From: Abyssogena phaseoliformis symbiont OG214
Lineage (GTDB): Bacteria > Pseudomonadota > Gammaproteobacteria > PS1 > Pseudothioglobaceae
Reading direction: 5' to 3'
DNA: 64,000 bases
Assembly (NCBI RefSeq): GCF_016592595.1
Contig: NZ_AP012977.1
Span: 930,001 to 994,000, forward strand
Shown piece by piece: positions 1 to 64,000 of this stretch; within the stretch, counting starts at the first letter, position 1; every line of letters begins with the position of its first letter. The notes under the pieces are model-generated. The model made no database searches, was not told the DNA's origin, and worked only from the letters and a program-made list of their open reading frames with translations. Both the position numbers and the translations under genes were made by a program.

Positions 1-264
1 ATTGCTCAGTATCTGCCACATCAATTAGCTGCATTTTACCATCTGCGGCTATCATTTTCAAAGCGTGATAGATTATCACGCTTTGATTACCTTCTGCTTT
101 TAACCTTTGTTTTAATTTTCTCCAATAAGCAGTTGAATTGCTGCTTTCGCTTAAAACTGCCGCCACATCAACAATAGAAAAAACCATTGTTCTTTTTCAC
201 CATCCCAGTGTGTTCTAATATTTTTATTTTTAAACAGTTTAATGGTTTGATTTTCTTTAGTCAT
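1..264 (-). pseudogene. BRO-family N-terminal domain protein, frameshifted and cut by window edge
   Basis: The reading frame starts at 264 and its ATG overlaps the hsdM stop (ATGA). It begins MTKENQTIKLFKNKNIRTHW, then shifts frame in a T run near 174-180. The continuation, with blocks such as SIVDVAAVL, AYWRKLKQRLKAEGN and DGKMQLIDVADTEQ, runs off the left edge. These blocks are typical of the BRO-N domain found in phage antirepressor-like proteins, which often sit inside bacterial type I restriction loci. Restoring one T joins the two frames. What lies to the left is not visible. The family assignment rests on remembered motifs; the frameshift is read directly. Confidence 0.7.
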
Positions 265-1747
265 ACCCCTAACTCTTGTAAATAGCCTTCCATTTGTTTT
301 TTAATGCTCACAAGTTCTTTTTCTATTTTGCTAATATCTTTTTTGGTTTGGGCAATATCCACAATTGCCTCTTCTTCAAAAGTATCGACATATCTTGGAA
401 TGTTGGGGTTGTGGTCATTTTCTTAGATTTCTTTAAGTGTGGCTAAATGGCTGTATTTTTCTAATTCTTTGCGGTTTTTATAGGTGGTTAAGATTTTATC
501 AATATGTAAGGGTTCGAGTATATTTTGATTTTTATTCTTAGTAAATTCTTTGCTTGCATCGATAAATAAGACATCGGTGTTTTGTCTGTTTTTCTTAAAA
601 ACTAAAATGGTTGCAGGGAATAGAAGTGCCAAAAAATAGATTGGCAGGTAAGCCAATAACGCAGTCCAATAAATTATTATCCAAAATTTGTTTTCTAATT
701 CTGCCTTCACTTGCCCCACGAAATAACACACCATGTGGTAGTATTACGCCCATTGTGCCTTCTGCATTTAGACTAGACAGCATATGCAAAACAAACACAT
801 AATCGCCTTTTGATTTAGGAGGTAAACCGTAATCAAAACGCTTATATAAATCATTCTCTAAATCATCACGCCCCATTTATCCAACGAAAAAGGTGGGTTT
901 GCCACGACTATATCGAATTTCATTAAATGGTTATTGTCTAAATGTAGGGGGTTTCTGAGTGTGTCACTCCAGCAAATATCTGCCTCGTTAATTTCATGTA
1001 AAAACATATTCATTTTGCTAAGGGTTTGGGTTTATCCGTTTTTCTCTTGGCCGAACAGGGCAAAATTGTTATTGCCTATTTCTTTAGCGGCTTTAATAAG
1101 TAACGAACCAGAACCACAAGCGGGGTCGTAAATTCTATCGCCCTCTTTAGCCCCTACCAATTTAGCCAATAAGATTGATACGCTACTTGGGGTGAAAAAC
1201 TTCCCGGCTTTTTTGCCCGCATCAGAGGCAAAATGGGCAATTAAAAACTCATAAACATCGCCAATAACATCATCCCCTACTAGCATTGATGGGAGTAAAT
1301 CCAATCTTGAATCAGCAAAATCTTCTAATAAATGTTTAAGTATGGCGTTTCTTTCTTTAGTGCGGCCTAAATTTACCTCATTATTAAAATCAATACTTCT
1401 AAAAATACCTTCTAATTTCTCAGGATTGTCTTCTTCAATTTTTTCCAATACTTTATTAATGACTTGCCCCAATTCACTCGACTCTTTTGTGTGAATAAGT
1501 ATTCAAAGGTGTATTTATCATCAAGAATAAATTTTTCAAGTTTGATGGCTTTAGCAATTCTATCTTTATTATTGTTATATTTTTTATGTAATAATTCTAA
1601 TTTTTCACGATAAAAATCAGACAAGTATTTAACAAATAACATTGTTAAAACATAGTCTTTATACTGCGTTCCATCTAGTGTGCCCCGAAAGGTATCGCAA
1701 GCCTTCCAAACAATATTGTTAATCGTTTCTTTTGTTGTCTTTGCCAT
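261..1747 (-). pseudogene. hsdM: type I restriction-modification methyltransferase subunit HsdM, multiply broken
   Basis: This would be the N6-adenine methyltransferase subunit of a type I restriction enzyme. From the ATG at 1747 the N-terminal domain is readable (YKDYVLTMLFVKYLSDFY). The SAM-binding motif DPACGSGSLLIKAA and the catalytic NPPF motif (coded near 900) both survive. The frame is broken at least five times: a frameshift near 1475, TAA at 1032-1034 after QEKNG, a frameshift near 876 in a G run, a frameshift near 615 (GTSIP to ATILVF), and TAA at 423-425 before a C-terminal tail ending at 261. The order S-like, M, BRO suggests a former operon. No hsdR is visible. The enzyme cannot be made as one chain. 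Confidence 0.9.
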
Positions 1748-2332
1748 TATTTTGCTCCTTGAAATTGTTTCATTATTGCATCTAGCATATTTTGGGTAAA
1801 AATTTGTTTTTTCTTGGTTAATTCCATCAGTAACGCCTGTTCTTTATAAAGTAAATCCATGGTTTTAATTACTTTTTTTTGCTGATATTGGTGGTAAAAA
1901 AACATCCAGTTCCGCAACATCTCCCGTTCTTATCATTGGTATGGCTGTACCTTTAACGGCTGTATTGAATATTTTTTGACTTTGTTTTGAATTGAGGTAA
2001 TACGCTAAAAACCTACTATTAATATTTTTATCGTTTAGCTTAATGACACTCATTAATGACGAAATAACCAGCCCTTGTGCATTTTTATCGATACAAATGG
2101 CAATATTTAGCGCCCTTAATCTGATAATAATATCATTTGTTCGGGTTAAGTATTCTGGCTTGATTTCGCTATTAGAAATAAACTCATCTAAAGAGTTTGG
2201 GTTTATTTTTGTTGAATTAGAAAAAGATTTTAAAGTAATTTTTTGATACTTTTTTTGCACATCATAGCACGCTGCTTTCTTACGTGAAAGCACTAAGCCT
2301 GTTTTGATTGTGGCAATATCTTTTAATCTCAT
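1747..2332 (-). pseudogene. half-size HsdS-like specificity subunit, frameshifted
   Basis: Starts MRLKDIATIKTGLVLSRKKA and reads as a single target-recognition domain (TRTNDIIIRLR, KGTAIPMIRTGDVAELDVFLPP), about 195 codons. Complete HsdS proteins have two such domains; half-size ones act as dimers. The frame breaks in an eight-base T run (1873-1880, A run on the coding strand). The correct continuation is a helical tail (DLLYKEQALLMEL) that stops at 1747-1749, overlapping the hsdM start (TAATG). One base of slippage separates the broken and intact frames. It lies directly upstream of hsdM on the same strand. Confidence 0.75.
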
Positions 2333-2414
2333 AACTCCATCATTAATGTCTATCTTAGAAATTATATATATAAAAAAAATTTAATATGTCTATGACTTAA
2401 ATAATACAAAAAAA

Positions 2415-3716
2415 TTAATATTTAATTTTTACAATCTCCTTAAACTCCTGCCCACGCTGTTCAAAATTATCAAACATATCAAAACTAGCACACCCTGGAG
2501 ATAATAGAATTGCGCCATTATTAATCATTGAACGGGCAATATTAACAGCCTCTTGCATGGTTTTGGCGTGATTGGTGTTCGTATTAATTTCTTGTTCAAA
2601 TTGTTGGATGCTTTGCCCTATGAGGACGACGTTAGTAATGCTTTTATTGATGAGTTTAAATAATAGGGTGTAGTCTTCTTGTTTGGCAATACCGCCTAGG
2701 ATTAATACGATATTTTGATGCTTGTGCATTAAGGCTTGGATTGCTGTTATGGTGGAGATTGCGTTGGTTGCTTTTGAGTCGTTGTAATAATCAATATTTT
2801 GTTTTTTTGCTACCCATTCAAGTCGGTGTTCTAGTCCTTTAAAGTTTTTAATGCTTTGTATCATGGACGTTATTGGCAGTTTGATTTGGTCGCCTAAAGC
2901 AAGGGCTGCAAGTATATTTCTTGTATTGTGTTCGCCAATCAGTTGCGCTTCGTTAATGCTCATTAGTATATCGTCACCTTTGAGTAGATAGTAGGTGTCG
3001 TGGCAAGTGACTGTGCCAAAATCATCTGCTTGTTCGGGTATGCTAATGCCAAAGTGCTTAGCATTAGCTTTTTTGGGTGCAAGTGGTTCATCTAAATTAA
3101 TCACTAAGTGCTGGCAGTGTTGATGTAGGCTTAATTTAGAATTGGTGTAGTGTTTAAAACTCTGGTATCGATCAAGATGATCAGGGGTAATGTTAAGCAC
3201 AACACCTGCTATTAAATTCAAATGATGGCTGTAATCTAGTTGATAACTGGACAGTTCTAATACGTAATACTCTATTTTATCATTTAAACAATCCAGTGCA
3301 GGCGTGCCAATATTGCCACCCATCGCGACTTGTATGCCTGCATCAGCAATCATTTGTGTTAATAATTGGGTGACTGTTGATTTACCATTAGAGCCAGTAA
3401 TGCCAATAATGGGTGCTTTTGCAAATCTTGAAAATAGTTCTATATCGCTGACAATAGGAATATTTTGCTTTTTTGCCCAGATGACAATGGATTCGTTTTG
3501 GGCAATACCAGGAGAGATGAAAATTTCATCAACACCTGTTAATAAATCCAATGTCCAAGCTCCAAGAGTGGGGGATGATTTTAAAAATTCATTGGTGTAT
3601 TTGGACAACAAAGGTGGGTTAGTGCGACTATCAGCAATCTTATAATCAATATTTTGTACTGATATAAAACGAGCGATTGAAAAACCTGTTTTTCCTAAGC
3701 CTAAAACCAGTTTCAT
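2415..3716 (-). CDS. murD: UDP-N-acetylmuramoylalanine--D-glutamate ligase
   Basis: Adds D-glutamate to UDP-MurNAc-L-Ala in the cytoplasm, the second amino-acid addition of peptidoglycan synthesis. The 433 residues match the usual MurD length. An N-terminal Rossmann-like segment (VLGLGKTGFSIARF) is followed by the Mur ligase ATP loop GITGSNGKST near residues 105-114, the central motif NITPDHLDRY, and a C-terminal block with YYNDSKATN and LSPGCASFDMF. It is complete and unbroken. It stands apart from the usual dcw cell-wall cluster, since neither murG nor ftsW is nearby. It is transcribed divergently from the BI-1 gene, with about 60 bases between them. Confidence 0.96.
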   Translation of the reverse strand: MKLVLGLGKTGFSIARFISVQNIDYKIADSRTNPPLLSKYTNEFLKSSPTLGAWTLDLLTGVDEIFISPGIAQNESIVIWAKKQNIPIVSDIELFSRFAKAPIIGITGSNGKSTVTQLLTQMIADAGIQVAMGGNIGTPALDCLNDKIEYYVLELSSYQLDYSHHLNLIAGVVLNITPDHLDRYQSFKHYTNSKLSLHQHCQHLVINLDEPLAPKKANAKHFGISIPEQADDFGTVTCHDTYYLLKGDDILMSINEAQLIGEHNTRNILAALALGDQIKLPITSMIQSIKNFKGLEHRLEWVAKKQNIDYYNDSKATNAISTITAIQALMHKHQNIVLILGGIAKQEDYTLLFKLINKSITNVVLIGQSIQQFEQEINTNTNHAKTMQEAVNIARSMINNGAILLSPGCASFDMFDNFEQRGQEFKEIVKIKY

Positions 3717-3775
3717 GTGTTTATTTCCTCTGTAAAATGGCAGTATTTTACACTTTTACATACGAGGCATAAATC

Positions 3776-4435
3776 ATGAATACAAACGTCAACACTCAAG
3801 CACGTAGCATTAGCATCAGTAGCGTTTTAAAAAACACGTATCAATTACTTTCTGCAACCTTATTATTTAGTGGGCTAATGGCTTATTTTGCCATGTCTTT
3901 AAACCTGCCATATTTTGGCCTTTTAATCACCCTTGGTGGTTATTTTGGCTTGCTGTATTTAACCAATAAACTGAAGAGTTCAAGTTACGGGATTTTAGCA
4001 GTGTTTGCATTAACAGGCTTTATGGGGCTAACATTAGGCCCTGTTATTGGTGCTTATACAACCGCCTTTTCAAATGGCTCTGAACTGATTGCTATGGCAA
4101 TGACGGGCACGGGACTTATCTTTTTATCGCTGTCTTTTTATGCCATTACTTCGGGCAAAGATTTTAGTTTTTTATCTGGTTTCTTAACGGCGGGTATTAT
4201 TGTGGCATTTTTAGCAGGAATTGCTGCTTATTTCTTTGCCATGCCAGCATTATCATTAACCGTATCTGCAGCGTTTATTTTACTAATGAGTGGTTTGATT
4301 TTATTTGAAACTTCAAATATTATCCGTGGTGGCGAGACCAATTACATCATGGCAACAGTAACCCTGTTTATTTCAATTTATAACTTATTTTTAAGTTTGT
4401 TGCAGTTGCTAGGTGTATTTTCTGGCGAAGATTAG
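3776..4435 (+). CDS. Bax inhibitor-1 family membrane protein (YccA-like)
   Basis: A 219-residue protein with about seven hydrophobic segments and a short polar N-terminus (MNTNVNTQARSISI). It belongs to the BI-1/YccA/YbhL family; E. coli YccA is known to modulate the FtsH membrane protease. Family hallmarks seen are the segment with GLTLGPVIGAY and the C-terminal FETSNIIRGGETNYIMATVTL. The inner-membrane location and a role in membrane quality control are inferred from the family. It is intact, and the broken rppH follows 19 bases downstream. Confidence 0.85.
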   Translation: MNTNVNTQARSISISSVLKNTYQLLSATLLFSGLMAYFAMSLNLPYFGLLITLGGYFGLLYLTNKLKSSSYGILAVFALTGFMGLTLGPVIGAYTTAFSNGSELIAMAMTGTGLIFLSLSFYAITSGKDFSFLSGFLTAGIIVAFLAGIAAYFFAMPALSLTVSAAFILLMSGLILFETSNIIRGGETNYIMATVTLFISIYNLFLSLLQLLGVFSGED

Positions 4436-4454
4436 CCACTGACGTAAAAGTAGT

Positions 4455-4892
4455 ATGATTGATAGTGAGGACTATCGGGCTAATGTTGGCATTGTTATTA
4501 CTAATGACAAACAACAAGTACTTCTAGCCAAGCGCCTTAAACAAGATTCTTGGCAATTACCACAAGGTGAAAGTGAGTTGGATGCACTTTTTCAAGAACT
4601 TAATGAATAAATTGGCCTGTCCTCTGAACATGTAAGTGTTCTTGCCAAAACGCCTAAATGGCTACGTTATGGTTTACCCAATTACCACATTAAGCGCAAA
4701 CAAAAACCTGTATGCATTGGTCAAAAACAAGTTTGGTTTTTACTGCGTCTTTTCTCAGATAAAAACAATATCAAGCTAGACACACATACACAGGTAGAAT
4801 TTGATGATTGGGCATGGGTAGATTATTGGCGTCCTATTGAAGATGTGATTGATTTTAAAAAGCCAATTTATGAAGATATGCTAAAGCTCTAG
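4455..4892 (+). pseudogene. rppH: RNA pyrophosphohydrolase (Nudix), disabled inside the Nudix box
   Basis: RppH removes pyrophosphate from mRNA 5' ends to start decay. The frame starts [20 protein letters not shown], and later KTPKWLRYGLPNYHIKRK and GQKQVWFLLRL are typical RppH blocks. The Nudix box is damaged twice. After WQLPQG about four residues are missing compared with the expected GxE-containing loop, and the codon after QELNE is TAA (4608-4610) where a glutamate is expected. The rest of the frame is open to TAG at 4890-4892. A truncated product of 51 residues could not bind the catalytic metals. Confidence 0.88.
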
Positions 4893-5032
4893 CACCTGTG
4901 CTTTTTAATAATCAACACAAAATTCCTAATCAATATTTACGATTTACGCCCACTTAAATGTTCAGCGATTGTTTTAGACAAATAAACCACCGCTCCGTTC
5001 AATAACTCTATATATAAAAACATCCTATTTGG

Positions 5033-5038
5033 TATAAT
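5033..5038 (+). promoter_or_regulatory. probable -10 box of the hom-thrC-cysM promoter
   Basis: A perfect TATAAT lies 28 bases before the GTG start of hom, in an A+T-rich gap after the rppH pseudogene. No convincing -35 hexamer is seen at 17 bases, so the promoter may rely on other contacts. Confidence 0.45.
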
Positions 5039-5066
5039 GCCTTTTTAGTTTTTAGGGATTTTTCTT

Positions 5067-6344
5067 GTGAATATTGGAATTTTAGGGCTGGGTACTGTCG
5101 GTGGTGGCGTGGTGAATGTGTTAAACAAAAACCAAGCACAAATTACGCGCCGATCTGGCGATAGTATTAACGTCACTCATGCAGCTGTAAGAGACACAAC
5201 CCAAACACGCATTTGCCCTATTGAGCATATTAAACTAACTCAAGACCCGTTTGAGATTGTTAATAATGATGATATTGATGTCGTTTTAGAATTAATGGGT
5301 GGTACAGGTTTGGCTAAAGATTTGGTCGAGCAAGCCATTAAAAATAGCAAACATGTCGTTACTGCCAACAAAGCTTTAATTGCCATACATGGTAACGAAC
5401 TACTAGCTTTGGCAAAAGATAATAACACGTATCTTTTGTTTGAAGCGGCTGTTGCGGGCGGTATTCCTATTTTAAAATCTTTAGAGCAAGGCTTAAGTGC
5501 CAATCAAATTGAATTAGTTGCTGGCATTATTAATGGCACAAGTAACTTTATCCTAACCGAAATGCGCAACAAAGATAGAGATTTTGAAGACGTTCTTAAA
5601 GAGGCGCAAGCACTGGGCTACGCTGAAGCTGACCCTACTTTTGATGTCGAAGGTATTGATGCGGCGCATAAATTAGTCATTCTCGCCTCAATGGCATTTG
5701 GCTGTAAATTACAATTTAATCAAGTTTCAACACAAGGTATTAGCAAAATCAGTGGTGAAGATATTGCTTTTTCAGCAGAATTGGGTTACATTATTAAACA
5801 CCTAGGTATTGCTAAAAAACTAGATAGCAAGTTACAAATGCATGTACACCCAACTTTAGTACCTAAAACTCATCTACTGTCCAATGTTGATGGTGTTATG
5901 AATGGCGTATTAGTCAAAGGCAATGCAGTTGGTGAAACGCTTTATTATGGTGCAGGTGCAGGTGCTGAGGCAACGGCAAGTAGTGTTATTGCTGATTTGG
6001 TTGATATTATCAAAGGCACTATAAATCATGATATTTTGGGCTGGCAATCATTAATAAACATTCCAAAGTGTAAAACTGATGATATTGAAAGCGTTTTCTA
6101 CTTGCGTTTATTAGCCACTGACAAGCCAGGGGTTTTGGCAGACATTACAGCAACCTTGGCCAATCATAACATTAGTGTAGAGGCTGTTATACAAAAGCAA
6201 ATTGATCAAAAAAATAATGCACACATTGCCATCATTACCAATCTTATCAAAACCAGTGAACTGAATAAGGCAGTGACAGAAATTCAAACCCATGACTACG
6301 TTCAAGAAGATGTTAAAATTATCTTTGTTGAAACACTTAATTAA
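5067..6344 (+). CDS. hom: homoserine dehydrogenase
   Basis: Reduces aspartate semialdehyde to homoserine, leading to threonine and methionine. The 425-residue protein starts at GTG with the NAD(P)-binding loop GILGLGTVGGG at residues 4-14. It continues with the catalytic-domain blocks TANKALIA, AAVAGGIPILKSL and GIINGTSNFILTEM, and ends with an ACT regulatory domain (about 350-425, beginning VFYLRLLATDKPGVLADI). The ACT domain suggests feedback control by threonine, as in monofunctional homologues. It is followed after 9 bases by thrC, then cysM and a ClC gene, in an apparent operon. Confidence 0.96.
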   Translation: MNIGILGLGTVGGGVVNVLNKNQAQITRRSGDSINVTHAAVRDTTQTRICPIEHIKLTQDPFEIVNNDDIDVVLELMGGTGLAKDLVEQAIKNSKHVVTANKALIAIHGNELLALAKDNNTYLLFEAAVAGGIPILKSLEQGLSANQIELVAGIINGTSNFILTEMRNKDRDFEDVLKEAQALGYAEADPTFDVEGIDAAHKLVILASMAFGCKLQFNQVSTQGISKISGEDIAFSAELGYIIKHLGIAKKLDSKLQMHVHPTLVPKTHLLSNVDGVMNGVLVKGNAVGETLYYGAGAGAEATASSVIADLVDIIKGTINHDILGWQSLINIPKCKTDDIESVFYLRLLATDKPGVLADITATLANHNISVEAVIQKQIDQKNNAHIAIITNLIKTSELNKAVTEIQTHDYVQEDVKIIFVETLN

Positions 6345-6353
6345 GGAAAAAAA

Positions 6354-7418
6354 ATGAGATATACCGGCTTAATTGAACGCTATAAAGACAGACTCCCTGT
6401 GGATGACAGTACTCGAATTATTAGTTTAGGTGAGGGAAATACGCCACTCATTCGGCTAGAAAATATTCCTAAAGAACTGGGTAAAGATGTTGATATTTAT
6501 ATCAAATACGAAGGCCTAAACCCCACAGGTTCATTTAAAGACCGCGGCATGACCATGGCAGTTACCAAAGCAGTAGAATCTGGCTCTAAAGCAATTATTT
6601 GCGCCTCTACAGGTAACACCTCAGCATCTGCTGCGGCTTACGCTGCGCGTGCTGGTATTAAAGCGTTTGTGCTGATTCCTGAAGGAAAAATTACACTGGC
6701 TAAATTAGCGCAAGCAATGATTCATAGTGCGGTTATTATACAAATCAAAGGTGACTTTGACGATGGCATGCGTTTGGTTAAAGAGGTGGCTGAACATACG
6801 TCAGTATCCATTGTTAATTCAATCAATCCATTTCGCCTACAAGGTCAAAAAACTGCTGCCTTTGAAATTATAGAAGAGCTTGGCTACGCACCGGATTATC
6901 ACTGCCTGCCTGTGGGCAATGCAGGGAATATTTCAGCCCATTGGATGGGATATACAGAATATCATAAAGAAGGTAAAGTAAACAATACACCTAGAATGGT
7001 TGGCTATCAAGCAGCAGGCTCTGCGCCTTTTGTTAAGGGCGCAATGGTAGACAACCCCGAAACCATTGCAACTGCCATTCGTATTGGTCATCCCCAAAGT
7101 TGGGGCTTGGCACACAAAGTTGAGAAAGAATCAGGTGGCTGGTTTGATGCATTAACCGATGAAGAAATTCTAAGTGCACAAAAACTACTCACTGAAAAAG
7201 AAGGGATTTTTTGTGAGCCTGCATCAGCGACCTCATTAGCAGGTGCAATGCATGACATTAAGAGTGGTAGAATTCCTGAAGGTTCTAAAATCGTTTGCAC
7301 CTTAACAGGTCATGGCTTAAAAGACCCTGATACAGCAATTTCACAATACACCAATCAAATGATTAACATTAACCCAGTGATGAGTGAAGTCAAAGACGCC
7401 ATTTTAAACAACATGTAA
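6354..7418 (+). CDS. thrC: threonine synthase
   Basis: Converts O-phosphohomoserine to threonine with pyridoxal phosphate. It has 354 residues, the compact form of the family. The PLP lysine lies in NPTGSFKDRGM (K62), with the phosphate-binding stretch ASTGNTSASAAAYAARAG downstream. Its position directly after hom makes a short threonine operon. A homoserine kinase gene is not in this window. Confidence 0.96.
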   Translation: MRYTGLIERYKDRLPVDDSTRIISLGEGNTPLIRLENIPKELGKDVDIYIKYEGLNPTGSFKDRGMTMAVTKAVESGSKAIICASTGNTSASAAAYAARAGIKAFVLIPEGKITLAKLAQAMIHSAVIIQIKGDFDDGMRLVKEVAEHTSVSIVNSINPFRLQGQKTAAFEIIEELGYAPDYHCLPVGNAGNISAHWMGYTEYHKEGKVNNTPRMVGYQAAGSAPFVKGAMVDNPETIATAIRIGHPQSWGLAHKVEKESGGWFDALTDEEILSAQKLLTEKEGIFCEPASATSLAGAMHDIKSGRIPEGSKIVCTLTGHGLKDPDTAISQYTNQMININPVMSEVKDAILNNM

Positions 7419-7431
7419 TTTTAACTAAAAA

Positions 7432-8322
7432 GTGATGACATTCAAAACCATAGAGCAGACCATTGGCAATACACCTTTAGTCAAACTTAAGCGGCTCAAC
7501 CCTAATTCATCAAACACCATCTTACTCAAACTAGAAGGCAACAACCCCGCGGGTTCGGTTAAAGATAGAGCTGCACTTAACATGGTGTTGAATAGTGAAA
7601 AACGAGGTGAAATATCCCCTGGTGACACCTTGATTGAAGCCACTAGCGGCAATACTGGTATTGCGCTCGCTATGGTAGCAGCCATCAAGGGTTATAAAAT
7701 GATTTTAATTATGCCTAATCATCTTTCACAAGAAAGGCGTGATGCCATGAGTGCTTATGGCGCTCAACTTATCTTAGTAACTAAAGATGAAGGCATGGAG
7801 GGTGCTAGAGATTTGGCTGATAAAATGGAAAAGCAAGGCAAGGGTAAACAGCTTGATCAATTCTCTAACTCAGACAATCCAAATGCTCATATTAATACAA
7901 CTGCACAAGAAATTTGGCAAGATACACAAGGATCAATCACCCATTTTGTCTCTGCCATGGGAACGACTGGCACGATTATGGGCGTGTCAGACAGTTTGAA
8001 GGCAAAAAACCCAGCCATTCAAATTATTGGCGTACAACCCGAAGATGGCGCGCAAATTGCTGGCATTCGCCGTTGGCCAAAAGCATACTTGCCAAAAATA
8101 TTTGACCGTTCCAAGGTGGATACCATTATGGATATTTCACAAACTTCAGCAGAACAAACTACACGAGACTTGGCGACAATAGAGGGTATTTTTGCTGGTG
8201 TATCTTCTGGTGGTGCTGTATCGGCAGCCATTGAATTGTCCAAACAAGCTAATAATGCCATTATTGTTACTATTGCTTGTGACCGAGGAGACCGTTACTT
8301 ATCAACTGGATTGTTTAGTTGA
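7432..8322 (+). CDS. cysM: cysteine synthase B
   Basis: A PLP-dependent O-acetylserine sulfhydrylase that makes cysteine from sulfide or thiosulfate. The 296 residues fit CysM rather than the longer CysK. Seen are TIGNTPLVKL at the N-terminus, the PLP lysine in NPAGSVKDRAA (K44) and the loop EATSGNTGIALAM. The start may be the GTG at 7432 or the adjacent ATG at 7435. CysM is suited to a cell rich in thiosulfate; that link to sulfur metabolism is an inference. Its TGA overlaps the TTG start of the next gene. Confidence 0.93.
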   Translation: MMTFKTIEQTIGNTPLVKLKRLNPNSSNTILLKLEGNNPAGSVKDRAALNMVLNSEKRGEISPGDTLIEATSGNTGIALAMVAAIKGYKMILIMPNHLSQERRDAMSAYGAQLILVTKDEGMEGARDLADKMEKQGKGKQLDQFSNSDNPNAHINTTAQEIWQDTQGSITHFVSAMGTTGTIMGVSDSLKAKNPAIQIIGVQPEDGAQIAGIRRWPKAYLPKIFDRSKVDTIMDISQTSAEQTTRDLATIEGIFAGVSSGGAVSAAIELSKQANNAIIVTIACDRGDRYLSTGLFS

Positions 8323-9590
8323 AAAGATATCTTTCGCATCAACTTCCTAGTAGGCTAAAAACTTATACATCCTTAATACTGAGCAGTATTATTACTGTGA
8401 TTGCTATTGATTTTTTTCTTGCTTCTAGTGATTATGCTCAACACACATTCAAGCATTTAATTGCCTCAAAGCCTTATTTAAGTTTTGCCATTACACCCAT
8501 TGTTTTTGTATTGATTGTTTATATTGCTAAGTATTTTTGCCATTATGTTCAAGGCAGTGGCATTCCACAATTAATCGCTGCTAATGATTCTCGTAATAAA
8601 TCCATACGTGAAAAACTCTTGTCATTTAGGGTGGCAATTGGAAAAATTGTACTTATTTTTATGGGCATGCTTGGTGGTGCACCTATTGGCATTGAAGGGC
8701 CTAGTATTCATATTGGTGGTTCAATATTTTTTGGCTTTAATCAATTCATTAAATTCAAACGCAAACTGCTTATCCATTCACTTATTGCGATTGGTGGTAG
8801 TGCTGGGCTTATCGTCGCCTTTAATGCACCAATTGCGGGTTTTTTATTTAGCTTTGAAGAGACAGGTCGTCAACTCAAAAAACAAGCACTGGTTTTAATC
8901 GCCATCATGAGTGGCTTGGTTTACTTATTGGCAGTTATATATCGTGGTAATGATGTCTACTTAAGTGATATGTCAGCTTATTTTATTGATTTGACATTAA
9001 TTTGGCAATTACTGCCATTAGCGATATTTTCTGGTATTTTAGGTGGTTTATTCTCAAAAACCATTCTTTACTTAATTAAGAAATTCATTGCGCACACCAA
9101 AACTAAAGTTGTCGTAGTTGCCTTAATGTTAGGTTTAATTATTGCGTTATTTAACTACCTTTCTAAAGGTCAAATTGCAGGCTCTGGTCGTGAAGAAGTG
9201 TTATTAATGTTAGCCGGGCATCAGCTGGGTAGTGACTTTGTTGTGATGAAATATCTATCAACGCTAAGTTCTCTAGCCTCCACCATTCCTGGTGGTTTAT
9301 TCATGCCTAGTATTTCTATTGGTGCTGGTATTGGTAGTGAAGTGGGGCATTATTATTCACAAATCAGCCCGCAAATTATTATCATTATGGCAATGGTTAC
9401 TTATTTAAGTGCTGTTATTAGAGCGCCACTGACCAGTGCCTTTGTTATTTTAGAGATGACAAATACACTTAATTTACTCATTCCAGCGCTGATTATTGCC
9501 TTTATCGCTAATTGGATGTCTAAACAAATATCCACGCCACCAATCTATGAGGCATTGGCTGAGAGTTACTTAAAGTTAACGCAAAAATAA
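8319..9590 (+). CDS. ClC-family chloride channel/antiporter
   Basis: A 423-residue polytopic inner-membrane protein of the ClC family, which moves chloride, often in exchange for protons. The selectivity motifs are visible: GSGIPQ near residues 79-84, GIEGPS near 124-129, containing the gating glutamate, and GGLFMPSISIGAG near 325. The second motif carries Ile where Arg or Lys is usual (GREGP/GKEGP). A CBS domain is absent. The TTG start overlaps the cysM stop, which indicates translational coupling at the end of the hom operon. Confidence 0.85.
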   Translation: MKRYLSHQLPSRLKTYTSLILSSIITVIAIDFFLASSDYAQHTFKHLIASKPYLSFAITPIVFVLIVYIAKYFCHYVQGSGIPQLIAANDSRNKSIREKLLSFRVAIGKIVLIFMGMLGGAPIGIEGPSIHIGGSIFFGFNQFIKFKRKLLIHSLIAIGGSAGLIVAFNAPIAGFLFSFEETGRQLKKQALVLIAIMSGLVYLLAVIYRGNDVYLSDMSAYFIDLTLIWQLLPLAIFSGILGGLFSKTILYLIKKFIAHTKTKVVVVALMLGLIIALFNYLSKGQIAGSGREEVLLMLAGHQLGSDFVVMKYLSTLSSLASTIPGGLFMPSISIGAGIGSEVGHYYSQISPQIIIIMAMVTYLSAVIRAPLTSAFVILEMTNTLNLLIPALIIAFIANWMSKQISTPPIYEALAESYLKLTQK

Positions 9591-10013
9591 CTAAAACGGC
9601 TTAACCACAACTAGGATAACAACGCCCACTAATATCAGCACAGGAAACTCATTAAACCAACGATAAAATACATGAGAGTGGGTGTTTTTATCAGACTTAA
9701 AAATGCCCACTAAATAGCCACAATAAAAGTGGTATGTAATCAACAATATTACTAAAAATAACTTAACATATAGCCAATATTGAGTTGAATAATATGCCCA
9801 ACCATCAATAGTCATCCATAATCCTAATACACTAGCTAGGATGAAACTTGGCATCATAATACCTTTATAAAGCTTACGCTCCATCACTTTAAAACGTTCA
9901 ATACTAGGTTTATCTTTGCTCATTGCATGATAAACAAAAATGCGTGGTAAATAAAACAGCGCTGCAAACCAAGTAATCACACTAATAATATGAAAAGCTT
10001 TTATCCATAACAT
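9591..10013 (-). CDS. hemJ: protoporphyrinogen oxidase HemJ
   Basis: A 140-residue membrane protein with four hydrophobic segments that oxidises protoporphyrinogen IX in haem synthesis. Family features are the early WIKAFHIISVITWFAALFYLPR block, split here by the conserved histidine, then RKLYKGIMMPSFI and YHFYCGYLVGIFK. Haem demand is high in this organism because of cytochromes such as SoxA and SoxX. It converges on the ClC gene, with stop codons adjacent. Confidence 0.9.
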   Translation of the reverse strand: MLWIKAFHIISVITWFAALFYLPRIFVYHAMSKDKPSIERFKVMERKLYKGIMMPSFILASVLGLWMTIDGWAYYSTQYWLYVKLFLVILLITYHFYCGYLVGIFKSDKNTHSHVFYRWFNEFPVLILVGVVILVVVKPF

Positions 10014-10034
10014 ATAATCTCCACTTTTTTAAAA

Positions 10035-10047
10035 GCCCCTTTGGGGC
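10035..10047 (-). terminator. hairpin with T tract reading leftwards, upstream of hemJ
   Basis: GCCCC-TTT-GGGGC is preceded on the plus strand by four A, so leftward RNA would form a 5-bp G+C stem followed by U residues. It lies only 22 bases upstream of the hemJ start. No intact minus-strand gene is seen to its right, so it may be a relic terminator or an attenuator. Confidence 0.45.
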
Positions 10048-10109
10048 AAACATACAGCATTCAAAGCACCCATTATAGTAAAATATAATCCACTTTAATT
10101 AATTTTCAA

Positions 10110-13100
10110 TTGAAACAATATCGCGAAATTCCTTACAACTATACCTCTTTTTTTGACAAAGAGATTATGTGTCGTTTTTTAGGCGTTGATGCTTGGGATT
10201 TACTAAACTAACTGCGCCAAAATCGTAATACAGGTCGAAGTGCTTGGCGATATGTGGGTGATTAATCGAAACCCTTATTTACCTGGAAGATTTAATTAAA
10301 AACAAGCGTCGTTGGCGAGCGCTCATACAAGCGCTATATTCACGCTTAGAATCAATCAAAGCACGAACTGATAATAACGCACAAGTCATCGAACTTCTTA
10401 ATCAGGCAGATATTGCAGTGAGTCATTTCAAGCATTGTTTCAGCGATTTTAAAAACAACAAACAACGCATTAAAAATGTCCTGCTTAAGGTAACACATAA
10501 TAATAACATTCGTTTTGATGCTTTATCACGCGTCTCACATTCAACTGATGCAACCGATTGGCGAATGGAATATCCCAGCGTGGTCATCACGCCAGATACC
10601 GAACAAGAAATATTACACATTGTTAAAACCTGCATCCACCTAGGTTTGACCATCATTCCTCGTGGTGGTGGCACGGGCTATACGGGTGGCGTCATCCCAC
10701 TAAACACACAAACTGCTGTTATTAATACTGAAAAACTCAGCTTTATCGACAATATAAATACCACTGACGATATGCACAGTATTAATGTTGGTGCGGGCAT
10801 GGTTACCAAACGTGTTAGTGAATTGGCCAATCAACACAACTTAGTATTTGCAGTTGACCCAACCTCTCAAGATGCTTGCACAATTGGTGGCAATATTGCT
10901 ATGAATGCAGGCGGGAAAAAATCCCTAAGATGGGGCACGACAATTGATAACTTGCTGTCTTGGAAAATGGTGATGCCAGGTAGCTCTTGGTTGCAAGTAA
11001 AACGCCTTAATCACAATCAAGACAAAATCCAACTGCTTGATAAAGTGAGTTTTGAAATACACACACTCAAAGATGATGCACAAACCATCATCAAAACCAA
11101 AACCTTGACCATCAATACTAATCATATACGTAAAATCGGGCTGGGCAAAGATGTTACTAATAAATTTTTAGATGGACTGCCTGGTATTCAAAAAGAAGGT
11201 TGTGATGGGTTCATCACTTCTGCTGAATTTATCTTGCATCAACCTTTAGAACATATTAACACGCTATGCTTGGAATTCTTTGGTCATGATTTAAAATCGG
11301 CAGTATCAACCATTGTTGATATTAAAAATAGTGTTGATAGCAATACTGATGTTGACCTTATTAGCATGGAGCACCTAGATGCACGCTATATTAAAGCCGT
11401 GCATTACACCACCAAAGCCAATAAGCCACAGTTGCCAAAAATGATACTACTAATCGATATTAGTGCTAACAATCAGCCCTCACTCGACACGCAAATTGAA
11501 AAAATAAAAACCATTACTTTGCAACGCAATGGTGAATGTTTTGTTGCTAAATCATCCAATAAAAGAAAAATATTTTGGAAAGACCGTGCCAATACCGCCC
11601 ACACTAACGCTTTTAAAATCAATGAAGATGTGGTTATTCCACTGGACAAACTAGCAGACTATAACGACGGCATTGAGCATATTAATATCCGCTTGTCTAT
11701 TGGCAATAAAATTGACACTTTAGCTGAAATTAAAGCCTATTTTGAAAATCTCAAACCAGAAAGCAATCTTATTAAAGACAAAATTATTTCTGCCTTAACG
11801 CAGTTGAATCAAATCAGCAATCAATGGCTAGATTTACTTAATCGTCTTAATGAGCAAAAAGTCTTCAAACAGATACAAACAGCACAGCTTGTAATTTCCT
11901 ACATTAATGAATTCGCTCACCCACTTGATGATTTGCTCATGAGTGATGTCTTTATTGATATTCGCAACCAAGTCAAAGTCATTCATCAAGAATATCGTGA
12001 AGTGCGTTTATTTGTTGCCACACATATGCACGCTGGCGATGGCAATGTACATACCAATATTCCAGTACATTCTCACAATACAAAAATGCTACATAAAGCT
12101 GAATCTGTGGTGGATGAGATTATGCATTTGGCATCAAGCCTTGGTGCGGTTATCTCTGGCGAACATGGCATTGGCTTGACTAAATACCAATATTTATCCG
12201 ATGAATTCAAACAAGCTTTTACCCAATATAAAGCAAAAATTGACCCAAACAATCACTTCAACAAAGGAAAATTAATGCCCGGTAGTGGGTTGGATAATGC
12301 CTTTACCCCATCATTGCGCCTTGTTGAACAAGAGGTATTAATCCTTGAGAGTAGTGAAATTGGTAAAATTAATAACATGGTTAAATCATGCCTACGTTGT
12401 GGCAAGTGCAAAGATGTTTGCACCACGCATGTACCCAGAAGCCAATCTTTTATACTCACCACGTGATAAGATTAGTGCCAATAATCTTATCTCTGAGGCT
12501 TTTTTATACGAAGAGCAAACCAAGCGTGGTATCTCTGTTAACCATTTTGATGAGTTTGATGAGTTTGATGATCATTGCACTATTTGCCATAAGTGTGCAA
12601 GCCCTTGTCCAGTTAATATTGATTTTGGTGATGTCTCTATTAAGATGAGGTCCCGTCTTAATCAAGCAAAATAAACATCGTACTAATATCGCTTCAAAAG
12701 CCTCAATGGCTTATCTCAACATGACCCAGCCTTGGCAGATTAAATTAACCAAAAAAAGTGTTGATTAATTTTAGCTATAAAGTGCAAAATATTGCCTCAA
12801 GAATGGCGCAACCTTTTTTGTATAAAAAGCCTAATAAAACCGTGGGCAAACCCAGTTTTAAAGTTGAACTTGTTACTTTGTTGGATAAACCATTGCCCAT
12901 GGACACTGGGCTTGCACCTATGCGTGAACTGCTCAATATTAATGATGCTAATACCGTGCCCATTCTTTCACATCCAGAAAAATCCAACGCCGATTCGCCT
13001 AGCGTTTTTTATTTTCCCGGTTATGGCTCTGAGCGTCTTTACTCTCAAATTAGCCTAGCAACAATTGTACTGCTTTATCATCAAGGCATTAAGGTGGTTT

Positions 13101-13693
13101 TACCACCAAGTTATCTATGTTGTGGTTACCCTCAAAGAGCGAGCGGGGACGAGGCTAAAGGCAAAGCCATCTCTACTGATAACCGTGTTTTGTTCCACCG
13201 TATGGCAAATACACTTAAATTTAGACATTAAGCATGTTTTAACCTCTTGTGGTACTTGTATTGACCAGTTACTCAGCTATGAACTGAATGATATTTTTAA
13301 AGATTCTACCTTAACGGATATTCACGAATACCTACTAGAGCACAATATTAAATTAAACGCAACAAATGAGCAATACCTTTATCATGCGCCTTGTCATGAT
13401 CCAATCAAATTGGACGATTCTAAAAAAGTCATCTCTGAATTGGTTAATCAAAACGTTATTAGTAATGATCGTTGTTGTGGCGAGGCAGGCACATTTGCTG
13501 TCGCACGAGCAGACATCGCCAAGCAAGTTAAATTTAAAAAGACTTGGTTGGTATTAAGTCAAACAACCCCGTGAAAATGCTCACCACCTGCCCCGTTTGT
13601 CGACAAGGCTTATCACGCTATAAATCCTCAGCCAATATTGAGTCTATTTATCCAGTTGAACTGATTACTGAACAAGAACTTGGTAAACATTAG
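10110..13693 (+). pseudogene. fused FAD-linked oxidase / Fe-S (GlcD-GlpC type, DUF3683-like) oxidoreductase, broken
   Basis: One large gene of about 1,190 codons now lies in pieces. The N-terminal part ([10 protein letters not shown], then TAA at 10209-10211 and 10263-10265, plus frameshifts up to about 10283) leads into a long open segment from about 10283 to 12466. That segment contains the FAD-binding motif PRGGGTGYTGG and the C-terminal oxidase blocks (THMHAGDGNVHTNIP, SGEHGIGLTK). A frameshift near 12430 splits the two 4Fe-4S motifs (CLRCGKCKDVC and CTICHKCASPCP). Further breaks at 12672, near 13205 and near 13550 interrupt the cysteine-rich CCG domains (YLCCGYP, TSCGTC, RCCGEAG). The family oxidises 2-hydroxyacids such as lactate or glycolate. 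The long central frame could still be translated but would lack the Fe-S partner domains. Confidence 0.85.
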
Positions 13694-13741
13694 CAGAAAG
13701 ATTTTATAAAATCAGTGCATATTGAAAAAGTTCTTTTGTGA

Positions 13742-13761
13742 TGCTATTTTCAAAAATAGCA
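13742..13761. terminator. hairpin between two convergent pseudogenes
   Basis: An inverted repeat TGCTATTT/AAATAGCA with a short loop lies between the ends of the oxidoreductase and symporter remnants. Weak T tracts flank it on both sides, so it could serve as a bidirectional terminator. Confidence 0.45.
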
Positions 13762-13767
13762 CTGCTT

Positions 13768-15078
13768 TTAACTCAAACCATACCAAGCACTAATACGCCA
13801 TATTGGATACTTTGAGTCTGAAATACCAAGTAATTGCCTAGTATTAGCCTGTTTAGAAACAACCCACACAGCAATAATACTAATACCAAAACCTCCAATA
13901 TTAGTGGCTACATAATCCAGACTATCAAAAATATTCCTTTCCCTTAGTGGACGAACATCAGACCAATCATTGAATGCCAATAAAGCACCAACACTAATTA
14001 GCCAAACAATACTACCAATCAAATAAGTAACAAAATATCTAGATAAGCGTGTTTTTTGCCGCACAAAAGAAACCACTGGCTCTAAGATTGAAATCGCAGA
14101 AGACAAGGCAGCAATTAACAATAAGAAGAAAAAAGCAATGCCAAAAAACTGCCCGAATGGCAAATTTAATAACACATTAGGCAATGAAATAAATAGCAAA
14201 GAAGGGCCAGAAGCACTTTCCAATCCATAAGTAAAAATCAGTGGGAAAATCGCCAATCCAGCCATCAGCGCCACTAGAGTATCAGCAATGGCAATCACAA
14301 ATGATAATTTAACAACTGACGTGTCTTTTTACAAATAAGAACCGTATACCGTCATCACTCCCATGCCTAAAGATAAGATGTCCCAATGCAATTAAAACTC
14401 CATCAGTGGTTAATTTAGAAAAATTAGCAACAAACAAATAATCAAAGGCTTTAGAAAAGCCTTCTAATTGAGTGGCATATAGCGCCAAAATAACCAAAAT
14501 AACAAATAAAATTGGCATTAACCAAGTAATGATTTTTTCAATCCCCTTACGAATGCCACGGGCAACAATAGCAACAGTTAATAACATAAAAACACTGTGC
14601 CACAATAGTAGCGTATTAGGACTGGCCAATAATTGCGTAAAGTATTCTTCTACTACCTTGGCATCACTACCCAATAAATCATTTTAAATAAACACGCGCA
14701 AATACTCTAGGCAACCACTGAATAAAACGATAAAGTTAAAAACTCAGAAACAATCCCCACATAGCCAAATAACGCCCAAAAACAATCTGCCTTGCAAGCC
14801 CCCACTGCCAAATTTGAAAATGCTGACACTGGATTGCTTTGTGCACTTTTTCCTAATGCTATCTCAGCAATTAACACAGGCATACCCACCAAAACAATAC
14901 AAAGCAAATACACCAATACAAACGCCCCGCCACCATTTTCACCTACGATATAAGGGAACTTCCAAATATTGCCCAATCCTACAGCCGAGCCAATTGCAGC
15001 CAGTAAAAAAACACCTTGATTTGACCATTGAGAATGGCCTGTTATCTTTTATTTTTCAGTGTTAAAAAGTCCTTTCAT
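13768..15078 (-). pseudogene. sodium:neurotransmitter symporter (SNF) family transporter, broken
   Basis: Starts MKGLFNTEK and then has TAA (codon 10). The following segment holds the family signature (AAIGSAVGLGNIWKFPYIVGE, split by its own spacing), which lines the sodium site in LeuT-like proteins. Frameshifts near 14705, before 14674 and near 14305 divide the remaining hydrophobic segments into three pieces. The last piece ends at 13768. Such transporters import amino acids or similar solutes with sodium. At about 435 codons the original length matches bacterial SNF proteins. No functional membrane protein can result. Confidence 0.88.
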
Positions 15079-15083
15079 TGTTT

Positions 15084-15419
15084 CTAAGCCTCAACATACA
15101 CCCAAGCATCTTGCCCAGATTGAAACTTGCCTTTAATACGCTGATAAGCATCTACTTCATATTGATCGGATCTGAGTAACTCTGTTTGCGTTATTTTAAA
15201 CACCACACCCTCAATATAATCGCCCTCACTAGAAACAGCAATTGGATGGCGGGTTTTCCCACTTAATTCAACAACCGATGCATCTTCAATTTTTATATGA
15301 CGTAATTGATAATCCAATAATTGGTCTGCATAACCCTCTAACACACGCCCAAATGTTTTTAATTGCACCGGTGTATTTTGCAACGTTCCATAAGAAAAAA
15401 GTAATTCACTTGTGCTCAT
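15084..15419 (-). CDS. gamma-glutamylcyclotransferase (AIG2/GGCT-like) family protein
   Basis: A short 111-residue protein beginning MSTSELLFSYGTLQNTPVQL; the YGTL motif forms the substrate loop of the AIG2/GGCT fold. The conserved acidic residue that follows a small domain is likely in GDYIEGVVFKIT. Family members cleave gamma-glutamyl amides or serve as repair cyclotransferases; the substrate here is unknown. It sits 11 bases downstream of the M16 gene pair, on the same strand. Confidence 0.7.
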   Translation of the reverse strand: MSTSELLFSYGTLQNTPVQLKTFGRVLEGYADQLLDYQLRHIKIEDASVVELSGKTRHPIAVSSEGDYIEGVVFKITQTELLRSDQYEVDAYQRIKGKFQSGQDAWVYVEA

Positions 15420-15430
15420 TACACTTTTTT

Positions 15431-16720
15431 CTATTGAGCTTGCCCAACACTTAAAATAATAAGTTTATCCATATCGATTAATCGGCTAAAAGCCATTTGA
15501 ATATCTTTGGCGCTAATATTTCTGATTTTATCAGTAAAACGACTTAAATAATCAAAAGGCAAATCGTAAAAACCAATGATTGACAAGTACGTTAAAATAC
15601 TTGCATTGCTCGCCGTTTCTAGAGCGAAACCACCAATAATATTGTCCTTACCATCTTGTAGATGTTGACTACTAATTGGATGGTTTAGAAAGCTTTTCAG
15701 TGCCTTAATGGCAATTTTTTGGGCTTGGTCGGCTTGGTCATTTTTGGTTTGCAATTTTACTAAAAAAAATCCATTTGACTTCATCTTGGCAAAATAACTC
15801 ACCACCGAATATACCAAGCCTTTTTGCTCACGAATGTCATCACTTAAAATAGAAGTTAATCCACTGCCACCCAAAATATGATTGCCTAAATATAGAGAAT
15901 AATAATCAGGATGTGCTCGATTAATGCCAGTTTGTCCTATTAACAAATGCGTTTGCTTAGATGGAAATTCAATATGGATATTTTGTGATTTTTTAAGCAT
16001 CTTAACAAGTGGATTACTTGGAGCTTTCTTGCCACTATTTAAACCATGGGATATTTGTCTGGCAATTTGCTTGGCTTTAGTTTTACTAATATCACCCACC
16101 AAAGCAATGGTCAAATTTTTGGCCACATAATATGTCTGGTAGTGTTGAGTCAAATCAAGGGTAGAAATATTAGCAAGTGATGCCTTGGTGCCAATTTTCG
16201 TATGCTCGTAAGGATGTCCAGCAAAAACTGCCTTATCGAAAGCAAGTGATGCTATTGAAGCAGGCGATTGTTTAATTGCTTTAATTGAACGTAAGGTTTG
16301 TTTCTTTTCACGGTTTAAGTATTTGTGCTTAAACACAGGTTGAGTAACAACTTCAGTGAATGTGTTTAACGCTACTTGCAAATTATCTTGACGTGTTAAC
16401 GTACGTAACGAAACAATTGCCATATCTTTTAAAGAATATGTGGAGAATTGCGCGCCTACTGATTCAAACAACTCAATAATTTGCTCCTGTGAATGATATT
16501 TACTCATTGTACCCAGTAAACTATTGGTTAAAGTTGCCAAACCAAATTTAGCACCATCTCTAGAGCTGGCCGCATCAAAATTTAAGGCAATATCAAGCAT
16601 GGGCAAGCCTTTGGCTTGTGCAAACAACACTTTAGCACCTTCAGGCGTTGTCCAGTGCATAATATTCAACCTAGCTTGTGCTTGAGTTGTCAATAACAAC
16701 AAAATGATTAAAAAATTCAT
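15431..16720 (-). CDS. M16-family peptidase-like protein, non-catalytic partner
   Basis: A 429-residue exported protein with an N-terminal hydrophobic signal (MNFLIILLLLTTQAQA). It has the two-domain M16 fold but lacks the HxxEH zinc motif: the equivalent region reads DGAKFGLATLTNSLLGTMS. It keeps the later substrate-binding blocks (VGDISKTKAKQIA, NHILGGSGLTSILSDDIRE, GLVYSV). In bacterial M16 pairs one subunit is catalytic and the other helps bind substrate. Its start overlaps the stop of the catalytic partner by four bases (ATGA), so the two are probably translated together for a periplasmic heterodimer. Confidence 0.88.
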   Translation of the reverse strand: MNFLIILLLLTTQAQARLNIMHWTTPEGAKVLFAQAKGLPMLDIALNFDAASSRDGAKFGLATLTNSLLGTMSKYHSQEQIIELFESVGAQFSTYSLKDMAIVSLRTLTRQDNLQVALNTFTEVVTQPVFKHKYLNREKKQTLRSIKAIKQSPASIASLAFDKAVFAGHPYEHTKIGTKASLANISTLDLTQHYQTYYVAKNLTIALVGDISKTKAKQIARQISHGLNSGKKAPSNPLVKMLKKSQNIHIEFPSKQTHLLIGQTGINRAHPDYYSLYLGNHILGGSGLTSILSDDIREQKGLVYSVVSYFAKMKSNGFFLVKLQTKNDQADQAQKIAIKALKSFLNHPISSQHLQDGKDNIIGGFALETASNASILTYLSIIGFYDLPFDYLSRFTDKIRNISAKDIQMAFSRLIDMDKLIILSVGQAQ

Positions 16721-18051
16721 TTAATGCCTTGTGGTATTAGTTCAACATAATTAAGCGTATCAAAATCTAAATACTGTCTAGCAACATTAGCCATATCTTG
16801 AGTGCTTACTTGATTCATTCTGTCCACATAATTTAACAACTTATCAATCTTCAGTCCTACACTAGAAAGCATACCCAAGTAGTATGATTGAGTAGAGATT
16901 TGGTCTTGTTCAAAAATAAAATCAGCCTCCAGTTGCACCTTAGTACGCCTTAATTCAGCTTCAATTAAATATGGCTTTTCAATCAACCCCCTTACTCGAA
17001 TCTTTATCATTTGAAGGATACTTTGGCTACTAATTCCTTGTGCAGGAACAAAACTAATGGTAAATAAAGTATCAAATTTATCATACAATCGATAACCCAC
17101 ACTAATGCCTGATACTATTTGTTGGTTTCTCATCAATGCTTTTGATAAACCATTGTCTAAAATATAAGCCAACATTTCTAGTTGATACGCTTTGTTTTCA
17201 CTGTTTGTTGTGGCCAAGCTTGGCACGTGAAAACTCATTGCATAAAATGGCAGCTCGGCCTTAAGTTTGAGCATTCGTGATTGTTTATTAAGTGCAATAG
17301 AGGGTCTGTTTTTATTGTCATCAATATTTGAATTGGCCTTATATCCACCAAAATACCGAGTTGCGTATTCAATCACACACTTTGGGTCAATATCGCCCAC
17401 CACAACTAGTATTGCATTGTTAGGCGCATAATAGGTTTCATACCAATGGCGCAAATCAGACAAATGATAATTTTCTATATCTGCTTGAAACCCAATAATA
17501 GGTGCATGATAAGCACCTTTTGAGTCAAAAGAAATAAGTCTCAAATTTTCATATACTTTTGCATTAGGATTGTCCTCCACACGCAACCTACGCTCTTCAA
17601 TCACCACCTGTCTTTCTTTGGTTAGCTCAACATCAGAAAAACTTAAATGACGCATTCTATCCGCCTCCATCTTAATGGCAAGCTCTAGTTTTGATTGATG
17701 CATTTTTTGATAATAAGCAGTGTAATCTTTCGAGGTAAAAGCATTTTCATCCCCACCATTACGTGCAATAATGCGCGAGAACTCACCTGATTTATATGCG
17801 CGTGAACCCTTAAACATCATATGCTCAAGCATGTGCGAGATACCCGTTATGGGTTGATATTCATCACTAGCGCCCACTTTATACCAAAGTTGAGAGATAA
17901 ACACAGGCGCACGACGATCAGTTTTAATAATAATTTTTAAGCCATTATCAAGCACTGCCGTGCTCACATTTGAGCTGTTCAATCCTTCAGAAAATGCCAA
18001 ATGGTGAATGAATAAGGCAATATACGCTATAAATTTAACCATCTTTTCCAA
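16717..18051 (-). CDS. M16-family zinc peptidase, catalytic subunit
   Basis: A 444-residue exported protease with a hydrophobic N-terminus and the zinc motif HMLEH at residues 73-77. The downstream glutamates lie in LTKERQVVIEERRLRVEDNP. This is the active partner of the downstream M16-like gene. Substrates are unknown; related bacterial enzymes degrade peptides in the periplasm. The start lies within the 3' end of msrQ (25-base overlap), and an ATG three codons in is an alternative start. Confidence 0.92.
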   Translation of the reverse strand: MEKMVKFIAYIALFIHHLAFSEGLNSSNVSTAVLDNGLKIIIKTDRRAPVFISQLWYKVGASDEYQPITGISHMLEHMMFKGSRAYKSGEFSRIIARNGGDENAFTSKDYTAYYQKMHQSKLELAIKMEADRMRHLSFSDVELTKERQVVIEERRLRVEDNPNAKVYENLRLISFDSKGAYHAPIIGFQADIENYHLSDLRHWYETYYAPNNAILVVVGDIDPKCVIEYATRYFGGYKANSNIDDNKNRPSIALNKQSRMLKLKAELPFYAMSFHVPSLATTNSENKAYQLEMLAYILDNGLSKALMRNQQIVSGISVGYRLYDKFDTLFTISFVPAQGISSQSILQMIKIRVRGLIEKPYLIEAELRRTKVQLEADFIFEQDQISTQSYYLGMLSSVGLKIDKLLNYVDRMNQVSTQDMANVARQYLDFDTLNYVELIPQGIK

Positions 18052-18602
18052 TTAATCCTAAAACCAAGCAACAGCAATGCAATCAAGCCATAAATTATCG
18101 GCTCAATATCCATAGACGATTTTGCCTGCCAATAAAAATGCACAATAACCAATATAATAATCAAATAAATGGATTTATGTAACTTTTTCCAACGCTTGCC
18201 TAAACGACGTACCATTTTATTAGTTGAGGTAATTGCCAATAAAAACAACAAAATAAAGGCACTAAAGCCAATGGCTGTATAAGATTGCTTCATCACATCT
18301 GCAAGCACTAGTTGAAACTCAAAATTTTGATCAATTAAGTAAATACTCAAATGCAAACAAGCATAAAAAAAGCTAAACACGCCAATCATTCGACGATATT
18401 TAATCAATGAAAAAGATAGTATTTCATTTAACGGTGTTATCAACAAACTAAATAGCAAAAACCTTAGTGCCCATTGCCCTGTTGGGTTGGTAATCTCCTC
18501 AATAGGGTCAATTAAATGACCTAAAAGTACATCAGACAACAATAACAAAAAAGGCGTTAAGAGTAGTACAAACAACAATGGCTTTTGCCAAGAAATTACC
18601 AT
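18027..18602 (-). CDS. msrQ: haem-binding membrane subunit of the MsrPQ methionine sulfoxide reductase
   Basis: A 191-residue inner-membrane protein with about six hydrophobic segments. MsrQ carries b-type haem and passes electrons from the quinone pool to MsrP. Family blocks are NPTGQWALRFLLFSLLITPL, RRMIGVFSFFYACLHLSIYL with a haem histidine, and WKKLHKSIYL with a second. It follows msrP with a 5-base gap, the usual msrP-msrQ order. Confidence 0.92.
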   Translation of the reverse strand: MVISWQKPLLFVLLLTPFLLLLSDVLLGHLIDPIEEITNPTGQWALRFLLFSLLITPLNEILSFSLIKYRRMIGVFSFFYACLHLSIYLIDQNFEFQLVLADVMKQSYTAIGFSAFILLFLLAITSTNKMVRRLGKRWKKLHKSIYLIIILVIVHFYWQAKSSMDIEPIIYGLIALLLLGFRINWKRWLNL

Positions 18603-18607
18603 ATAAA

Positions 18608-19564
18608 TTAAAAATTCTTAACCAAATCAAGCCCTGTGTATAAATGAGCAACCTCATTACCATAACCGTTAAACAATTCAGTCTTGCGTTTTTCTGGTGA
18701 GAAAAAACTGCCTCTGCCAATCACACGTTCACGCACTTGTGACCAACGCGGATGATCTACTGCCGGGTTAACATTGGCATAAAATCCATATTCACTAGAA
18801 GCTTGATCTTGCCAAGTATTGAGTGGTGCGGTTTCTTGAAAATGAATTGAAATAATCGATTTAATATTTTTAAAGCCGTACTTCCAAGGCACAACCAAAC
18901 GTAGTGGTGCGCCGTTTTGGTTGGGCAATGTTTTGCCATATAAGCCCACTGCCAATAAACCCAAAGGGTTCATTACTTCAGCAATTGTTAGGCCTTCAAT
19001 ATAAGGCCAGTCCAAAGTAGGTCGTTTTTGCCATGGCATTTGTGTTTTATCAAACAAGGTTTTGAACACCACATATTTTGCTTTTGAAGTAGGCTGGAAA
19101 GTTTTAAGCACGTTTGCCAATGGCACACCCACCCAAGGGATAACCATCGACCAAGCCTCTACACAACGAAAACGATAAATACGCTCTTCCAGTTGATAAG
19201 GTGCAATAAAATCCTCTAAATCGTAATCACCCTGCTTTAAGCATTCGCCAGAAACTTTAATATGCCAAGGCTTGGGTTTTAAAGTATGGGCATTTTTTGC
19301 TGGATCGCGCTTACCAGTACCAAATTCATAAAAATTATTATAATTGGTAATTTCTTTGAAAGAATGTGGTGTTAATTCCTTGCCATAATCAGTTGATATC
19401 ATCTTGTCAGACAAACTACCGCCTTGTACCCCTTCTGCTGAACTTGAAAAAGCACTAAACGTTACCAAGCTTACACCTAAGCGTGCACTTTGTTTAATAA
19501 AGTTACGGCGATTAAGATAGTGAGTCTCATCGGTTACATGGTATTCAGTAATTTTTTTCATCAT
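18608..19564 (-). CDS. msrP: periplasmic methionine sulfoxide reductase catalytic subunit
   Basis: A molybdopterin enzyme that repairs oxidised methionines in periplasmic proteins. The 318-residue precursor has a twin-arginine signal (NRRNFIKQSARLGVSL, arginines at 19-20). The molybdenum-ligand cysteine is in YRFRCVEAWSM (C134). Pterin-binding blocks such as GAPLRLVVPWKYGFKN and the C-terminal ERVIGRG are present. Repair of chlorine- or oxygen-damaged envelope proteins fits a cell with abundant periplasmic cytochromes. The gene is intact and operonic with msrQ. Confidence 0.94.
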   Translation of the reverse strand: MMKKITEYHVTDETHYLNRRNFIKQSARLGVSLVTFSAFSSSAEGVQGGSLSDKMISTDYGKELTPHSFKEITNYNNFYEFGTGKRDPAKNAHTLKPKPWHIKVSGECLKQGDYDLEDFIAPYQLEERIYRFRCVEAWSMVIPWVGVPLANVLKTFQPTSKAKYVVFKTLFDKTQMPWQKRPTLDWPYIEGLTIAEVMNPLGLLAVGLYGKTLPNQNGAPLRLVVPWKYGFKNIKSIISIHFQETAPLNTWQDQASSEYGFYANVNPAVDHPRWSQVRERVIGRGSFFSPEKRKTELFNGYGNEVAHLYTGLDLVKNF

Positions 19565-19672
19565 TTATATTTTCAATAGTGTTAATTTTATTATACGTCG
19601 TCAAATATGCAAAGTTTCGCTTTGATAAAAATAAAGAATAGTAAAATTAATTTTTTTTATACTTGAATTGCT

Positions 19673-20629
19673 ATGTTTAATTTTTTAAAAAAAAATCAAC
19701 CCAAATCAGAAAGTTTAGACGCAGACAAGCCAACTTCATTAAGACAACGCTTAGATAAATCTAGACAAAAGTTAGGATCTAGCTTATCTTCTTTATTATT
19801 AGGTAAAAAAGAAATTAATGAGGGTTTATTAGAAGCACTAGAGACGTTATTAATCACTGCTGATGTTGGCATTAATACCACGGATAAAATACTAGAATCT
19901 GTACGTAAAAATGCCTCTAGGAAAACCTTAAAAGATGCTGAAAGCTTATATCAATTCTTAAAAGATGAGTTGGACAAATTATTGATTGAAGACAACCAGC
20001 TTAATACTAATATTAATGAAACTTTTGTTATCCTAATCGTGGGCGTTAATGGCGCTGGTAAAACCACCTTGATTGGCAAGTTAGCAAAATCTTTTCAAAA
20101 TCAAGGTAAGTCGGTTATGCTAGCAGCAGGTGATACCTTCCGCGCTGCAGCTGTTGAACAACTTAAAGTATGGGGTGAGCGTAATCAAATACCCGTAGTT
20201 GCACAAACAACGGGTGCCGATGCAGCTTCGGTTATCTTTGATGCCTACCAATCAGCACAAACTAAGAATATTGACATCCTAATTGCCGACACGGCAGGAC
20301 GATTACACACGCAAGACAACCTTATGCAAGAACTGGCCAAAATTAAACGCGTCATTGCCAAACAAAATGCAAATGCACCGCATGAAACCATGTTGGTTAT
20401 TGATGGTGGGTCAGGGCAAAACGCCATCAACCAAGCTAAAGAATTTAACAAAGCAATTACTCTAAGTGGTATTAGCATCACTAAGCTAGATGGCACTGCC
20501 AAAGGCGGGGTATTGTTTGCGATTGCCGATGAACTTAATCTGCCTATTCGTTATATTGGCGTAGGTGAAGGGATTGATGATCTTAAAGTCTTTCAACCCA
20601 AAGAATTCATTAACGCTTTGTTTGATTAA
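19673..20629 (+). CDS. ftsY: signal recognition particle receptor FtsY
   Basis: The SRP receptor GTPase that delivers ribosomes to the translocon. The 318 residues contain the NG domain: a helical N domain (about 30-115), P-loop GVNGAGKTT (124-132), the DTAGR motif near 205 and TKLDGTAKGG near 270. The acidic A domain of E. coli FtsY is missing; only a short basic N-terminus (MFNFLKKNQP) precedes the N domain, which is common in streamlined genomes. It is divergent from msrP, with about 110 A+T-rich bases between them. Confidence 0.96.
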   Translation: MFNFLKKNQPKSESLDADKPTSLRQRLDKSRQKLGSSLSSLLLGKKEINEGLLEALETLLITADVGINTTDKILESVRKNASRKTLKDAESLYQFLKDELDKLLIEDNQLNTNINETFVILIVGVNGAGKTTLIGKLAKSFQNQGKSVMLAAGDTFRAAAVEQLKVWGERNQIPVVAQTTGADAASVIFDAYQSAQTKNIDILIADTAGRLHTQDNLMQELAKIKRVIAKQNANAPHETMLVIDGGSGQNAINQAKEFNKAITLSGISITKLDGTAKGGVLFAIADELNLPIRYIGVGEGIDDLKVFQPKEFINALFD

Positions 20630-20662
20630 ATGATACAATGATTGAAAGCTTAGGGACGTTTC

Positions 20663-21110
20663 ATGAAAAAAATTATTTATTTATTTATTTGCTCTTATTC
20701 TACATATGCAGCGGATGGTCATACTTTTTTTTGATCAGCATTTTGATGACTATTCTGAATAATTTATGACAATGCCATTGACGCTAAAAAAGATGGAGTT
20801 TTTATTTTTTTCACATGGAAGAATATCCATTTTGCCAAAAAATAAGACGCAATGCACTTAGCCAAAAGCCTGCTGTTGACTACTTTAAACAACATTTTTT
20901 AAACTTCGAAGTTGACATAGAATCTAGTGTGAATTTGACTGATTTTAATGGCAATGGCGTCTTAGAAAAAATCTTTGCCAAACGCCATAATCTAGTGGGT
21001 GCTACGCCCGTACTTGCTTTTTTGATTTAAACGGCAAGCGCATGGTGCGTCGCACAGGGCTTGCCAATGAAAAAGATTTCTTACTGCTGGAAAAATATTT
21101 TGGGTATTAA
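20663..21110 (+). pseudogene. thioredoxin-fold protein (SoxW-like), broken
   Basis: Begins with a signal-like MKKIIYLFICSY and shifts frame repeatedly. Thioredoxin-fold elements are still recognisable: a CPFC-type site now reading EEYPFCQKIRRNAL (first cysteine replaced by Tyr), VDYFKQHFLNFEVDIES, GATPVLAF and then NGKRMVRRTG in another frame. The gene would have encoded a periplasmic thiol-disulfide protein of about 145 residues. It is followed directly by a TolC-like fragment and a membrane-fusion-protein remnant, all on the plus strand. Confidence 0.72.
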
Positions 21111-21720
21111 CTATGAAGACCGTCCTGACGATTTAACCAAGCCTAAATTAAAATATTATTTTTCTAAATCTTTTGCATCGCTTGATGAATTAAGAAAAAA
21201 CACATTTAAAAATAACACTATACTACAAATCATGCACCGAGATTTATCTTCGATCAAGCATCAAATGAACAGCCATAAAAATGATTATGGAGTTGTCATT
21301 AAAGGCAATATTAGAATAGGTGAACAAGCCTACTTGCGTGAGAAAAATAACAAATTACGCTTTGGTATTAATTTAACTATGCCACTTGGCAACGACAACA
21401 CTAAGCAACAAACCATTGTAAAACTTGGCATACAAGCCAAGCAAACCGAACTAGATATTAAACAATTTAAACAAAATTTATCCTCGCAAGTACTCACACT
21501 TAACGAGTTAAATCAAATACAAAAAGCACTGACTACTGAACTTGATTATCATGATTTGTATCTTGAACGCGCTAGGGCGCATTATGAAATGGAGCTGGAA
21601 AGTGACATTGGCGATGCACTCACTCAGTTCACTAATACAGAATACAAATTAGCCAAAAACCAATTTGATTTTGTGATTACCTTTGAAAAACTTGCCTTAC
21701 TTACAGGAGAAATGCCATGA
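21111..21720 (+). pseudogene. outer-membrane efflux (TolC-family) protein, N-terminally truncated
   Basis: An open frame of about 200 codons with blocks typical of TolC-like proteins (RFGINLTMPLGNDN, long coiled-coil helices with LNELNQIQKALTTELDY, DALTQFTNTEYKLAKNQFDF). It has no signal peptide or proper start: upstream the same frame runs into the thioredoxin remnant. A normal TolC homologue is more than twice as long. Its stop overlaps the ATG of the membrane-fusion remnant (ATGA), showing a former efflux operon. It might still be translated but is unlikely to reach the outer membrane. Confidence 0.65.
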
Positions 21721-22187
21721 AGATTAAATTGATGATTTTGCTGTTATTTATTAGTATAAATACATCAGCATTAGAAATATATCCACTGATTTCTGATGAG
21801 GTTACCCTGATTAAATCTATTGGAAGTTCTGTTAAACAAGGTGATTTACTGGTACAAATTGACAATGCGTAAGCAAAATTAGAACTGGACTACTTAAAAG
21901 CACTACAAAAAACTTACCAGCAAAATTTTGACGACAAGCAGTTAGATCTTCAACAAACACAGGAATTATATGACCGCCTAGTTTCTTCACATAGGGATTT
22001 AGAAATCATACAATTGGTTTTTAATAAAGCCAAACGCGAGCTAGAAGCGCACAATATCAAAATTGCTGAAATTGAACTAAAAAAATACCAAATTTACACG
22101 CCCATATCTGGCATCATTAAAGCCACACCTAATTTAAGAAATACAACTAATACTAACGTACCAAAAGTGCTAATAATTTTAGAATAA
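21717..22187 (+). pseudogene. periplasmic adaptor (membrane fusion protein) of an efflux system, truncated by nonsense
   Basis: Starts MKIKLMILLLFISINTSALE (signal peptide), reads a lipoyl-like segment GSSVKQGDLLVQIDNA, then hits TAA at 21870-21872. The frame continues with a coiled coil (LDLQQTQELYDRLVSS) and a second lipoyl half (KYQIYTPISGIIKATPN), ending at 22187. At 157 codons it is also shorter than typical adaptors, so part of the gene was already lost. No inner-membrane pump gene accompanies it. Confidence 0.75.
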
Positions 22188-22196
22188 CTCGGAAAC

Positions 22197-22874
22197 TTAT
22201 TTCCTGGTATTTTGCTCAATGCGTAGCATAGCCAACATCATCACAAACATAATAAAAATTCCCAAAGCGACAACGACCATGCCTAGAGCAATAAAGCCTA
22301 TCATTTGCTGAGTTTTAACCGCACCCATTTTTAATAGATTGCCTTGTGTTTGTTGGTTGACTTGTTGAGCAAACATCTGATCATGCCAGTGTAATAAACC
22401 CTCAATATTAATTCGGTTATTTTCAATGTTAAGCGCTTGTTTGATTAATTTTTCTAAAGATTGCACATAAGCCAATTGCAACGTTTTTGTATAAGGATTG
22501 GACTTAATTTTAAGCAAGATTTTTATTCTGTACTGCATATCCGCTTTGTTAATAATTTTATCAGGCAACTGCTGTAAATGGTTAATAATTTGCTGAGTGT
22601 ATTTATCAAACTCACGCTCAAAACTATTTTGTTCATCTTGCTTTAATGATTGATTAACATCTAAATAAATCTTAATATTGTTGGTTGGTGCGCGTGAGTT
22701 TTGATATTGGTCAAAATCAACCACTGGATTTTCAATCTTGTCACTAACTTGTGTGTTAATTTTTTCATAACTAACCACGCCTAGTGCAATAACGGCTATT
22801 AATGAAACTAGTGCAAACAACAAACCAATGCGTTGCACGATAATAAAAAAATTCTTCTCAATAAATCTCAACAT
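22197..22874 (-). CDS. hypothetical protein with a membrane helix at each end
   Basis: 225 residues, no family recognised. A hydrophobic helix at about 13-35 (GLLFALVSLIAVIALGVVSY) and another near the C-terminus at about 190-215 flank a large soluble, charged domain (about 36-185) rich in Gln, Asn and Lys. The topology suggests a domain in the periplasm anchored at both ends. It is intact and lies 2 bases after the PCD gene in the hemC-PCD direction, so it is probably co-transcribed. Haem-related function is possible only by position. Confidence 0.6.
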   Translation of the reverse strand: MLRFIEKNFFIIVQRIGLLFALVSLIAVIALGVVSYEKINTQVSDKIENPVVDFDQYQNSRAPTNNIKIYLDVNQSLKQDEQNSFEREFDKYTQQIINHLQQLPDKIINKADMQYRIKILLKIKSNPYTKTLQLAYVQSLEKLIKQALNIENNRINIEGLLHWHDQMFAQQVNQQTQGNLLKMGAVKTQQMIGFIALGMVVVALGIFIMFVMMLAMLRIEQNTRK

Positions 22875-22876
22875 GT

Positions 22877-23161
22877 TTACTTACTCATATGGTTAAAAAT
22901 ATCACTAATTTTAGTGGCCAATTCAACATCCAATTGAGTAACTGAGCCTTCACTATGTGTGATTAAATCAATCACAACGGTTTGATAAACATTTGACCAA
23001 TGTGGGTGATGATTCATCTTTGAGGCCTCAATAGCGACTTGCGTTATAAAGCCAAAAGTCTGAGTAAAATCATTAAAAATAAAGGTTTGATGCAATTTAC
23101 CATCAAGCATTACCCAGCCTGATAATTTAGACAACATCTTTAAATCAGGTTGTGTGCTCAT
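22877..23161 (-). CDS. pterin-4a-carbinolamine dehydratase family protein
   Basis: A 94-residue protein of the PCD/DCoH family, which dehydrates 4a-hydroxytetrahydropterin. The active-site signature is clear: EASKMNHHPHWSNVYQTV followed by the later LDVELATKI block. In bacteria without phenylalanine hydroxylase, PCD-like proteins have been linked to molybdopterin use; MsrP in this window is a molybdopterin enzyme, but that link is only suggestive. It follows hemC after 3 bases. Confidence 0.85.
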   Translation of the reverse strand: MSTQPDLKMLSKLSGWVMLDGKLHQTFIFNDFTQTFGFITQVAIEASKMNHHPHWSNVYQTVVIDLITHSEGSVTQLDVELATKISDIFNHMSK

Positions 23162-23164
23162 TCT

Positions 23165-24079
23165 TTAGCCTTTTAAAATATCTTTAGCACCTAATGATAT
23201 TAGTTTGTTTGCTAATTCAACACCCAAAGTCTCTGCTTGAGAAACATGACCTAAAACCTGCTCTTTTAATATCACGCCAGTATCAACATTACCCACCAAG
23301 CCTGTTAGCATTATTTGCTCATTATTAACCAAAGCAAAGCCTGCAATCGGCACCGAGCAACCACCTTCAAGGCGTGCATTCATTGCTCGCTCTGCACTTA
23401 CTCTATAGGTGGTTTCAACATCAATCAAAGGCTTAATTAAATCTAGGATTGCTGTATCGTTTTCACGAATTTCAATACCTACTGCACCTTGCCCTACGGC
23501 AGGCAAGCTTTGCTGGTCAGAAATTTGTTGTTTGATTCTATCCTCAAGCCCTAGGCGAATAAGCCCTGCACAAGCAAGAATAATGCCATCAAATTCACCT
23601 TCATCTAATTTTTTTAATCGAGTATTGACATTGCCACGCAAATCTAGGATTTTTAAATCAGGTCGGGTGGCTTTAAGTTGTACAATACGGCGCATTGAAC
23701 AAGTACCAACTTTAGCATTTTGTGGCAAATCATCAATACTAGAAAAATCATTGGAAACAAAGGCATCAAAGGGATTTTCACGTTTCAAAATTGCCCCTAA
23801 CTCAAACCCTTGTGGTATTTCATAAGGCACATCTTTCATAGAATGCACGGCAATATCAGCCATGCCTTTCATCATACTAACTTCTAATTCTTTAATAAAC
23901 AAACCCTTGCCACCAATTTTTGGCAAAGGCGAGTTTAGAATTTGATCGCCCTTGGTGGTCATTTCTACCAAAACAACTGTTAGATTAGGATAGAATTTTT
24001 CCAATCTAGTTTTAACATATTGAGCTTGCCATAATGCCAATGGAGATCGTCGAGTTGCAATTTTTAGGGTTTTGTTCAT
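23165..24079 (-). CDS. hemC: porphobilinogen deaminase
   Basis: Polymerises four porphobilinogens to hydroxymethylbilane for haem synthesis. The 304 residues match the family. The cofactor-binding cysteine is in ARLEGGCSVPIAGFA (C241). Other hallmarks are IATRRSPLALWQAQYVK at the start, HSMKDVP near 79-85 and LDLRGNVNTRL near 146-156. It heads a minus-strand group with the PCD gene and a two-helix membrane protein, and is divergent from a thioredoxin remnant 30 bases away. Confidence 0.96.
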   Translation of the reverse strand: MNKTLKIATRRSPLALWQAQYVKTRLEKFYPNLTVVLVEMTTKGDQILNSPLPKIGGKGLFIKELEVSMMKGMADIAVHSMKDVPYEIPQGFELGAILKRENPFDAFVSNDFSSIDDLPQNAKVGTCSMRRIVQLKATRPDLKILDLRGNVNTRLKKLDEGEFDGIILACAGLIRLGLEDRIKQQISDQQSLPAVGQGAVGIEIRENDTAILDLIKPLIDVETTYRVSAERAMNARLEGGCSVPIAGFALVNNEQIMLTGLVGNVDTGVILKEQVLGHVSQAETLGVELANKLISLGAKDILKG

Positions 24080-24109
24080 GGTTAAAAGAGTTTATATTAA
24101 AATAGGCCT

Positions 24110-24585
24110 GTGTTTCGATTTTATCTATCACTACTTGTGCTTGTTTCTAATTTTGCTACGTCGCAAGATTTAGCACTACCACTGGCAAAAAACCTCTTAG
24201 AAGATGCTCAGTTAGTACGCAAAAAAGAAACGCCTATTTTAATAATATTTTCCATTCCTAACTGCCCTTATTGTCAAGAAGTCATTGCACCAATGGATGG
24301 ATTGGATGAATATAAAAACAAAGTCATCATTCGCTACATTAATGCTAGCACACTAAAAGATATGAAGGATTTTTACAAAAAATGACACCAATCATGGTAG
24401 ATTTGCCTTTCAAAATAGCATTAATTTTTACCCCACAGTATTCAGTATTTCTTATGGACAATTATGGTGCAAACTTAGGCAAAATAGTTGGCATACCCAG
24501 TATGGATTATTATTGGACTGAGCTTGACAAAGTGATTGACAAATCAATCACTAAACTTAAACGACAATTAAAGGCAGAATTATGA
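24110..24585 (+). pseudogene. periplasmic thioredoxin-fold protein, frameshifted
   Basis: Starts GTG with a signal peptide (MFRFYLSLLVLVSNFATS), followed by a thioredoxin site in FSIPNCPYCQEVIAPM. The frame stops at 24385 after DFYKK. The remaining C-terminal half (VFLMDNYGANLGKIVG, DYYWTELDKVIDKSI) lies in the frame that begins at 24382, so one frameshift separates the redox site from the rest of the fold. Its stop overlaps the argH start (ATGA). It resembles the broken thioredoxin gene at 20663 in type but is not identical. Confidence 0.72.
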
Positions 24586-26024
24586 CGAACGACACACAAC
24601 ATAAACGACACACAACAATCCTCAAAGAGGCGTCTAGGCAAACAACACAAACCAACCAATCTTGGGGTGGGCGTTTTAGCGAGCCAACAGATGAGTTTGT
24701 TAAAATTTTTGGCGCGTCAATATTCTTTGACAAAATTTTAGCGCCTTATGACATTCAAGGCTCAATTGCACACGCCACCATGTTGCAAGAAGTCGGCTTG
24801 CTCACCAATAATGAAAAAAATCAAATTATTAAAGGTCTTGAAAAAATTCTAAACAACATCAAAACCGGTAAATTTAAGTGGTCAGTAACACTTGAAGATG
24901 TACACATGAATATTGAGGCGCGTTTGGTTAAGATGATTGGCGATGCAGGCAAGAAACTGCACACAGGGCGTTCTCGCAATGACCAAGTAGCAACCGATAT
25001 TCGCCTTTATTTACGTGACCAAATTGATGATATTATTAATGAAACCAAGCGTCTACAACTAACACTAACTGATATAGCTGAAAAAGAAACCAATACGATT
25101 ATGCCTGGCTTTACTCATCTTCAAGCCGCACAACCCATCAGTTTTGGCCATCACATGATGGCTTATTTTGAAATGTTAGCACGTGATGTAGAACGTCTAC
25201 TTGATTGTCGCAAACGCATCAATTCAATGCCACTAGGTTCAGCGGCACTGGCAGGCACTACTTATCCAATTAATCGCACGCGTACCGCTGAGTTATTAGG
25301 CTTTGAACGCATTTGCCTTAATTCACTTGATGGCGTCAGTGATCGAGATTTTGCCATTGAATTTTTATCCGCAGCAAGCATCATCATGATGCATCTTTCA
25401 CGCTTTTCAGAAGAGTTGATTTTATGGTCAAGTGCACAGTTTAATTTTATCGAATTGCCTGATAGTTTTTGTACAGGCTCGTCCATTATGCCACAAAAGA
25501 AAAACCCAGACGTGCCTGAATTGGTTCGCGGAAAAACAGGCCGCGTGTATGGCAATTTAACCTCTCTGCTCACAATTATGAAATCTCAACCACTGGCTTA
25601 TAACAAAGACAATCAAGAAGACAAAGAACCATTATTTGATACGGTTGACACTTTAAAAGCCTGTTTACGTGTATTTGCAGACATGGTGCCAACTATTCAA
25701 ACCAAGCGTGATAATATGTACAACTCAACCAAGCAAGGCTATACCACAGCCACTGATTTGGCTGATTATTTAGTTAACAAAGGTTTGCCCTTTAGAGATG
25801 CACACGAAGTGGTTGGAAAATCAGTTGCTTACGGCATTGAGCACCAAAAAGATTTAAGCGAACTTAGCTTGGAAGAATTACAAACCTTTGATAGTTGCAT
25901 TGAAAACGATATATTTGAGATGCTCTCACTAGAAGGCTCATTAAATGCACACAATCACTTAGGTGCAACCAGCCCCAACCAAGTCAAACAAGCCATCAAA
26001 ATAGCAAGAGAAACTTTAAAATAA
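24582..26024 (+). CDS. argH: argininosuccinate lyase
   Basis: Splits argininosuccinate to arginine and fumarate. The fumarase/ASL superfamily signature [12 protein letters not shown] is present, with [12 protein letters not shown] and [10 protein letters not shown] upstream. At 480 residues it is about 20 longer than usual because 27 residues precede the conserved [13 protein letters not shown]. No other ATG, GTG or TTG lies between the start and that motif, so the extension appears genuine; it contains a 14-bp direct repeat. Its stop shares a base with the fmt start (TAATG). Confidence 0.95.
24588..24617 (+). repeat. two 14-bp direct repeats in the 5' end of argH
   Basis: AACGACACACAACA occurs at 24588-24601 and again at 24604-24617, a period of 16 bases. 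It encodes part of the unusual N-terminal extension of ArgH. The period is not a multiple of three, so the duplication must have been frame-compensated or have moved the start. Confidence 0.8.
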
Positions 26025-26980
26025 TGCACGCCAAAAGCACTTCTTTCAAGGTGCGCATTGTCTTTGCAGGCACGCCTGAGTTTTCGGTAGGTGTATTAGA
26101 AGCGCTCATTAATGCCAAGCATGATATTGTTAGCGTATTTTGCCAACCTGATCGCCCCAAGGGTCGTGGAAGAGTGTTAACAGCTTGCCCTGTTAAAATA
26201 AAAGCATTAGAACATAACTTAAACGTTTTTCAACCTGAAAACTTAAAAGACGAAAAAATCCAACAAACCTTAGCCGAACTTAATGCAAATGTAATGGTGG
26301 TGGTAGCTTATGGGCAAATATTGCCTACTAAAATTCTTAATATACCTAAATATGGTTGCCTTAATATCCACGGCTCATTATTACCACGTTGGCGTGGCGC
26401 AGCACCTATTCAACGTGCAATTTTGGCAGGTGATAAAACCACAGGTATCGGCATTATGCAAATGAATGAGGGTTTAGATACGGGTGATATCTTACTTGAA
26501 AAAACCTGTCCAATCACACTCACCGATACGGCACAATCTCTACATAATAAACTGGCCAAACTTGGCTCTAATGCTATTATTGAAACTTTGAATAATCTTG
26601 ATAATTTATCGTCAACAGTGCAAAGTGAAAACAACATCACTTATGCCAAAAAACTCAAAAAAGACGAAGCCTGGATTGATTGGACTCAAAGTGCAATACA
26701 AATTAATCGACAAATTAGAGCATTTAACCCTTATCCCATTGCCCAAACCCATGCATCAAGTAATAGATTTGATACTAAAGTTCTACGCATTTTATCCGCC
26801 TCTGTAGTAATGGTAGGCAGTAATCACAACCCAGGCAGTATTATTAAGCACAACAAAGAGACATGTATTGTTGCCACTGGAGATGGTGCACTAAGCCTGG
26901 AAACCTTACAACTTTCAGGCAAAAAAGTGCTCAATATTAAAGATTTTAGTAACGCCTACAACTTAACAAAATTAGACTAG
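26024..26980 (+). CDS. fmt: methionyl-tRNA formyltransferase
   Basis: Formylates initiator Met-tRNA. The family blocks RIVFAGTPEFSVGVLEAL, HGSLLPRWRGAAPIQRAI and MNEGLDTGDIL are present; the second holds the catalytic His and the folate-site loop. The ATG overlaps the argH stop. A GTG at 26051 would start just before RIVFAGTP, the usual N-terminus, and is an alternative. The usual partner gene def is not adjacent. The gene is intact at 318 residues. Confidence 0.95.
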   Translation: MHAKSTSFKVRIVFAGTPEFSVGVLEALINAKHDIVSVFCQPDRPKGRGRVLTACPVKIKALEHNLNVFQPENLKDEKIQQTLAELNANVMVVVAYGQILPTKILNIPKYGCLNIHGSLLPRWRGAAPIQRAILAGDKTTGIGIMQMNEGLDTGDILLEKTCPITLTDTAQSLHNKLAKLGSNAIIETLNNLDNLSSTVQSENNITYAKKLKKDEAWIDWTQSAIQINRQIRAFNPYPIAQTHASSNRFDTKVLRILSASVVMVGSNHNPGSIIKHNKETCIVATGDGALSLETLQLSGKKVLNIKDFSNAYNLTKLD

Positions 26981-26994
26981 CAATCAAAAATCTG

Positions 26995-27518
26995 TTAAAA
27001 ATGAAACTGAATAGTTGCCACAAGTATTAACGGAAGAATAAACCCTCCCTCAATACTAATATTTTTATTTAAATCATATTCTAGACCATGATAGATATAT
27101 GGCGCAAAGCCTAATCCTGTTGCCTTTTTTATCTTTGCATAAACCCCATCATCTCCGCAATGAGAAAAATCACTAAAAAAAGAACTCCCCAGCATAAGCA
27201 TAAACGCCTTCAAATGTAAGTCTTTTATCAAAGTGATTCCATTTTTTTTGCACGCCCAATAATATACATCTATTATTTTCACTATTTTTAAATGTGCCAA
27301 TGATTACTTTTTGAAATGCAGCACTATCATCATTAACCCGTATTTCTACGTCAAAATAATTATTGGCAAATTTTTCAGTAAAATCGTCTCTAGAAGGTAC
27401 TATATGTTTGAGGTACGTACGAGCCCGCATGTATCGAAACAATACTATCACTATTCATATTTGCATAAACGCTACTGACAAATATTAAATAAACGACTAA
27501 AACAATTGGCAATTTCAT
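26995..27518 (-). pseudogene. secreted, probably beta-barrel, outer-membrane protein, frameshifted
   Basis: A start at 27518 gives a clear signal peptide (MKLPIVLVVYLIFVSSVYA). The reading frame then changes at least twice, near 27420 and near 27180. The reassembled protein of about 174 residues has alternating hydrophobic strands, Gly and aromatic residues (LTFEGVYAYAGEFFF, GLGFAPYIYHGLEYDLN) and ends in a terminal phenylalanine (IQFHF), as outer-membrane barrels do. It could be related to small lipid A-modifying or porin-like barrels, but I do not recognise a specific family. Confidence 0.55.
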
Positions 27519-27702
27519 TTGCCTCTCCTAAGTTTAAAAAGCATCATTATATCAAATACGCCATTGGTCAACTTCAGGTTTAATCTACTGAATGCTATAC
27601 CAATTAGTAGCTATTTTTTTCTTGGTTAAACATTGTGCAATTGTATTTTAAACGCCTATTAATAAGCGGTTTTTGCGCTACAATAGAGACCTATTTATCA
27701 TT

Positions 27703-28537
27703 TTACCAATGAATTTTTACCTCACTATCAGCAAAACAATTTAACTTTTCTTTTGCTGATTTTGTCAATGGGTTTTTAAAAGTCAGTCTAAGTATAGGTG
27801 GGTTTTTGTTAGTAACAATAGGGTTTATTTTATTTTCCACTATCGGCATTGACAAGGTACTGACTTTGAGTTTAAAAGCATCCATTTTGGCGTAGTTTAC
27901 CGCCATAGGAAAGCGTGGCAAATTTTGTAAATTACTAGTCGTTGACACAACGCCAGAATGCTGACCAAAAGCAACATAACCCATATTTTTTATTTGTCCT
28001 AAAATATCTAAATTAGACTCGCCATAAGGATAAGCGAAGATTTTATCAGCCTTGCCCAATTCTTGATTGAGTCGGTTTTGTGCCTGCTGAATTTGGACCT
28101 TGTCCAAATCAAGAAAATGTGCATGGCTGGTGCCATGATTATAAATCGTCATCATTTTACCTTGAATATCTCGCATTTTTTGCCAAGTCATCATTGCTTT
28201 TTATTTATGGTCAATTGAATCTGTTGCTACAAAAACACTCATTTACATTTGATATTTTTGCAAAAGCGGATAAGCATTTTCTACAATTGATTGATAAGCA
28301 TCATCAGCCATTAGAGCCACGCATTTATTTAGCAAGTTATGACCATTCAAACGCCCAAGTATTATTTTTAAGCTTAGCACTTCAACATCATTGACTTGCC
28401 AAGTGCTGTTCAAATAATTTAGGGTTAATACTGGTTGATTTAGGCATGACATCAGAAAAATGATGATACAATAAAACCACACAATTATTAGCACCTGCCA
28501 ATGATGAAAATAACATCAATGCAATAAATTTAAGCAC
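27703..28537 (-). pseudogene. polysaccharide deacetylase (NodB-fold) protein, frameshifted
   Basis: A GTG at 28537 starts a signal peptide (LKFIALMLFSSLAGA) followed by CVVLLYHHFSD, typical of exported deacetylases. Frames then change near 28440 and at about 28243. The catalytic Asp region appears degraded (VALMADDAYQS, where FTFDDG is expected). The metal-binding motif survives as NHGTSHAHFLDL, and AYPYGESN is a further family motif. The last piece ends at 27703. The gene overlaps the end of trmL by eight bases. It probably modified an exopolysaccharide or murein. Confidence 0.78.
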
Positions 28538-28991
28538 TCTTAGCCCCTTTAAAATCGATTTTCCGCCAAGCTTCATATGCCACAATAGAGGCACAATTTG
28601 ACAAATTCAAACTACAAGACCCATTTTGCATTGGTAAAGTAATGCCTTTATATTGGTTTAATATGTCTTGTGGAGGCCCTCTGGTTTCTGGACCTAAAAA
28701 CAGTGAGTCGCCCACTTGATACTTAACATCTGTATAAATGGTTTTAACTTTTGAACTAACTGCAAATAATCTTTTAGGTTTTGTCTTTTCCAAATAATCA
28801 GCAAAATTGTCATATTCACTAATACACATAAGTTCTTTATAATCCAACCCCGCCCTGCGTAATTTTTTATCCTCCATTTCAAAACCATAAGGTTTGACAA
28901 GATGTAGGTTTGCACCCATGTTGGTACACAGGCGAATAATAGCGCCAGTATTGCTGGGTATTTCAGGCTCAAACAGCACTAAATTTAACAT
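28530..28991 (-). CDS. trmL: tRNA (cytidine(34)-2'-O)-methyltransferase
   Basis: A SPOUT-fold methyltransferase that modifies the wobble base of certain leucine tRNAs. The 153-residue length and the opening MLNLVLFEPEIPSNTGAIIR are typical, as is FLGPETRGPP in the SAM-binding knot. In the last motif the sequence reads GSCSLNLSNCASIVAYEAW, where homologues usually have S-R-S-L-N; the Arg is replaced by Cys, one transition from CGT to TGT. The protein is otherwise whole, so function is likely but not certain. Confidence 0.9.
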   Translation of the reverse strand: MLNLVLFEPEIPSNTGAIIRLCTNMGANLHLVKPYGFEMEDKKLRRAGLDYKELMCISEYDNFADYLEKTKPKRLFAVSSKVKTIYTDVKYQVGDSLFLGPETRGPPQDILNQYKGITLPMQNGSCSLNLSNCASIVAYEAWRKIDFKGAKSA

Positions 28992-29009
28992 AATATTTTA
29001 TTTTTGATA

Positions 29010-29037
29010 CTTGAAATGTATTAATCATCCCATAGAT
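29010..29037 (+). promoter_or_regulatory. sigma-32 type heat-shock promoter of clpB
   Basis: CTTGAAA at 29010-29016 and CCCATAGAT at 29029-29037 are separated by 12 bases, close to the known RpoH consensus (CTTGAAA, 11-16 bases, CCCAT-like). The clpB start is 35 bases further on. The match is by inspection. Confidence 0.7.
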
Positions 29038-29071
29038 AACCATTACACATCATAAAAAACACAACAAACCT

Positions 29072-31630
29072 ATGAATATTGATAAACTAACCACCCAATT
29101 TCAACAAGACTTAGGCGCTGCACAATCTATCGCTATTGCGAAAAATAATAGCGCCATAGAAGCAGTACATGTTCTAAGTGCCATGCTACAAAACACCGAT
29201 AGTAGTGTTAGTAATTTGTTATCAAGCATTAACATTAACACTCATCAACTTAAACAAGAAACTGATAAAGAAATTAACGCCTTAGCCGTGATTAACACCC
29301 CAAGTGGTGATGTTAATATTTCTCAAAACCTGCTACGCTTATTAAATCAAGTAGATAAATTGACTTTGGACAAAGGAGATTCGTATCTATCAACCGAACT
29401 ATTTTTATTAGCTATCATCAAAGGCAATGATACAACCACAAAACTATTAAAAGCTGCTGGTGCCAATGAGAATGGTTTAAACCAAGCAATTAACAACCTT
29501 AGAGGGGGTGAAAACGTGAACGACCAGAATGCAGAAAATAACAGGGATGCACTGAATAAGTACACCCAAGATTTAACCCAATTAGCCATTGACGGCAAGC
29601 TTGACCCTGTGATTGGTCGTGATGGTGAAATTCGTCGTGCTATCCAAGTATTGCAACGCCGCACTAAAAACAACCCAGTGCTGATTGGTGAGCCTGGCGT
29701 GGGTAAAACTGCAATTGTTGAAGGCTTGGCACAACGCATTATTAATAACGAAGTGCCCGAAGGCATTAAAGGTAAGCGCGTTTTGTCATTAGACATGGCT
29801 GCACTGGTGGCAGGTGCTAAATATCGAGGTGAATTTGAAGAGCGATTAAAAGCCGTGCTCAAAGAGTTAGAAGCCGAGCAAGGTCAAGTCATTTTGTTTA
29901 TTGATGAATTGCACACCATGGTCGGTGCTGGAAAATCTGATGGCGCTATGGATACAGGCAACATGTTAAAGCCTGCCCTAGCCCGTGGTGATTTACACTG
30001 CATGGGCGCCACCACACTAGATGAATATCGCCAATATATTGAAAAAGACTCGGCTTTAGAACGCAGGTTCCAAAAAGTGCTGGTGGACGAGCCAACCGAA
30101 CAAGACACCATTGCTATTTTGCGTGGCCTTAAAGAAAAGTACGAGGTGCATCATGGCGTGGAAATCACCGACCCTGCCATTATCGCTGCTGTCACCTATT
30201 CAACCAGATACATTACTGACAGGCAACTGCCAGATAAAGCCATTGATTTAATTGACGAGGCTGCCTCACAAATTCGCATGGAGATTGATTCAAAACCAGA
30301 ATCAATGGACAAACTTGACCGTAAACTGGTACAACTTAAAATCGAACGTATGGCGCTTAAAAAAGAAAAAGACAAAGCCTCTAAAGCTCGACTAAAAGAA
30401 TTGGTTGATTTAATTAAATTACTAGAAAAAGAGTACGCTGATTTAGAAGAAATTTGGAAAAAAGAAAAATTGGTGGTTCAAGGTGCGCACCATCTTAAAG
30501 AAGAACTAGAGCAAGCAAAAATCGATTTAGAAAGCGCGCATCGTAATAACGATTTAGCCAAAATGAGCGAACTTCAATACGGCATCATCCCTGAGTTAGA
30601 GCAAAAAATAAGTGTGACTGAAAATGCTGATACGCAGCAAATGACCCTACTTAGAAATAAAGTGACTGAGGATGAAATCGCCCATATTGTCGCCCGTTGG
30701 ACAGGCATTCCTGTGGATAAAATGATGGCAGGCGAAAAAGACAAACTATTACAAATGGAGGATATTATTCACAAACGCTTAGTTGGTCAAAACAAAGCCG
30801 TTAAAGTAATTTCTGACGCCGTACGTCGTGCACGTAGCGGCTTGTCTGATCCTAATCGCCCTGATGGTTCGTTTTTATTTATGGGTCCAACTGGTGTAGG
30901 TAAAACCGAACTCGCCAAAGCCTTAGCAGACTTTTTGTTCGACACTGAACAAGCCATTGTCCGTGTTGATATGAGTGAGTTTATGGAAAAACACTCAGTT
31001 GCACGCTTGATTGGTGCACCACCAGGTTATGTTGGCTATGAGCAAGGCGGCATGTTAACTGAGGCTGTGCGTCGCAAACCTTATTCAATCATTCTACTGG
31101 ATGAAATTGAAAAAGCCCATCCAGATGTGTTTAACATCCTGTTGCAAGTACTGGATGATGGCCGCCTAACAGATGGTCAAGGTCGCACGGTTGATTTTAA
31201 AAACACTGTTATTATTATGACTTCAAACCTAGGTTCGCGCCTGATTCAACAAAACCCAGGTAAGGATATATCCGCTGAACTTTCTAAAATTGTCAGCGAA
31301 CACTTTAGACCTGAGTTTGTCAACCGTATTGATGAAATCGTGACCTTTAAAACACTAGAAAAATCCCAAATCAAAGATATTGCACTCAGGCAAATTGAAA
31401 TCTTATCAGCACGCCTGGCTAAACTTAATCTCAAACTAACATTAAGTGATACAGCCATCAGTATGATTGTTGATAGAGGCTATGACCCAGTATTTGGTGC
31501 CAGACCGCTCAAGCGCACCATACAGCAGTTGTTAGAAAATCCTTTGTCACAAAAAATCCTTGCTGGAGAGTTTTTATCAGGCTCAACCATTCATGGCAAT
31601 GTTAAAGATGGACAAATCATTTTCTCTTAA
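29072..31630 (+). CDS. clpB: protein-disaggregating chaperone ClpB
   Basis: A hexameric AAA+ unfoldase that works with DnaK to dissolve aggregates in the cytoplasm. The 852 residues comprise an N domain (1-145), the first ATPase (Walker A GEPGVGKT near 206; [11 protein letters not shown]), a middle coiled-coil region (about 400-530, rich in Lys and Glu) and the second ATPase (GPTGVGKT near 605; [13 protein letters not shown]). It is intact, with a heat-shock promoter in front and a strong terminator behind, so it is a single-gene unit. Confidence 0.97.
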
Positions 31631-31654
31631 TCAATTTTTATCTGATTAACACAC

Positions 31655-31680
31655 AGGAGGGCTATGCCCTCCTTTTTTAT
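31655..31680 (+). terminator. rho-independent terminator of clpB
   Basis: AGGAGGGC-TAT-GCCCTCCT forms a perfect 8-bp stem with a 3-base loop, followed by a run of T. It starts 25 bases after the clpB stop. Confidence 0.93.
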
Positions 31681-31687
31681 TACAATG

Positions 31688-31751
31688 CTAATTAAAAAAT
31701 ACGCCATACTTCAATTTAACCTGACCCCGCTCCTGCCAAACCAACAGCCAT
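31688..31751 (-). pseudogene. remnant of a micropeptide gene (cassette A)
   Basis: The ATG at 31749-31751, with GGAAG six bases upstream, begins MAVGLAGAG and then stops at once. Removing one G from a four-G run restores MAVGLAGAGQVKLKYGVFFN and a stop at 31688. This aligns with the intact micropeptide of cassette B, which begins MAAGLAGVGQIGL. The DNA around the start also matches cassette B (about 20 of 23 bases). It sits divergently from the XRE gene at 31880, just as the intact copy sits divergently from the second XRE gene. Confidence 0.6.
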
Positions 31752-31792
31752 ACTACACTTCCAACGCATCATAAATGCAAGTCATTATATCA

Positions 31793-31836
31793 GGAACTAT
31801 TATTCTATGGAATTATTATTCGTGGAACAATCATTC
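31793..31836 (+). repeat. three 13-bp iterated sites between the micropeptide remnant and XRE gene A
   Basis: GGAACTATTATTC (31793-31805), GGAATTATTATTC (31809-31821) and GGAACAATCATTC (31824-31836) are near-identical and spaced 16 and 15 bases apart. Each unit is partly palindromic (GAA...TTC). The spacing of about one and a half helix turns and the divergent location suggest operator sites, probably for the adjacent XRE protein. Confidence 0.7.
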
Positions 31837-31842
31837 CATTTC

Positions 31843-31864
31843 CTCAAAAATACAATCTTTTGAG
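31843..31864 (+). promoter_or_regulatory. dyad CTCAAAA-N8-TTTTGAG before XRE gene A
   Basis: A perfect 7-bp inverted repeat with an 8-base spacer ends 15 bases before the GTG start. A close counterpart stands at the same place before XRE gene B, so it is probably a conserved operator for autoregulation. Confidence 0.55.
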
Positions 31865-31879
31865 AAAAAGTAGAACTTT

Positions 31880-32092
31880 GTGGTAAATAAACAATCATTT
31901 TCCTATGTTTTAAAACAGCAACGCTCTAAAGTTGGATTGTCACAAGAAAAACTTGCTGAAAAAGCAAGTCTCTCAGTGCGTTATATTTCTTTATTGGAAT
32001 GTGACAGGCAACAACCTAGCTTAACTACTTTCATTAAAATTGCACGTGCGCTTGAAACTTCACCCAGTGAATTAATTGATCTGATTAAATAA
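31880..32092 (+). CDS. XRE-family transcriptional regulator, single HTH domain (cassette A)
   Basis: A 70-residue protein that is almost wholly an HTH_3 domain: FSYVLKQQRSKVGLSQEKLA, then SVRYISLLECDRQQPS as the recognition region, and a closing helix FIKIARALETSPSELIDLI. The GTG start is chosen because the domain begins at once after it. It has no effector domain, so it resembles small autoregulatory repressors, antitoxins or phage-type regulators. The second, frameshifted copy at 32433 is similar along its whole length. The divergent partner in this cassette is a broken micropeptide gene. Confidence 0.88.
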   Translation: MVNKQSFSYVLKQQRSKVGLSQEKLAEKASLSVRYISLLECDRQQPSLTTFIKIARALETSPSELIDLIK

Positions 32093-32125
32093 AAAGCCAC
32101 CTTAATAGTGTGGCATAAAATTTAT

Positions 32126-32296
32126 TTATAACTTTAATTTTACTAAAAGTAATCTACCTTCATTTAAAACAAAATATCGAAAATTATTTGAGCTAATTAT
32201 CTCTTTAAATTTTTCGCTTGTTATTTCTTCAGGTGCCTCAAGAAGTAAACTCTGACTTAACCCAATTTGACCTACTCCTGCTAAACCAGCAGCCAT
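32126..32296 (-). CDS. micropeptide of 56 residues, divergent from XRE gene B
   Basis: Starts MAAGLAGVGQIGLSQSLLLE and ends with a more polar half (EKFKEIISSNNFRYF) and LLLVKLKL. A strong ribosome-binding site, AGGAG at 32304-32308, stands 7 bases before this ATG; another ATG three bases earlier is worse spaced. The broken copy in cassette A aligns to the same start. The Gly/Ala-rich N-terminus and hydrophobic C-terminus could suit a membrane-active, regulator-binding or processed peptide. I recognise no family. The start-site quality and the duplicated arrangement are the evidence that it is a real gene. Confidence 0.55.
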   Translation of the reverse strand: MAAGLAGVGQIGLSQSLLLEAPEEITSEKFKEIISSNNFRYFVLNEGRLLLVKLKL

Positions 32297-32355
32297 CATA
32301 ACGCTCCTATTTTATTTAAAAAACCACTTTGATTGGAAAATTATAGCTTTATAAA

Positions 32356-32393
32356 AAAATATTACCATGAAGTGCACTTCATGGTAATATTTT
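32356..32393. promoter_or_regulatory. 38-bp perfect palindrome between micropeptide and XRE gene B
   Basis: The two halves are exact reverse complements with no loop, centred on the GC at 32374-32375. The core reads CATGAAGTGCACTTCATG. A tracts on the left and T tracts on the right extend it. It lies midway between the divergent micropeptide and regulator genes. It may be an operator for a dimeric regulator. It could also act as a bidirectional terminator hairpin, but it has no natural loop. Confidence 0.75.
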
Positions 32394-32402
32394 CAATAAC
32401 CC

Positions 32403-32423
32403 TTCAAAATTTAATGTTTTGAG
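32403..32423 (+). promoter_or_regulatory. dyad TTCAAAA-N7-TTTTGAG before XRE gene B
   Basis: The right arm is identical and the left arm differs by one base from the dyad before XRE gene A. It overlaps the ribosome-binding site (GAGG) of the GTG start at 32433, so a bound protein would block translation initiation as well. Confidence 0.5.
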
Positions 32424-32432
32424 GTAAATTAA

Positions 32433-32694
32433 GTGCCAATTAAAATGTCATTTGCTAAAGTGCTCAAACAAAAAACGCAGAACACTCAATCTATCCCAAG
32501 AAGTTCTAGCAGAAAAATTAGGGCCTTCTATGCGCTCAATTTCATTATTTGAGTGTGGTAAACAAGAACCTTTGCTTTCTAGTATTTGCTGTATTGCCAA
32601 GGCATTAGAAATAAGTGCTACAGAATTAATGTGCATCATAGAAAAAGACTTACAAAATCAAAGCCTTGTTGTCAATAAATCAACGTGTGATTAA
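32433..32694 (+). pseudogene. XRE-family regulator, cassette B, single-base frameshift
   Basis: From the GTG at 32433 (GAGG 8 bases upstream) the frame reads MSFAKVLKQ in line with copy A. It then shifts in a six-A run (32470-32475), where one A is extra. The correct continuation KRRTLNLSQEVLAEKLG, MRSISLFECGKQEPLLSS and AKALEISATELMCIIE is open to 32694. Corrected, it is an XRE protein of about 85 residues with a short C-terminal tail absent from copy A. Slippage at the A run could restore some product. Confidence 0.8.
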
Positions 32695-32711
32695 GTATAT
32701 AATTAAGTGTC

Positions 32712-33353
32712 ATGAGTGATTATACTAAAATTATAAAAAATGGTCTGTGGAATAACAACCAAGCCTTAGTTGCACTTTTGGGTCTGTGTCCTTTATTGGC
32801 AGTCACCAACAATATTGTGAATGCAATCGGACTTGGACTGGCAACCACGTTTGTTTTAGTGGCGTCTAATGTAACTGTTTCTATTTTTCGCCATCAAATT
32901 TCAAAAGAAGTTCGTATTCCTATTTTTGTCCTACTAATTGCTTCATTTGTAACAATTGTTGAGTTGCTGATGCAGTCATACTTTTATGATTTGTACTTGA
33001 TATTGGGTATTTTTGTACCACTGATTGTAACCAACTGCGCTATTTTAGGGCGTGCCGAAGCATTTGCTAGTAAAAATACCTGGGGGAAATCAGCACTGGA
33101 TGGGCTGATGATGGGCGTTGGTTTTTCTATTGTGCTTATTGTATTAGGCGCAATGCGTGAATTGATTGGCAGTGGCACTTTGTTTGACCAATCTGCGTTA
33201 TTACTAGGCAATTTAGGCAACACGCTTAGTGTTACTGTATTTGGAAACTATCAAGGCACTTTACTAGCAATCTTGCCGCCAGGGGCGTTTATTGGCTTGG
33301 GGCTTATTGTGGCAATAAAAAATAGATACGATTTAAGAGGGAGAAAATCATGA
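32712..33353 (+). CDS. rnfE: Rnf electron-transport complex subunit E
   Basis: A 213-residue inner-membrane subunit with six hydrophobic segments, part of the ion-pumping ferredoxin:NAD oxidoreductase. Blocks such as [19 protein letters not shown] at the start and [12 protein letters not shown] in the middle are diagnostic. The other rnf genes are not in this window, so the subunit is separated from its complex, or the complex genes lie elsewhere. Its stop overlaps the start of the rhodanese gene (ATGA). Confidence 0.93.
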
Positions 33354-33976
33354 AAAAATTAACATTATTATTAATCAGTTTATAAACACTAAGCGCTTAT
33401 GCATAAGAAAAAGCCGCCAAATAAGTTTTTATTTCACCTCATGTGGTTTTTGTTGAGGTTGTTCATGATGGCAAAACCATCAGACTGCAACGCAACCAAA
33501 ACAAAGACAATAAAATCTCTAGTTTTTATCTCAAAACTACCCGTGGTAAGATTCAACCCATGCACCCTTTTGCGCCATACGCTGTAGAGACGATTGGCGA
33601 GTTGACTATGATTAGCTACGTTAAACAAAAATCAGCAGGTGATGACACCATCTTGATTATTGATACACGTACGCCTAATTGGCCAACCATTACGGGTGTT
33701 ATTCCCACTGCCATTAACATTCCTTATACGTGTTTTAAAAATAAAGAAAAAGCTCTAGAAATTATGGAAGGCTTGTTAGGCGTTCAAATTGACGAATTAC
33801 CTGATTTTTCTTATACCAAAGCTTTAGTCATGTATTGCAATAGCGTCTGGTACGGTCAAACACCAACTGCTGTAACGGCGTTGCTTAAGTATGGCACCCC
33901 TGCTGCCAAAATTAAATACTTTCGAGGTGGTATGCAAAATTGGAAAGCACTGGGATTAACAACCGTTAATTTATAA
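33350..33976 (+). pseudogene. exported rhodanese-domain protein with three in-frame TAA codons in the leader
   Basis: The ATG overlaps the rnfE stop. The leader reads [31 protein letters not shown], and then is open for about 185 codons in the same frame to 33976. The remainder includes a rhodanese domain with DTRTPNWP and the active-site loop YCNSVWYGQTPTA, whose cysteine is kept. The stops destroy the signal peptide, so export should fail. An internal start (for example ATG at 33569) could give a cytoplasmic fragment. Rhodaneses move sulfane sulfur, which fits a sulfur oxidiser. Confidence 0.75.
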
Positions 33977-33979
33977 ATC

Positions 33980-34771
33980 TTGGTTACCATTCAGGATTAT
34001 TTTAACAGTGGTATAATTGATATTGCACTACTATTATCTTTAGCCCTTAATAAAAGCCACGCTCAACTTATTACTCATTATGATTATCAGCCCAATAATG
34101 AAGAAAAAACTCAACTCAATCAACTTATCAAACAAAGACAATCTGGCACACCTTTTGCTTATTTGAGCGGCACAAAAGGGTTTTATCATCTTAATTTTAA
34201 AGTCACCCCTAGCACGTTAATTCCCAGACCCGAAACCGAGCTCTTAATTGACATTGTCTTAGACTTATTTGATGAAAATCAAACCTATGAAATACTTGAT
34301 TTAGGCACTGGTAGCGGTATTATTGCCGTAACGATAAGCGATAAAAACCCGCAGTGGCGCCTAACTGCAACTGATTTTTCAATGGATGCGCTTAACATTG
34401 CCCGACAAAATGCAAAAACAAATATTAACTTTCAACTGGGCAGTTGGTTTAAAGCCACGCCTAATCAAACATTTGATTTAATTATCTCCAATCCGCCTTA
34501 TATCAAACAAGGCGACCCCCATCTTAATGATTTAGGTTTTGAGCCACAGAGTGCACTTGTATCTGGCAAAAATGGCTTAGATGACATCCGCACCATTATT
34601 GACAACGCACCACAACACCTTAATAAAAAGGGCTATCTTTTATTGGAGCACGGCTTTGACCAACAACAAGAAATCATGTGGTTATTAAGTCATGATTTTT
34701 TCAAAATTAAAAAATTTAAAGACTATAATCAACAAAATCGCGCTATTTTAGCACAAATTAAAGAAAGTTAA
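33980..34771 (+). CDS. prmC: peptide chain release factor N5-glutamine methyltransferase
   Basis: Methylates the GGQ glutamine of release factors. The 263-residue protein has the N-terminal helical domain with QRQSGTPFAYLSGTKGFY, split across the window's codons, then TLIPRPETELLID, the SAM motif DLGTGSGIIAVT, and the catalytic SNPPYI near residue 172. It starts at TTG, four bases after the rhodanese stop. The usual partner prfA is not adjacent. It is intact between damaged neighbours. Confidence 0.94.
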   Translation: MVTIQDYFNSGIIDIALLLSLALNKSHAQLITHYDYQPNNEEKTQLNQLIKQRQSGTPFAYLSGTKGFYHLNFKVTPSTLIPRPETELLIDIVLDLFDENQTYEILDLGTGSGIIAVTISDKNPQWRLTATDFSMDALNIARQNAKTNINFQLGSWFKATPNQTFDLIISNPPYIKQGDPHLNDLGFEPQSALVSGKNGLDDIRTIIDNAPQHLNKKGYLLLEHGFDQQQEIMWLLSHDFFKIKKFKDYNQQNRAILAQIKES

Positions 34772-34773
34772 TC

Positions 34774-35851
34774 ATGAAAAAAAAATAACACAAACACTCA
34801 CCATATTAATGCTAACTACTTTTATCACCGCTGCTGCTGGCAGGTTTAATAATAACGATAATCAAAATCAAACTAAGCAACAAAACCTTAAAGTTAGCCG
34901 AAACTTGGCCAAGCAACTTCCCTATTTTTGGTGATGCAGTTAAAAACTGCCGCTAAATTAGCGCTTGATATGTCAAATGGTCGTCTGATTATTAAAATTG
35001 ACTCTAAAAACAAACACAAAGCCCCGCTTGGTATTTTTGATATGGTTAAATCTGGTCAATATGACCTTGGGTCATTCTGGCTCGTATTATTGGAAAGGCA
35101 AAGACATCAATACTTTATTTTTTACCTCTACGCCCTTTGGCATGACAGCAAACGAGCAACATGCTTGGTTTGAATATGGTGGCGGTTAAGAATTGATTGA
35201 TAAAGTCTATGCCAAGCATAGACTAAATCTATTATCGGTGGCAACACTGGCAGTCAAATGGACGGTTGATTTCAAAAAGAAATTAACTCAATTGAAGACT
35301 TGTAAGGGTTAAAAATGCGCATCCCTGGATTTGCAGGTGAAATCATGGCAGAGGTGGGTGCTAAACCTACCAATATTCCAGCAGGTGAATTGTATACTGC
35401 ACTAGATCGTAGCACGATTGATGCCTTAGAATGGGTAGGTCCTTCGCTGGATTTAAGAATGGGTTTTCATAAAATTGCCCCTTATTACTACACTGGTTGG
35501 CATGAACCTGGCTCTGAAATGCAGTTCTTAATTAACTTGAAAAAATTTAACGCACTGCCTGAAGACCTGAAAACCATCTTAATCACCTCGATGAAATTAG
35601 CTGCTTATGACATACTGGCACGCTCCAATCATGAAAGCGCCAAAAACTGGGCGAGCATGAAAAAAGATTATCCCAATATCAAAATCAAAACTTTTCCAAA
35701 GCTAGTATTTGACAAACTTAGAGTTGCTAATAAAAAACTCCTTGCCAAATTAGCCGCCAACAACCTACTGTCCAAAGAAATTATTGAATCACAAAAGAAT
35801 TACTTAAAAAAGCGCGGGCTTGGACAGCAATCTCAGATCAAGCCTATTTGA
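34774..35851 (+). pseudogene. dctP: TRAP transporter solute-binding protein DctP, broken
   Basis: A start at 34774 meets TAA after four codons; a frame giving TQTLTILMLTTFITAAA (signal peptide) follows one base off. Then come frameshifts near 34930 and 35070, TAA after EYGGG (35188-35190) and further breaks to about 35300. The final 178 codons are open (KMRIPGFAGEIMAEVGAK, DRSTIDALEWVGPSLDLRMG). These are DctP blocks that contact carboxylate ligands. A periplasmic binding protein cannot be made. Confidence 0.88.
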
Positions 35852-35874
35852 GCTCTCAAACACAATAATTAACT

Positions 35875-36365
35875 ATGGTGAGTAAATACACAAAATGGTT
35901 AGAAAATCTAAACATTGGACTGCTTTTATTTACCATTTTTACAGATGTTGTTCTAAGATAAGCCTTTAACAATTCATCAATCGCCATTCAAGAAATGGGC
36001 TGGCATTTATTTTCAGCCATGTTTTTACTCGGCACTTCTTATACATTAAAAAACGATGCCCATGTCAGGGTTGATATTTTTTATGCCAATCTTAATGTTA
36101 AAAGACAGGCATGGATTAATCTTATTGGCTTTGTTATCTTCATCCTACCCATTAGTGTTTTAATTATTTACAACAGTGTGGATTTTTCCTATCAAGCCTT
36201 TTTACTAAGTAAGCAAAGTGGCGACCCTGGTAGTCTGCCTTATCGCTTTATCATTAAAGGTGTCATCCCACTCAGTTTTATTTTGCTTGTCATATCTGGA
36301 CTTATCTTCGCACGTAATAACCTTAAAAAGCTTAAACCATATAATAGGACTTATTATGTTTTTAG
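35875..36365 (+). pseudogene. dctQ: TRAP transporter small membrane subunit DctQ, nonsense-interrupted
   Basis: Starts MVSKYTKWLENLNIGLLLFT and has TAA (codon 29) after TDVVLR, where homologues have an aromatic residue. The frame then continues with EMGWHLFSAMFLLGTSYTL and DAHVRVDIFY, the DctQ core, and three further hydrophobic helices. Its natural C-terminus has been lost, and the frame reads on into dctM. The end coordinate is approximate. Confidence 0.85.
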
Positions 36366-37344
36366 TCACCCTAATGCTATTAATGGTTGGCTTTCCTGTG
36401 GCATTTACCTTTACAGGCGTGGCAGTTATTTTTGGCGTGCTAACCCAAAGGCGTGGATTTATTTGCCTTTATGCCTTATCGCATCATGAGCGTGATGCAA
36501 AATACAATTTTAATAGCAGTGCCTTTGTTTATTTTCATGGGTATTGTCTTGCAAAAAACCAAACTTGCCGAGTAGCTTTTAGAAGCCATCGGCGAGTTAT
36601 TTGGCAATGTGCGAGATGGCCTTGCTGTCTCCACAATTCTGGTCAGCTCATTACTCGCCGCCTCTACAGGTGTTGTTGGTGCAAGCGTAGTGGCGATGGG
36701 GGGTTATCTCACTACCCGTAATGTTCAAACACCATTACAAAAAACCCTCGCCAGCGCCTCCCCAGGCATACTAGGACAAATCATTCCCCCCTTCAATTGT
36801 TTTAATCATCCTAGCAGATGTCCTTGGCATGCTTGTGGGAGATTTATTCAAAGGTGCAGTGATGCCGTCTTTAATACTGGATAGGTAGTTATATCTTATA
36901 TGTGCTGATTATTGCCCAATTTGACAAACAAGCTGCCCCTGCCTTTAAAGGCAAAAATCATGATTTAAAAAAATCCACACAATATTTACTTGTTGCCAAA
37001 GAAATGAGTTTTATTCTACTATCTATGCTCATCATTCTCATCCTTGGCTTCTTCATCGATTTTGTAGAAATACCACTGATTATCGTCCCTATCTTCTACC
37101 CAATCGCCCAATCACTCGGCATTGATATGACTTGGTTTGCCATCTTAATTGCTATGAACTTGCAAACTTCCTTTCTCACACCACCTTTTAGTTTTAGTTT
37201 GTTCTATCTCAAAGATGTTGCGCCTAAATCAATCCAAACAATGGATATCTACAAAGGTGTTATGCCCTTTTTATTGCTATCCAAATCATGGTTTTAATGA
37301 GTCTTATTTTGTTGCCAACTTGGTATGATTTTTCTGACTTTTAA
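36356..37344 (+). pseudogene. dctM: TRAP transporter large membrane subunit DctM, broken
   Basis: Begins MFLVTLMLLMVGFPVAFTF and loses frame after VIFGVLTQ. Pieces follow in different frames: VPLFIFMGIVLQKTKLAE, the signature GELFGNVRDGLAVSTILVSS, SLLAASTGVVGASVVAMG, ASPGILGQIIPP, and a last stretch up to PTWYDFSDF at 37344. At least five frame changes are needed to read a full permease, and internal segments are shortened. With dctP and dctQ also broken, uptake by this TRAP system is lost. Confidence 0.88.
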
Positions 37345-37350
37345 AGTCCA

Positions 37351-37566
37351 TTAATCCTCACTTTGTTGTTTATCCGATGCATGCTCAAGTTGCCTGCCAT
37401 AGATTGAATCCACCTCACAGTATTTTTCCTGCTAAGTAAAATAATCTTCCTCAACCCAAATGCTAGACGGTGGATAGTAAGGATATTCAGGTGCAATGGT
37501 ATTATCCGCGTACCCATTAGCCGATATATTCAACAATATCACTATTAATTGAATATTACTTTTCAT
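37351..37566 (-). pseudogene. small secreted protein, interrupted by TAG
   Basis: A 71-codon frame from the ATG at 37564-37566 starts with a signal peptide (MKSNIQLIVILLNISANGYA). It continues with a Tyr/Pro-rich mature region (APEYPYYPPSSIWVEEDYFT), then TAG at 37432-37434, and goes on to EKYCEVDSIYGRQLEHASDK and a normal stop. Length, signal and composition suggest a short periplasmic or surface protein. No family is recognised. It is oriented against the dctM remnant, with stop codons six bases apart. Confidence 0.55.
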
Positions 37567-37649
37567 AATCGGATTGTACAACAAAACAAGTTTTTATGAG
37601 TATTGTTTGATATTCAATGTAGTAGAAAGCAAAAAGACGAAGTAAAAAG

Positions 37650-37984
37650 AAGTCGGTCTATAAGCCGGGTTCTGTAATAGATGGTCGTTCATCTACGTGT
37701 TTTGTTGCCAAAACGCTTTAGCACTCTACCCGCCAACTCCGCGAGCAGCGTCATCATTAGCCTATTTGAGCTTGCTCCAAGTGGGGTTTACCTTGCCACG
37801 GTTGTCACCAATCGCACGGTGCGCTCTTACCGCACCTTCTCACCCTTACCTAAAAATAGGCGGTCTAAATCTCTGCAGCACTTTCCGTTATGTCACCATA
37901 CCTAGCTGTTAGCTAGCACTTTGCTCTATGGAGCCCGGACTTTCCTCTGAAAGGTCAACCTCCAGCGACCATCCGACCAACTTC
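37650..37984 (-). ncRNA. rnpB: RNase P RNA
   Basis: The catalytic RNA that trims tRNA 5' leaders. On the minus strand the universally conserved blocks are clear: GAGGAAAGTCCGGGCTCC near the 5' side (about 37930-37950), the GGTAAACCCC-type segment near 37790, and the 3' end ACAGAACCCGGCTTATAGAC at about 37655-37675. The 5' end pairs as GAAGTTGGTCGGATGG with the 3' GACCGACTT. The length of about 335 nt is normal for bacterial type A RNA. Ends are estimated to within a few bases. Confidence 0.96.
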
Positions 37985-37990
37985 GGCGTT

Positions 37991-37996
37991 ATTATA
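37991..37996 (-). promoter_or_regulatory. -10 box of the rnpB promoter
   Basis: A perfect TATAAT on the minus strand lies 7 bases before the estimated 5' end of RNase P RNA. The -35 region has no consensus match. Confidence 0.6.
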
Positions 37997-38069
37997 CGCC
38001 AAGACTATTTTTCTAAAGCGCTTGAGTTGTCTTAAAAAAGATGGCTCTACTTAAACGCTAGCAACTCAC

Positions 38070-39560
38070 TTAGTGGGTTATCTGAATATCTTGAAAAATG
38101 CTATGAATATTATGACCTTGAGTATCAACTGCAACTGTAACTGGCATATCTTTAACTTCAAATTCATAAATTGCTTCCATACCCATCTCTTCAAATGCAA
38201 TTTTTTTAGCCTTTTTAATAGACTTAGAGATTAAATAAGCCGCACCACCTACTGCAATAAGATACGTAGCCTTGTGTTTTTTAATAGCCCGTGTACTATC
38301 TTCGCCACGCTCTGCCTTGCCAATCATGCCTAAAATGTTAGTATTATCTAACATCATATCGGTAAACTTATCCATACGTGTGGCAGTCGTGGGGCCCGCT
38401 GGGCCAATGACTTCATCACCAACGGCATCCACTGGACCAACATAATAAATAAATTTATTGTCAAAATCTACACCATCTGGTAAGCCTTCGCCATTATCAA
38501 GCATTTGCTTAAGGCGCTTATGTGCCGCATCTCGTCCGGTAATAATTGTACCTGTTAACAATAAGGTATCGCCAATATTCCACTGAGCCATTTGCTTGCG
38601 GGTTAAGCTGTTTAAATCAATTTTTTTATACTGAGAATAATCCATCTCTAATTGAGGGTAGCTATCCATATCTACTTCTGGCAATTGAGCCACACCCGAA
38701 CCGTCAAGTGAAAAGTGTAAATGGCGCGTTGCTGCACAATTAGGAATCATCGCCACTGCTTGAGAGGCGGCATGAGTTGGATAATCTTTAATTTTGACAT
38801 CTAATACCGTTGTCAAACCGCCCAAACCTTGTGCACCAATACCCAAATGATTAATTTTATTAAATAACTCCAGACGTAGTTTTCCAAGGTTACTAGGGTT
38901 TGGTTTTTGTGTAATATCTTGAATATCAATAGGCTCCATCAAACTTTCTTTTGCCATTAACATAGCTTTTTCAGCTGTACCACCAACACCAATACCAATC
39001 ATACCTGGCGGACACCAACCAGCACCCATAGTTGGTATGGTTTTTAGCACCCAATCAACAATATTATCATCTGGTGCAAGTACGCTAAATTTTGCCTTAT
39101 TTTCAGAGCCACAGCCTTTAGCTGCCACAATAAAATTAAGTTGATTGCCCTTAACAACTTTCATATGAATAACTGCAGGTGTATTGTCTTTGGTGTTAAC
39201 CCTAGTAAATAGCGGGTCTTTTACAATCGAAGCCCTGAGAGGATTATTTGCATAGGTAAATGCCTGACGAACGCCTTCATTAATCATGTCTTCTAATGAC
39301 AAATCAGCCGCCCAAGTGACATCCATACCCACTTCAACAAATACATTCACAATACCAGTATCTTGGCACATTGGGCGCTTACCTAAAACTGCCATTTTTG
39401 AATTAATAAGAATTTGTGCAATAGCATTTTTTGCAGCTTTGTGAGTTTCTTTTTCATAAGCATTGGTCATGGCCTGAATAAAATCAGGACTGTGATAATA
39501 AGAAATATATTGCAAAGCATCAAAAATGCTTTCTATGACATGTTTTTGCTGAATTTTCAT
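38070..39560 (-). CDS. fumarate hydratase, class I
   Basis: An iron-sulfur enzyme of the TCA cycle that interconverts fumarate and malate. The 496 residues combine the alpha (about 1-280) and beta (about 300-496) parts of class I fumarases in one chain. Cluster cysteines are probably those in RPMCQDTGIVNVF, AKGCGSENK and PNCAATRHLHF. The beta part has GPAGPTTATRMDKFTD. Class I enzymes are oxygen-sensitive. The gene is intact and divergent from mreB, with about 80 bases between them. Confidence 0.94.
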   Translation of the reverse strand: MKIQQKHVIESIFDALQYISYYHSPDFIQAMTNAYEKETHKAAKNAIAQILINSKMAVLGKRPMCQDTGIVNVFVEVGMDVTWAADLSLEDMINEGVRQAFTYANNPLRASIVKDPLFTRVNTKDNTPAVIHMKVVKGNQLNFIVAAKGCGSENKAKFSVLAPDDNIVDWVLKTIPTMGAGWCPPGMIGIGVGGTAEKAMLMAKESLMEPIDIQDITQKPNPSNLGKLRLELFNKINHLGIGAQGLGGLTTVLDVKIKDYPTHAASQAVAMIPNCAATRHLHFSLDGSGVAQLPEVDMDSYPQLEMDYSQYKKIDLNSLTRKQMAQWNIGDTLLLTGTIITGRDAAHKRLKQMLDNGEGLPDGVDFDNKFIYYVGPVDAVGDEVIGPAGPTTATRMDKFTDMMLDNTNILGMIGKAERGEDSTRAIKKHKATYLIAVGGAAYLISKSIKKAKKIAFEEMGMEAIYEFEVKDMPVTVAVDTQGHNIHSIFQDIQITH

Positions 39561-39639
39561 GTTTATAAGGTGTTAATTATTACTGATTATTTATAGTATT
39601 ATATCTCTTTATTTTACGAATACTTAACTGGGAATTTTT

Positions 39640-40671
39640 ATGTTTGATTTTTTAAAAGGTCAAAGTCTTTCTATCGACTTAGGCACGGCTAATACATTAA
39701 TTTATATGGATGGTGCTGTGGTACTTAATGAACCATCAGTAGTTGCCATTCATAACGACAGAAGGTCACTAGAGTCAACTGTTATTGCTGTAGGTCAAGA
39801 TGCTAAAAATATGCTGGGCAGGACGCCTGGTTCTATTGAAGCCATCAGACCCATGAAAGATGGTGTGATTGCTGATTTTAAAATTACTGAGAAAATGCTA
39901 CAGCATTTTATTCGCAAGGTTCTACATTCTGGCTTTTTTTCACCCAGCCCTAAAGTGCTTATTTGCGTGCCTTGCGGTGCAACTCAAGTTGAGCGTCGCG
40001 CTATTAAAGAAAGTGCTGTTAGTGCAGGTGCACGTGATGTTTATTTAATTGAGGAACCAATGGCGGCTGCACTAGGTGCAGGTATGGCGATTGAAGAAGC
40101 TTCAGGCGCTATGGTTATTGATATTGGCGGTGGCACAACTGAAATTGCAATCATGTCACTAAGTGGCATTGTATATTCTGACTCACTGCGCGTAGGTGGC
40201 GATGTGTTTGATGACATGATTGTTAAATTCGTACGTCGTGAACACGGCATTATTATTGGTTACTCTACTGCTGAACAAATCAAAGAAGAAGTTGGTTCTG
40301 CCTTTAAATCAAATGCTATTAAAGAAATGCAATTTAGAGGTCGTGATGTTGCTAAAGGCATTCCAGTGAGTTTTAATATAACCAATACTGAAATTCTACA
40401 AGCCTTACAAGAACCACTTAAAATGATTGTTAGTGCTATTAGAACTGCGCTAGAGAAAACACCTCCAGAGTTAAGCTCTGACATTGCTGAAAATGGCTTA
40501 GTTCTCACAGGTGGCGGTGCGCTTTTGGACGGTCTTGATAAGCTTATTGGTCAAGAAACCAATCTACCAGTACGTATTGCTGACGATCCACTCACTTGTG
40601 TTGCTCGTGGTGGTGGTGTCGCACTTAGTATGATATCCGAACATAATATAGGGTTTTTAGCTGCTGAGTAG
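39640..40671 (+). CDS. mreB: rod-shape determining protein MreB
   Basis: The bacterial actin that guides side-wall synthesis. The 343 residues have the actin-fold phosphate loops ([12 protein letters not shown] near 12-23; [13 protein letters not shown] near 165) and the adenosine motif [15 protein letters not shown] near 285. A short basic and hydrophobic N-terminus (MFDFLKGQ) serves as membrane contact. It heads mreB-mreC-mreD-mrdA, a complete elongasome cluster with short gaps. Confidence 0.97.
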
Positions 40672-40706
40672 TTAAATACTGATTAACGATTTATAGGGTT
40701 GCCAAC

Positions 40707-41501
40707 ATGAAGTTTCTTAAACTTTTTATCCCTGTCATTATCGCTATACTACTTATACTCTCTGATTATAAGTTCTCATATCTTAATCATCTAAGACAAC
40801 CAATTGCAACCTTAATATCACCCATCTATATGATAGTAAACCTACCTTCACAGATTTATATTTGGATTGATGAGCAAGGTACCAGCAAAGGTCAATTAAT
40901 CAGAAATAATAATAATTTACATCGTGAATTATTAAAACTCAAGGCTAAATTACAAACCTACAACGCTTTAACGCTTGAGAATAAAAAACTCCAAGCGCTT
41001 TTAGGTTCAAGTTATGCCATCAAGCAACAAAACTTTACCTTGGCAAGAATAAGTGCACTCAGCCAATCTAGACTAAAAAAACAAATTATTATTAACAAAG
41101 GTAGTAATAGCGGTATCAAGGTTGGGCAGGTTGCCTTAAGCGCTAAAGGCATTATTGGGCAAATATCGCGAACAACACCACTATATTCAACCATATTAAT
41201 GGCTAGTGACCCTACGCAACATGTGCCTGTTAAAAATGAACGTAATGGTATTCGTGGCATCAGCAGGGGTGTTGCTGAGAATAATCATCTATTAGATGTT
41301 GAATTTATCGAATCAAATTTAGACGTTAAAGTAGGTGATGTATTTCTAAGTAGCGCCATTGGCTCAAAATTTCCAGATGGATATCCACTAGGAACAGTAA
41401 TTCGCGTAGAAGAACACCAAAATGAGCCTTTCTTGCACATCCAATTAAAACCTGCTCAAACACTAGAGCAACTAGAATTTGTCATTATTGCGACCGATTA
41501 A
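40707..41501 (+). CDS. mreC: rod-shape determining protein MreC
   Basis: A bitopic elongasome scaffold. One N-terminal membrane helix (LFIPVIIAILLILSDY) is followed by a coiled coil (about 65-105) and the periplasmic beta domain with INKGSNSGIKVGQVAL and PDGYPLGTV motifs. At 264 residues it is a compact family member. It follows mreB after 35 bases. Confidence 0.93.
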   Translation: MKFLKLFIPVIIAILLILSDYKFSYLNHLRQPIATLISPIYMIVNLPSQIYIWIDEQGTSKGQLIRNNNNLHRELLKLKAKLQTYNALTLENKKLQALLGSSYAIKQQNFTLARISALSQSRLKKQIIINKGSNSGIKVGQVALSAKGIIGQISRTTPLYSTILMASDPTQHVPVKNERNGIRGISRGVAENNHLLDVEFIESNLDVKVGDVFLSSAIGSKFPDGYPLGTVIRVEEHQNEPFLHIQLKPAQTLEQLEFVIIATD

Positions 41502-41503
41502 CC

Positions 41504-41971
41504 ATGAATGTACAGCGCCCTTACATATTTCTCATTAAGATTACTTTTTTTGCATTAATTCTAAGTGTAGTACCCTTAAATGATATGTTGTTAGATGCAT
41601 CTGCATTTTGGTTATTGCTTTTTTATACCTATTGGTTGGTATATTTTCCAACCAAAGCCAAATTTTTTATTGCACTCATTCTTGGCTTACTTATTGATGT
41701 CTTACATGGTGACATTTTGGGACAAAATGCCTTGGCACTCATATTGAGTAGCCTATTTATTAATAATGTCAAACAATCATTTTTTGTATCCAACCTAAGC
41801 ACTCAACAAATCTATGTGTTTATATCTAGCAGTATTTATCTAGCATTTTTCTTACTAACTTTTGTATTAACACAAGGTTTTGTTATCAACTATTACTTAT
41901 TTTTAGCACCATTTACTGGCGCATTAGTTTGGCCAGTCGTTCGGTTTTTATTATCAAAATGCAAAGCATAA
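41504..41971 (+). CDS. mreD: rod-shape determining protein MreD
   Basis: A 155-residue protein with five hydrophobic segments that joins MreC and PBP2 in the inner membrane. The motif LLIDVLHGDILGQNAL is characteristic of MreD. The start is 2 bases after the mreC stop, and the 3' end overlaps the start of the PBP2 gene, consistent with translational coupling. Confidence 0.88.
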   Translation: MNVQRPYIFLIKITFFALILSVVPLNDMLLDASAFWLLLFYTYWLVYFPTKAKFFIALILGLLIDVLHGDILGQNALALILSSLFINNVKQSFFVSNLSTQQIYVFISSSIYLAFFLLTFVLTQGFVINYYLFLAPFTGALVWPVVRFLLSKCKA

Positions 41972-43785
41972 ACAATACTCAATTTGAAAACAAAGCGCTC
42001 TTTTCTAGGCTGAGGTTGGCGCTTATTTTTATTTTTTTACTAACTACTTTGTTAATGGTTACAATTTACAATTTACAAATAGTAAATCATGAATATTACT
42101 TAGAAGAAGCTTTGGGCAACCAAATGCGCACTCTACCCATAACACCTAGTAGAGGAAAAATATTTGATCGCCATGGTAATGTTTTAGCCACTAATAAGTT
42201 AGCATTTCGGTTGACCTTAACACAAGAAAAAACTAAAAATATTGCTAAAACACTACAACAACTCAAACAATCTGGCTTTATCAACGATAATGACATCAAA
42301 AGCTTTAATAAAAATGCAAGGCGTTATCAAAAATTTCATAGCATCCCAATCAAATATAATCTTAATGAGACCCAGGTTGCAAAATTCTTAATTAGCAATG
42401 CTTTTATTGGTGTAAATATAGAACCTTATTTTCATCGAATTTATCCTAACCAGGATTCCGGCGTTCATGTCATTGGTTATGTTTCAAGAATGACTAAGAA
42501 AGACAAGCTTTTTTATGATAAGAAAAACTATTCAGGAACCTTATTTGTAGGCAAAACCGGCATTGAAAAACAATACGAAACACGATTGCATGGCACTAAT
42601 GGCTTACAACAAATTGAACGAAATGTAAGTGGCAAAGTTATCGACACCCAAGTTATTAAACCTGCTATTGCTGGTGAAAATTTATATTTAAGCATTGACT
42701 TAGATATGCAAAAAAAAGCAGAAACATTACTTCAAGGTAAACGTGGTTCAATTGTAGTTATAAATGTCAGAAATGGGGAAATATTAACGCTAGTTAGTAT
42801 GCCCATCTATAATCCAAACTGGTTTGTTAATGGCATATCACATACTAACTATAACCAGTTACAAACTTCAACAAACATCCCTCAGCTTAACCGCGCCGTT
42901 CAAGGGTTATATCCACCAGGGTCTACAATTAAACCCATGGTGGCTCTAGCAGGCTTGGAAGAAAATATTATTACTAATAAAAGTAGCGCCTTCTGCCCAG
43001 GTTATTACAAATTACCCAACGTTAAACGCAAATTTAACGACTGGAAAAAAACAGGGCATGGACACGTAAATGTCAAAGACTCAATCGCGCAATCGTGTGA
43101 TGTATTTTTCTATGATTTGGCAGATAAACTGGGTATTGACAAATTACACGATAATTTAGACTTATTTAATTTTGGCCGAAAAACAGGCATTGATATTCCC
43201 GGAGAAAGCGCTGGCGTTCTACCCTCTAAAACTTGGAAAAAAATTAATAAAAATGAGCCTTGGTATCGAGGAGAGACCTTAATTACAGGCATTGGTCAAG
43301 GATTTATGGCTGTTACTCCCTTGCAGCTTGCAGTTGCCACAGCAGCGATTGCCAACAAGGGGCTTTTGTTTCAGCCAACCTTACTTAAAAATACGCAGGT
43401 GCCTGGCAATATAATTATTAAATCTAAGAAAGGGCATCATGTACAAATTCCAATTAAAAATATTCAAAATTGGGAAGATGTGATTGACGGTATGAAACAA
43501 GCTATTTACAGCCCTAAAGGCACTGCTAGAAGACTCAATAAAGGTTTAACTTATACATTGGCTGGAAAAACTGGTACTGCACAAGTGTTTGGTCTTGACA
43601 CTGAAGAGCAATATATTGCAGAAAAACTTGATGAAAAATTAAGGGATCATGCTTTATTTACTGGCTTTGCCCCTATTGAGAATCCAGAAATAGCCATCGC
43701 TATTATTGTTGAAAATGCAGGCAATGGCAGTTCAAAAGCAGCACCAATTGCACGTCAAGTGCTTGATGTATATTTTGACAAGCAA

Positions 43786-43806
<21 letters not shown>
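41959..43806 (+). CDS. mrdA: penicillin-binding protein 2 (elongasome transpeptidase)
   Basis: Cross-links peptidoglycan during rod elongation. The chosen start MQSINNTQF gives 615 residues with a cytoplasmic tail, a membrane helix (LALIFIFLLTTLLMVTIY), a pedestal domain with RGKIFDRHGNVLATN, and the transpeptidase domain. Its active serine is in PPGSTIKPM (S322), with SCDVFFYDLA as the second motif and AGKTGTAQV (about 537) as the KTG motif. An ATG ten codons earlier is in frame but overlaps mreD more. Its last 21 bases overlap the convergent hypothetical gene. Confidence 0.95.
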
Positions 43807-46981
<3,175 letters not shown>

Positions 46982-46995
<14 letters not shown>

Positions 46996-47338
46996 TAATT
47001 GGGCGGTTATCAGGTAAAAAGGCACCTTTTTCACAAGCAATTTTAACCACATCACTAGCTCTAAACTGAGCTAGATTTTGCAATAATTCTTGTTGCCAGA
47101 ACGCATGCATCTCACACAACTGTGGATGCGTATGATTACAACCCAATACGTGTAACGAGCACTGGCCAACTTTCCAAGGCCCTTCGCCCATTACCTCGCC
47201 TTTAATAATATTAATACTATAAGTTAGGTCTTTTTCTAAAAAAAATTCAAAATATAAAACACCCTTTAGATATTCAAACAAAGCCTCTATTACTCTTGTT
47301 TCGCCATTAGGGTATTTAATATACAAAGGTGAGCACAT
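46982..47338 (-). CDS. hypothetical Cys/His-rich protein, 118 residues
   Basis: No known family. From the ATG at 47338 the protein reads MCSPLYIKYPNGETRVIEAL. A cluster of potential metal ligands lies in the middle: C60, H63, C67, H69, H71, C75 and H78 (block GQCSLHVLGCNHTHPQLCEM). There is no signal peptide or membrane helix. An upstream ATG in frame would add 40 residues overlapping recX and looks unlikely. It sits between recX and the Atm1-type exporter gene and overlaps both closely. A metal- or cluster-handling role is inferred from these ligands and the neighbour. Confidence 0.6.
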
Positions 47339-47348
47339 AGTAAATAGT

Positions 47349-47795
47349 TTATTCACAACTAAATACTTGGTTAATTTGTTCAAAACCAAACCCACGTGAT
47401 TGTAAAAAACGCTGTTGTTTGGCTTTTTCTTTATAATTTTTAGGCAATTGCTCGCCATATTTTTTTAGTCTAACGCTTTTAGCAAGTTCAAAAAAATCAA
47501 TGGTTGATAAATCAAAATCTTCAATGCCTTTTTGTTTGAGTTGTTGGCTGATTAGCACACCGCCCTTGCCTTGATTAGTGCGCATAAGTACAAATGCCTC
47601 AGCAAAGCGCTCATCGCTTTGATAATTATTTTGTGCTAGTTGCGCTAAGACTGGCTCTATTTCTTCGACGACATAACCTTTGGCGCTTAGTTTTCGTGTC
47701 AACTCTAAAGCAGAATGCTCACGCTGAACCAGTAAGCTTAACACCTGGTGGTAAGCTTGGTTAATCGACGTCTTGATTGCTAACGTCCTTTTCAA
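47349..47795 (-). CDS. recX: RecA regulator RecX
   Basis: A 148-residue cytoplasmic protein of tandem three-helix repeats that modulates RecA filaments. Blocks [39 protein letters not shown] and [13 protein letters not shown] are typical. The ATG at 47795 lies within the end of recA (35-base overlap); a later non-ATG start is possible. The recA-recX order is the common one. Confidence 0.9.
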
Positions 47796-48792
47796 TATCT
47801 GCTTCTTTAGTTAGTAATTTTTCACGGATTTGTGTCTCTATTTTTTGACTGAGCTTAGGGTTTAATTTTAAATATTCACGAGCGTTGTCTTTACCTTGGC
47901 CAATTCGTTCCCCTTCAACACTATACCAAGCACCTGCTTTTTCAACAAACCCGTGCTTCACGCCTAAATCAATTATTTCACTTTCAAGTGAAATACCCTC
48001 ATTGTAAAGGATTTGAAATTCTGCTTGTTTGAAGGGCGGTGCAACTTTATTTTTTAAAACCTTAACGCGTGTTTCATTGCCTAAAATCTCATCGCCTTTT
48101 TTAATCGTGCCAATGCGGCGAATATCTAAGCGTACTGAGGCGTAAAATTTCAACGCGTTACCACCAGTTGTGGTTTCAGGATTGCCAAACATAACACCAA
48201 TTTTCATACGTAATTGGTTGATAAAAATGACCATGGTATTGGTTCGCTTAATGTTTGAGGTGAGTTTTCTAAGTGCTTGAGACATAAGTCGGGCTTGAAG
48301 TCCCATATGTGAAGCGCCCATTTCACCTTCTATTTCTGCCTTGGGTGTTAGTGCTGCAACAGAGTCAATCACCACAATATCCACGCTACCTGAGCGCACT
48401 AACATATCCGTAATCTCTAATGCTTGCTCACCTGTATCGGGTTGTGAAATTAACAAATCATCCGTGTTAACACCCAAACGTTTAGCGTATCTAGGATCAA
48501 GCGCATGCTCAGCATCAATAAAGGCCGCTGTACCACCTAGTTTTTGTACCTCAGCAATCACGTGCAATGTCAAGGTTGTTTTACCTGATGACTCAGGACC
48601 ATAAATTTCGATCACTCTCCCCCTAGGTAAACCACCAATACCTAGGGCAATATCTAGGCTTAAACTACCTGTAAACACTGCCTCAATATCACTTTGAGCC
48701 TGGTCATCGCCCAAAAACATAACTGAACCCTTGCCAAACTGTTTATCAATCTGTGCAAGGGTTGCTTTTAAGGCTTGTTTTTTCTGTTCATC
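47761..48792 (-). CDS. recA: recombinase RecA
   Basis: The strand-exchange ATPase. The GTG at 48792 is chosen because it opens the standard N-terminus ([20 protein letters not shown]) and has AGGAG 7 bases upstream; 343 residues result. The Walker A motif GPESSGKTT is at 66-74, the L1/L2 DNA loops are present ([32 protein letters not shown]), and an acidic tail follows. No LexA-type box is seen in the short gap to ribD. The gene is intact, which matters because some vesicomyid symbionts are reported to have lost recA. Confidence 0.97.
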
Positions 48793-48861
48793 CACGTTGT
48801 TTCTCCTAGGTAAAATGTTGTTTTTTCTTATGAAAAATATTTTCACAATTATATCTGAAAT

Positions 48862-49911
48862 ATGCCGGCAACTTTTTCAATAAATGACACTCAAAATATG
48901 GCAATCGCACTCAAACTTGCCAGTCAAGGAATATACGGTGTAAAGTCTAATCCTATGGTCGGTTGTGTGATTGTAAAACATGCAAAAATTATTGCCAAAG
49001 GCTATCACCAAACCTTTGGCAAAGCGCACGGGGAAATTAACGCCTTACAACAAATTAACCATCAAGCTCAGGACGCCACGTTTTACATCACCTTAGAACC
49101 TTGCTCACACCAAGGTAAAACCCCGTCTTGCACACAAGCCATTATTGACTCAGGTGCTAAAAAAGTTGTTATTGCTATGCTTGACCCTAATCCATTGGTC
49201 AATGGTAAAGGTGTCGTTATGCTTGAAAATGCAGGTATTGAGGTTAAGATTGGCTTGTTAGAAAATAATGCATTAACTCTTAATCAAGGATTCATCAAAC
49301 GCATGAAAACCAATCAGCCCTTTGTGCGCTGCAAAATAGCTATGAGTCTTGATGGTAAAACCTCAATGAGCTCAGGTGAAAGCAAATGGATTACCTCAGA
49401 AATCGCAAGATTGGACGTGCAAAAACTACGTGCCAATCACCAGGCAATTATGACTGGTTCAGGCACAATTATTAATGACAATCCTTTAATGACGGTACGT
49501 CTTGATGATGTCAATTCAACGCCACTACGTGTTGTGGTTGATAGTAAAAACCAAATAACAGATACCTCGCTTAATATATTTAACACCGATGCACCAACAC
49601 TAATCCTAAACCCAACTAACACTAAAACGTTTGACTCTGGCGAATTGCACCTTAATGATGTCTTAACCCAATTAGGCAATCAAGGCATTAACAATGTCCT
49701 ACTTGAGGCGGGGCCTAAGCTGATTAGTGCTATGATTAAAAGTAACTTAATTGATGAGTTTGTTATTTATATGGCGCCTGTATTGATGGGTAGTGATGCC
49801 AATTCAATGCTTAATCTAATTATTAAAGATATGACTCATAAAATTAAACTAAATATTATCGATATTAAAATGGTGGGTGATGACATCAAAATAACTGCCA
49901 CTTTGAAATGA
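48862..49911 (+). CDS. ribD: riboflavin biosynthesis deaminase/reductase RibD
   Basis: A bifunctional enzyme for the second and third steps of riboflavin synthesis. The N-terminal deaminase has the zinc motif HGEINAL and [11 protein letters not shown]; the C-terminal reductase begins about residue 145 ([14 protein letters not shown]) and has [16 protein letters not shown]. The 349 residues are normal. It is divergent from recA, and its stop overlaps coaBC by four bases. Confidence 0.95.
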
Positions 49912-51101
49912 ACAGCTTGACTAATAAAAATATCATCCTTGGCGTTAGTGGCTCTATTTCGGCTTATAAAGCACCTGATATTGTACGCCGATTACAAGAT
50001 TTAGGTGCTCAGGTAAAAGTGATTCTTACTGAGGGAGGTGCTAAATTTATTACTGAATTATCCTTACAATCAATCTCAAAAAATAAAGTTCATTACAATT
50101 TATGGGATAAGGATGCTGAACTTAGCATGGGACATATTGAACTTGCGAAATGGGCAGATGCCGTTTTAATCGCGCCTGCCAGTGCCAATACCATCGCCAA
50201 TATCGCTCTAGGAAAAGCTAATGACTTATTAAGTAGTGTTATTTTAGCAAATGATGCAACACTACTCATTGCACCTGCTATGAACCTAAAAATGTATCAG
50301 TCTCATGCACTTCAAGACAACTTATTAACGCTCATTAGTCGTCATGCAATCATCATTAAGCCAGAATCTGGTGAACAGGCCTGTGGTGATATTGGTATAG
50401 GCAGACTTGCAGAGCCATTAAGTATTGCAAAACAAGTAGCTAAGCAGTTCATTAGTACAAAACTTACTGGTAAAAAGGTGTTGATTACTTTGGGTGCCAC
50501 TATTGAAGCCATTGACCCAGTTAGGTTTATTTCTAATCACAGTAGTGGAAAAATGGGCATGGCATTAGTTAATGCTTGTATTGAAATGGGCGCATCAGTG
50601 ACTTGTATTTATGGCAATATCACCACAACTCTAAATGCAAAATCTAACAATATGCCCATCATTAGTGCGCAACAGATGTATACTAAAGTTATGAATAACA
50701 TTGTTGGTCAAGATATTTTTATTGCTTGTGCGGCTGTAAGTGATTTTTCTGTTAAAAATTCAAAAAATCAGAAAATCAAAAAAGATGGAAAAAACCTAAT
50801 ACTTGAGCTCATTCCAAACAAAGATATATTGGCAGATGTCTGCAAATTAGGAGAAAAACCTATTTGTATGGGTTTTGCTGCAGAAACGCAAAATACGTTA
50901 AAAAAAGCTCAAAAAAAGCTCAAAAATAAAGGCTGTGATGTCATTATCCTTAATGACGTTTCAAATGCTGATTTTGGCTTCAATGTGGATGAAAATGAGG
51001 TGGTTTTTTTAAGTCAAAACTTAAACAAAAAAATTGCCAAAAATAGCAAACAAAAAGTGGCAAAAAAAATCCTTGCAATCTTTATTAAAGAATACTTATA
51101 A
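49908..51101 (+). CDS. coaBC: bifunctional phosphopantothenoylcysteine decarboxylase/synthetase
   Basis: Makes 4'-phosphopantetheine for coenzyme A. The CoaC half (1-190) has GVSGSISAYKAPDIVRRL, the active-site HIELAKWADAVLIAPASANT, and the loop with PAMNLKMY. The CoaB half (about 195-397) has GATIEAIDPVRFISNHSSGK, KKDGKNLILELIPNKDIL and NDVSNADFGFN. It is intact at 397 residues and overlaps ribD (ATGA). Confidence 0.95.
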   Translation: MNSLTNKNIILGVSGSISAYKAPDIVRRLQDLGAQVKVILTEGGAKFITELSLQSISKNKVHYNLWDKDAELSMGHIELAKWADAVLIAPASANTIANIALGKANDLLSSVILANDATLLIAPAMNLKMYQSHALQDNLLTLISRHAIIIKPESGEQACGDIGIGRLAEPLSIAKQVAKQFISTKLTGKKVLITLGATIEAIDPVRFISNHSSGKMGMALVNACIEMGASVTCIYGNITTTLNAKSNNMPIISAQQMYTKVMNNIVGQDIFIACAAVSDFSVKNSKNQKIKKDGKNLILELIPNKDILADVCKLGEKPICMGFAAETQNTLKKAQKKLKNKGCDVIILNDVSNADFGFNVDENEVVFLSQNLNKKIAKNSKQKVAKKILAIFIKEYL

Positions 51102-51446
51102 ACACCAAAAAATGCTGTTAGATCAATACCCAATAGACTTACTCACAAAACTGTGGATAAACATGTTAATATTTCATTGAAAAGCGCTCAAAACGTTGAT
51201 ATATTGCACCTTTTTATGGTTTTAATTAAAAATTAATCAGTTATAATTTTTAATTAAAAATCAATAACTTATATAAATTTATAAAAAACCAACAGCTGAG
51301 AAAATGTCTATCAATTGATTTGAAAACACTTCAGAGGAAAACTTAACTGGTTTCACCTGTTAAACCAAGGGTTTCACGATATATTTAGTAATGATAAATC
51401 AATAATGACATGCTTTACAAAAACCCTTGATTAGTGTCAACTATTT
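51102..51446. other. A+T-rich gap with a DnaA-box match and a 16-bp inverted repeat
   Basis: No gene is seen in these 345 bases. TGTGGATAA at 51152-51160 is an exact DnaA-box consensus on the minus strand (TTATCCACA). Further right, a 16-bp A/T arm (51220-51235) is exactly repeated in inverted form (51244-51259) around an 8-base loop. The arms contain the palindrome TTTTAATTAAAA. The stem could be a weak terminator for coaBC or an easily unwound element. Only one strong DnaA match is present, so an origin call is not supported. Confidence 0.5.
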
Positions 51447-53187
<1,741 letters not shown>

Positions 53188-53191
<4 letters not shown>

Positions 53192-56100
53192 TGATAATAA
53201 ATCTTGCTAACTTGGTCTTGAGCCAAGGTGTTAACAGCGTCAATTAGTTGTTGATTGGGCGCCACCAAATAGGCTTTGTTTAGCAGCATGCCACCTCTTA
53301 AATTATCAGTCATATAAGAGATTTTAACAGGGCAATTGCCTTTATGCTCAAGTAGCACTTTGACAAGTTTGTCAAAAATTGACTGGTGTTTAGTATTTAA
53401 TAATACTTCAAAGCCCTTAGCGTAACTCATTTTCACTTGCCCAATATTTTCAATTTTATCAACCACTACTTGCCACTGATCTCTGGAATCTTTATTAATC
53501 TTGCCTGAAATCACCACCACTTCATCAACAATAAGTTTATCACTTACTAAACCTAGGGTTTTAGTAAATACCACAGCATTTAATAGCTTAGCACCATCTT
53601 CAACCGTGACCAGAGCAATTTGCCCACCACTCTTAGTAGCACGATAACGTAGCTCTGAAATCAATACCAATACACGCACATCTTTATTATTTCTAAAGAC
53701 AATTTTAGAAGGCAATGTTGCACCAATATGCTTTAAATCGGCTTTATATTCATCAGTAGGATGGTCATCAAAATAATAACCCAGCACGCTTTTTTCTAGT
53801 TGCAGCCTCTCTTTAAACGAAAAACTTGGCGCTGAAAGATAATGTGCCTCATATTCATTATGTTGTTCAACATTGGAAAACAACCCGTTCTGACCACTAG
53901 AATGATCATTTTGCTTCTGTTCTGCTTGTCTAACGGCTGTAGGGTAGGTTTTGATTAAACTTGCTCTATCCACGCCTAACACATCAAAAGCACCACTATA
54001 AATCAATGCTTCAATAGCACGCTTGTTTAAATAACGCTTTTCAATTCTAGAACAAAACTCAAATAAATCTTTATAAGCGCCATTAGCATTACGCTCAAAT
54101 ACGAGCGCATCAACCAACGCCCCACCCACGCCTTTAATTGCGCCAAGACCATATACAACTGTTTTTACATCATTAATGCTAAATTCATAATTAGATTCAC
54201 ATACGTTTGGTCCATTAACCATCAAGCCCATTTGGCGCACTTCACTAATGGTAAATGAGATTCTCTCTGTATCGTCCATCATGCCGGATAAAACTGCCGC
54301 CATAAAAGGCGCAGGATAGTGAGACTTAAGCCAAGCAGTATGATAAGACACATAGGCATATGCCACCGAGTGAGATTTATTAAAACCATAGCCTGAAAAT
54401 TTATCAATCAAATCGAAAATTTCATTGGCTTTTTTCTCGTCAATGCCTTTTTCAGCAGCACCTTTAACAAACACACTACGCTGACGACTCATCTCGCTGG
54501 CTTTTTTCTTACCCATCGCACGCCTAAGTAAATCTGCGCCACCTAAAGAGTAGCCTGCCATTACTTGTGCTGTTTTCATTACTTGCTCTTGGTACAAAAA
54601 CACACCATTAGTTGGCTTAAGGATTTGCTCTAGCATTGGGTGTGGGTATTTAACCTGTGCGCCATGTTTTACATTAATATAATCATCTACCATGCCTGCA
54701 TCCAATGGGCCTGGGCGATACAGCGCTAACATGGCAACAATATCTTCAAAATTATCCGCTTGCAGTTTCTTTAGATAACTACGCATACCTTCAGACTCTA
54801 ATTGAAAAATACCTGTTGTGTCACAACGTTGAAGCAACTCATAAACTTTTTTGTCATCCAGTGGTAAAGCATCTAAATCAATCGGCTCATCTGACAAACC
54901 TTTAGCACTAATCAGTTTAACAGCCTTGTGAATAACCGTTAAATTAGACAATCCTAAAAAGTCAAATTTAACCAAACCAACCGCTTCAACATCATCTTTA
55001 TCAAACTGAGAAACTACGCCATCATTCTCACCATAACCTTTATATACTGGACAAAAATCACTAATCTTGCTTGGTGCAATCACCACACCGCCTGCATGTG
55101 TACCAACATTTCGCACTAAGCCTTCTAACTGCTTAGAAAGATCAATTAATGCGGTTACGCTTTCTTCCGAATCATAACGAGCTCGCAATTCCTCCGAGCC
55201 TCCTTCTTCAGGCGCACTCAAGGCTTTTTCAAGTGTCATTTTCAAATCATTAGGAATCATCTTTGATATTTTATCACTAAACCCATAAGGATGGCCCAAA
55301 ACACGCCCCGCATCACGCACCACGCCTTTAGCCGCCATCGTACCATAAGTAATAATTTGTGAAACCTTTTCATGACCGTACTTTTTGGACACATAATCAA
55401 TCACTTCATCTCGACGATCAGTGCAAAAATCAATATCAAAATCTGGCATTGAAACCCGCTCTGGATTTAAAAAACGCTCAAATAACAATTCATGCTTAAT
55501 CGGATCAATATTAGTAATTCCCAAAACATAAGCCACTAAAGAACCAGCACCAGAACCACGACCAGGACCTACTGGAATGTCATTTTCTTTTGACCATCTA
55601 ATAAAATCTGCCACAATTAAAAAATAACCTGAAAATCCCATTTGAATAATAACATCAAGCTCAAATTTTAAGCGCTGGTGATAAACCTGCGCATCAACTT
55701 TTAAGTTTTGTAAGCGCTGAACCAAACCACGCTCCGACTCTTCAAAAAAAAACTGCTCTATGGTTAAGCCTTCTGGCACAGGAAAATCTGGCAAATAATT
55801 TTTTTTAAATAGCTCAAAATGTACATTACAACGTTTGGCAATTTCTAATGTATTTTCTAAAATTTCTGGTAAATCAGCAAACAGTTCATGCATTTTCTCA
55901 GATGATTTTAAAAATTGCTGGTTAGAAAAATGTCGCTCACGCCGTGTATCATCTAAAAGACCACCCTGAGCAATACAAATTCTGGCCTCATGTGCATCAA
56001 AATCACTTTCATTTAAAAACTGCACATCGTTTGTTGCCACAACAGCAATACTAAGCCCGAGCGCCAATTCAACACAAAGATGTAAGTGTTTTTCATCAAA

Positions 56101-56622
56101 CTCCCTTGAAGTTCTCTGTACACCTAAATAATAACGTTCAACAAAAACAGTCTGCCAAAATTCAGCTTTTTGCTTGGCCTCAATCATTTGATTTGATATT
56201 AAGTGCTTAGCTACATCGCTATAAATAGGTGTTGCAATCATAATCAAACCTTGGTTATAATTAATTAGTTGTTGCTGCGTTACACTAACACACTCAAACG
56301 ATCGTCCTTGAGTATAAGACAAAGAAATCAATTCAGAAAGATTAAGGTAGCCTTGGCGATCTTGACACAATAATAAAACCGAATAAAACTCACCCTCTTT
56401 ATCTTTGACATTAATTCTAGCACCAAATATTGGCTTGATATTGGCGGCAGTGGCTTTTTGATAAAATTTAACGGCAGCAAAAAGATTGGACTCATCCGTT
56501 AGTGCAATTGAATCCATACCAATTTCTTGTGCTTTTTCAATCAATTTTGGAATACGCACCAAAGAGTTCTCAACTGAGAATTCACTTTGACAATGTAGAT
56601 GCACAAAACCAGAATTAGCCAT
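53188..56622 (-). CDS. dnaE: DNA polymerase III alpha subunit
   Basis: The replicative polymerase. The 1,144 residues have the N-terminal PHP domain (FVHLHCQSEFSVENS, ALTDESNLFAAVKFY), the palm catalytic aspartates in MPDFDIDFC, with GPGRGSGAGSLVAY upstream, the finger and beta-binding region, an HhH segment (VVYGLGAIKGVGGALVDAL), and a C-terminal OB domain (about 960-1060). It is complete. Its last four bases overlap the end of the comEC remnant. Confidence 0.97.
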
Positions 56623-56813
56623 TAAGAATGATTAAAATAAATTTGATGAAATACTTATCTATTTTACAAGTCTAAAGAACTTTTTTTATTTTAAAAGTGC
56701 TGAAAGTTTTCAAAATATATGTCAGATAGAATAAAAATTATTGAGAATTTCTTATTGTTGATTAAAAAAAATTAATACAGGCTTTTTTTACAACAAACAA
56801 TAGACAAAAACAC

Positions 56814-56831
56814 ACCCCAACATTGGGGTAT
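56814..56831 (-). terminator. terminator of the sox operon
   Basis: The near-palindromic ACCCCAACATTGGGGT forms a stem with G+C pairs. On the minus strand it is followed by GTGTTTTTG. It lies about 25 bases after the stop of the SoxXA-binding protein gene, at the end of soxXYZA. Confidence 0.75.
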
Positions 56832-56853
56832 TTTTTCTAACTCACTAGACCCC

Positions 56854-57174
56854 TTAGAACCTAGGTCCGGCTGTTTTTGCCAATGCAGTTTGTGCTGTTG
56901 CATTAATTGTTTGCTTATGAGCTTTATTCGCCAAAGCAATTGCCGCAGCATTGTTACCTGCTTTATACAATTTTTTAGCTTTTTTGATCATTTTTCCAGT
57001 ATCACGCCATGCCATATTTACAGCAAGATTGGCTTTATAACCAGTCTGCGCCGCTTTAATGGCAGACTTAAATGAATCAGAAGAACCATTATTCCAGTTA
57101 TGCGAACCGTCCAAGGAATCAGCCTGAACTGTTAAAGCAAATAGTGTCAAAGTTGTTAATAATACTTTTTTCAT
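56854..57174 (-). CDS. SoxXA-binding protein (SoxK/SAXB-like)
   Basis: A 106-residue exported protein: signal peptide MKKVLLTTLTLFALTVQA, then a helical mature part with AVNMAWRDTGKMIKKAKKLYKAGN and AAIALANKAHKQT. These are features of the small protein that binds SoxXA and stimulates it in some sulfur oxidisers. It follows soxA after 9 bases, as the last gene of the sox operon. The name is given by motif and position; sequence conservation in this family is weak. Confidence 0.75.
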   Translation of the reverse strand: MKKVLLTTLTLFALTVQADSLDGSHNWNNGSSDSFKSAIKAAQTGYKANLAVNMAWRDTGKMIKKAKKLYKAGNNAAAIALANKAHKQTINATAQTALAKTAGPRF

Positions 57175-57183
57175 TAATGTCTC

Positions 57184-57999
57184 CTATTTTCTGTATCTAT
57201 CAGCAGTAATTTCAAGACCGTTGCTCATTGCTTGATGAAAGAATTCCATATTACGAAACGCTTCTGTCTGAGCTTTTAATGGCTTGGCACGCATGTTCTT
57301 CAAACAACCACCATAACGACAGTGTAGTGTACCCATACCAGCCCATTTTGCACGATACATAGGTAGGTGAGTAGTATGACCTAACGCAGGTGATAAAATA
57401 TCAGCGCGTGCTTTTTTGCCTGCGTTATACACATGACAATCTGCACAAGACATGTTGAACTGACCACGCTTAGCATAAAAGAAAGCTTTACCTTTCTCAT
57501 AAGCCGCCTTAGCACCAGTAGACTCAACCTTTACATTAATCTTTTGTCCAGCTGCTTGATCTGAAATCCAAGCACTAATACGCGCAATTTTACCTTTCTT
57601 AGAACCTAGCTTTTTGCCAGTTTGTTGTTGATAACACTTTTTAATCGTACTTTCAAGTGTAACCACTTGCTGGGTCGCTTCATCAAAGTACGGATGTTTA
57701 ACACGAGCTGCTGCAGGATCTTTAAGTGAAGCACACTTATTAAGACCGAACTTCAAATACTCCTTACCGCCCTTCTCTACCGCTTCCTCATAAGGAGGAA
57801 TGCCATCTAGGATTTCTTCAAATTGTTCTCTTGAGCCTTGATCAATCGCATATACACCATTGGTGTAGTCTGCAAATTCAACACCCGGAAGAATTGTTTT
57901 AAAGTGGTTAATAAAGGCCTTTTGATCGGATGCAACATCAGCTGATGCCACGCTAACCAACAAACCTAAACCAGCCACTGTGGCTATTAGTTTTTTCAT
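57184..57999 (-). CDS. soxA: sulfur-oxidation cytochrome SoxA
   Basis: With SoxX, it attaches thiosulfate to the SoxY cysteine in the periplasm. The 271-residue precursor has a signal peptide (MKKLIATVAGLGLLVSVASA). One c-type haem site is present, MSCADCHVYNAG, about residue 200. The catalytic cysteine ligand is probably in LHCRYGGCLKNMRAKP. The N-terminal half has no second CxxCH, so this is the single-haem type. It is followed by the SoxXA-binding protein gene. Confidence 0.93.
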   Translation of the reverse strand: MKKLIATVAGLGLLVSVASADVASDQKAFINHFKTILPGVEFADYTNGVYAIDQGSREQFEEILDGIPPYEEAVEKGGKEYLKFGLNKCASLKDPAAARVKHPYFDEATQQVVTLESTIKKCYQQQTGKKLGSKKGKIARISAWISDQAAGQKINVKVESTGAKAAYEKGKAFFYAKRGQFNMSCADCHVYNAGKKARADILSPALGHTTHLPMYRAKWAGMGTLHCRYGGCLKNMRAKPLKAQTEAFRNMEFFHQAMSNGLEITADRYRK

Positions 58000-58026
58000 T
58001 AATCCCTCCTCAATAATTATAAACAG

Positions 58027-58329
58027 TTATTTAGACTTTGCAGTTGCAGAACCTGTTTTACCTTTATTGTCTTTATACTTAAGTTCAATTGTGTCGCCCT
58101 TCTTACCAGGAACGTTAAACTTAAAATATGGGTTTTTAGAAATTGAACTACCGATATCAGCGTCTACAACTTTGTTGCCATTATGTAATATAACCATATT
58201 TTCAATATAGTTAGCTGGTACGATTTTACCTTTTTTCTTACGTAAGCCTGTCTCCATAGGGTGCTTAATTAAACACTTAATACCAATAACACCTTTTCTA
58301 GCCTTGGGCTTTAATTTAATACTTGCCAT
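58027..58329 (-). CDS. soxZ: sulfur-carrier complex subunit SoxZ
   Basis: The 100-residue partner of SoxY. It starts MASIKLKPKARKGVIGIKCL, with the family block IKHPMETGLRKKKGKIVPA and PYFKFNVPGKKGDTIELKY. It lacks its own signal and is exported with SoxY by the twin-arginine route. A good AGGAGG-like ribosome site precedes it, and it lies 32 bases after soxY. Confidence 0.95.
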   Translation of the reverse strand: MASIKLKPKARKGVIGIKCLIKHPMETGLRKKKGKIVPANYIENMVILHNGNKVVDADIGSSISKNPYFKFNVPGKKGDTIELKYKDNKGKTGSATAKSK

Positions 58330-58361
58330 TTTTATATCCTCCTTTTAATATAATTAGTTAA

Positions 58362-58805
58362 TTAACCGCCACAGCCGCCAATCGTTACTTTGACTTCTTG
58401 AGTTTTAGAAGTTGTTGTGCCACCTGCTGTTACTAACGCTATAACTAGAGAAGTTTTACCCATCTTAACACGAGTAGAAACATGACCCTGAGCGCCAGAT
58501 AAATTAAATGAAGCTGCTAAAGGGGTGGAGTTATTCTTAATATAAAAAGAAATATTTGTTACGCCTTTAATCTTAGAAGCATCCACTGTCATTGGCACTA
58601 CCGCACCATTCTCAGCAATCTTAGGTGCTTTGAATTTGAATGAACCTTGACCAACACTTGCAACCAAAGCAGTTGCTGCATCTGATTTAACCTTAAAACT
58701 TGCAGAATTAGCAAAAACCATGCCTGGTGTTAGTAAGCCTGCACCTACTGCTGTAGCAACTGCAGAACCTGCCATTGCACTTTTTAGAAATAACCTTCTT
58801 TTCAT
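58362..58805 (-). CDS. soxY: sulfur-carrier protein SoxY
   Basis: Carries sulfur intermediates on a C-terminal cysteine. The start at 58805 (AAGGAGAG 4-11 bases upstream) gives 147 residues with a twin-arginine signal, MKRRLFLKSAMAG. The swinging arm ends in TIGGCGG, whose cysteine is the carrier site. An ATG 15 codons earlier is in frame but overlaps soxX and does not fit the signal. SoxYZ passes between SoxXA and SoxB; soxB and soxCD are not in this window. Confidence 0.96.
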   Translation of the reverse strand: MKRRLFLKSAMAGSAVATAVGAGLLTPGMVFANSASFKVKSDAATALVASVGQGSFKFKAPKIAENGAVVPMTVDASKIKGVTNISFYIKNNSTPLAASFNLSGAQGHVSTRVKMGKTSLVIALVTAGGTTTSKTQEVKVTIGGCGG

Positions 58806-58815
58806 CTTGCTCTCC

Positions 58816-59163
58816 TTATTTTGAATAAATGAAATCTGTAATTTGATCAATTTGCTTCTCGCTTAACGCTTGGTGCTTACCAAATGGAGGCATAATTGAA
58901 TGTGGATTCTTAATAGTTGCATCCCAAATTTGCTCTCTTAAATCAGCCTTATTTGGAAATCTTGCTTTCATTGCAAGTAGTGGTGGTCCAATTGTTCCTG
59001 GCAAACTACCACCTGGAATCATGTGACATGCTAGACAATTGCCTAACTTACGACCGAAAGTTACCTCTTCGCCCGTCATCTCTTTAGCACCTGCTTGTGT
59101 TGGCATCATAAATAATGATGCCAATGTCACAACTACTGAGATAGAAGAAATGGTTTTTTTCAT
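58816..59163 (-). CDS. soxX: sulfur-oxidation cytochrome SoxX
   Basis: A 115-residue exported monohaem cytochrome c. The signal peptide (MKKTISSISVVVTLASLFMM) is followed by KLGNCLACHMIPGG (C43, C46, H47). The distal methionine ligand is probably in HSIMPPFGKH. It is the first gene of the soxXYZA operon. Confidence 0.94.
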   Translation of the reverse strand: MKKTISSISVVVTLASLFMMPTQAGAKEMTGEEVTFGRKLGNCLACHMIPGGSLPGTIGPPLLAMKARFPNKADLREQIWDATIKNPHSIMPPFGKHQALSEKQIDQITDFIYSK

Positions 59164-59213
59164 ATTTCTCTCCTCTTTATATAAAAAAATAAATCCTTCA
59201 ACAAGGCATTAAG

Positions 59214-59242
59214 CCTTGACGATTCTTGACGATTCTTGACGA
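59214..59242. repeat. three 10-bp tandem repeats upstream of soxX
   Basis: CTTGACGATT is repeated almost three times with a period of 10 bases, close to one helix turn, about 50-80 bases before the soxX start. A small hairpin, AAGGC-ATTAA-GCCTT (59203-59217), overlaps the left end. The layout would suit a regulator binding on one face of the DNA, or may be in the sox leader. Confidence 0.6.
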
Positions 59243-59526
59243 GAGGAATGATATAGCACTTAAAAATACTTTGCAACCCTTTTATTAAAGCGTTATATTA
59301 TAATATTCTAAACTTCTAAAAATAATATCACGTAATGTCTATGTTTTATAACCTTATTTCAAAATAGCTTTTCATACCAATTGTAAATAATGCCGTTTAT
59401 AAAAAAATAAATATTACTTGTTTAAGCTTAAAACACATGTATTTACAGAAAAAAACTAAGTTATTCTTCAAGAAGAAGTAAAAAAATAACCAAACAAGAA
59501 GAAATTATTTAGTTAATTTTTTCCAC
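59243..59526. other. A+T-rich gap between trpE and the sox operon
   Basis: No gene or RNA is recognised. A minus-strand TATATC at 59250-59255 with TTGCAA at 59271-59276 could be a sox promoter, but the 15-base spacer is short. The rest is A+T-rich without clear structure. Confidence 0.35.
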
Positions 59527-60981
59527 TTAAACCCGCTGTGCAGCCTTGATAAGTGCTTGGGCTTTATGCATAGTCTCATCCCACTCTGATTGTGCTATAG
59601 AGTCATAAACAATGCCCGCTCCAGCTTGAACATAAAGCATTTGGTCTTTAATCACAGCAGTACGAATAGCAATTGCCATATCCATACATCCATGCCAAGA
59701 TAAATAGCCAATTGCACCTGAATAAATATTGCGTTTTAAAGGCTCAATCTCATTGATAATCTCCATTGCTCGTACTTTAGGCGCACCACTGAGTGTACCT
59801 GCTGGAAAAGTTGCTTTTAAAACATCAATCACACTTACATCGTCTTTAAGCTCACATTCAACGTTTGACACAATATGCATCACATGCGAATAGCGCTCAA
59901 CAAACATTTTATCAGTCAACTTAACTGTGCCAGTTTTTGCAATACGGCCTAAATCATTACGACCCAAGTCAATTAACATTAAATGTTCTGCAATTTCTTT
60001 TTCATCATTTAGTAAGTCTTGCTCTAATGCCAAATCTTGGGCGTGGTTCTTACTGCGCGCACGAGTGCCCGCCATAGGTCTGACGGTTGCACGTCTATTG
60101 CTATCCACACGAGTGAGAATCTCTGGTGAAGAGCCAATAATCATAATATCATCCAAGTTAAGATAATACATATAAGGTGATGGATTGAGGCGTCTAAGTT
60201 GCCGATATAACTCAATTGGTGGTGCTTTGAATACTGCACTAAGTCTTTGTGAAGGCACCACCTGCATGACATCACCAGCCTTGATATATTGCTGAATGGT
60301 ATCAACTGCGGCTTTATAGTTTTGCTCGCCAAAGCTAGAGATAAAATCTGCACTACTAAGATGATCAGATTGATAATCTTTTTTAATTAAAGGCTGGTTA
60401 ATCTGATGTTCGATTTCACTTAACCTTGATTGCGCATCTTTAAAACTTTGCTTGGCAGGATTAATATGTGTCATTAAAAAAGCTTTATTGGCTAAATTAT
60501 CAAATACCACCAAATCATTAGACACCATAAGCATAATATCCGCAATATTAAGCTCATCTTTTTGCTTGGCATGTGTTAATTTTGGTTCAATATAGTGAAT
60601 AATTTCATAGCCGAAATAGCCCACCAAACCGCCATTAAACTCCGGCAAATTATCAATTTTTGGCACCTTGTATTGCTGTTGATATTGTTCAATCCACAGC
60701 AATGGGTCTTCTACAATGAATGGCTCAGATTGCTGTGAATTTTTCTCAATACAAACCTCATAACCAAACACTTTAATAATGGTTTGTGCACTCAAGCCAA
60801 TCATTGAATAGCGACCCCATTTTTCTCCACCTTGTACGGATTCAAAAAGATAAGAATAAGGCGTATCTGCCAGTTTTAAATACAAACTTAATGCGGTATC
60901 AGTATCTATAACCATCTCCTTAAAAACGGGAATATGGTTATAGCCTTGTTCAACAAATTGATTGAAACTAGATTGATTCAT
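59527..60981 (-). CDS. trpE: anthranilate synthase component I
   Basis: Converts chorismate to anthranilate using ammonia supplied by TrpG. The 484 residues comprise the N-terminal Trp-binding part (GLVGYFGYEIIHYIEP near 105-120) and the chorismate-binding domain with VVPSQRLSAVF, SPEILTRVDSNRRATVRP, AGTRARSK and the final AGAGIVYDSIAQSEWDET. It stands alone here; trpG is not next to it. Confidence 0.96.
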   Translation of the reverse strand: MNQSSFNQFVEQGYNHIPVFKEMVIDTDTALSLYLKLADTPYSYLFESVQGGEKWGRYSMIGLSAQTIIKVFGYEVCIEKNSQQSEPFIVEDPLLWIEQYQQQYKVPKIDNLPEFNGGLVGYFGYEIIHYIEPKLTHAKQKDELNIADIMLMVSNDLVVFDNLANKAFLMTHINPAKQSFKDAQSRLSEIEHQINQPLIKKDYQSDHLSSADFISSFGEQNYKAAVDTIQQYIKAGDVMQVVPSQRLSAVFKAPPIELYRQLRRLNPSPYMYYLNLDDIMIIGSSPEILTRVDSNRRATVRPMAGTRARSKNHAQDLALEQDLLNDEKEIAEHLMLIDLGRNDLGRIAKTGTVKLTDKMFVERYSHVMHIVSNVECELKDDVSVIDVLKATFPAGTLSGAPKVRAMEIINEIEPLKRNIYSGAIGYLSWHGCMDMAIAIRTAVIKDQMLYVQAGAGIVYDSIAQSEWDETMHKAQALIKAAQRV

Positions 60982-61027
60982 ATAAACAGTATTTATATAG
61001 AAATTCCAAGTATTTTAAACCTTCTAA

Positions 61028-61066
61028 TAAAAAAACCGCATCAATTTTGATTAATGCGGTTTTTTA
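61028..61066 (-). terminator. terminator after rpoC
   Basis: The arms AAAACCGCAT and ATGCGGTTTT form a stem around a 10-base loop, with A on the left and T on the right. It terminates leftward rpoC transcripts 15 bases after the stop codon and could also work from the other side. Confidence 0.9.
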
Positions 61067-61080
61067 TTTTTAAGCAAAAG

Positions 61081-64000
61081 TTAATATCGCCCTTCTTGTG
61101 CTTGCTCCTCTGCTTCGTTTAATTGATCAGCCAGTGCCTGCTGCGCATCAACTGTTTGCGTAATGCTTGCAACATATTGAGCACGACGTTTTTGATGATG
61201 TTTAAAACCTGTACCTGCTGGAATCAATCGACCCACAATCACGTTTTCTTTCAAACCTTGGAGTGTGTCCACACGTCCTGTTGTTGAAGCTTCTGTTAAC
61301 ACACGAGTTGTTTCTTGGAACGAGGCAGCAGAAATAAATGACTCAGTTGCCAAAGACGCTTTGGTGATACCCATTAACAACCTTTGATAGATGATTAAGT
61401 CTTTACCCTGCGCTTCCAATTGTTTATTGATTTCAATCACTCGACCATATTCAGCAGTTTCGCCATTAACAAATAATGAATCGCCCGCATCAAGAACCTC
61501 AACTTTACGTAGCATTTGTTTAACAATTACTTCAATATGTTTATCAGAAATATTAACACCTTGTAAGCGATAAACATTTTGAACTTCTCTAACAACATAA
61601 TTAGCCAACGCCTCAACACCCAATAGACGTAAGATATCATGTGGGTTAGATGGACCATCTGAAATTACATCGCCTTTTTCAATCGTTTCACCATCAAATA
61701 CGTTAATTTGACGCCATTTGTGAATCATCATTTCAATGGCTTCACCTTCTGCACTAGTAATAATTAGACGGTCTTTAGATTTGGTAGAACTACCAAAACT
61801 AATAACGCCAGTTGCTTCTGCAAGAATTGAATGATCTTTAGCCTTGCGCGCTTCAAATAAATCAGCAACACGTGGTAGACCGCCCGTAATATCACTTGTT
61901 TTAGACAAATCTTTAGGAATTTTAGCCAATACTTCACCTGCTGCAATCACTTGATTGTCGTCTAAATTAATCTTAACAGTTGATGGCAAATAATGTGTTG
62001 ATAGCACAACCTCAGAATCACTCTCCTCAACCATTTTAATTAGCGGCTTTAGTCCTTTTGCTGCTGTTGATCTTTCGGCTTCATCAATCATCTCAAAAAA
62101 AGTTAAGCCTGTCAATGGATCGGTATTTTTATCAACGGTCAAACCCTCAACAAAATCTACAAAAATAACGCGACCTGCTTGTTCAGAAATAATAGGATGT
62201 GTATGCGGATCCCAGTCAGCAATCTTATCTTTTGCTTTAACCGTACCTCCTTCTTGCACATGTACAATCGCGCCATAAGGAATTTTATAACGTTCAACCT
62301 CTTGACCTTTGTTATTACGAATAGTCACCTCAGAAGAACGAGAAATGACCACTAAATCATTATTTTCATTGGTGATTGATTTTAAATTTTCAAAATGTGC
62401 AACACCATCCGTATTAACATTGATACTACTGACTGCAGTAGAAGCGGATGCAGCGCCACCAATATGGAAAGTACGCATGGTTAACTGCGTACCTGGCTCA
62501 CCAATGGATTGTGCTGCAATAACACCAATTGCCCAACCAACACCAATTTTATGGCCACGTGCCATATCATTACCATAGCATGATGAGCACACGCCATAAC
62601 GTGTATCGCAAGTGATGGCTGAGCGCACTTTCATCGACTCAATGCCTAATTCATTAATCTTGTCTGAATCATCCAAGGATACTAAATGACTTTTTTCTAA
62701 AAATACATTCGTTGAATCTGGCATTAATACGGCTTCTGCTGTCACTCGACCTAATGTTGCTGCACCTAAGGTTTGTACAATATTACCACCGTCAATCACT
62801 GCTTTCATAATTAAGCCATTATCGGTACCACAATCATCTTCAGTAATAACCAAGTCTTGTCCAACATCCACCAAACGCCTGGTTAAATAACCAGAGTTTG
62901 CTGTTTTCAGTGCTATATCAGCCAAACCTTTACGTGCGCCATGTGTAGAAATAAAATACTGCATGTTGTTCAAACCTTCACGGAAGTTTGACGTAATTGG
63001 GGTTTCAATAATTGACCCATCTGGCTTTGCCATCAATCCACGCATGCCTGATAACTGACGCATTTGCGCAGGAGAGCCTCTTGCACCTGAATCAGCCATC
63101 ATATAAACCGAGTTAAATGAGGCAAGTTTTTGAGTCTTGCCATCAGCGTCAGTAAAATCTTCAAAACCAATCTCGTCCATCATGGCTTTTGCCACTTTTT
63201 CAGAAGTACGTGACCAAATATCAATCACCTTGTTATAGCGCTCACCATCGGTCACAACACCTTTAGAAAATTGCTCCTGAATATCTTTAACTTGAACCTC
63301 TGCCTGTTCAATCATCATGGCTTTAGAGTCTGGAATAATCATATCATTTGAACAAAATGAAATACCTGATTTGGTTGAATATTGGAAACCCATATACATC
63401 ATTTGATCAGCAAACATAACCGTTTGCTTTAATTCTTGCGTGCGGTAGCAAACATGAATTAAATTAGAAACTACTTTTTTACTAATGGCCTCATTGATTA
63501 AATCAAATGACAAGCCATTCGGCAAAATTCTTGAAAAAATCGAACGACCCACCGTGGTATCAACGATACGTTTAGTGCTAGGCTCAAATTTACCATCAAT
63601 TTTTTGATAATCCTGAATGCGTAATTTAACCTTAGCATGCAAGGTGACATTGCCAGACTCATAAGCGTTAAGCGCTTCGGTTGCATTTGCAAAAATTAGT
63701 CCCTCACCTTTTTGATTAATCATCTCACGAGTCATATAATAAAGACCCAAAATAACATCTTGCGAAGGCACAATAATAGGCTCACCACTAGCAAGGTGCA
63801 ATACATTATTAGACGCCAACATCAAGGTTCTTGCCTCTAATTGTGCCTCTTCAGATAAAGGCACATGTACTGCCATTTGGTCGCCATCAAAGTCAGCATT
63901 GAATGCACCACAGACAAGTGGATGTAACTGAATGGCTTTGCCTTCAATTAGTAGCGGCTCAAACGCTTGGATACCTAAACGGTGCAATGTTGGTGCACGG
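61081..64000 (-). CDS. rpoC: RNA polymerase beta' subunit, C-terminal about 970 residues (5' end outside window)
   Basis: The frame is open to the right edge, where it reads [15 protein letters not shown]; the start codon lies outside. The catalytic magnesium loop [16 protein letters not shown] is near the edge. Further on are the bridge-helix and trigger-loop region ([31 protein letters not shown]) and the zinc cysteines in [19 protein letters not shown]. The C-terminal end is [12 protein letters not shown]-like (reads [13 protein letters not shown]). It is intact in the visible part. rpoB should lie further right. Confidence 0.98.

What the first reader, a model, noticed from the sequence alone, without database searches (positions are those of the whole stretch)
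32356..32393. 38-bp perfect palindrome without a loop
Exact symmetry over 38 bases, in the middle of the divergent region of cassette B, is far longer than needed for a terminator stem and has no loop. In a decaying A+T-rich genome, a perfect palindrome of this length should erode unless it is constrained or recent. It could be a dimer or tetramer operator, or a recombination or cruciform site.
Basis: seen in the sequence. Interest (0 to 1): 0.5.

Follow-up and report, generated by a model that had tools for sequence, protein, structure and literature searches.

The report
Palindrome perfected by replication copying error
A 38-base perfect DNA palindrome in a clam-symbiont-type bacterium is real, but relatives carry the same spot as an imperfect palindrome or one made perfect with a different sequence, so its symmetry most likely comes from a known copying error during DNA replication rather than from a special function.

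Summary
The palindrome is real: 19-bp arms, no spacer, the longest perfect inverted repeat in the window, single-copy in the genome. Two relatives suggest how it arose. G007 has an imperfect version: left arm of this genome's type, right arm of G002's type. Here the right arm is the exact reverse complement of the left; in G002 the left arm is that of the right. This is the footprint of quasipalindrome correction by replication template switching. With the best-rooted tree both are corrections; weaker trees make only one certain. The footprint recurs nearby: at clusters of differences among 7 genomes, local reverse-complement matches of 12 nt or more occur 18 times, against 0 and 0 in two controls. 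The operator reading is weak: cassette A lacks the palindrome, only 3 of 12 genus genomes yielded it, its core is no regulon, and a different inverted repeat precedes both XRE genes. Palindrome density does not follow the genus or recA loss. Known mechanism, tidy natural example.

The parts
32356..32393 (.). 38-bp perfect palindrome (19-bp arms, no spacer)
   Evidence: single copy in genome at <=3 mismatches
32375..32393 (.). right arm, the arm inferred to have been rewritten from the left arm in this genome
   Evidence: 3 edits from the G007-type and 4 from the G002-type right arm, which resemble each other
32356..32374 (.). left arm, inferred template (ATTACCATGAAGTG shared with G007)
32402..32423 (.). 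shorter inverted repeat CTTCAAAA-n7-TTTTGAG before xreB, better candidate for the XRE operator
   Evidence: same kind of repeat before xreA; pattern also found in G002 and G007 (before xreB), in G010 (before xreA) and, decayed, in G009; binding not tested
31842..31864 (.). matching inverted repeat CCTCAAAA-n8-TTTTGAG before xreA
32126..32299 (-). small ORF (57 aa) divergent from xreB; no Pfam match at E 0.1
32452..32694 (+). xreB, HTH_3 reading frame; probably frameshifted at its start (A6 here, A5 in G002 and G011)
31880..32092 (+). xreA, HTH_3 protein of cassette A, open frame of 70 aa

Best explanation
The site was an imperfect inverted repeat (quasipalindrome) in the common ancestor of several clam-symbiont species. 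During replication the growing strand paired with itself, or jumped to the other strand, and copied one arm from the other. This rewrote several bases at once and left exact symmetry. In this genome (G000) the right arm was copied from the left. In G002 the left arm was copied from the right. G007 still holds a mixed, imperfect state. Shown: the three sequences, which arm is shared by which pair, and the enrichment of the footprint nearby. Inferred: that each change was one event, its direction (root-dependent), that the mechanism was template switching, and that the palindrome itself has no necessary function.
For:: left arm ATTACCATGAAGTG in G000 and G007 but ACGCTATGAAGTG in G002; right arm CACTTCATAGCATATTTT in G007 and TACTTCATAGCGTATTTT in G002, but CACTTCATGGTAATATTTT in G000; a tree from 14 frames (5,027 residues) with 8 outgroup genomes splits G000, G002 and G011 from the rest with support 88, so that by parsimony both perfect forms are derived; 3 edits separate the G007-type from the G000 right arm, 4 the G000 from the G002 left arm; random 3-edit changes gave the exact complement 21 times in 3,000,000; folding energy -20.3 (G000) and -20.8 (G002) but -4.4 kcal/mol in G007; 17,790 pairwise clusters among 7 genomes, both sides tested; matches of 12 nt or more to a local reverse complement 18, to the reversed sequence 0, to the complement 0 (at 10 nt: 34, 6, 3)., judged by eye: one arm rewritten in G010 L128:17480, G003 L134:6640 and G010 L126:9027; a terminator with inverted spacer in G003 L134:16206; 26-bp arms in G005's xreA remnant, none of 8 or more listed for G009; the 25-bp-arm palindrome of G000 has 12-bp arms in G007; flanks show no block switch between G000-like and G002-like sequence.
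Against: Trees disagree on the root. Local trees put G000 outside the rest of the genus with support 42 and 60, and rpoB alone puts G000 with G007 and G010. Under those roots one of the two changes could equally be decay of a perfect ancestor, and only one correction is certain; with the and 49 root that certain one is G002's, not this genome's. G007's left end also differs slightly. Stepwise compensatory change under selection cannot be excluded by three sequences. Some of the other footprints are terminators, where selection on pairing could act. Exonucleases I and VII, which I recall as suppressors of such events in E. coli, are present in G000. Palindrome density in sampled genomes does not follow the genus or recA loss.
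Confidence: 0.82

Rival explanations
1. A dimer or tetramer operator for XRE A, XRE B or another regulator, kept symmetric by selection; the different arm sequences would be compensatory evolution with a co-evolving protein.
For: It lies in a divergent region next to an XRE gene. The inner 16 bp ATGAAGTG(C/T)ACTTCAT is kept in the three species in which the site was found.
Against: Cassette A has no such sequence, whereas CTCAAAA-n-TTTTGAG or a close form stands before both XRE genes. G007's site is asymmetric. No second copy within 3 mismatches in the own genome, and no regulon of the core. The site was not recovered from 9 of 12 genus genomes, and xreB itself looks frameshifted in G000.
Confidence: 0.1
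2. An intrinsic transcription terminator or bidirectional insulator hairpin.
For: A 17-bp RNA stem of about -20 kcal/mol, with a run of seven T at its end on the minus strand, four of them inside the arm.
Against: The terminator scan of 31600-32800 lists only 31655-31673, just after clpB. The site lies upstream of both neighbouring genes, where a terminator for either is pointless, and G007's hairpin is only -4.4 kcal/mol.
Confidence: 0.05
3. A mobile or dispersed repeat (REP/MITE-type) or recombination site.
For: Perfect dyad symmetry; intergenic.
Against: Single copy at up to 3 mismatches; the flanks are continuous and homologous in G002 and G007.
Confidence: 0.02
4. G007 is a recombinant of a G000-like left half and a G002-like right half, so the two perfect palindromes are the older forms.
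For: G007 combines one arm of each type, and recA is found in G000, G002 and G007.
Against: Flanking sites show no switch of affinity across the centre: left 4 G007=G000 against 4 G007=G002, right 14 against 10, with G007 itself the odd one out at 10 and 44 sites. It would still need to explain two different perfect palindromes at one site.
Confidence: 0.05

Closest known systems
Quasipalindrome-associated template-switch mutation in E. coli (PMC7202029, passages read; it cites Ripley 1982 and Dutra and Lovett 2006)
   Same: An imperfect inverted repeat becomes a perfect or more perfect one because the nascent strand is used as template.
   Different: That work follows events in laboratory reporters; here the events are inferred from species comparison in an uncultured symbiont lineage.
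Arm homogenisation and spacer inversion between inverted repeats in yeast (PMC8604942, passages read)
   Same: Multi-nucleotide changes that equalise arms or invert the spacer; both kinds are seen here.
   Different: Bacterial and largely outside genes; at the focal site the two directions seem to have occurred in different lineages, if the root is right.
Template switching that creates and maintains RNA hairpins (PMC8794818, abstract and opening text read)
   Same: Multi-base compensatory changes explained by one copying event.
   Different: No RNA gene is evident here; Rfam hits at the site are far below their gathering scores.

Membership tests
Quasipalindrome correction by template switching | A relative holds an imperfect inverted repeat at the same site | tested here: met
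   G007
Quasipalindrome correction by template switching | Changes concentrated in one arm and equal to the reverse complement of the other arm | tested here: met
   G000 right arm, G002 left arm
Quasipalindrome correction by template switching | Direction of change fixed by a rooted tree | tested here: inconclusive
   (support 88) makes both perfect forms derived; searches give other roots, under which only one is certain by parsimony
Quasipalindrome correction by template switching | All bases of an event changed at once | not testable with these tools
   one genome per species held
Quasipalindrome correction by template switching | Footprint enriched over controls elsewhere | tested here: met
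   18 against 0 and 0 at 12 nt or more; counts are pairwise and not independent
XRE operator | Site shared by the paralogous cassette and kept in relatives | tested here: not met
XRE operator | Bound by the XRE protein | not testable with these tools
   needs a binding assay
Intrinsic terminator | Stem with G-C pairs followed by a T run, downstream of a gene | tested here: not met
   one search does not list it; position
Dispersed repeat (REP/MITE) | Further copies in the genome | tested here: not met

The most novel reading that the evidence does not exclude
In these vertically inherited symbionts and their SUP05-type relatives, of which 39 of 40 sampled have no SbcD hairpin nuclease over the family cut-off, template switching may be a steady, genome-wide source of multi-base change that perfects chance hairpins, breaks genes and remodels promoters, so palindromes of this kind would mark an under-counted route of genome decay.
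Probability: 0.2. Interest if true: 0.6.

Novelty: new member of a known kind. Interest (0 to 1): 0.36.

Why it matters
It shows how a striking perfect palindrome can arise without being a binding site, and why symmetry plus covariation of arms between species is not proof of function. The three-species series (mixed, left-perfected, right-perfected) is a compact natural example of a mutation that the papers seen here study in laboratory reporters, yeast and RNA genes, and it can be screened for in other uncultured symbionts.

Tried and rejected
Rfam at permissive threshold gave, at the site, only microRNA models far below their gathering scores. The core-motif search for a regulon was negative. 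A first mutation-cluster test used a control that counted self-overlapping mirror words, and in it the reversed control outnumbered the reverse complement; I replaced it with non-overlapping arms. I tested whether long palindromes are commoner in this genus or where recA is lost: per 200 kb, arms of 12 or more were 9.5 in G000, 13 in G001 (no recA), 6 in G007, 4 in G012 and 13 in G014 (the last two outside the genus), so no such link. SbcD is over cut-off in 0 of 12 genus genomes (weak matches in 4), but also in only 1 of 40 family genomes (weak or better in 23), so it cannot explain anything special to the genus. The 50-bp palindrome of G000 had no homologue in the other 11 genus genomes, so its history could not be read.

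Paper searches for this pattern: 'quasipalindrome' with 'template switch' (12 papers), 'Calyptogena, symbiont, recA, repeat' (14, of which 12 listed), 'template switch, inverted repeat, endosymbiont' (7), 'quasipalindrom, bacteria, genomes, inverted repeat, evolution' (18), 'template switch, exonuclease VII, exonuclease I, Escherichia coli' (2), 'vesicomyid, symbiont, palindrom' (5), 'multinucleotide, template switch, bacteria, hairpin, inverted repeat' (4). By titles and abstract openings, none listed describes this site or such a survey in these symbionts. In a paper on repair-gene loss in vesicomyid symbionts (PMC5310779, passages only) the words 'inverted' and 'palindrom' do not occur in the main text.

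Full report
Observation. The 38-bp perfect palindrome at 32356-32393 is present as described. It is the longest perfect inverted repeat found in the window (spacer up to 12). Six Markov simulations of the window gave no inverted repeat with arms of 12 or more, while the window has 4. In its own genome it is single-copy at up to 3 mismatches.

Setting. The window is G000:C1:930001-994000. So this is a clam-symbiont genus of the SUP05 group; the exact species was not identified. The clpB-rnfE spacer holds xreA (31880-32092), a small leftward ORF (32126-32299), the palindrome, and an xreB frame (32452-32694). xreB has a run of six A where G002 and G011 have five, so it looks frameshifted here.

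Comparison. The spacer was read end to end in 11 of 12 genus genomes and from both sides in G008, where another gene intervenes. A homologue of the palindrome was found in G002 and G007 only. G000 and G007 share the left arm ATTACCATGAAGTG; G002 has ACGCTATGAAGTG. G002 and G007 have nearly the same right arm, (T/C)ACTTCATAGC(G/A)TATTTT; G000 has CACTTCATGGTAATATTTT. So G000 is symmetric on the left-arm sequence, G002 on the right-arm sequence (17-bp arms around a 2-nt centre), and G007 is the unsymmetric mixture. By majority at each position the node joining the three was imperfect.

Direction. If the root lies on the G007 side, both perfect forms are derived. If it lies on the G000 or the G002 branch, the change on that branch can equally be read as decay of a perfect ancestor, and only the other is a certain correction. 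A tree from 14 frames around rpoB (5,027 residues, 8 outgroup genomes) splits G000, G002 and G011 from the rest with support 88, which puts the root on the G007 side. Trees with less outgroup data disagree: clpB plus rnfE (support 42) and local columns (60) put G000 outside, and rpoB alone joins G000 to G007 and G010. I lean to two corrections; one is certain by parsimony.

Chance. Three random edits of the G007-type right arm gave the exact complement 21 times in 3,000,000. The flanks show no sign that G007 is a recombinant of the other two.

Wider test. In homologous stretches of 7 genomes (60-74 kb each) there are 24 inverted repeats with arms of 12 or more, some of them orthologous. In 42 Markov simulations the count per genome was 0-2, and none reached arms of 16. 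Aligning each with its relatives (judged by eye) shows one arm rewritten in G010 (L128:17480), G003 (L134:6640) and, inside an open frame of 85 residues, G010 (L126:9027), and a terminator with its spacer inverted in G003 (L134:16206). An objective test took clusters of 3 or more differences within 14 bases in alignments of 300 or more columns for all 21 genome pairs (17,790 clusters, both sides tested; pairs are not independent) and asked for a non-overlapping local match. At 12 nt or more: reverse complement 18, reversed 0, complement 0, direct repeat 19 (the last fits slippage). At 10 nt or more: 34, 6, 3 and 25. At 11 nt or more the distinct places were 16, 0 and 1 for the first three; two of the 16 are the two arms of G002's copy of this site, and at least one more pair looks like two arms of one site. 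Some places are terminators, where selection on pairing could also act. An earlier version of this test had a faulty control and went the other way.

More cases. G005 has a 26-bp-arm inverted repeat in its xreA remnant, while the same script listed none with arms of 8 or more in G009. In a 464-kb sample of G000 there are 23 inverted repeats with arms of 12 or more and 3 with 19 or more, against 1-2 and none of 16 or more in five simulations. One of them, with 25-bp arms, corresponds to a shorter hairpin in G007, G010 and G002, with 12-bp arms in G007. Another, a 50-bp palindrome, lies at the break between two frames, the first of which matches Baseplate_J, with a Tail_P2_I frame beyond; no homologue was found in the other 11 genus genomes.

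Function. No evidence for an operator was found. The repeat CTCAAAA-n-TTTTGAG, or a close form, stands before xreA and xreB and in relatives and is the better operator candidate. The terminator scan does not list the palindrome.

Machinery. xseA is found over cut-off in 11 of 12 genus genomes, G000 included, the exonuclease I C-terminal family in 12 of 12, recA over cut-off in 7 of 12, G000 included, and SbcD in 0 of 12 and 1 of 40 family genomes. That exonucleases I and VII curb such events in E. coli is recalled, not read here. Palindrome density does not follow recA loss or the genus.

Verdict. A real, non-random feature, best explained as a quasipalindrome made perfect by template switching: a known mutational mechanism, with an unusually complete three-species record.

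Noticed in passing
32448-32500: xreB has an A6 run where G002 and G011 have A5, shifting the start of the frame; probably a recent frameshift.
   Followed up: partly
L167:15682-15731 (G000): A 50-bp perfect palindrome sits at the break of a phage Baseplate_J-like frame in a stretch without homologue in the other 11 genus genomes.
   Followed up: partly
41371-41394: Within the mreC gene (Pfam MreC), G002, G011 and G003 have the perfect 24-bp palindrome TTCCTAATGGATATCCATTAGGAA; G000, G007 and G010 share an imperfect form.
   Followed up: partly
L028:1617-3086 (G008): The clpB-rnfE spacer of G008 holds a different gene, an open frame of at least 490 residues that includes HPFQDGNGR, the Fic motif as I recall it.
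   Followed up: partly
31720-31760: A degraded copy of the start of the small leftward ORF stands before xreA, so the two cassettes look like a duplication (22-nt match at 91%).
   Followed up: partly
G011, clpB-rnfE spacer: The first bases of xreA run directly into xreB, as if the stretch between the cassettes had been deleted.
   Followed up: no
L238:5690 and L237:17951 (G014): A genome outside the genus also has very long inverted repeats: a 44-bp perfect palindrome and one with 27-bp arms.
   Followed up: no
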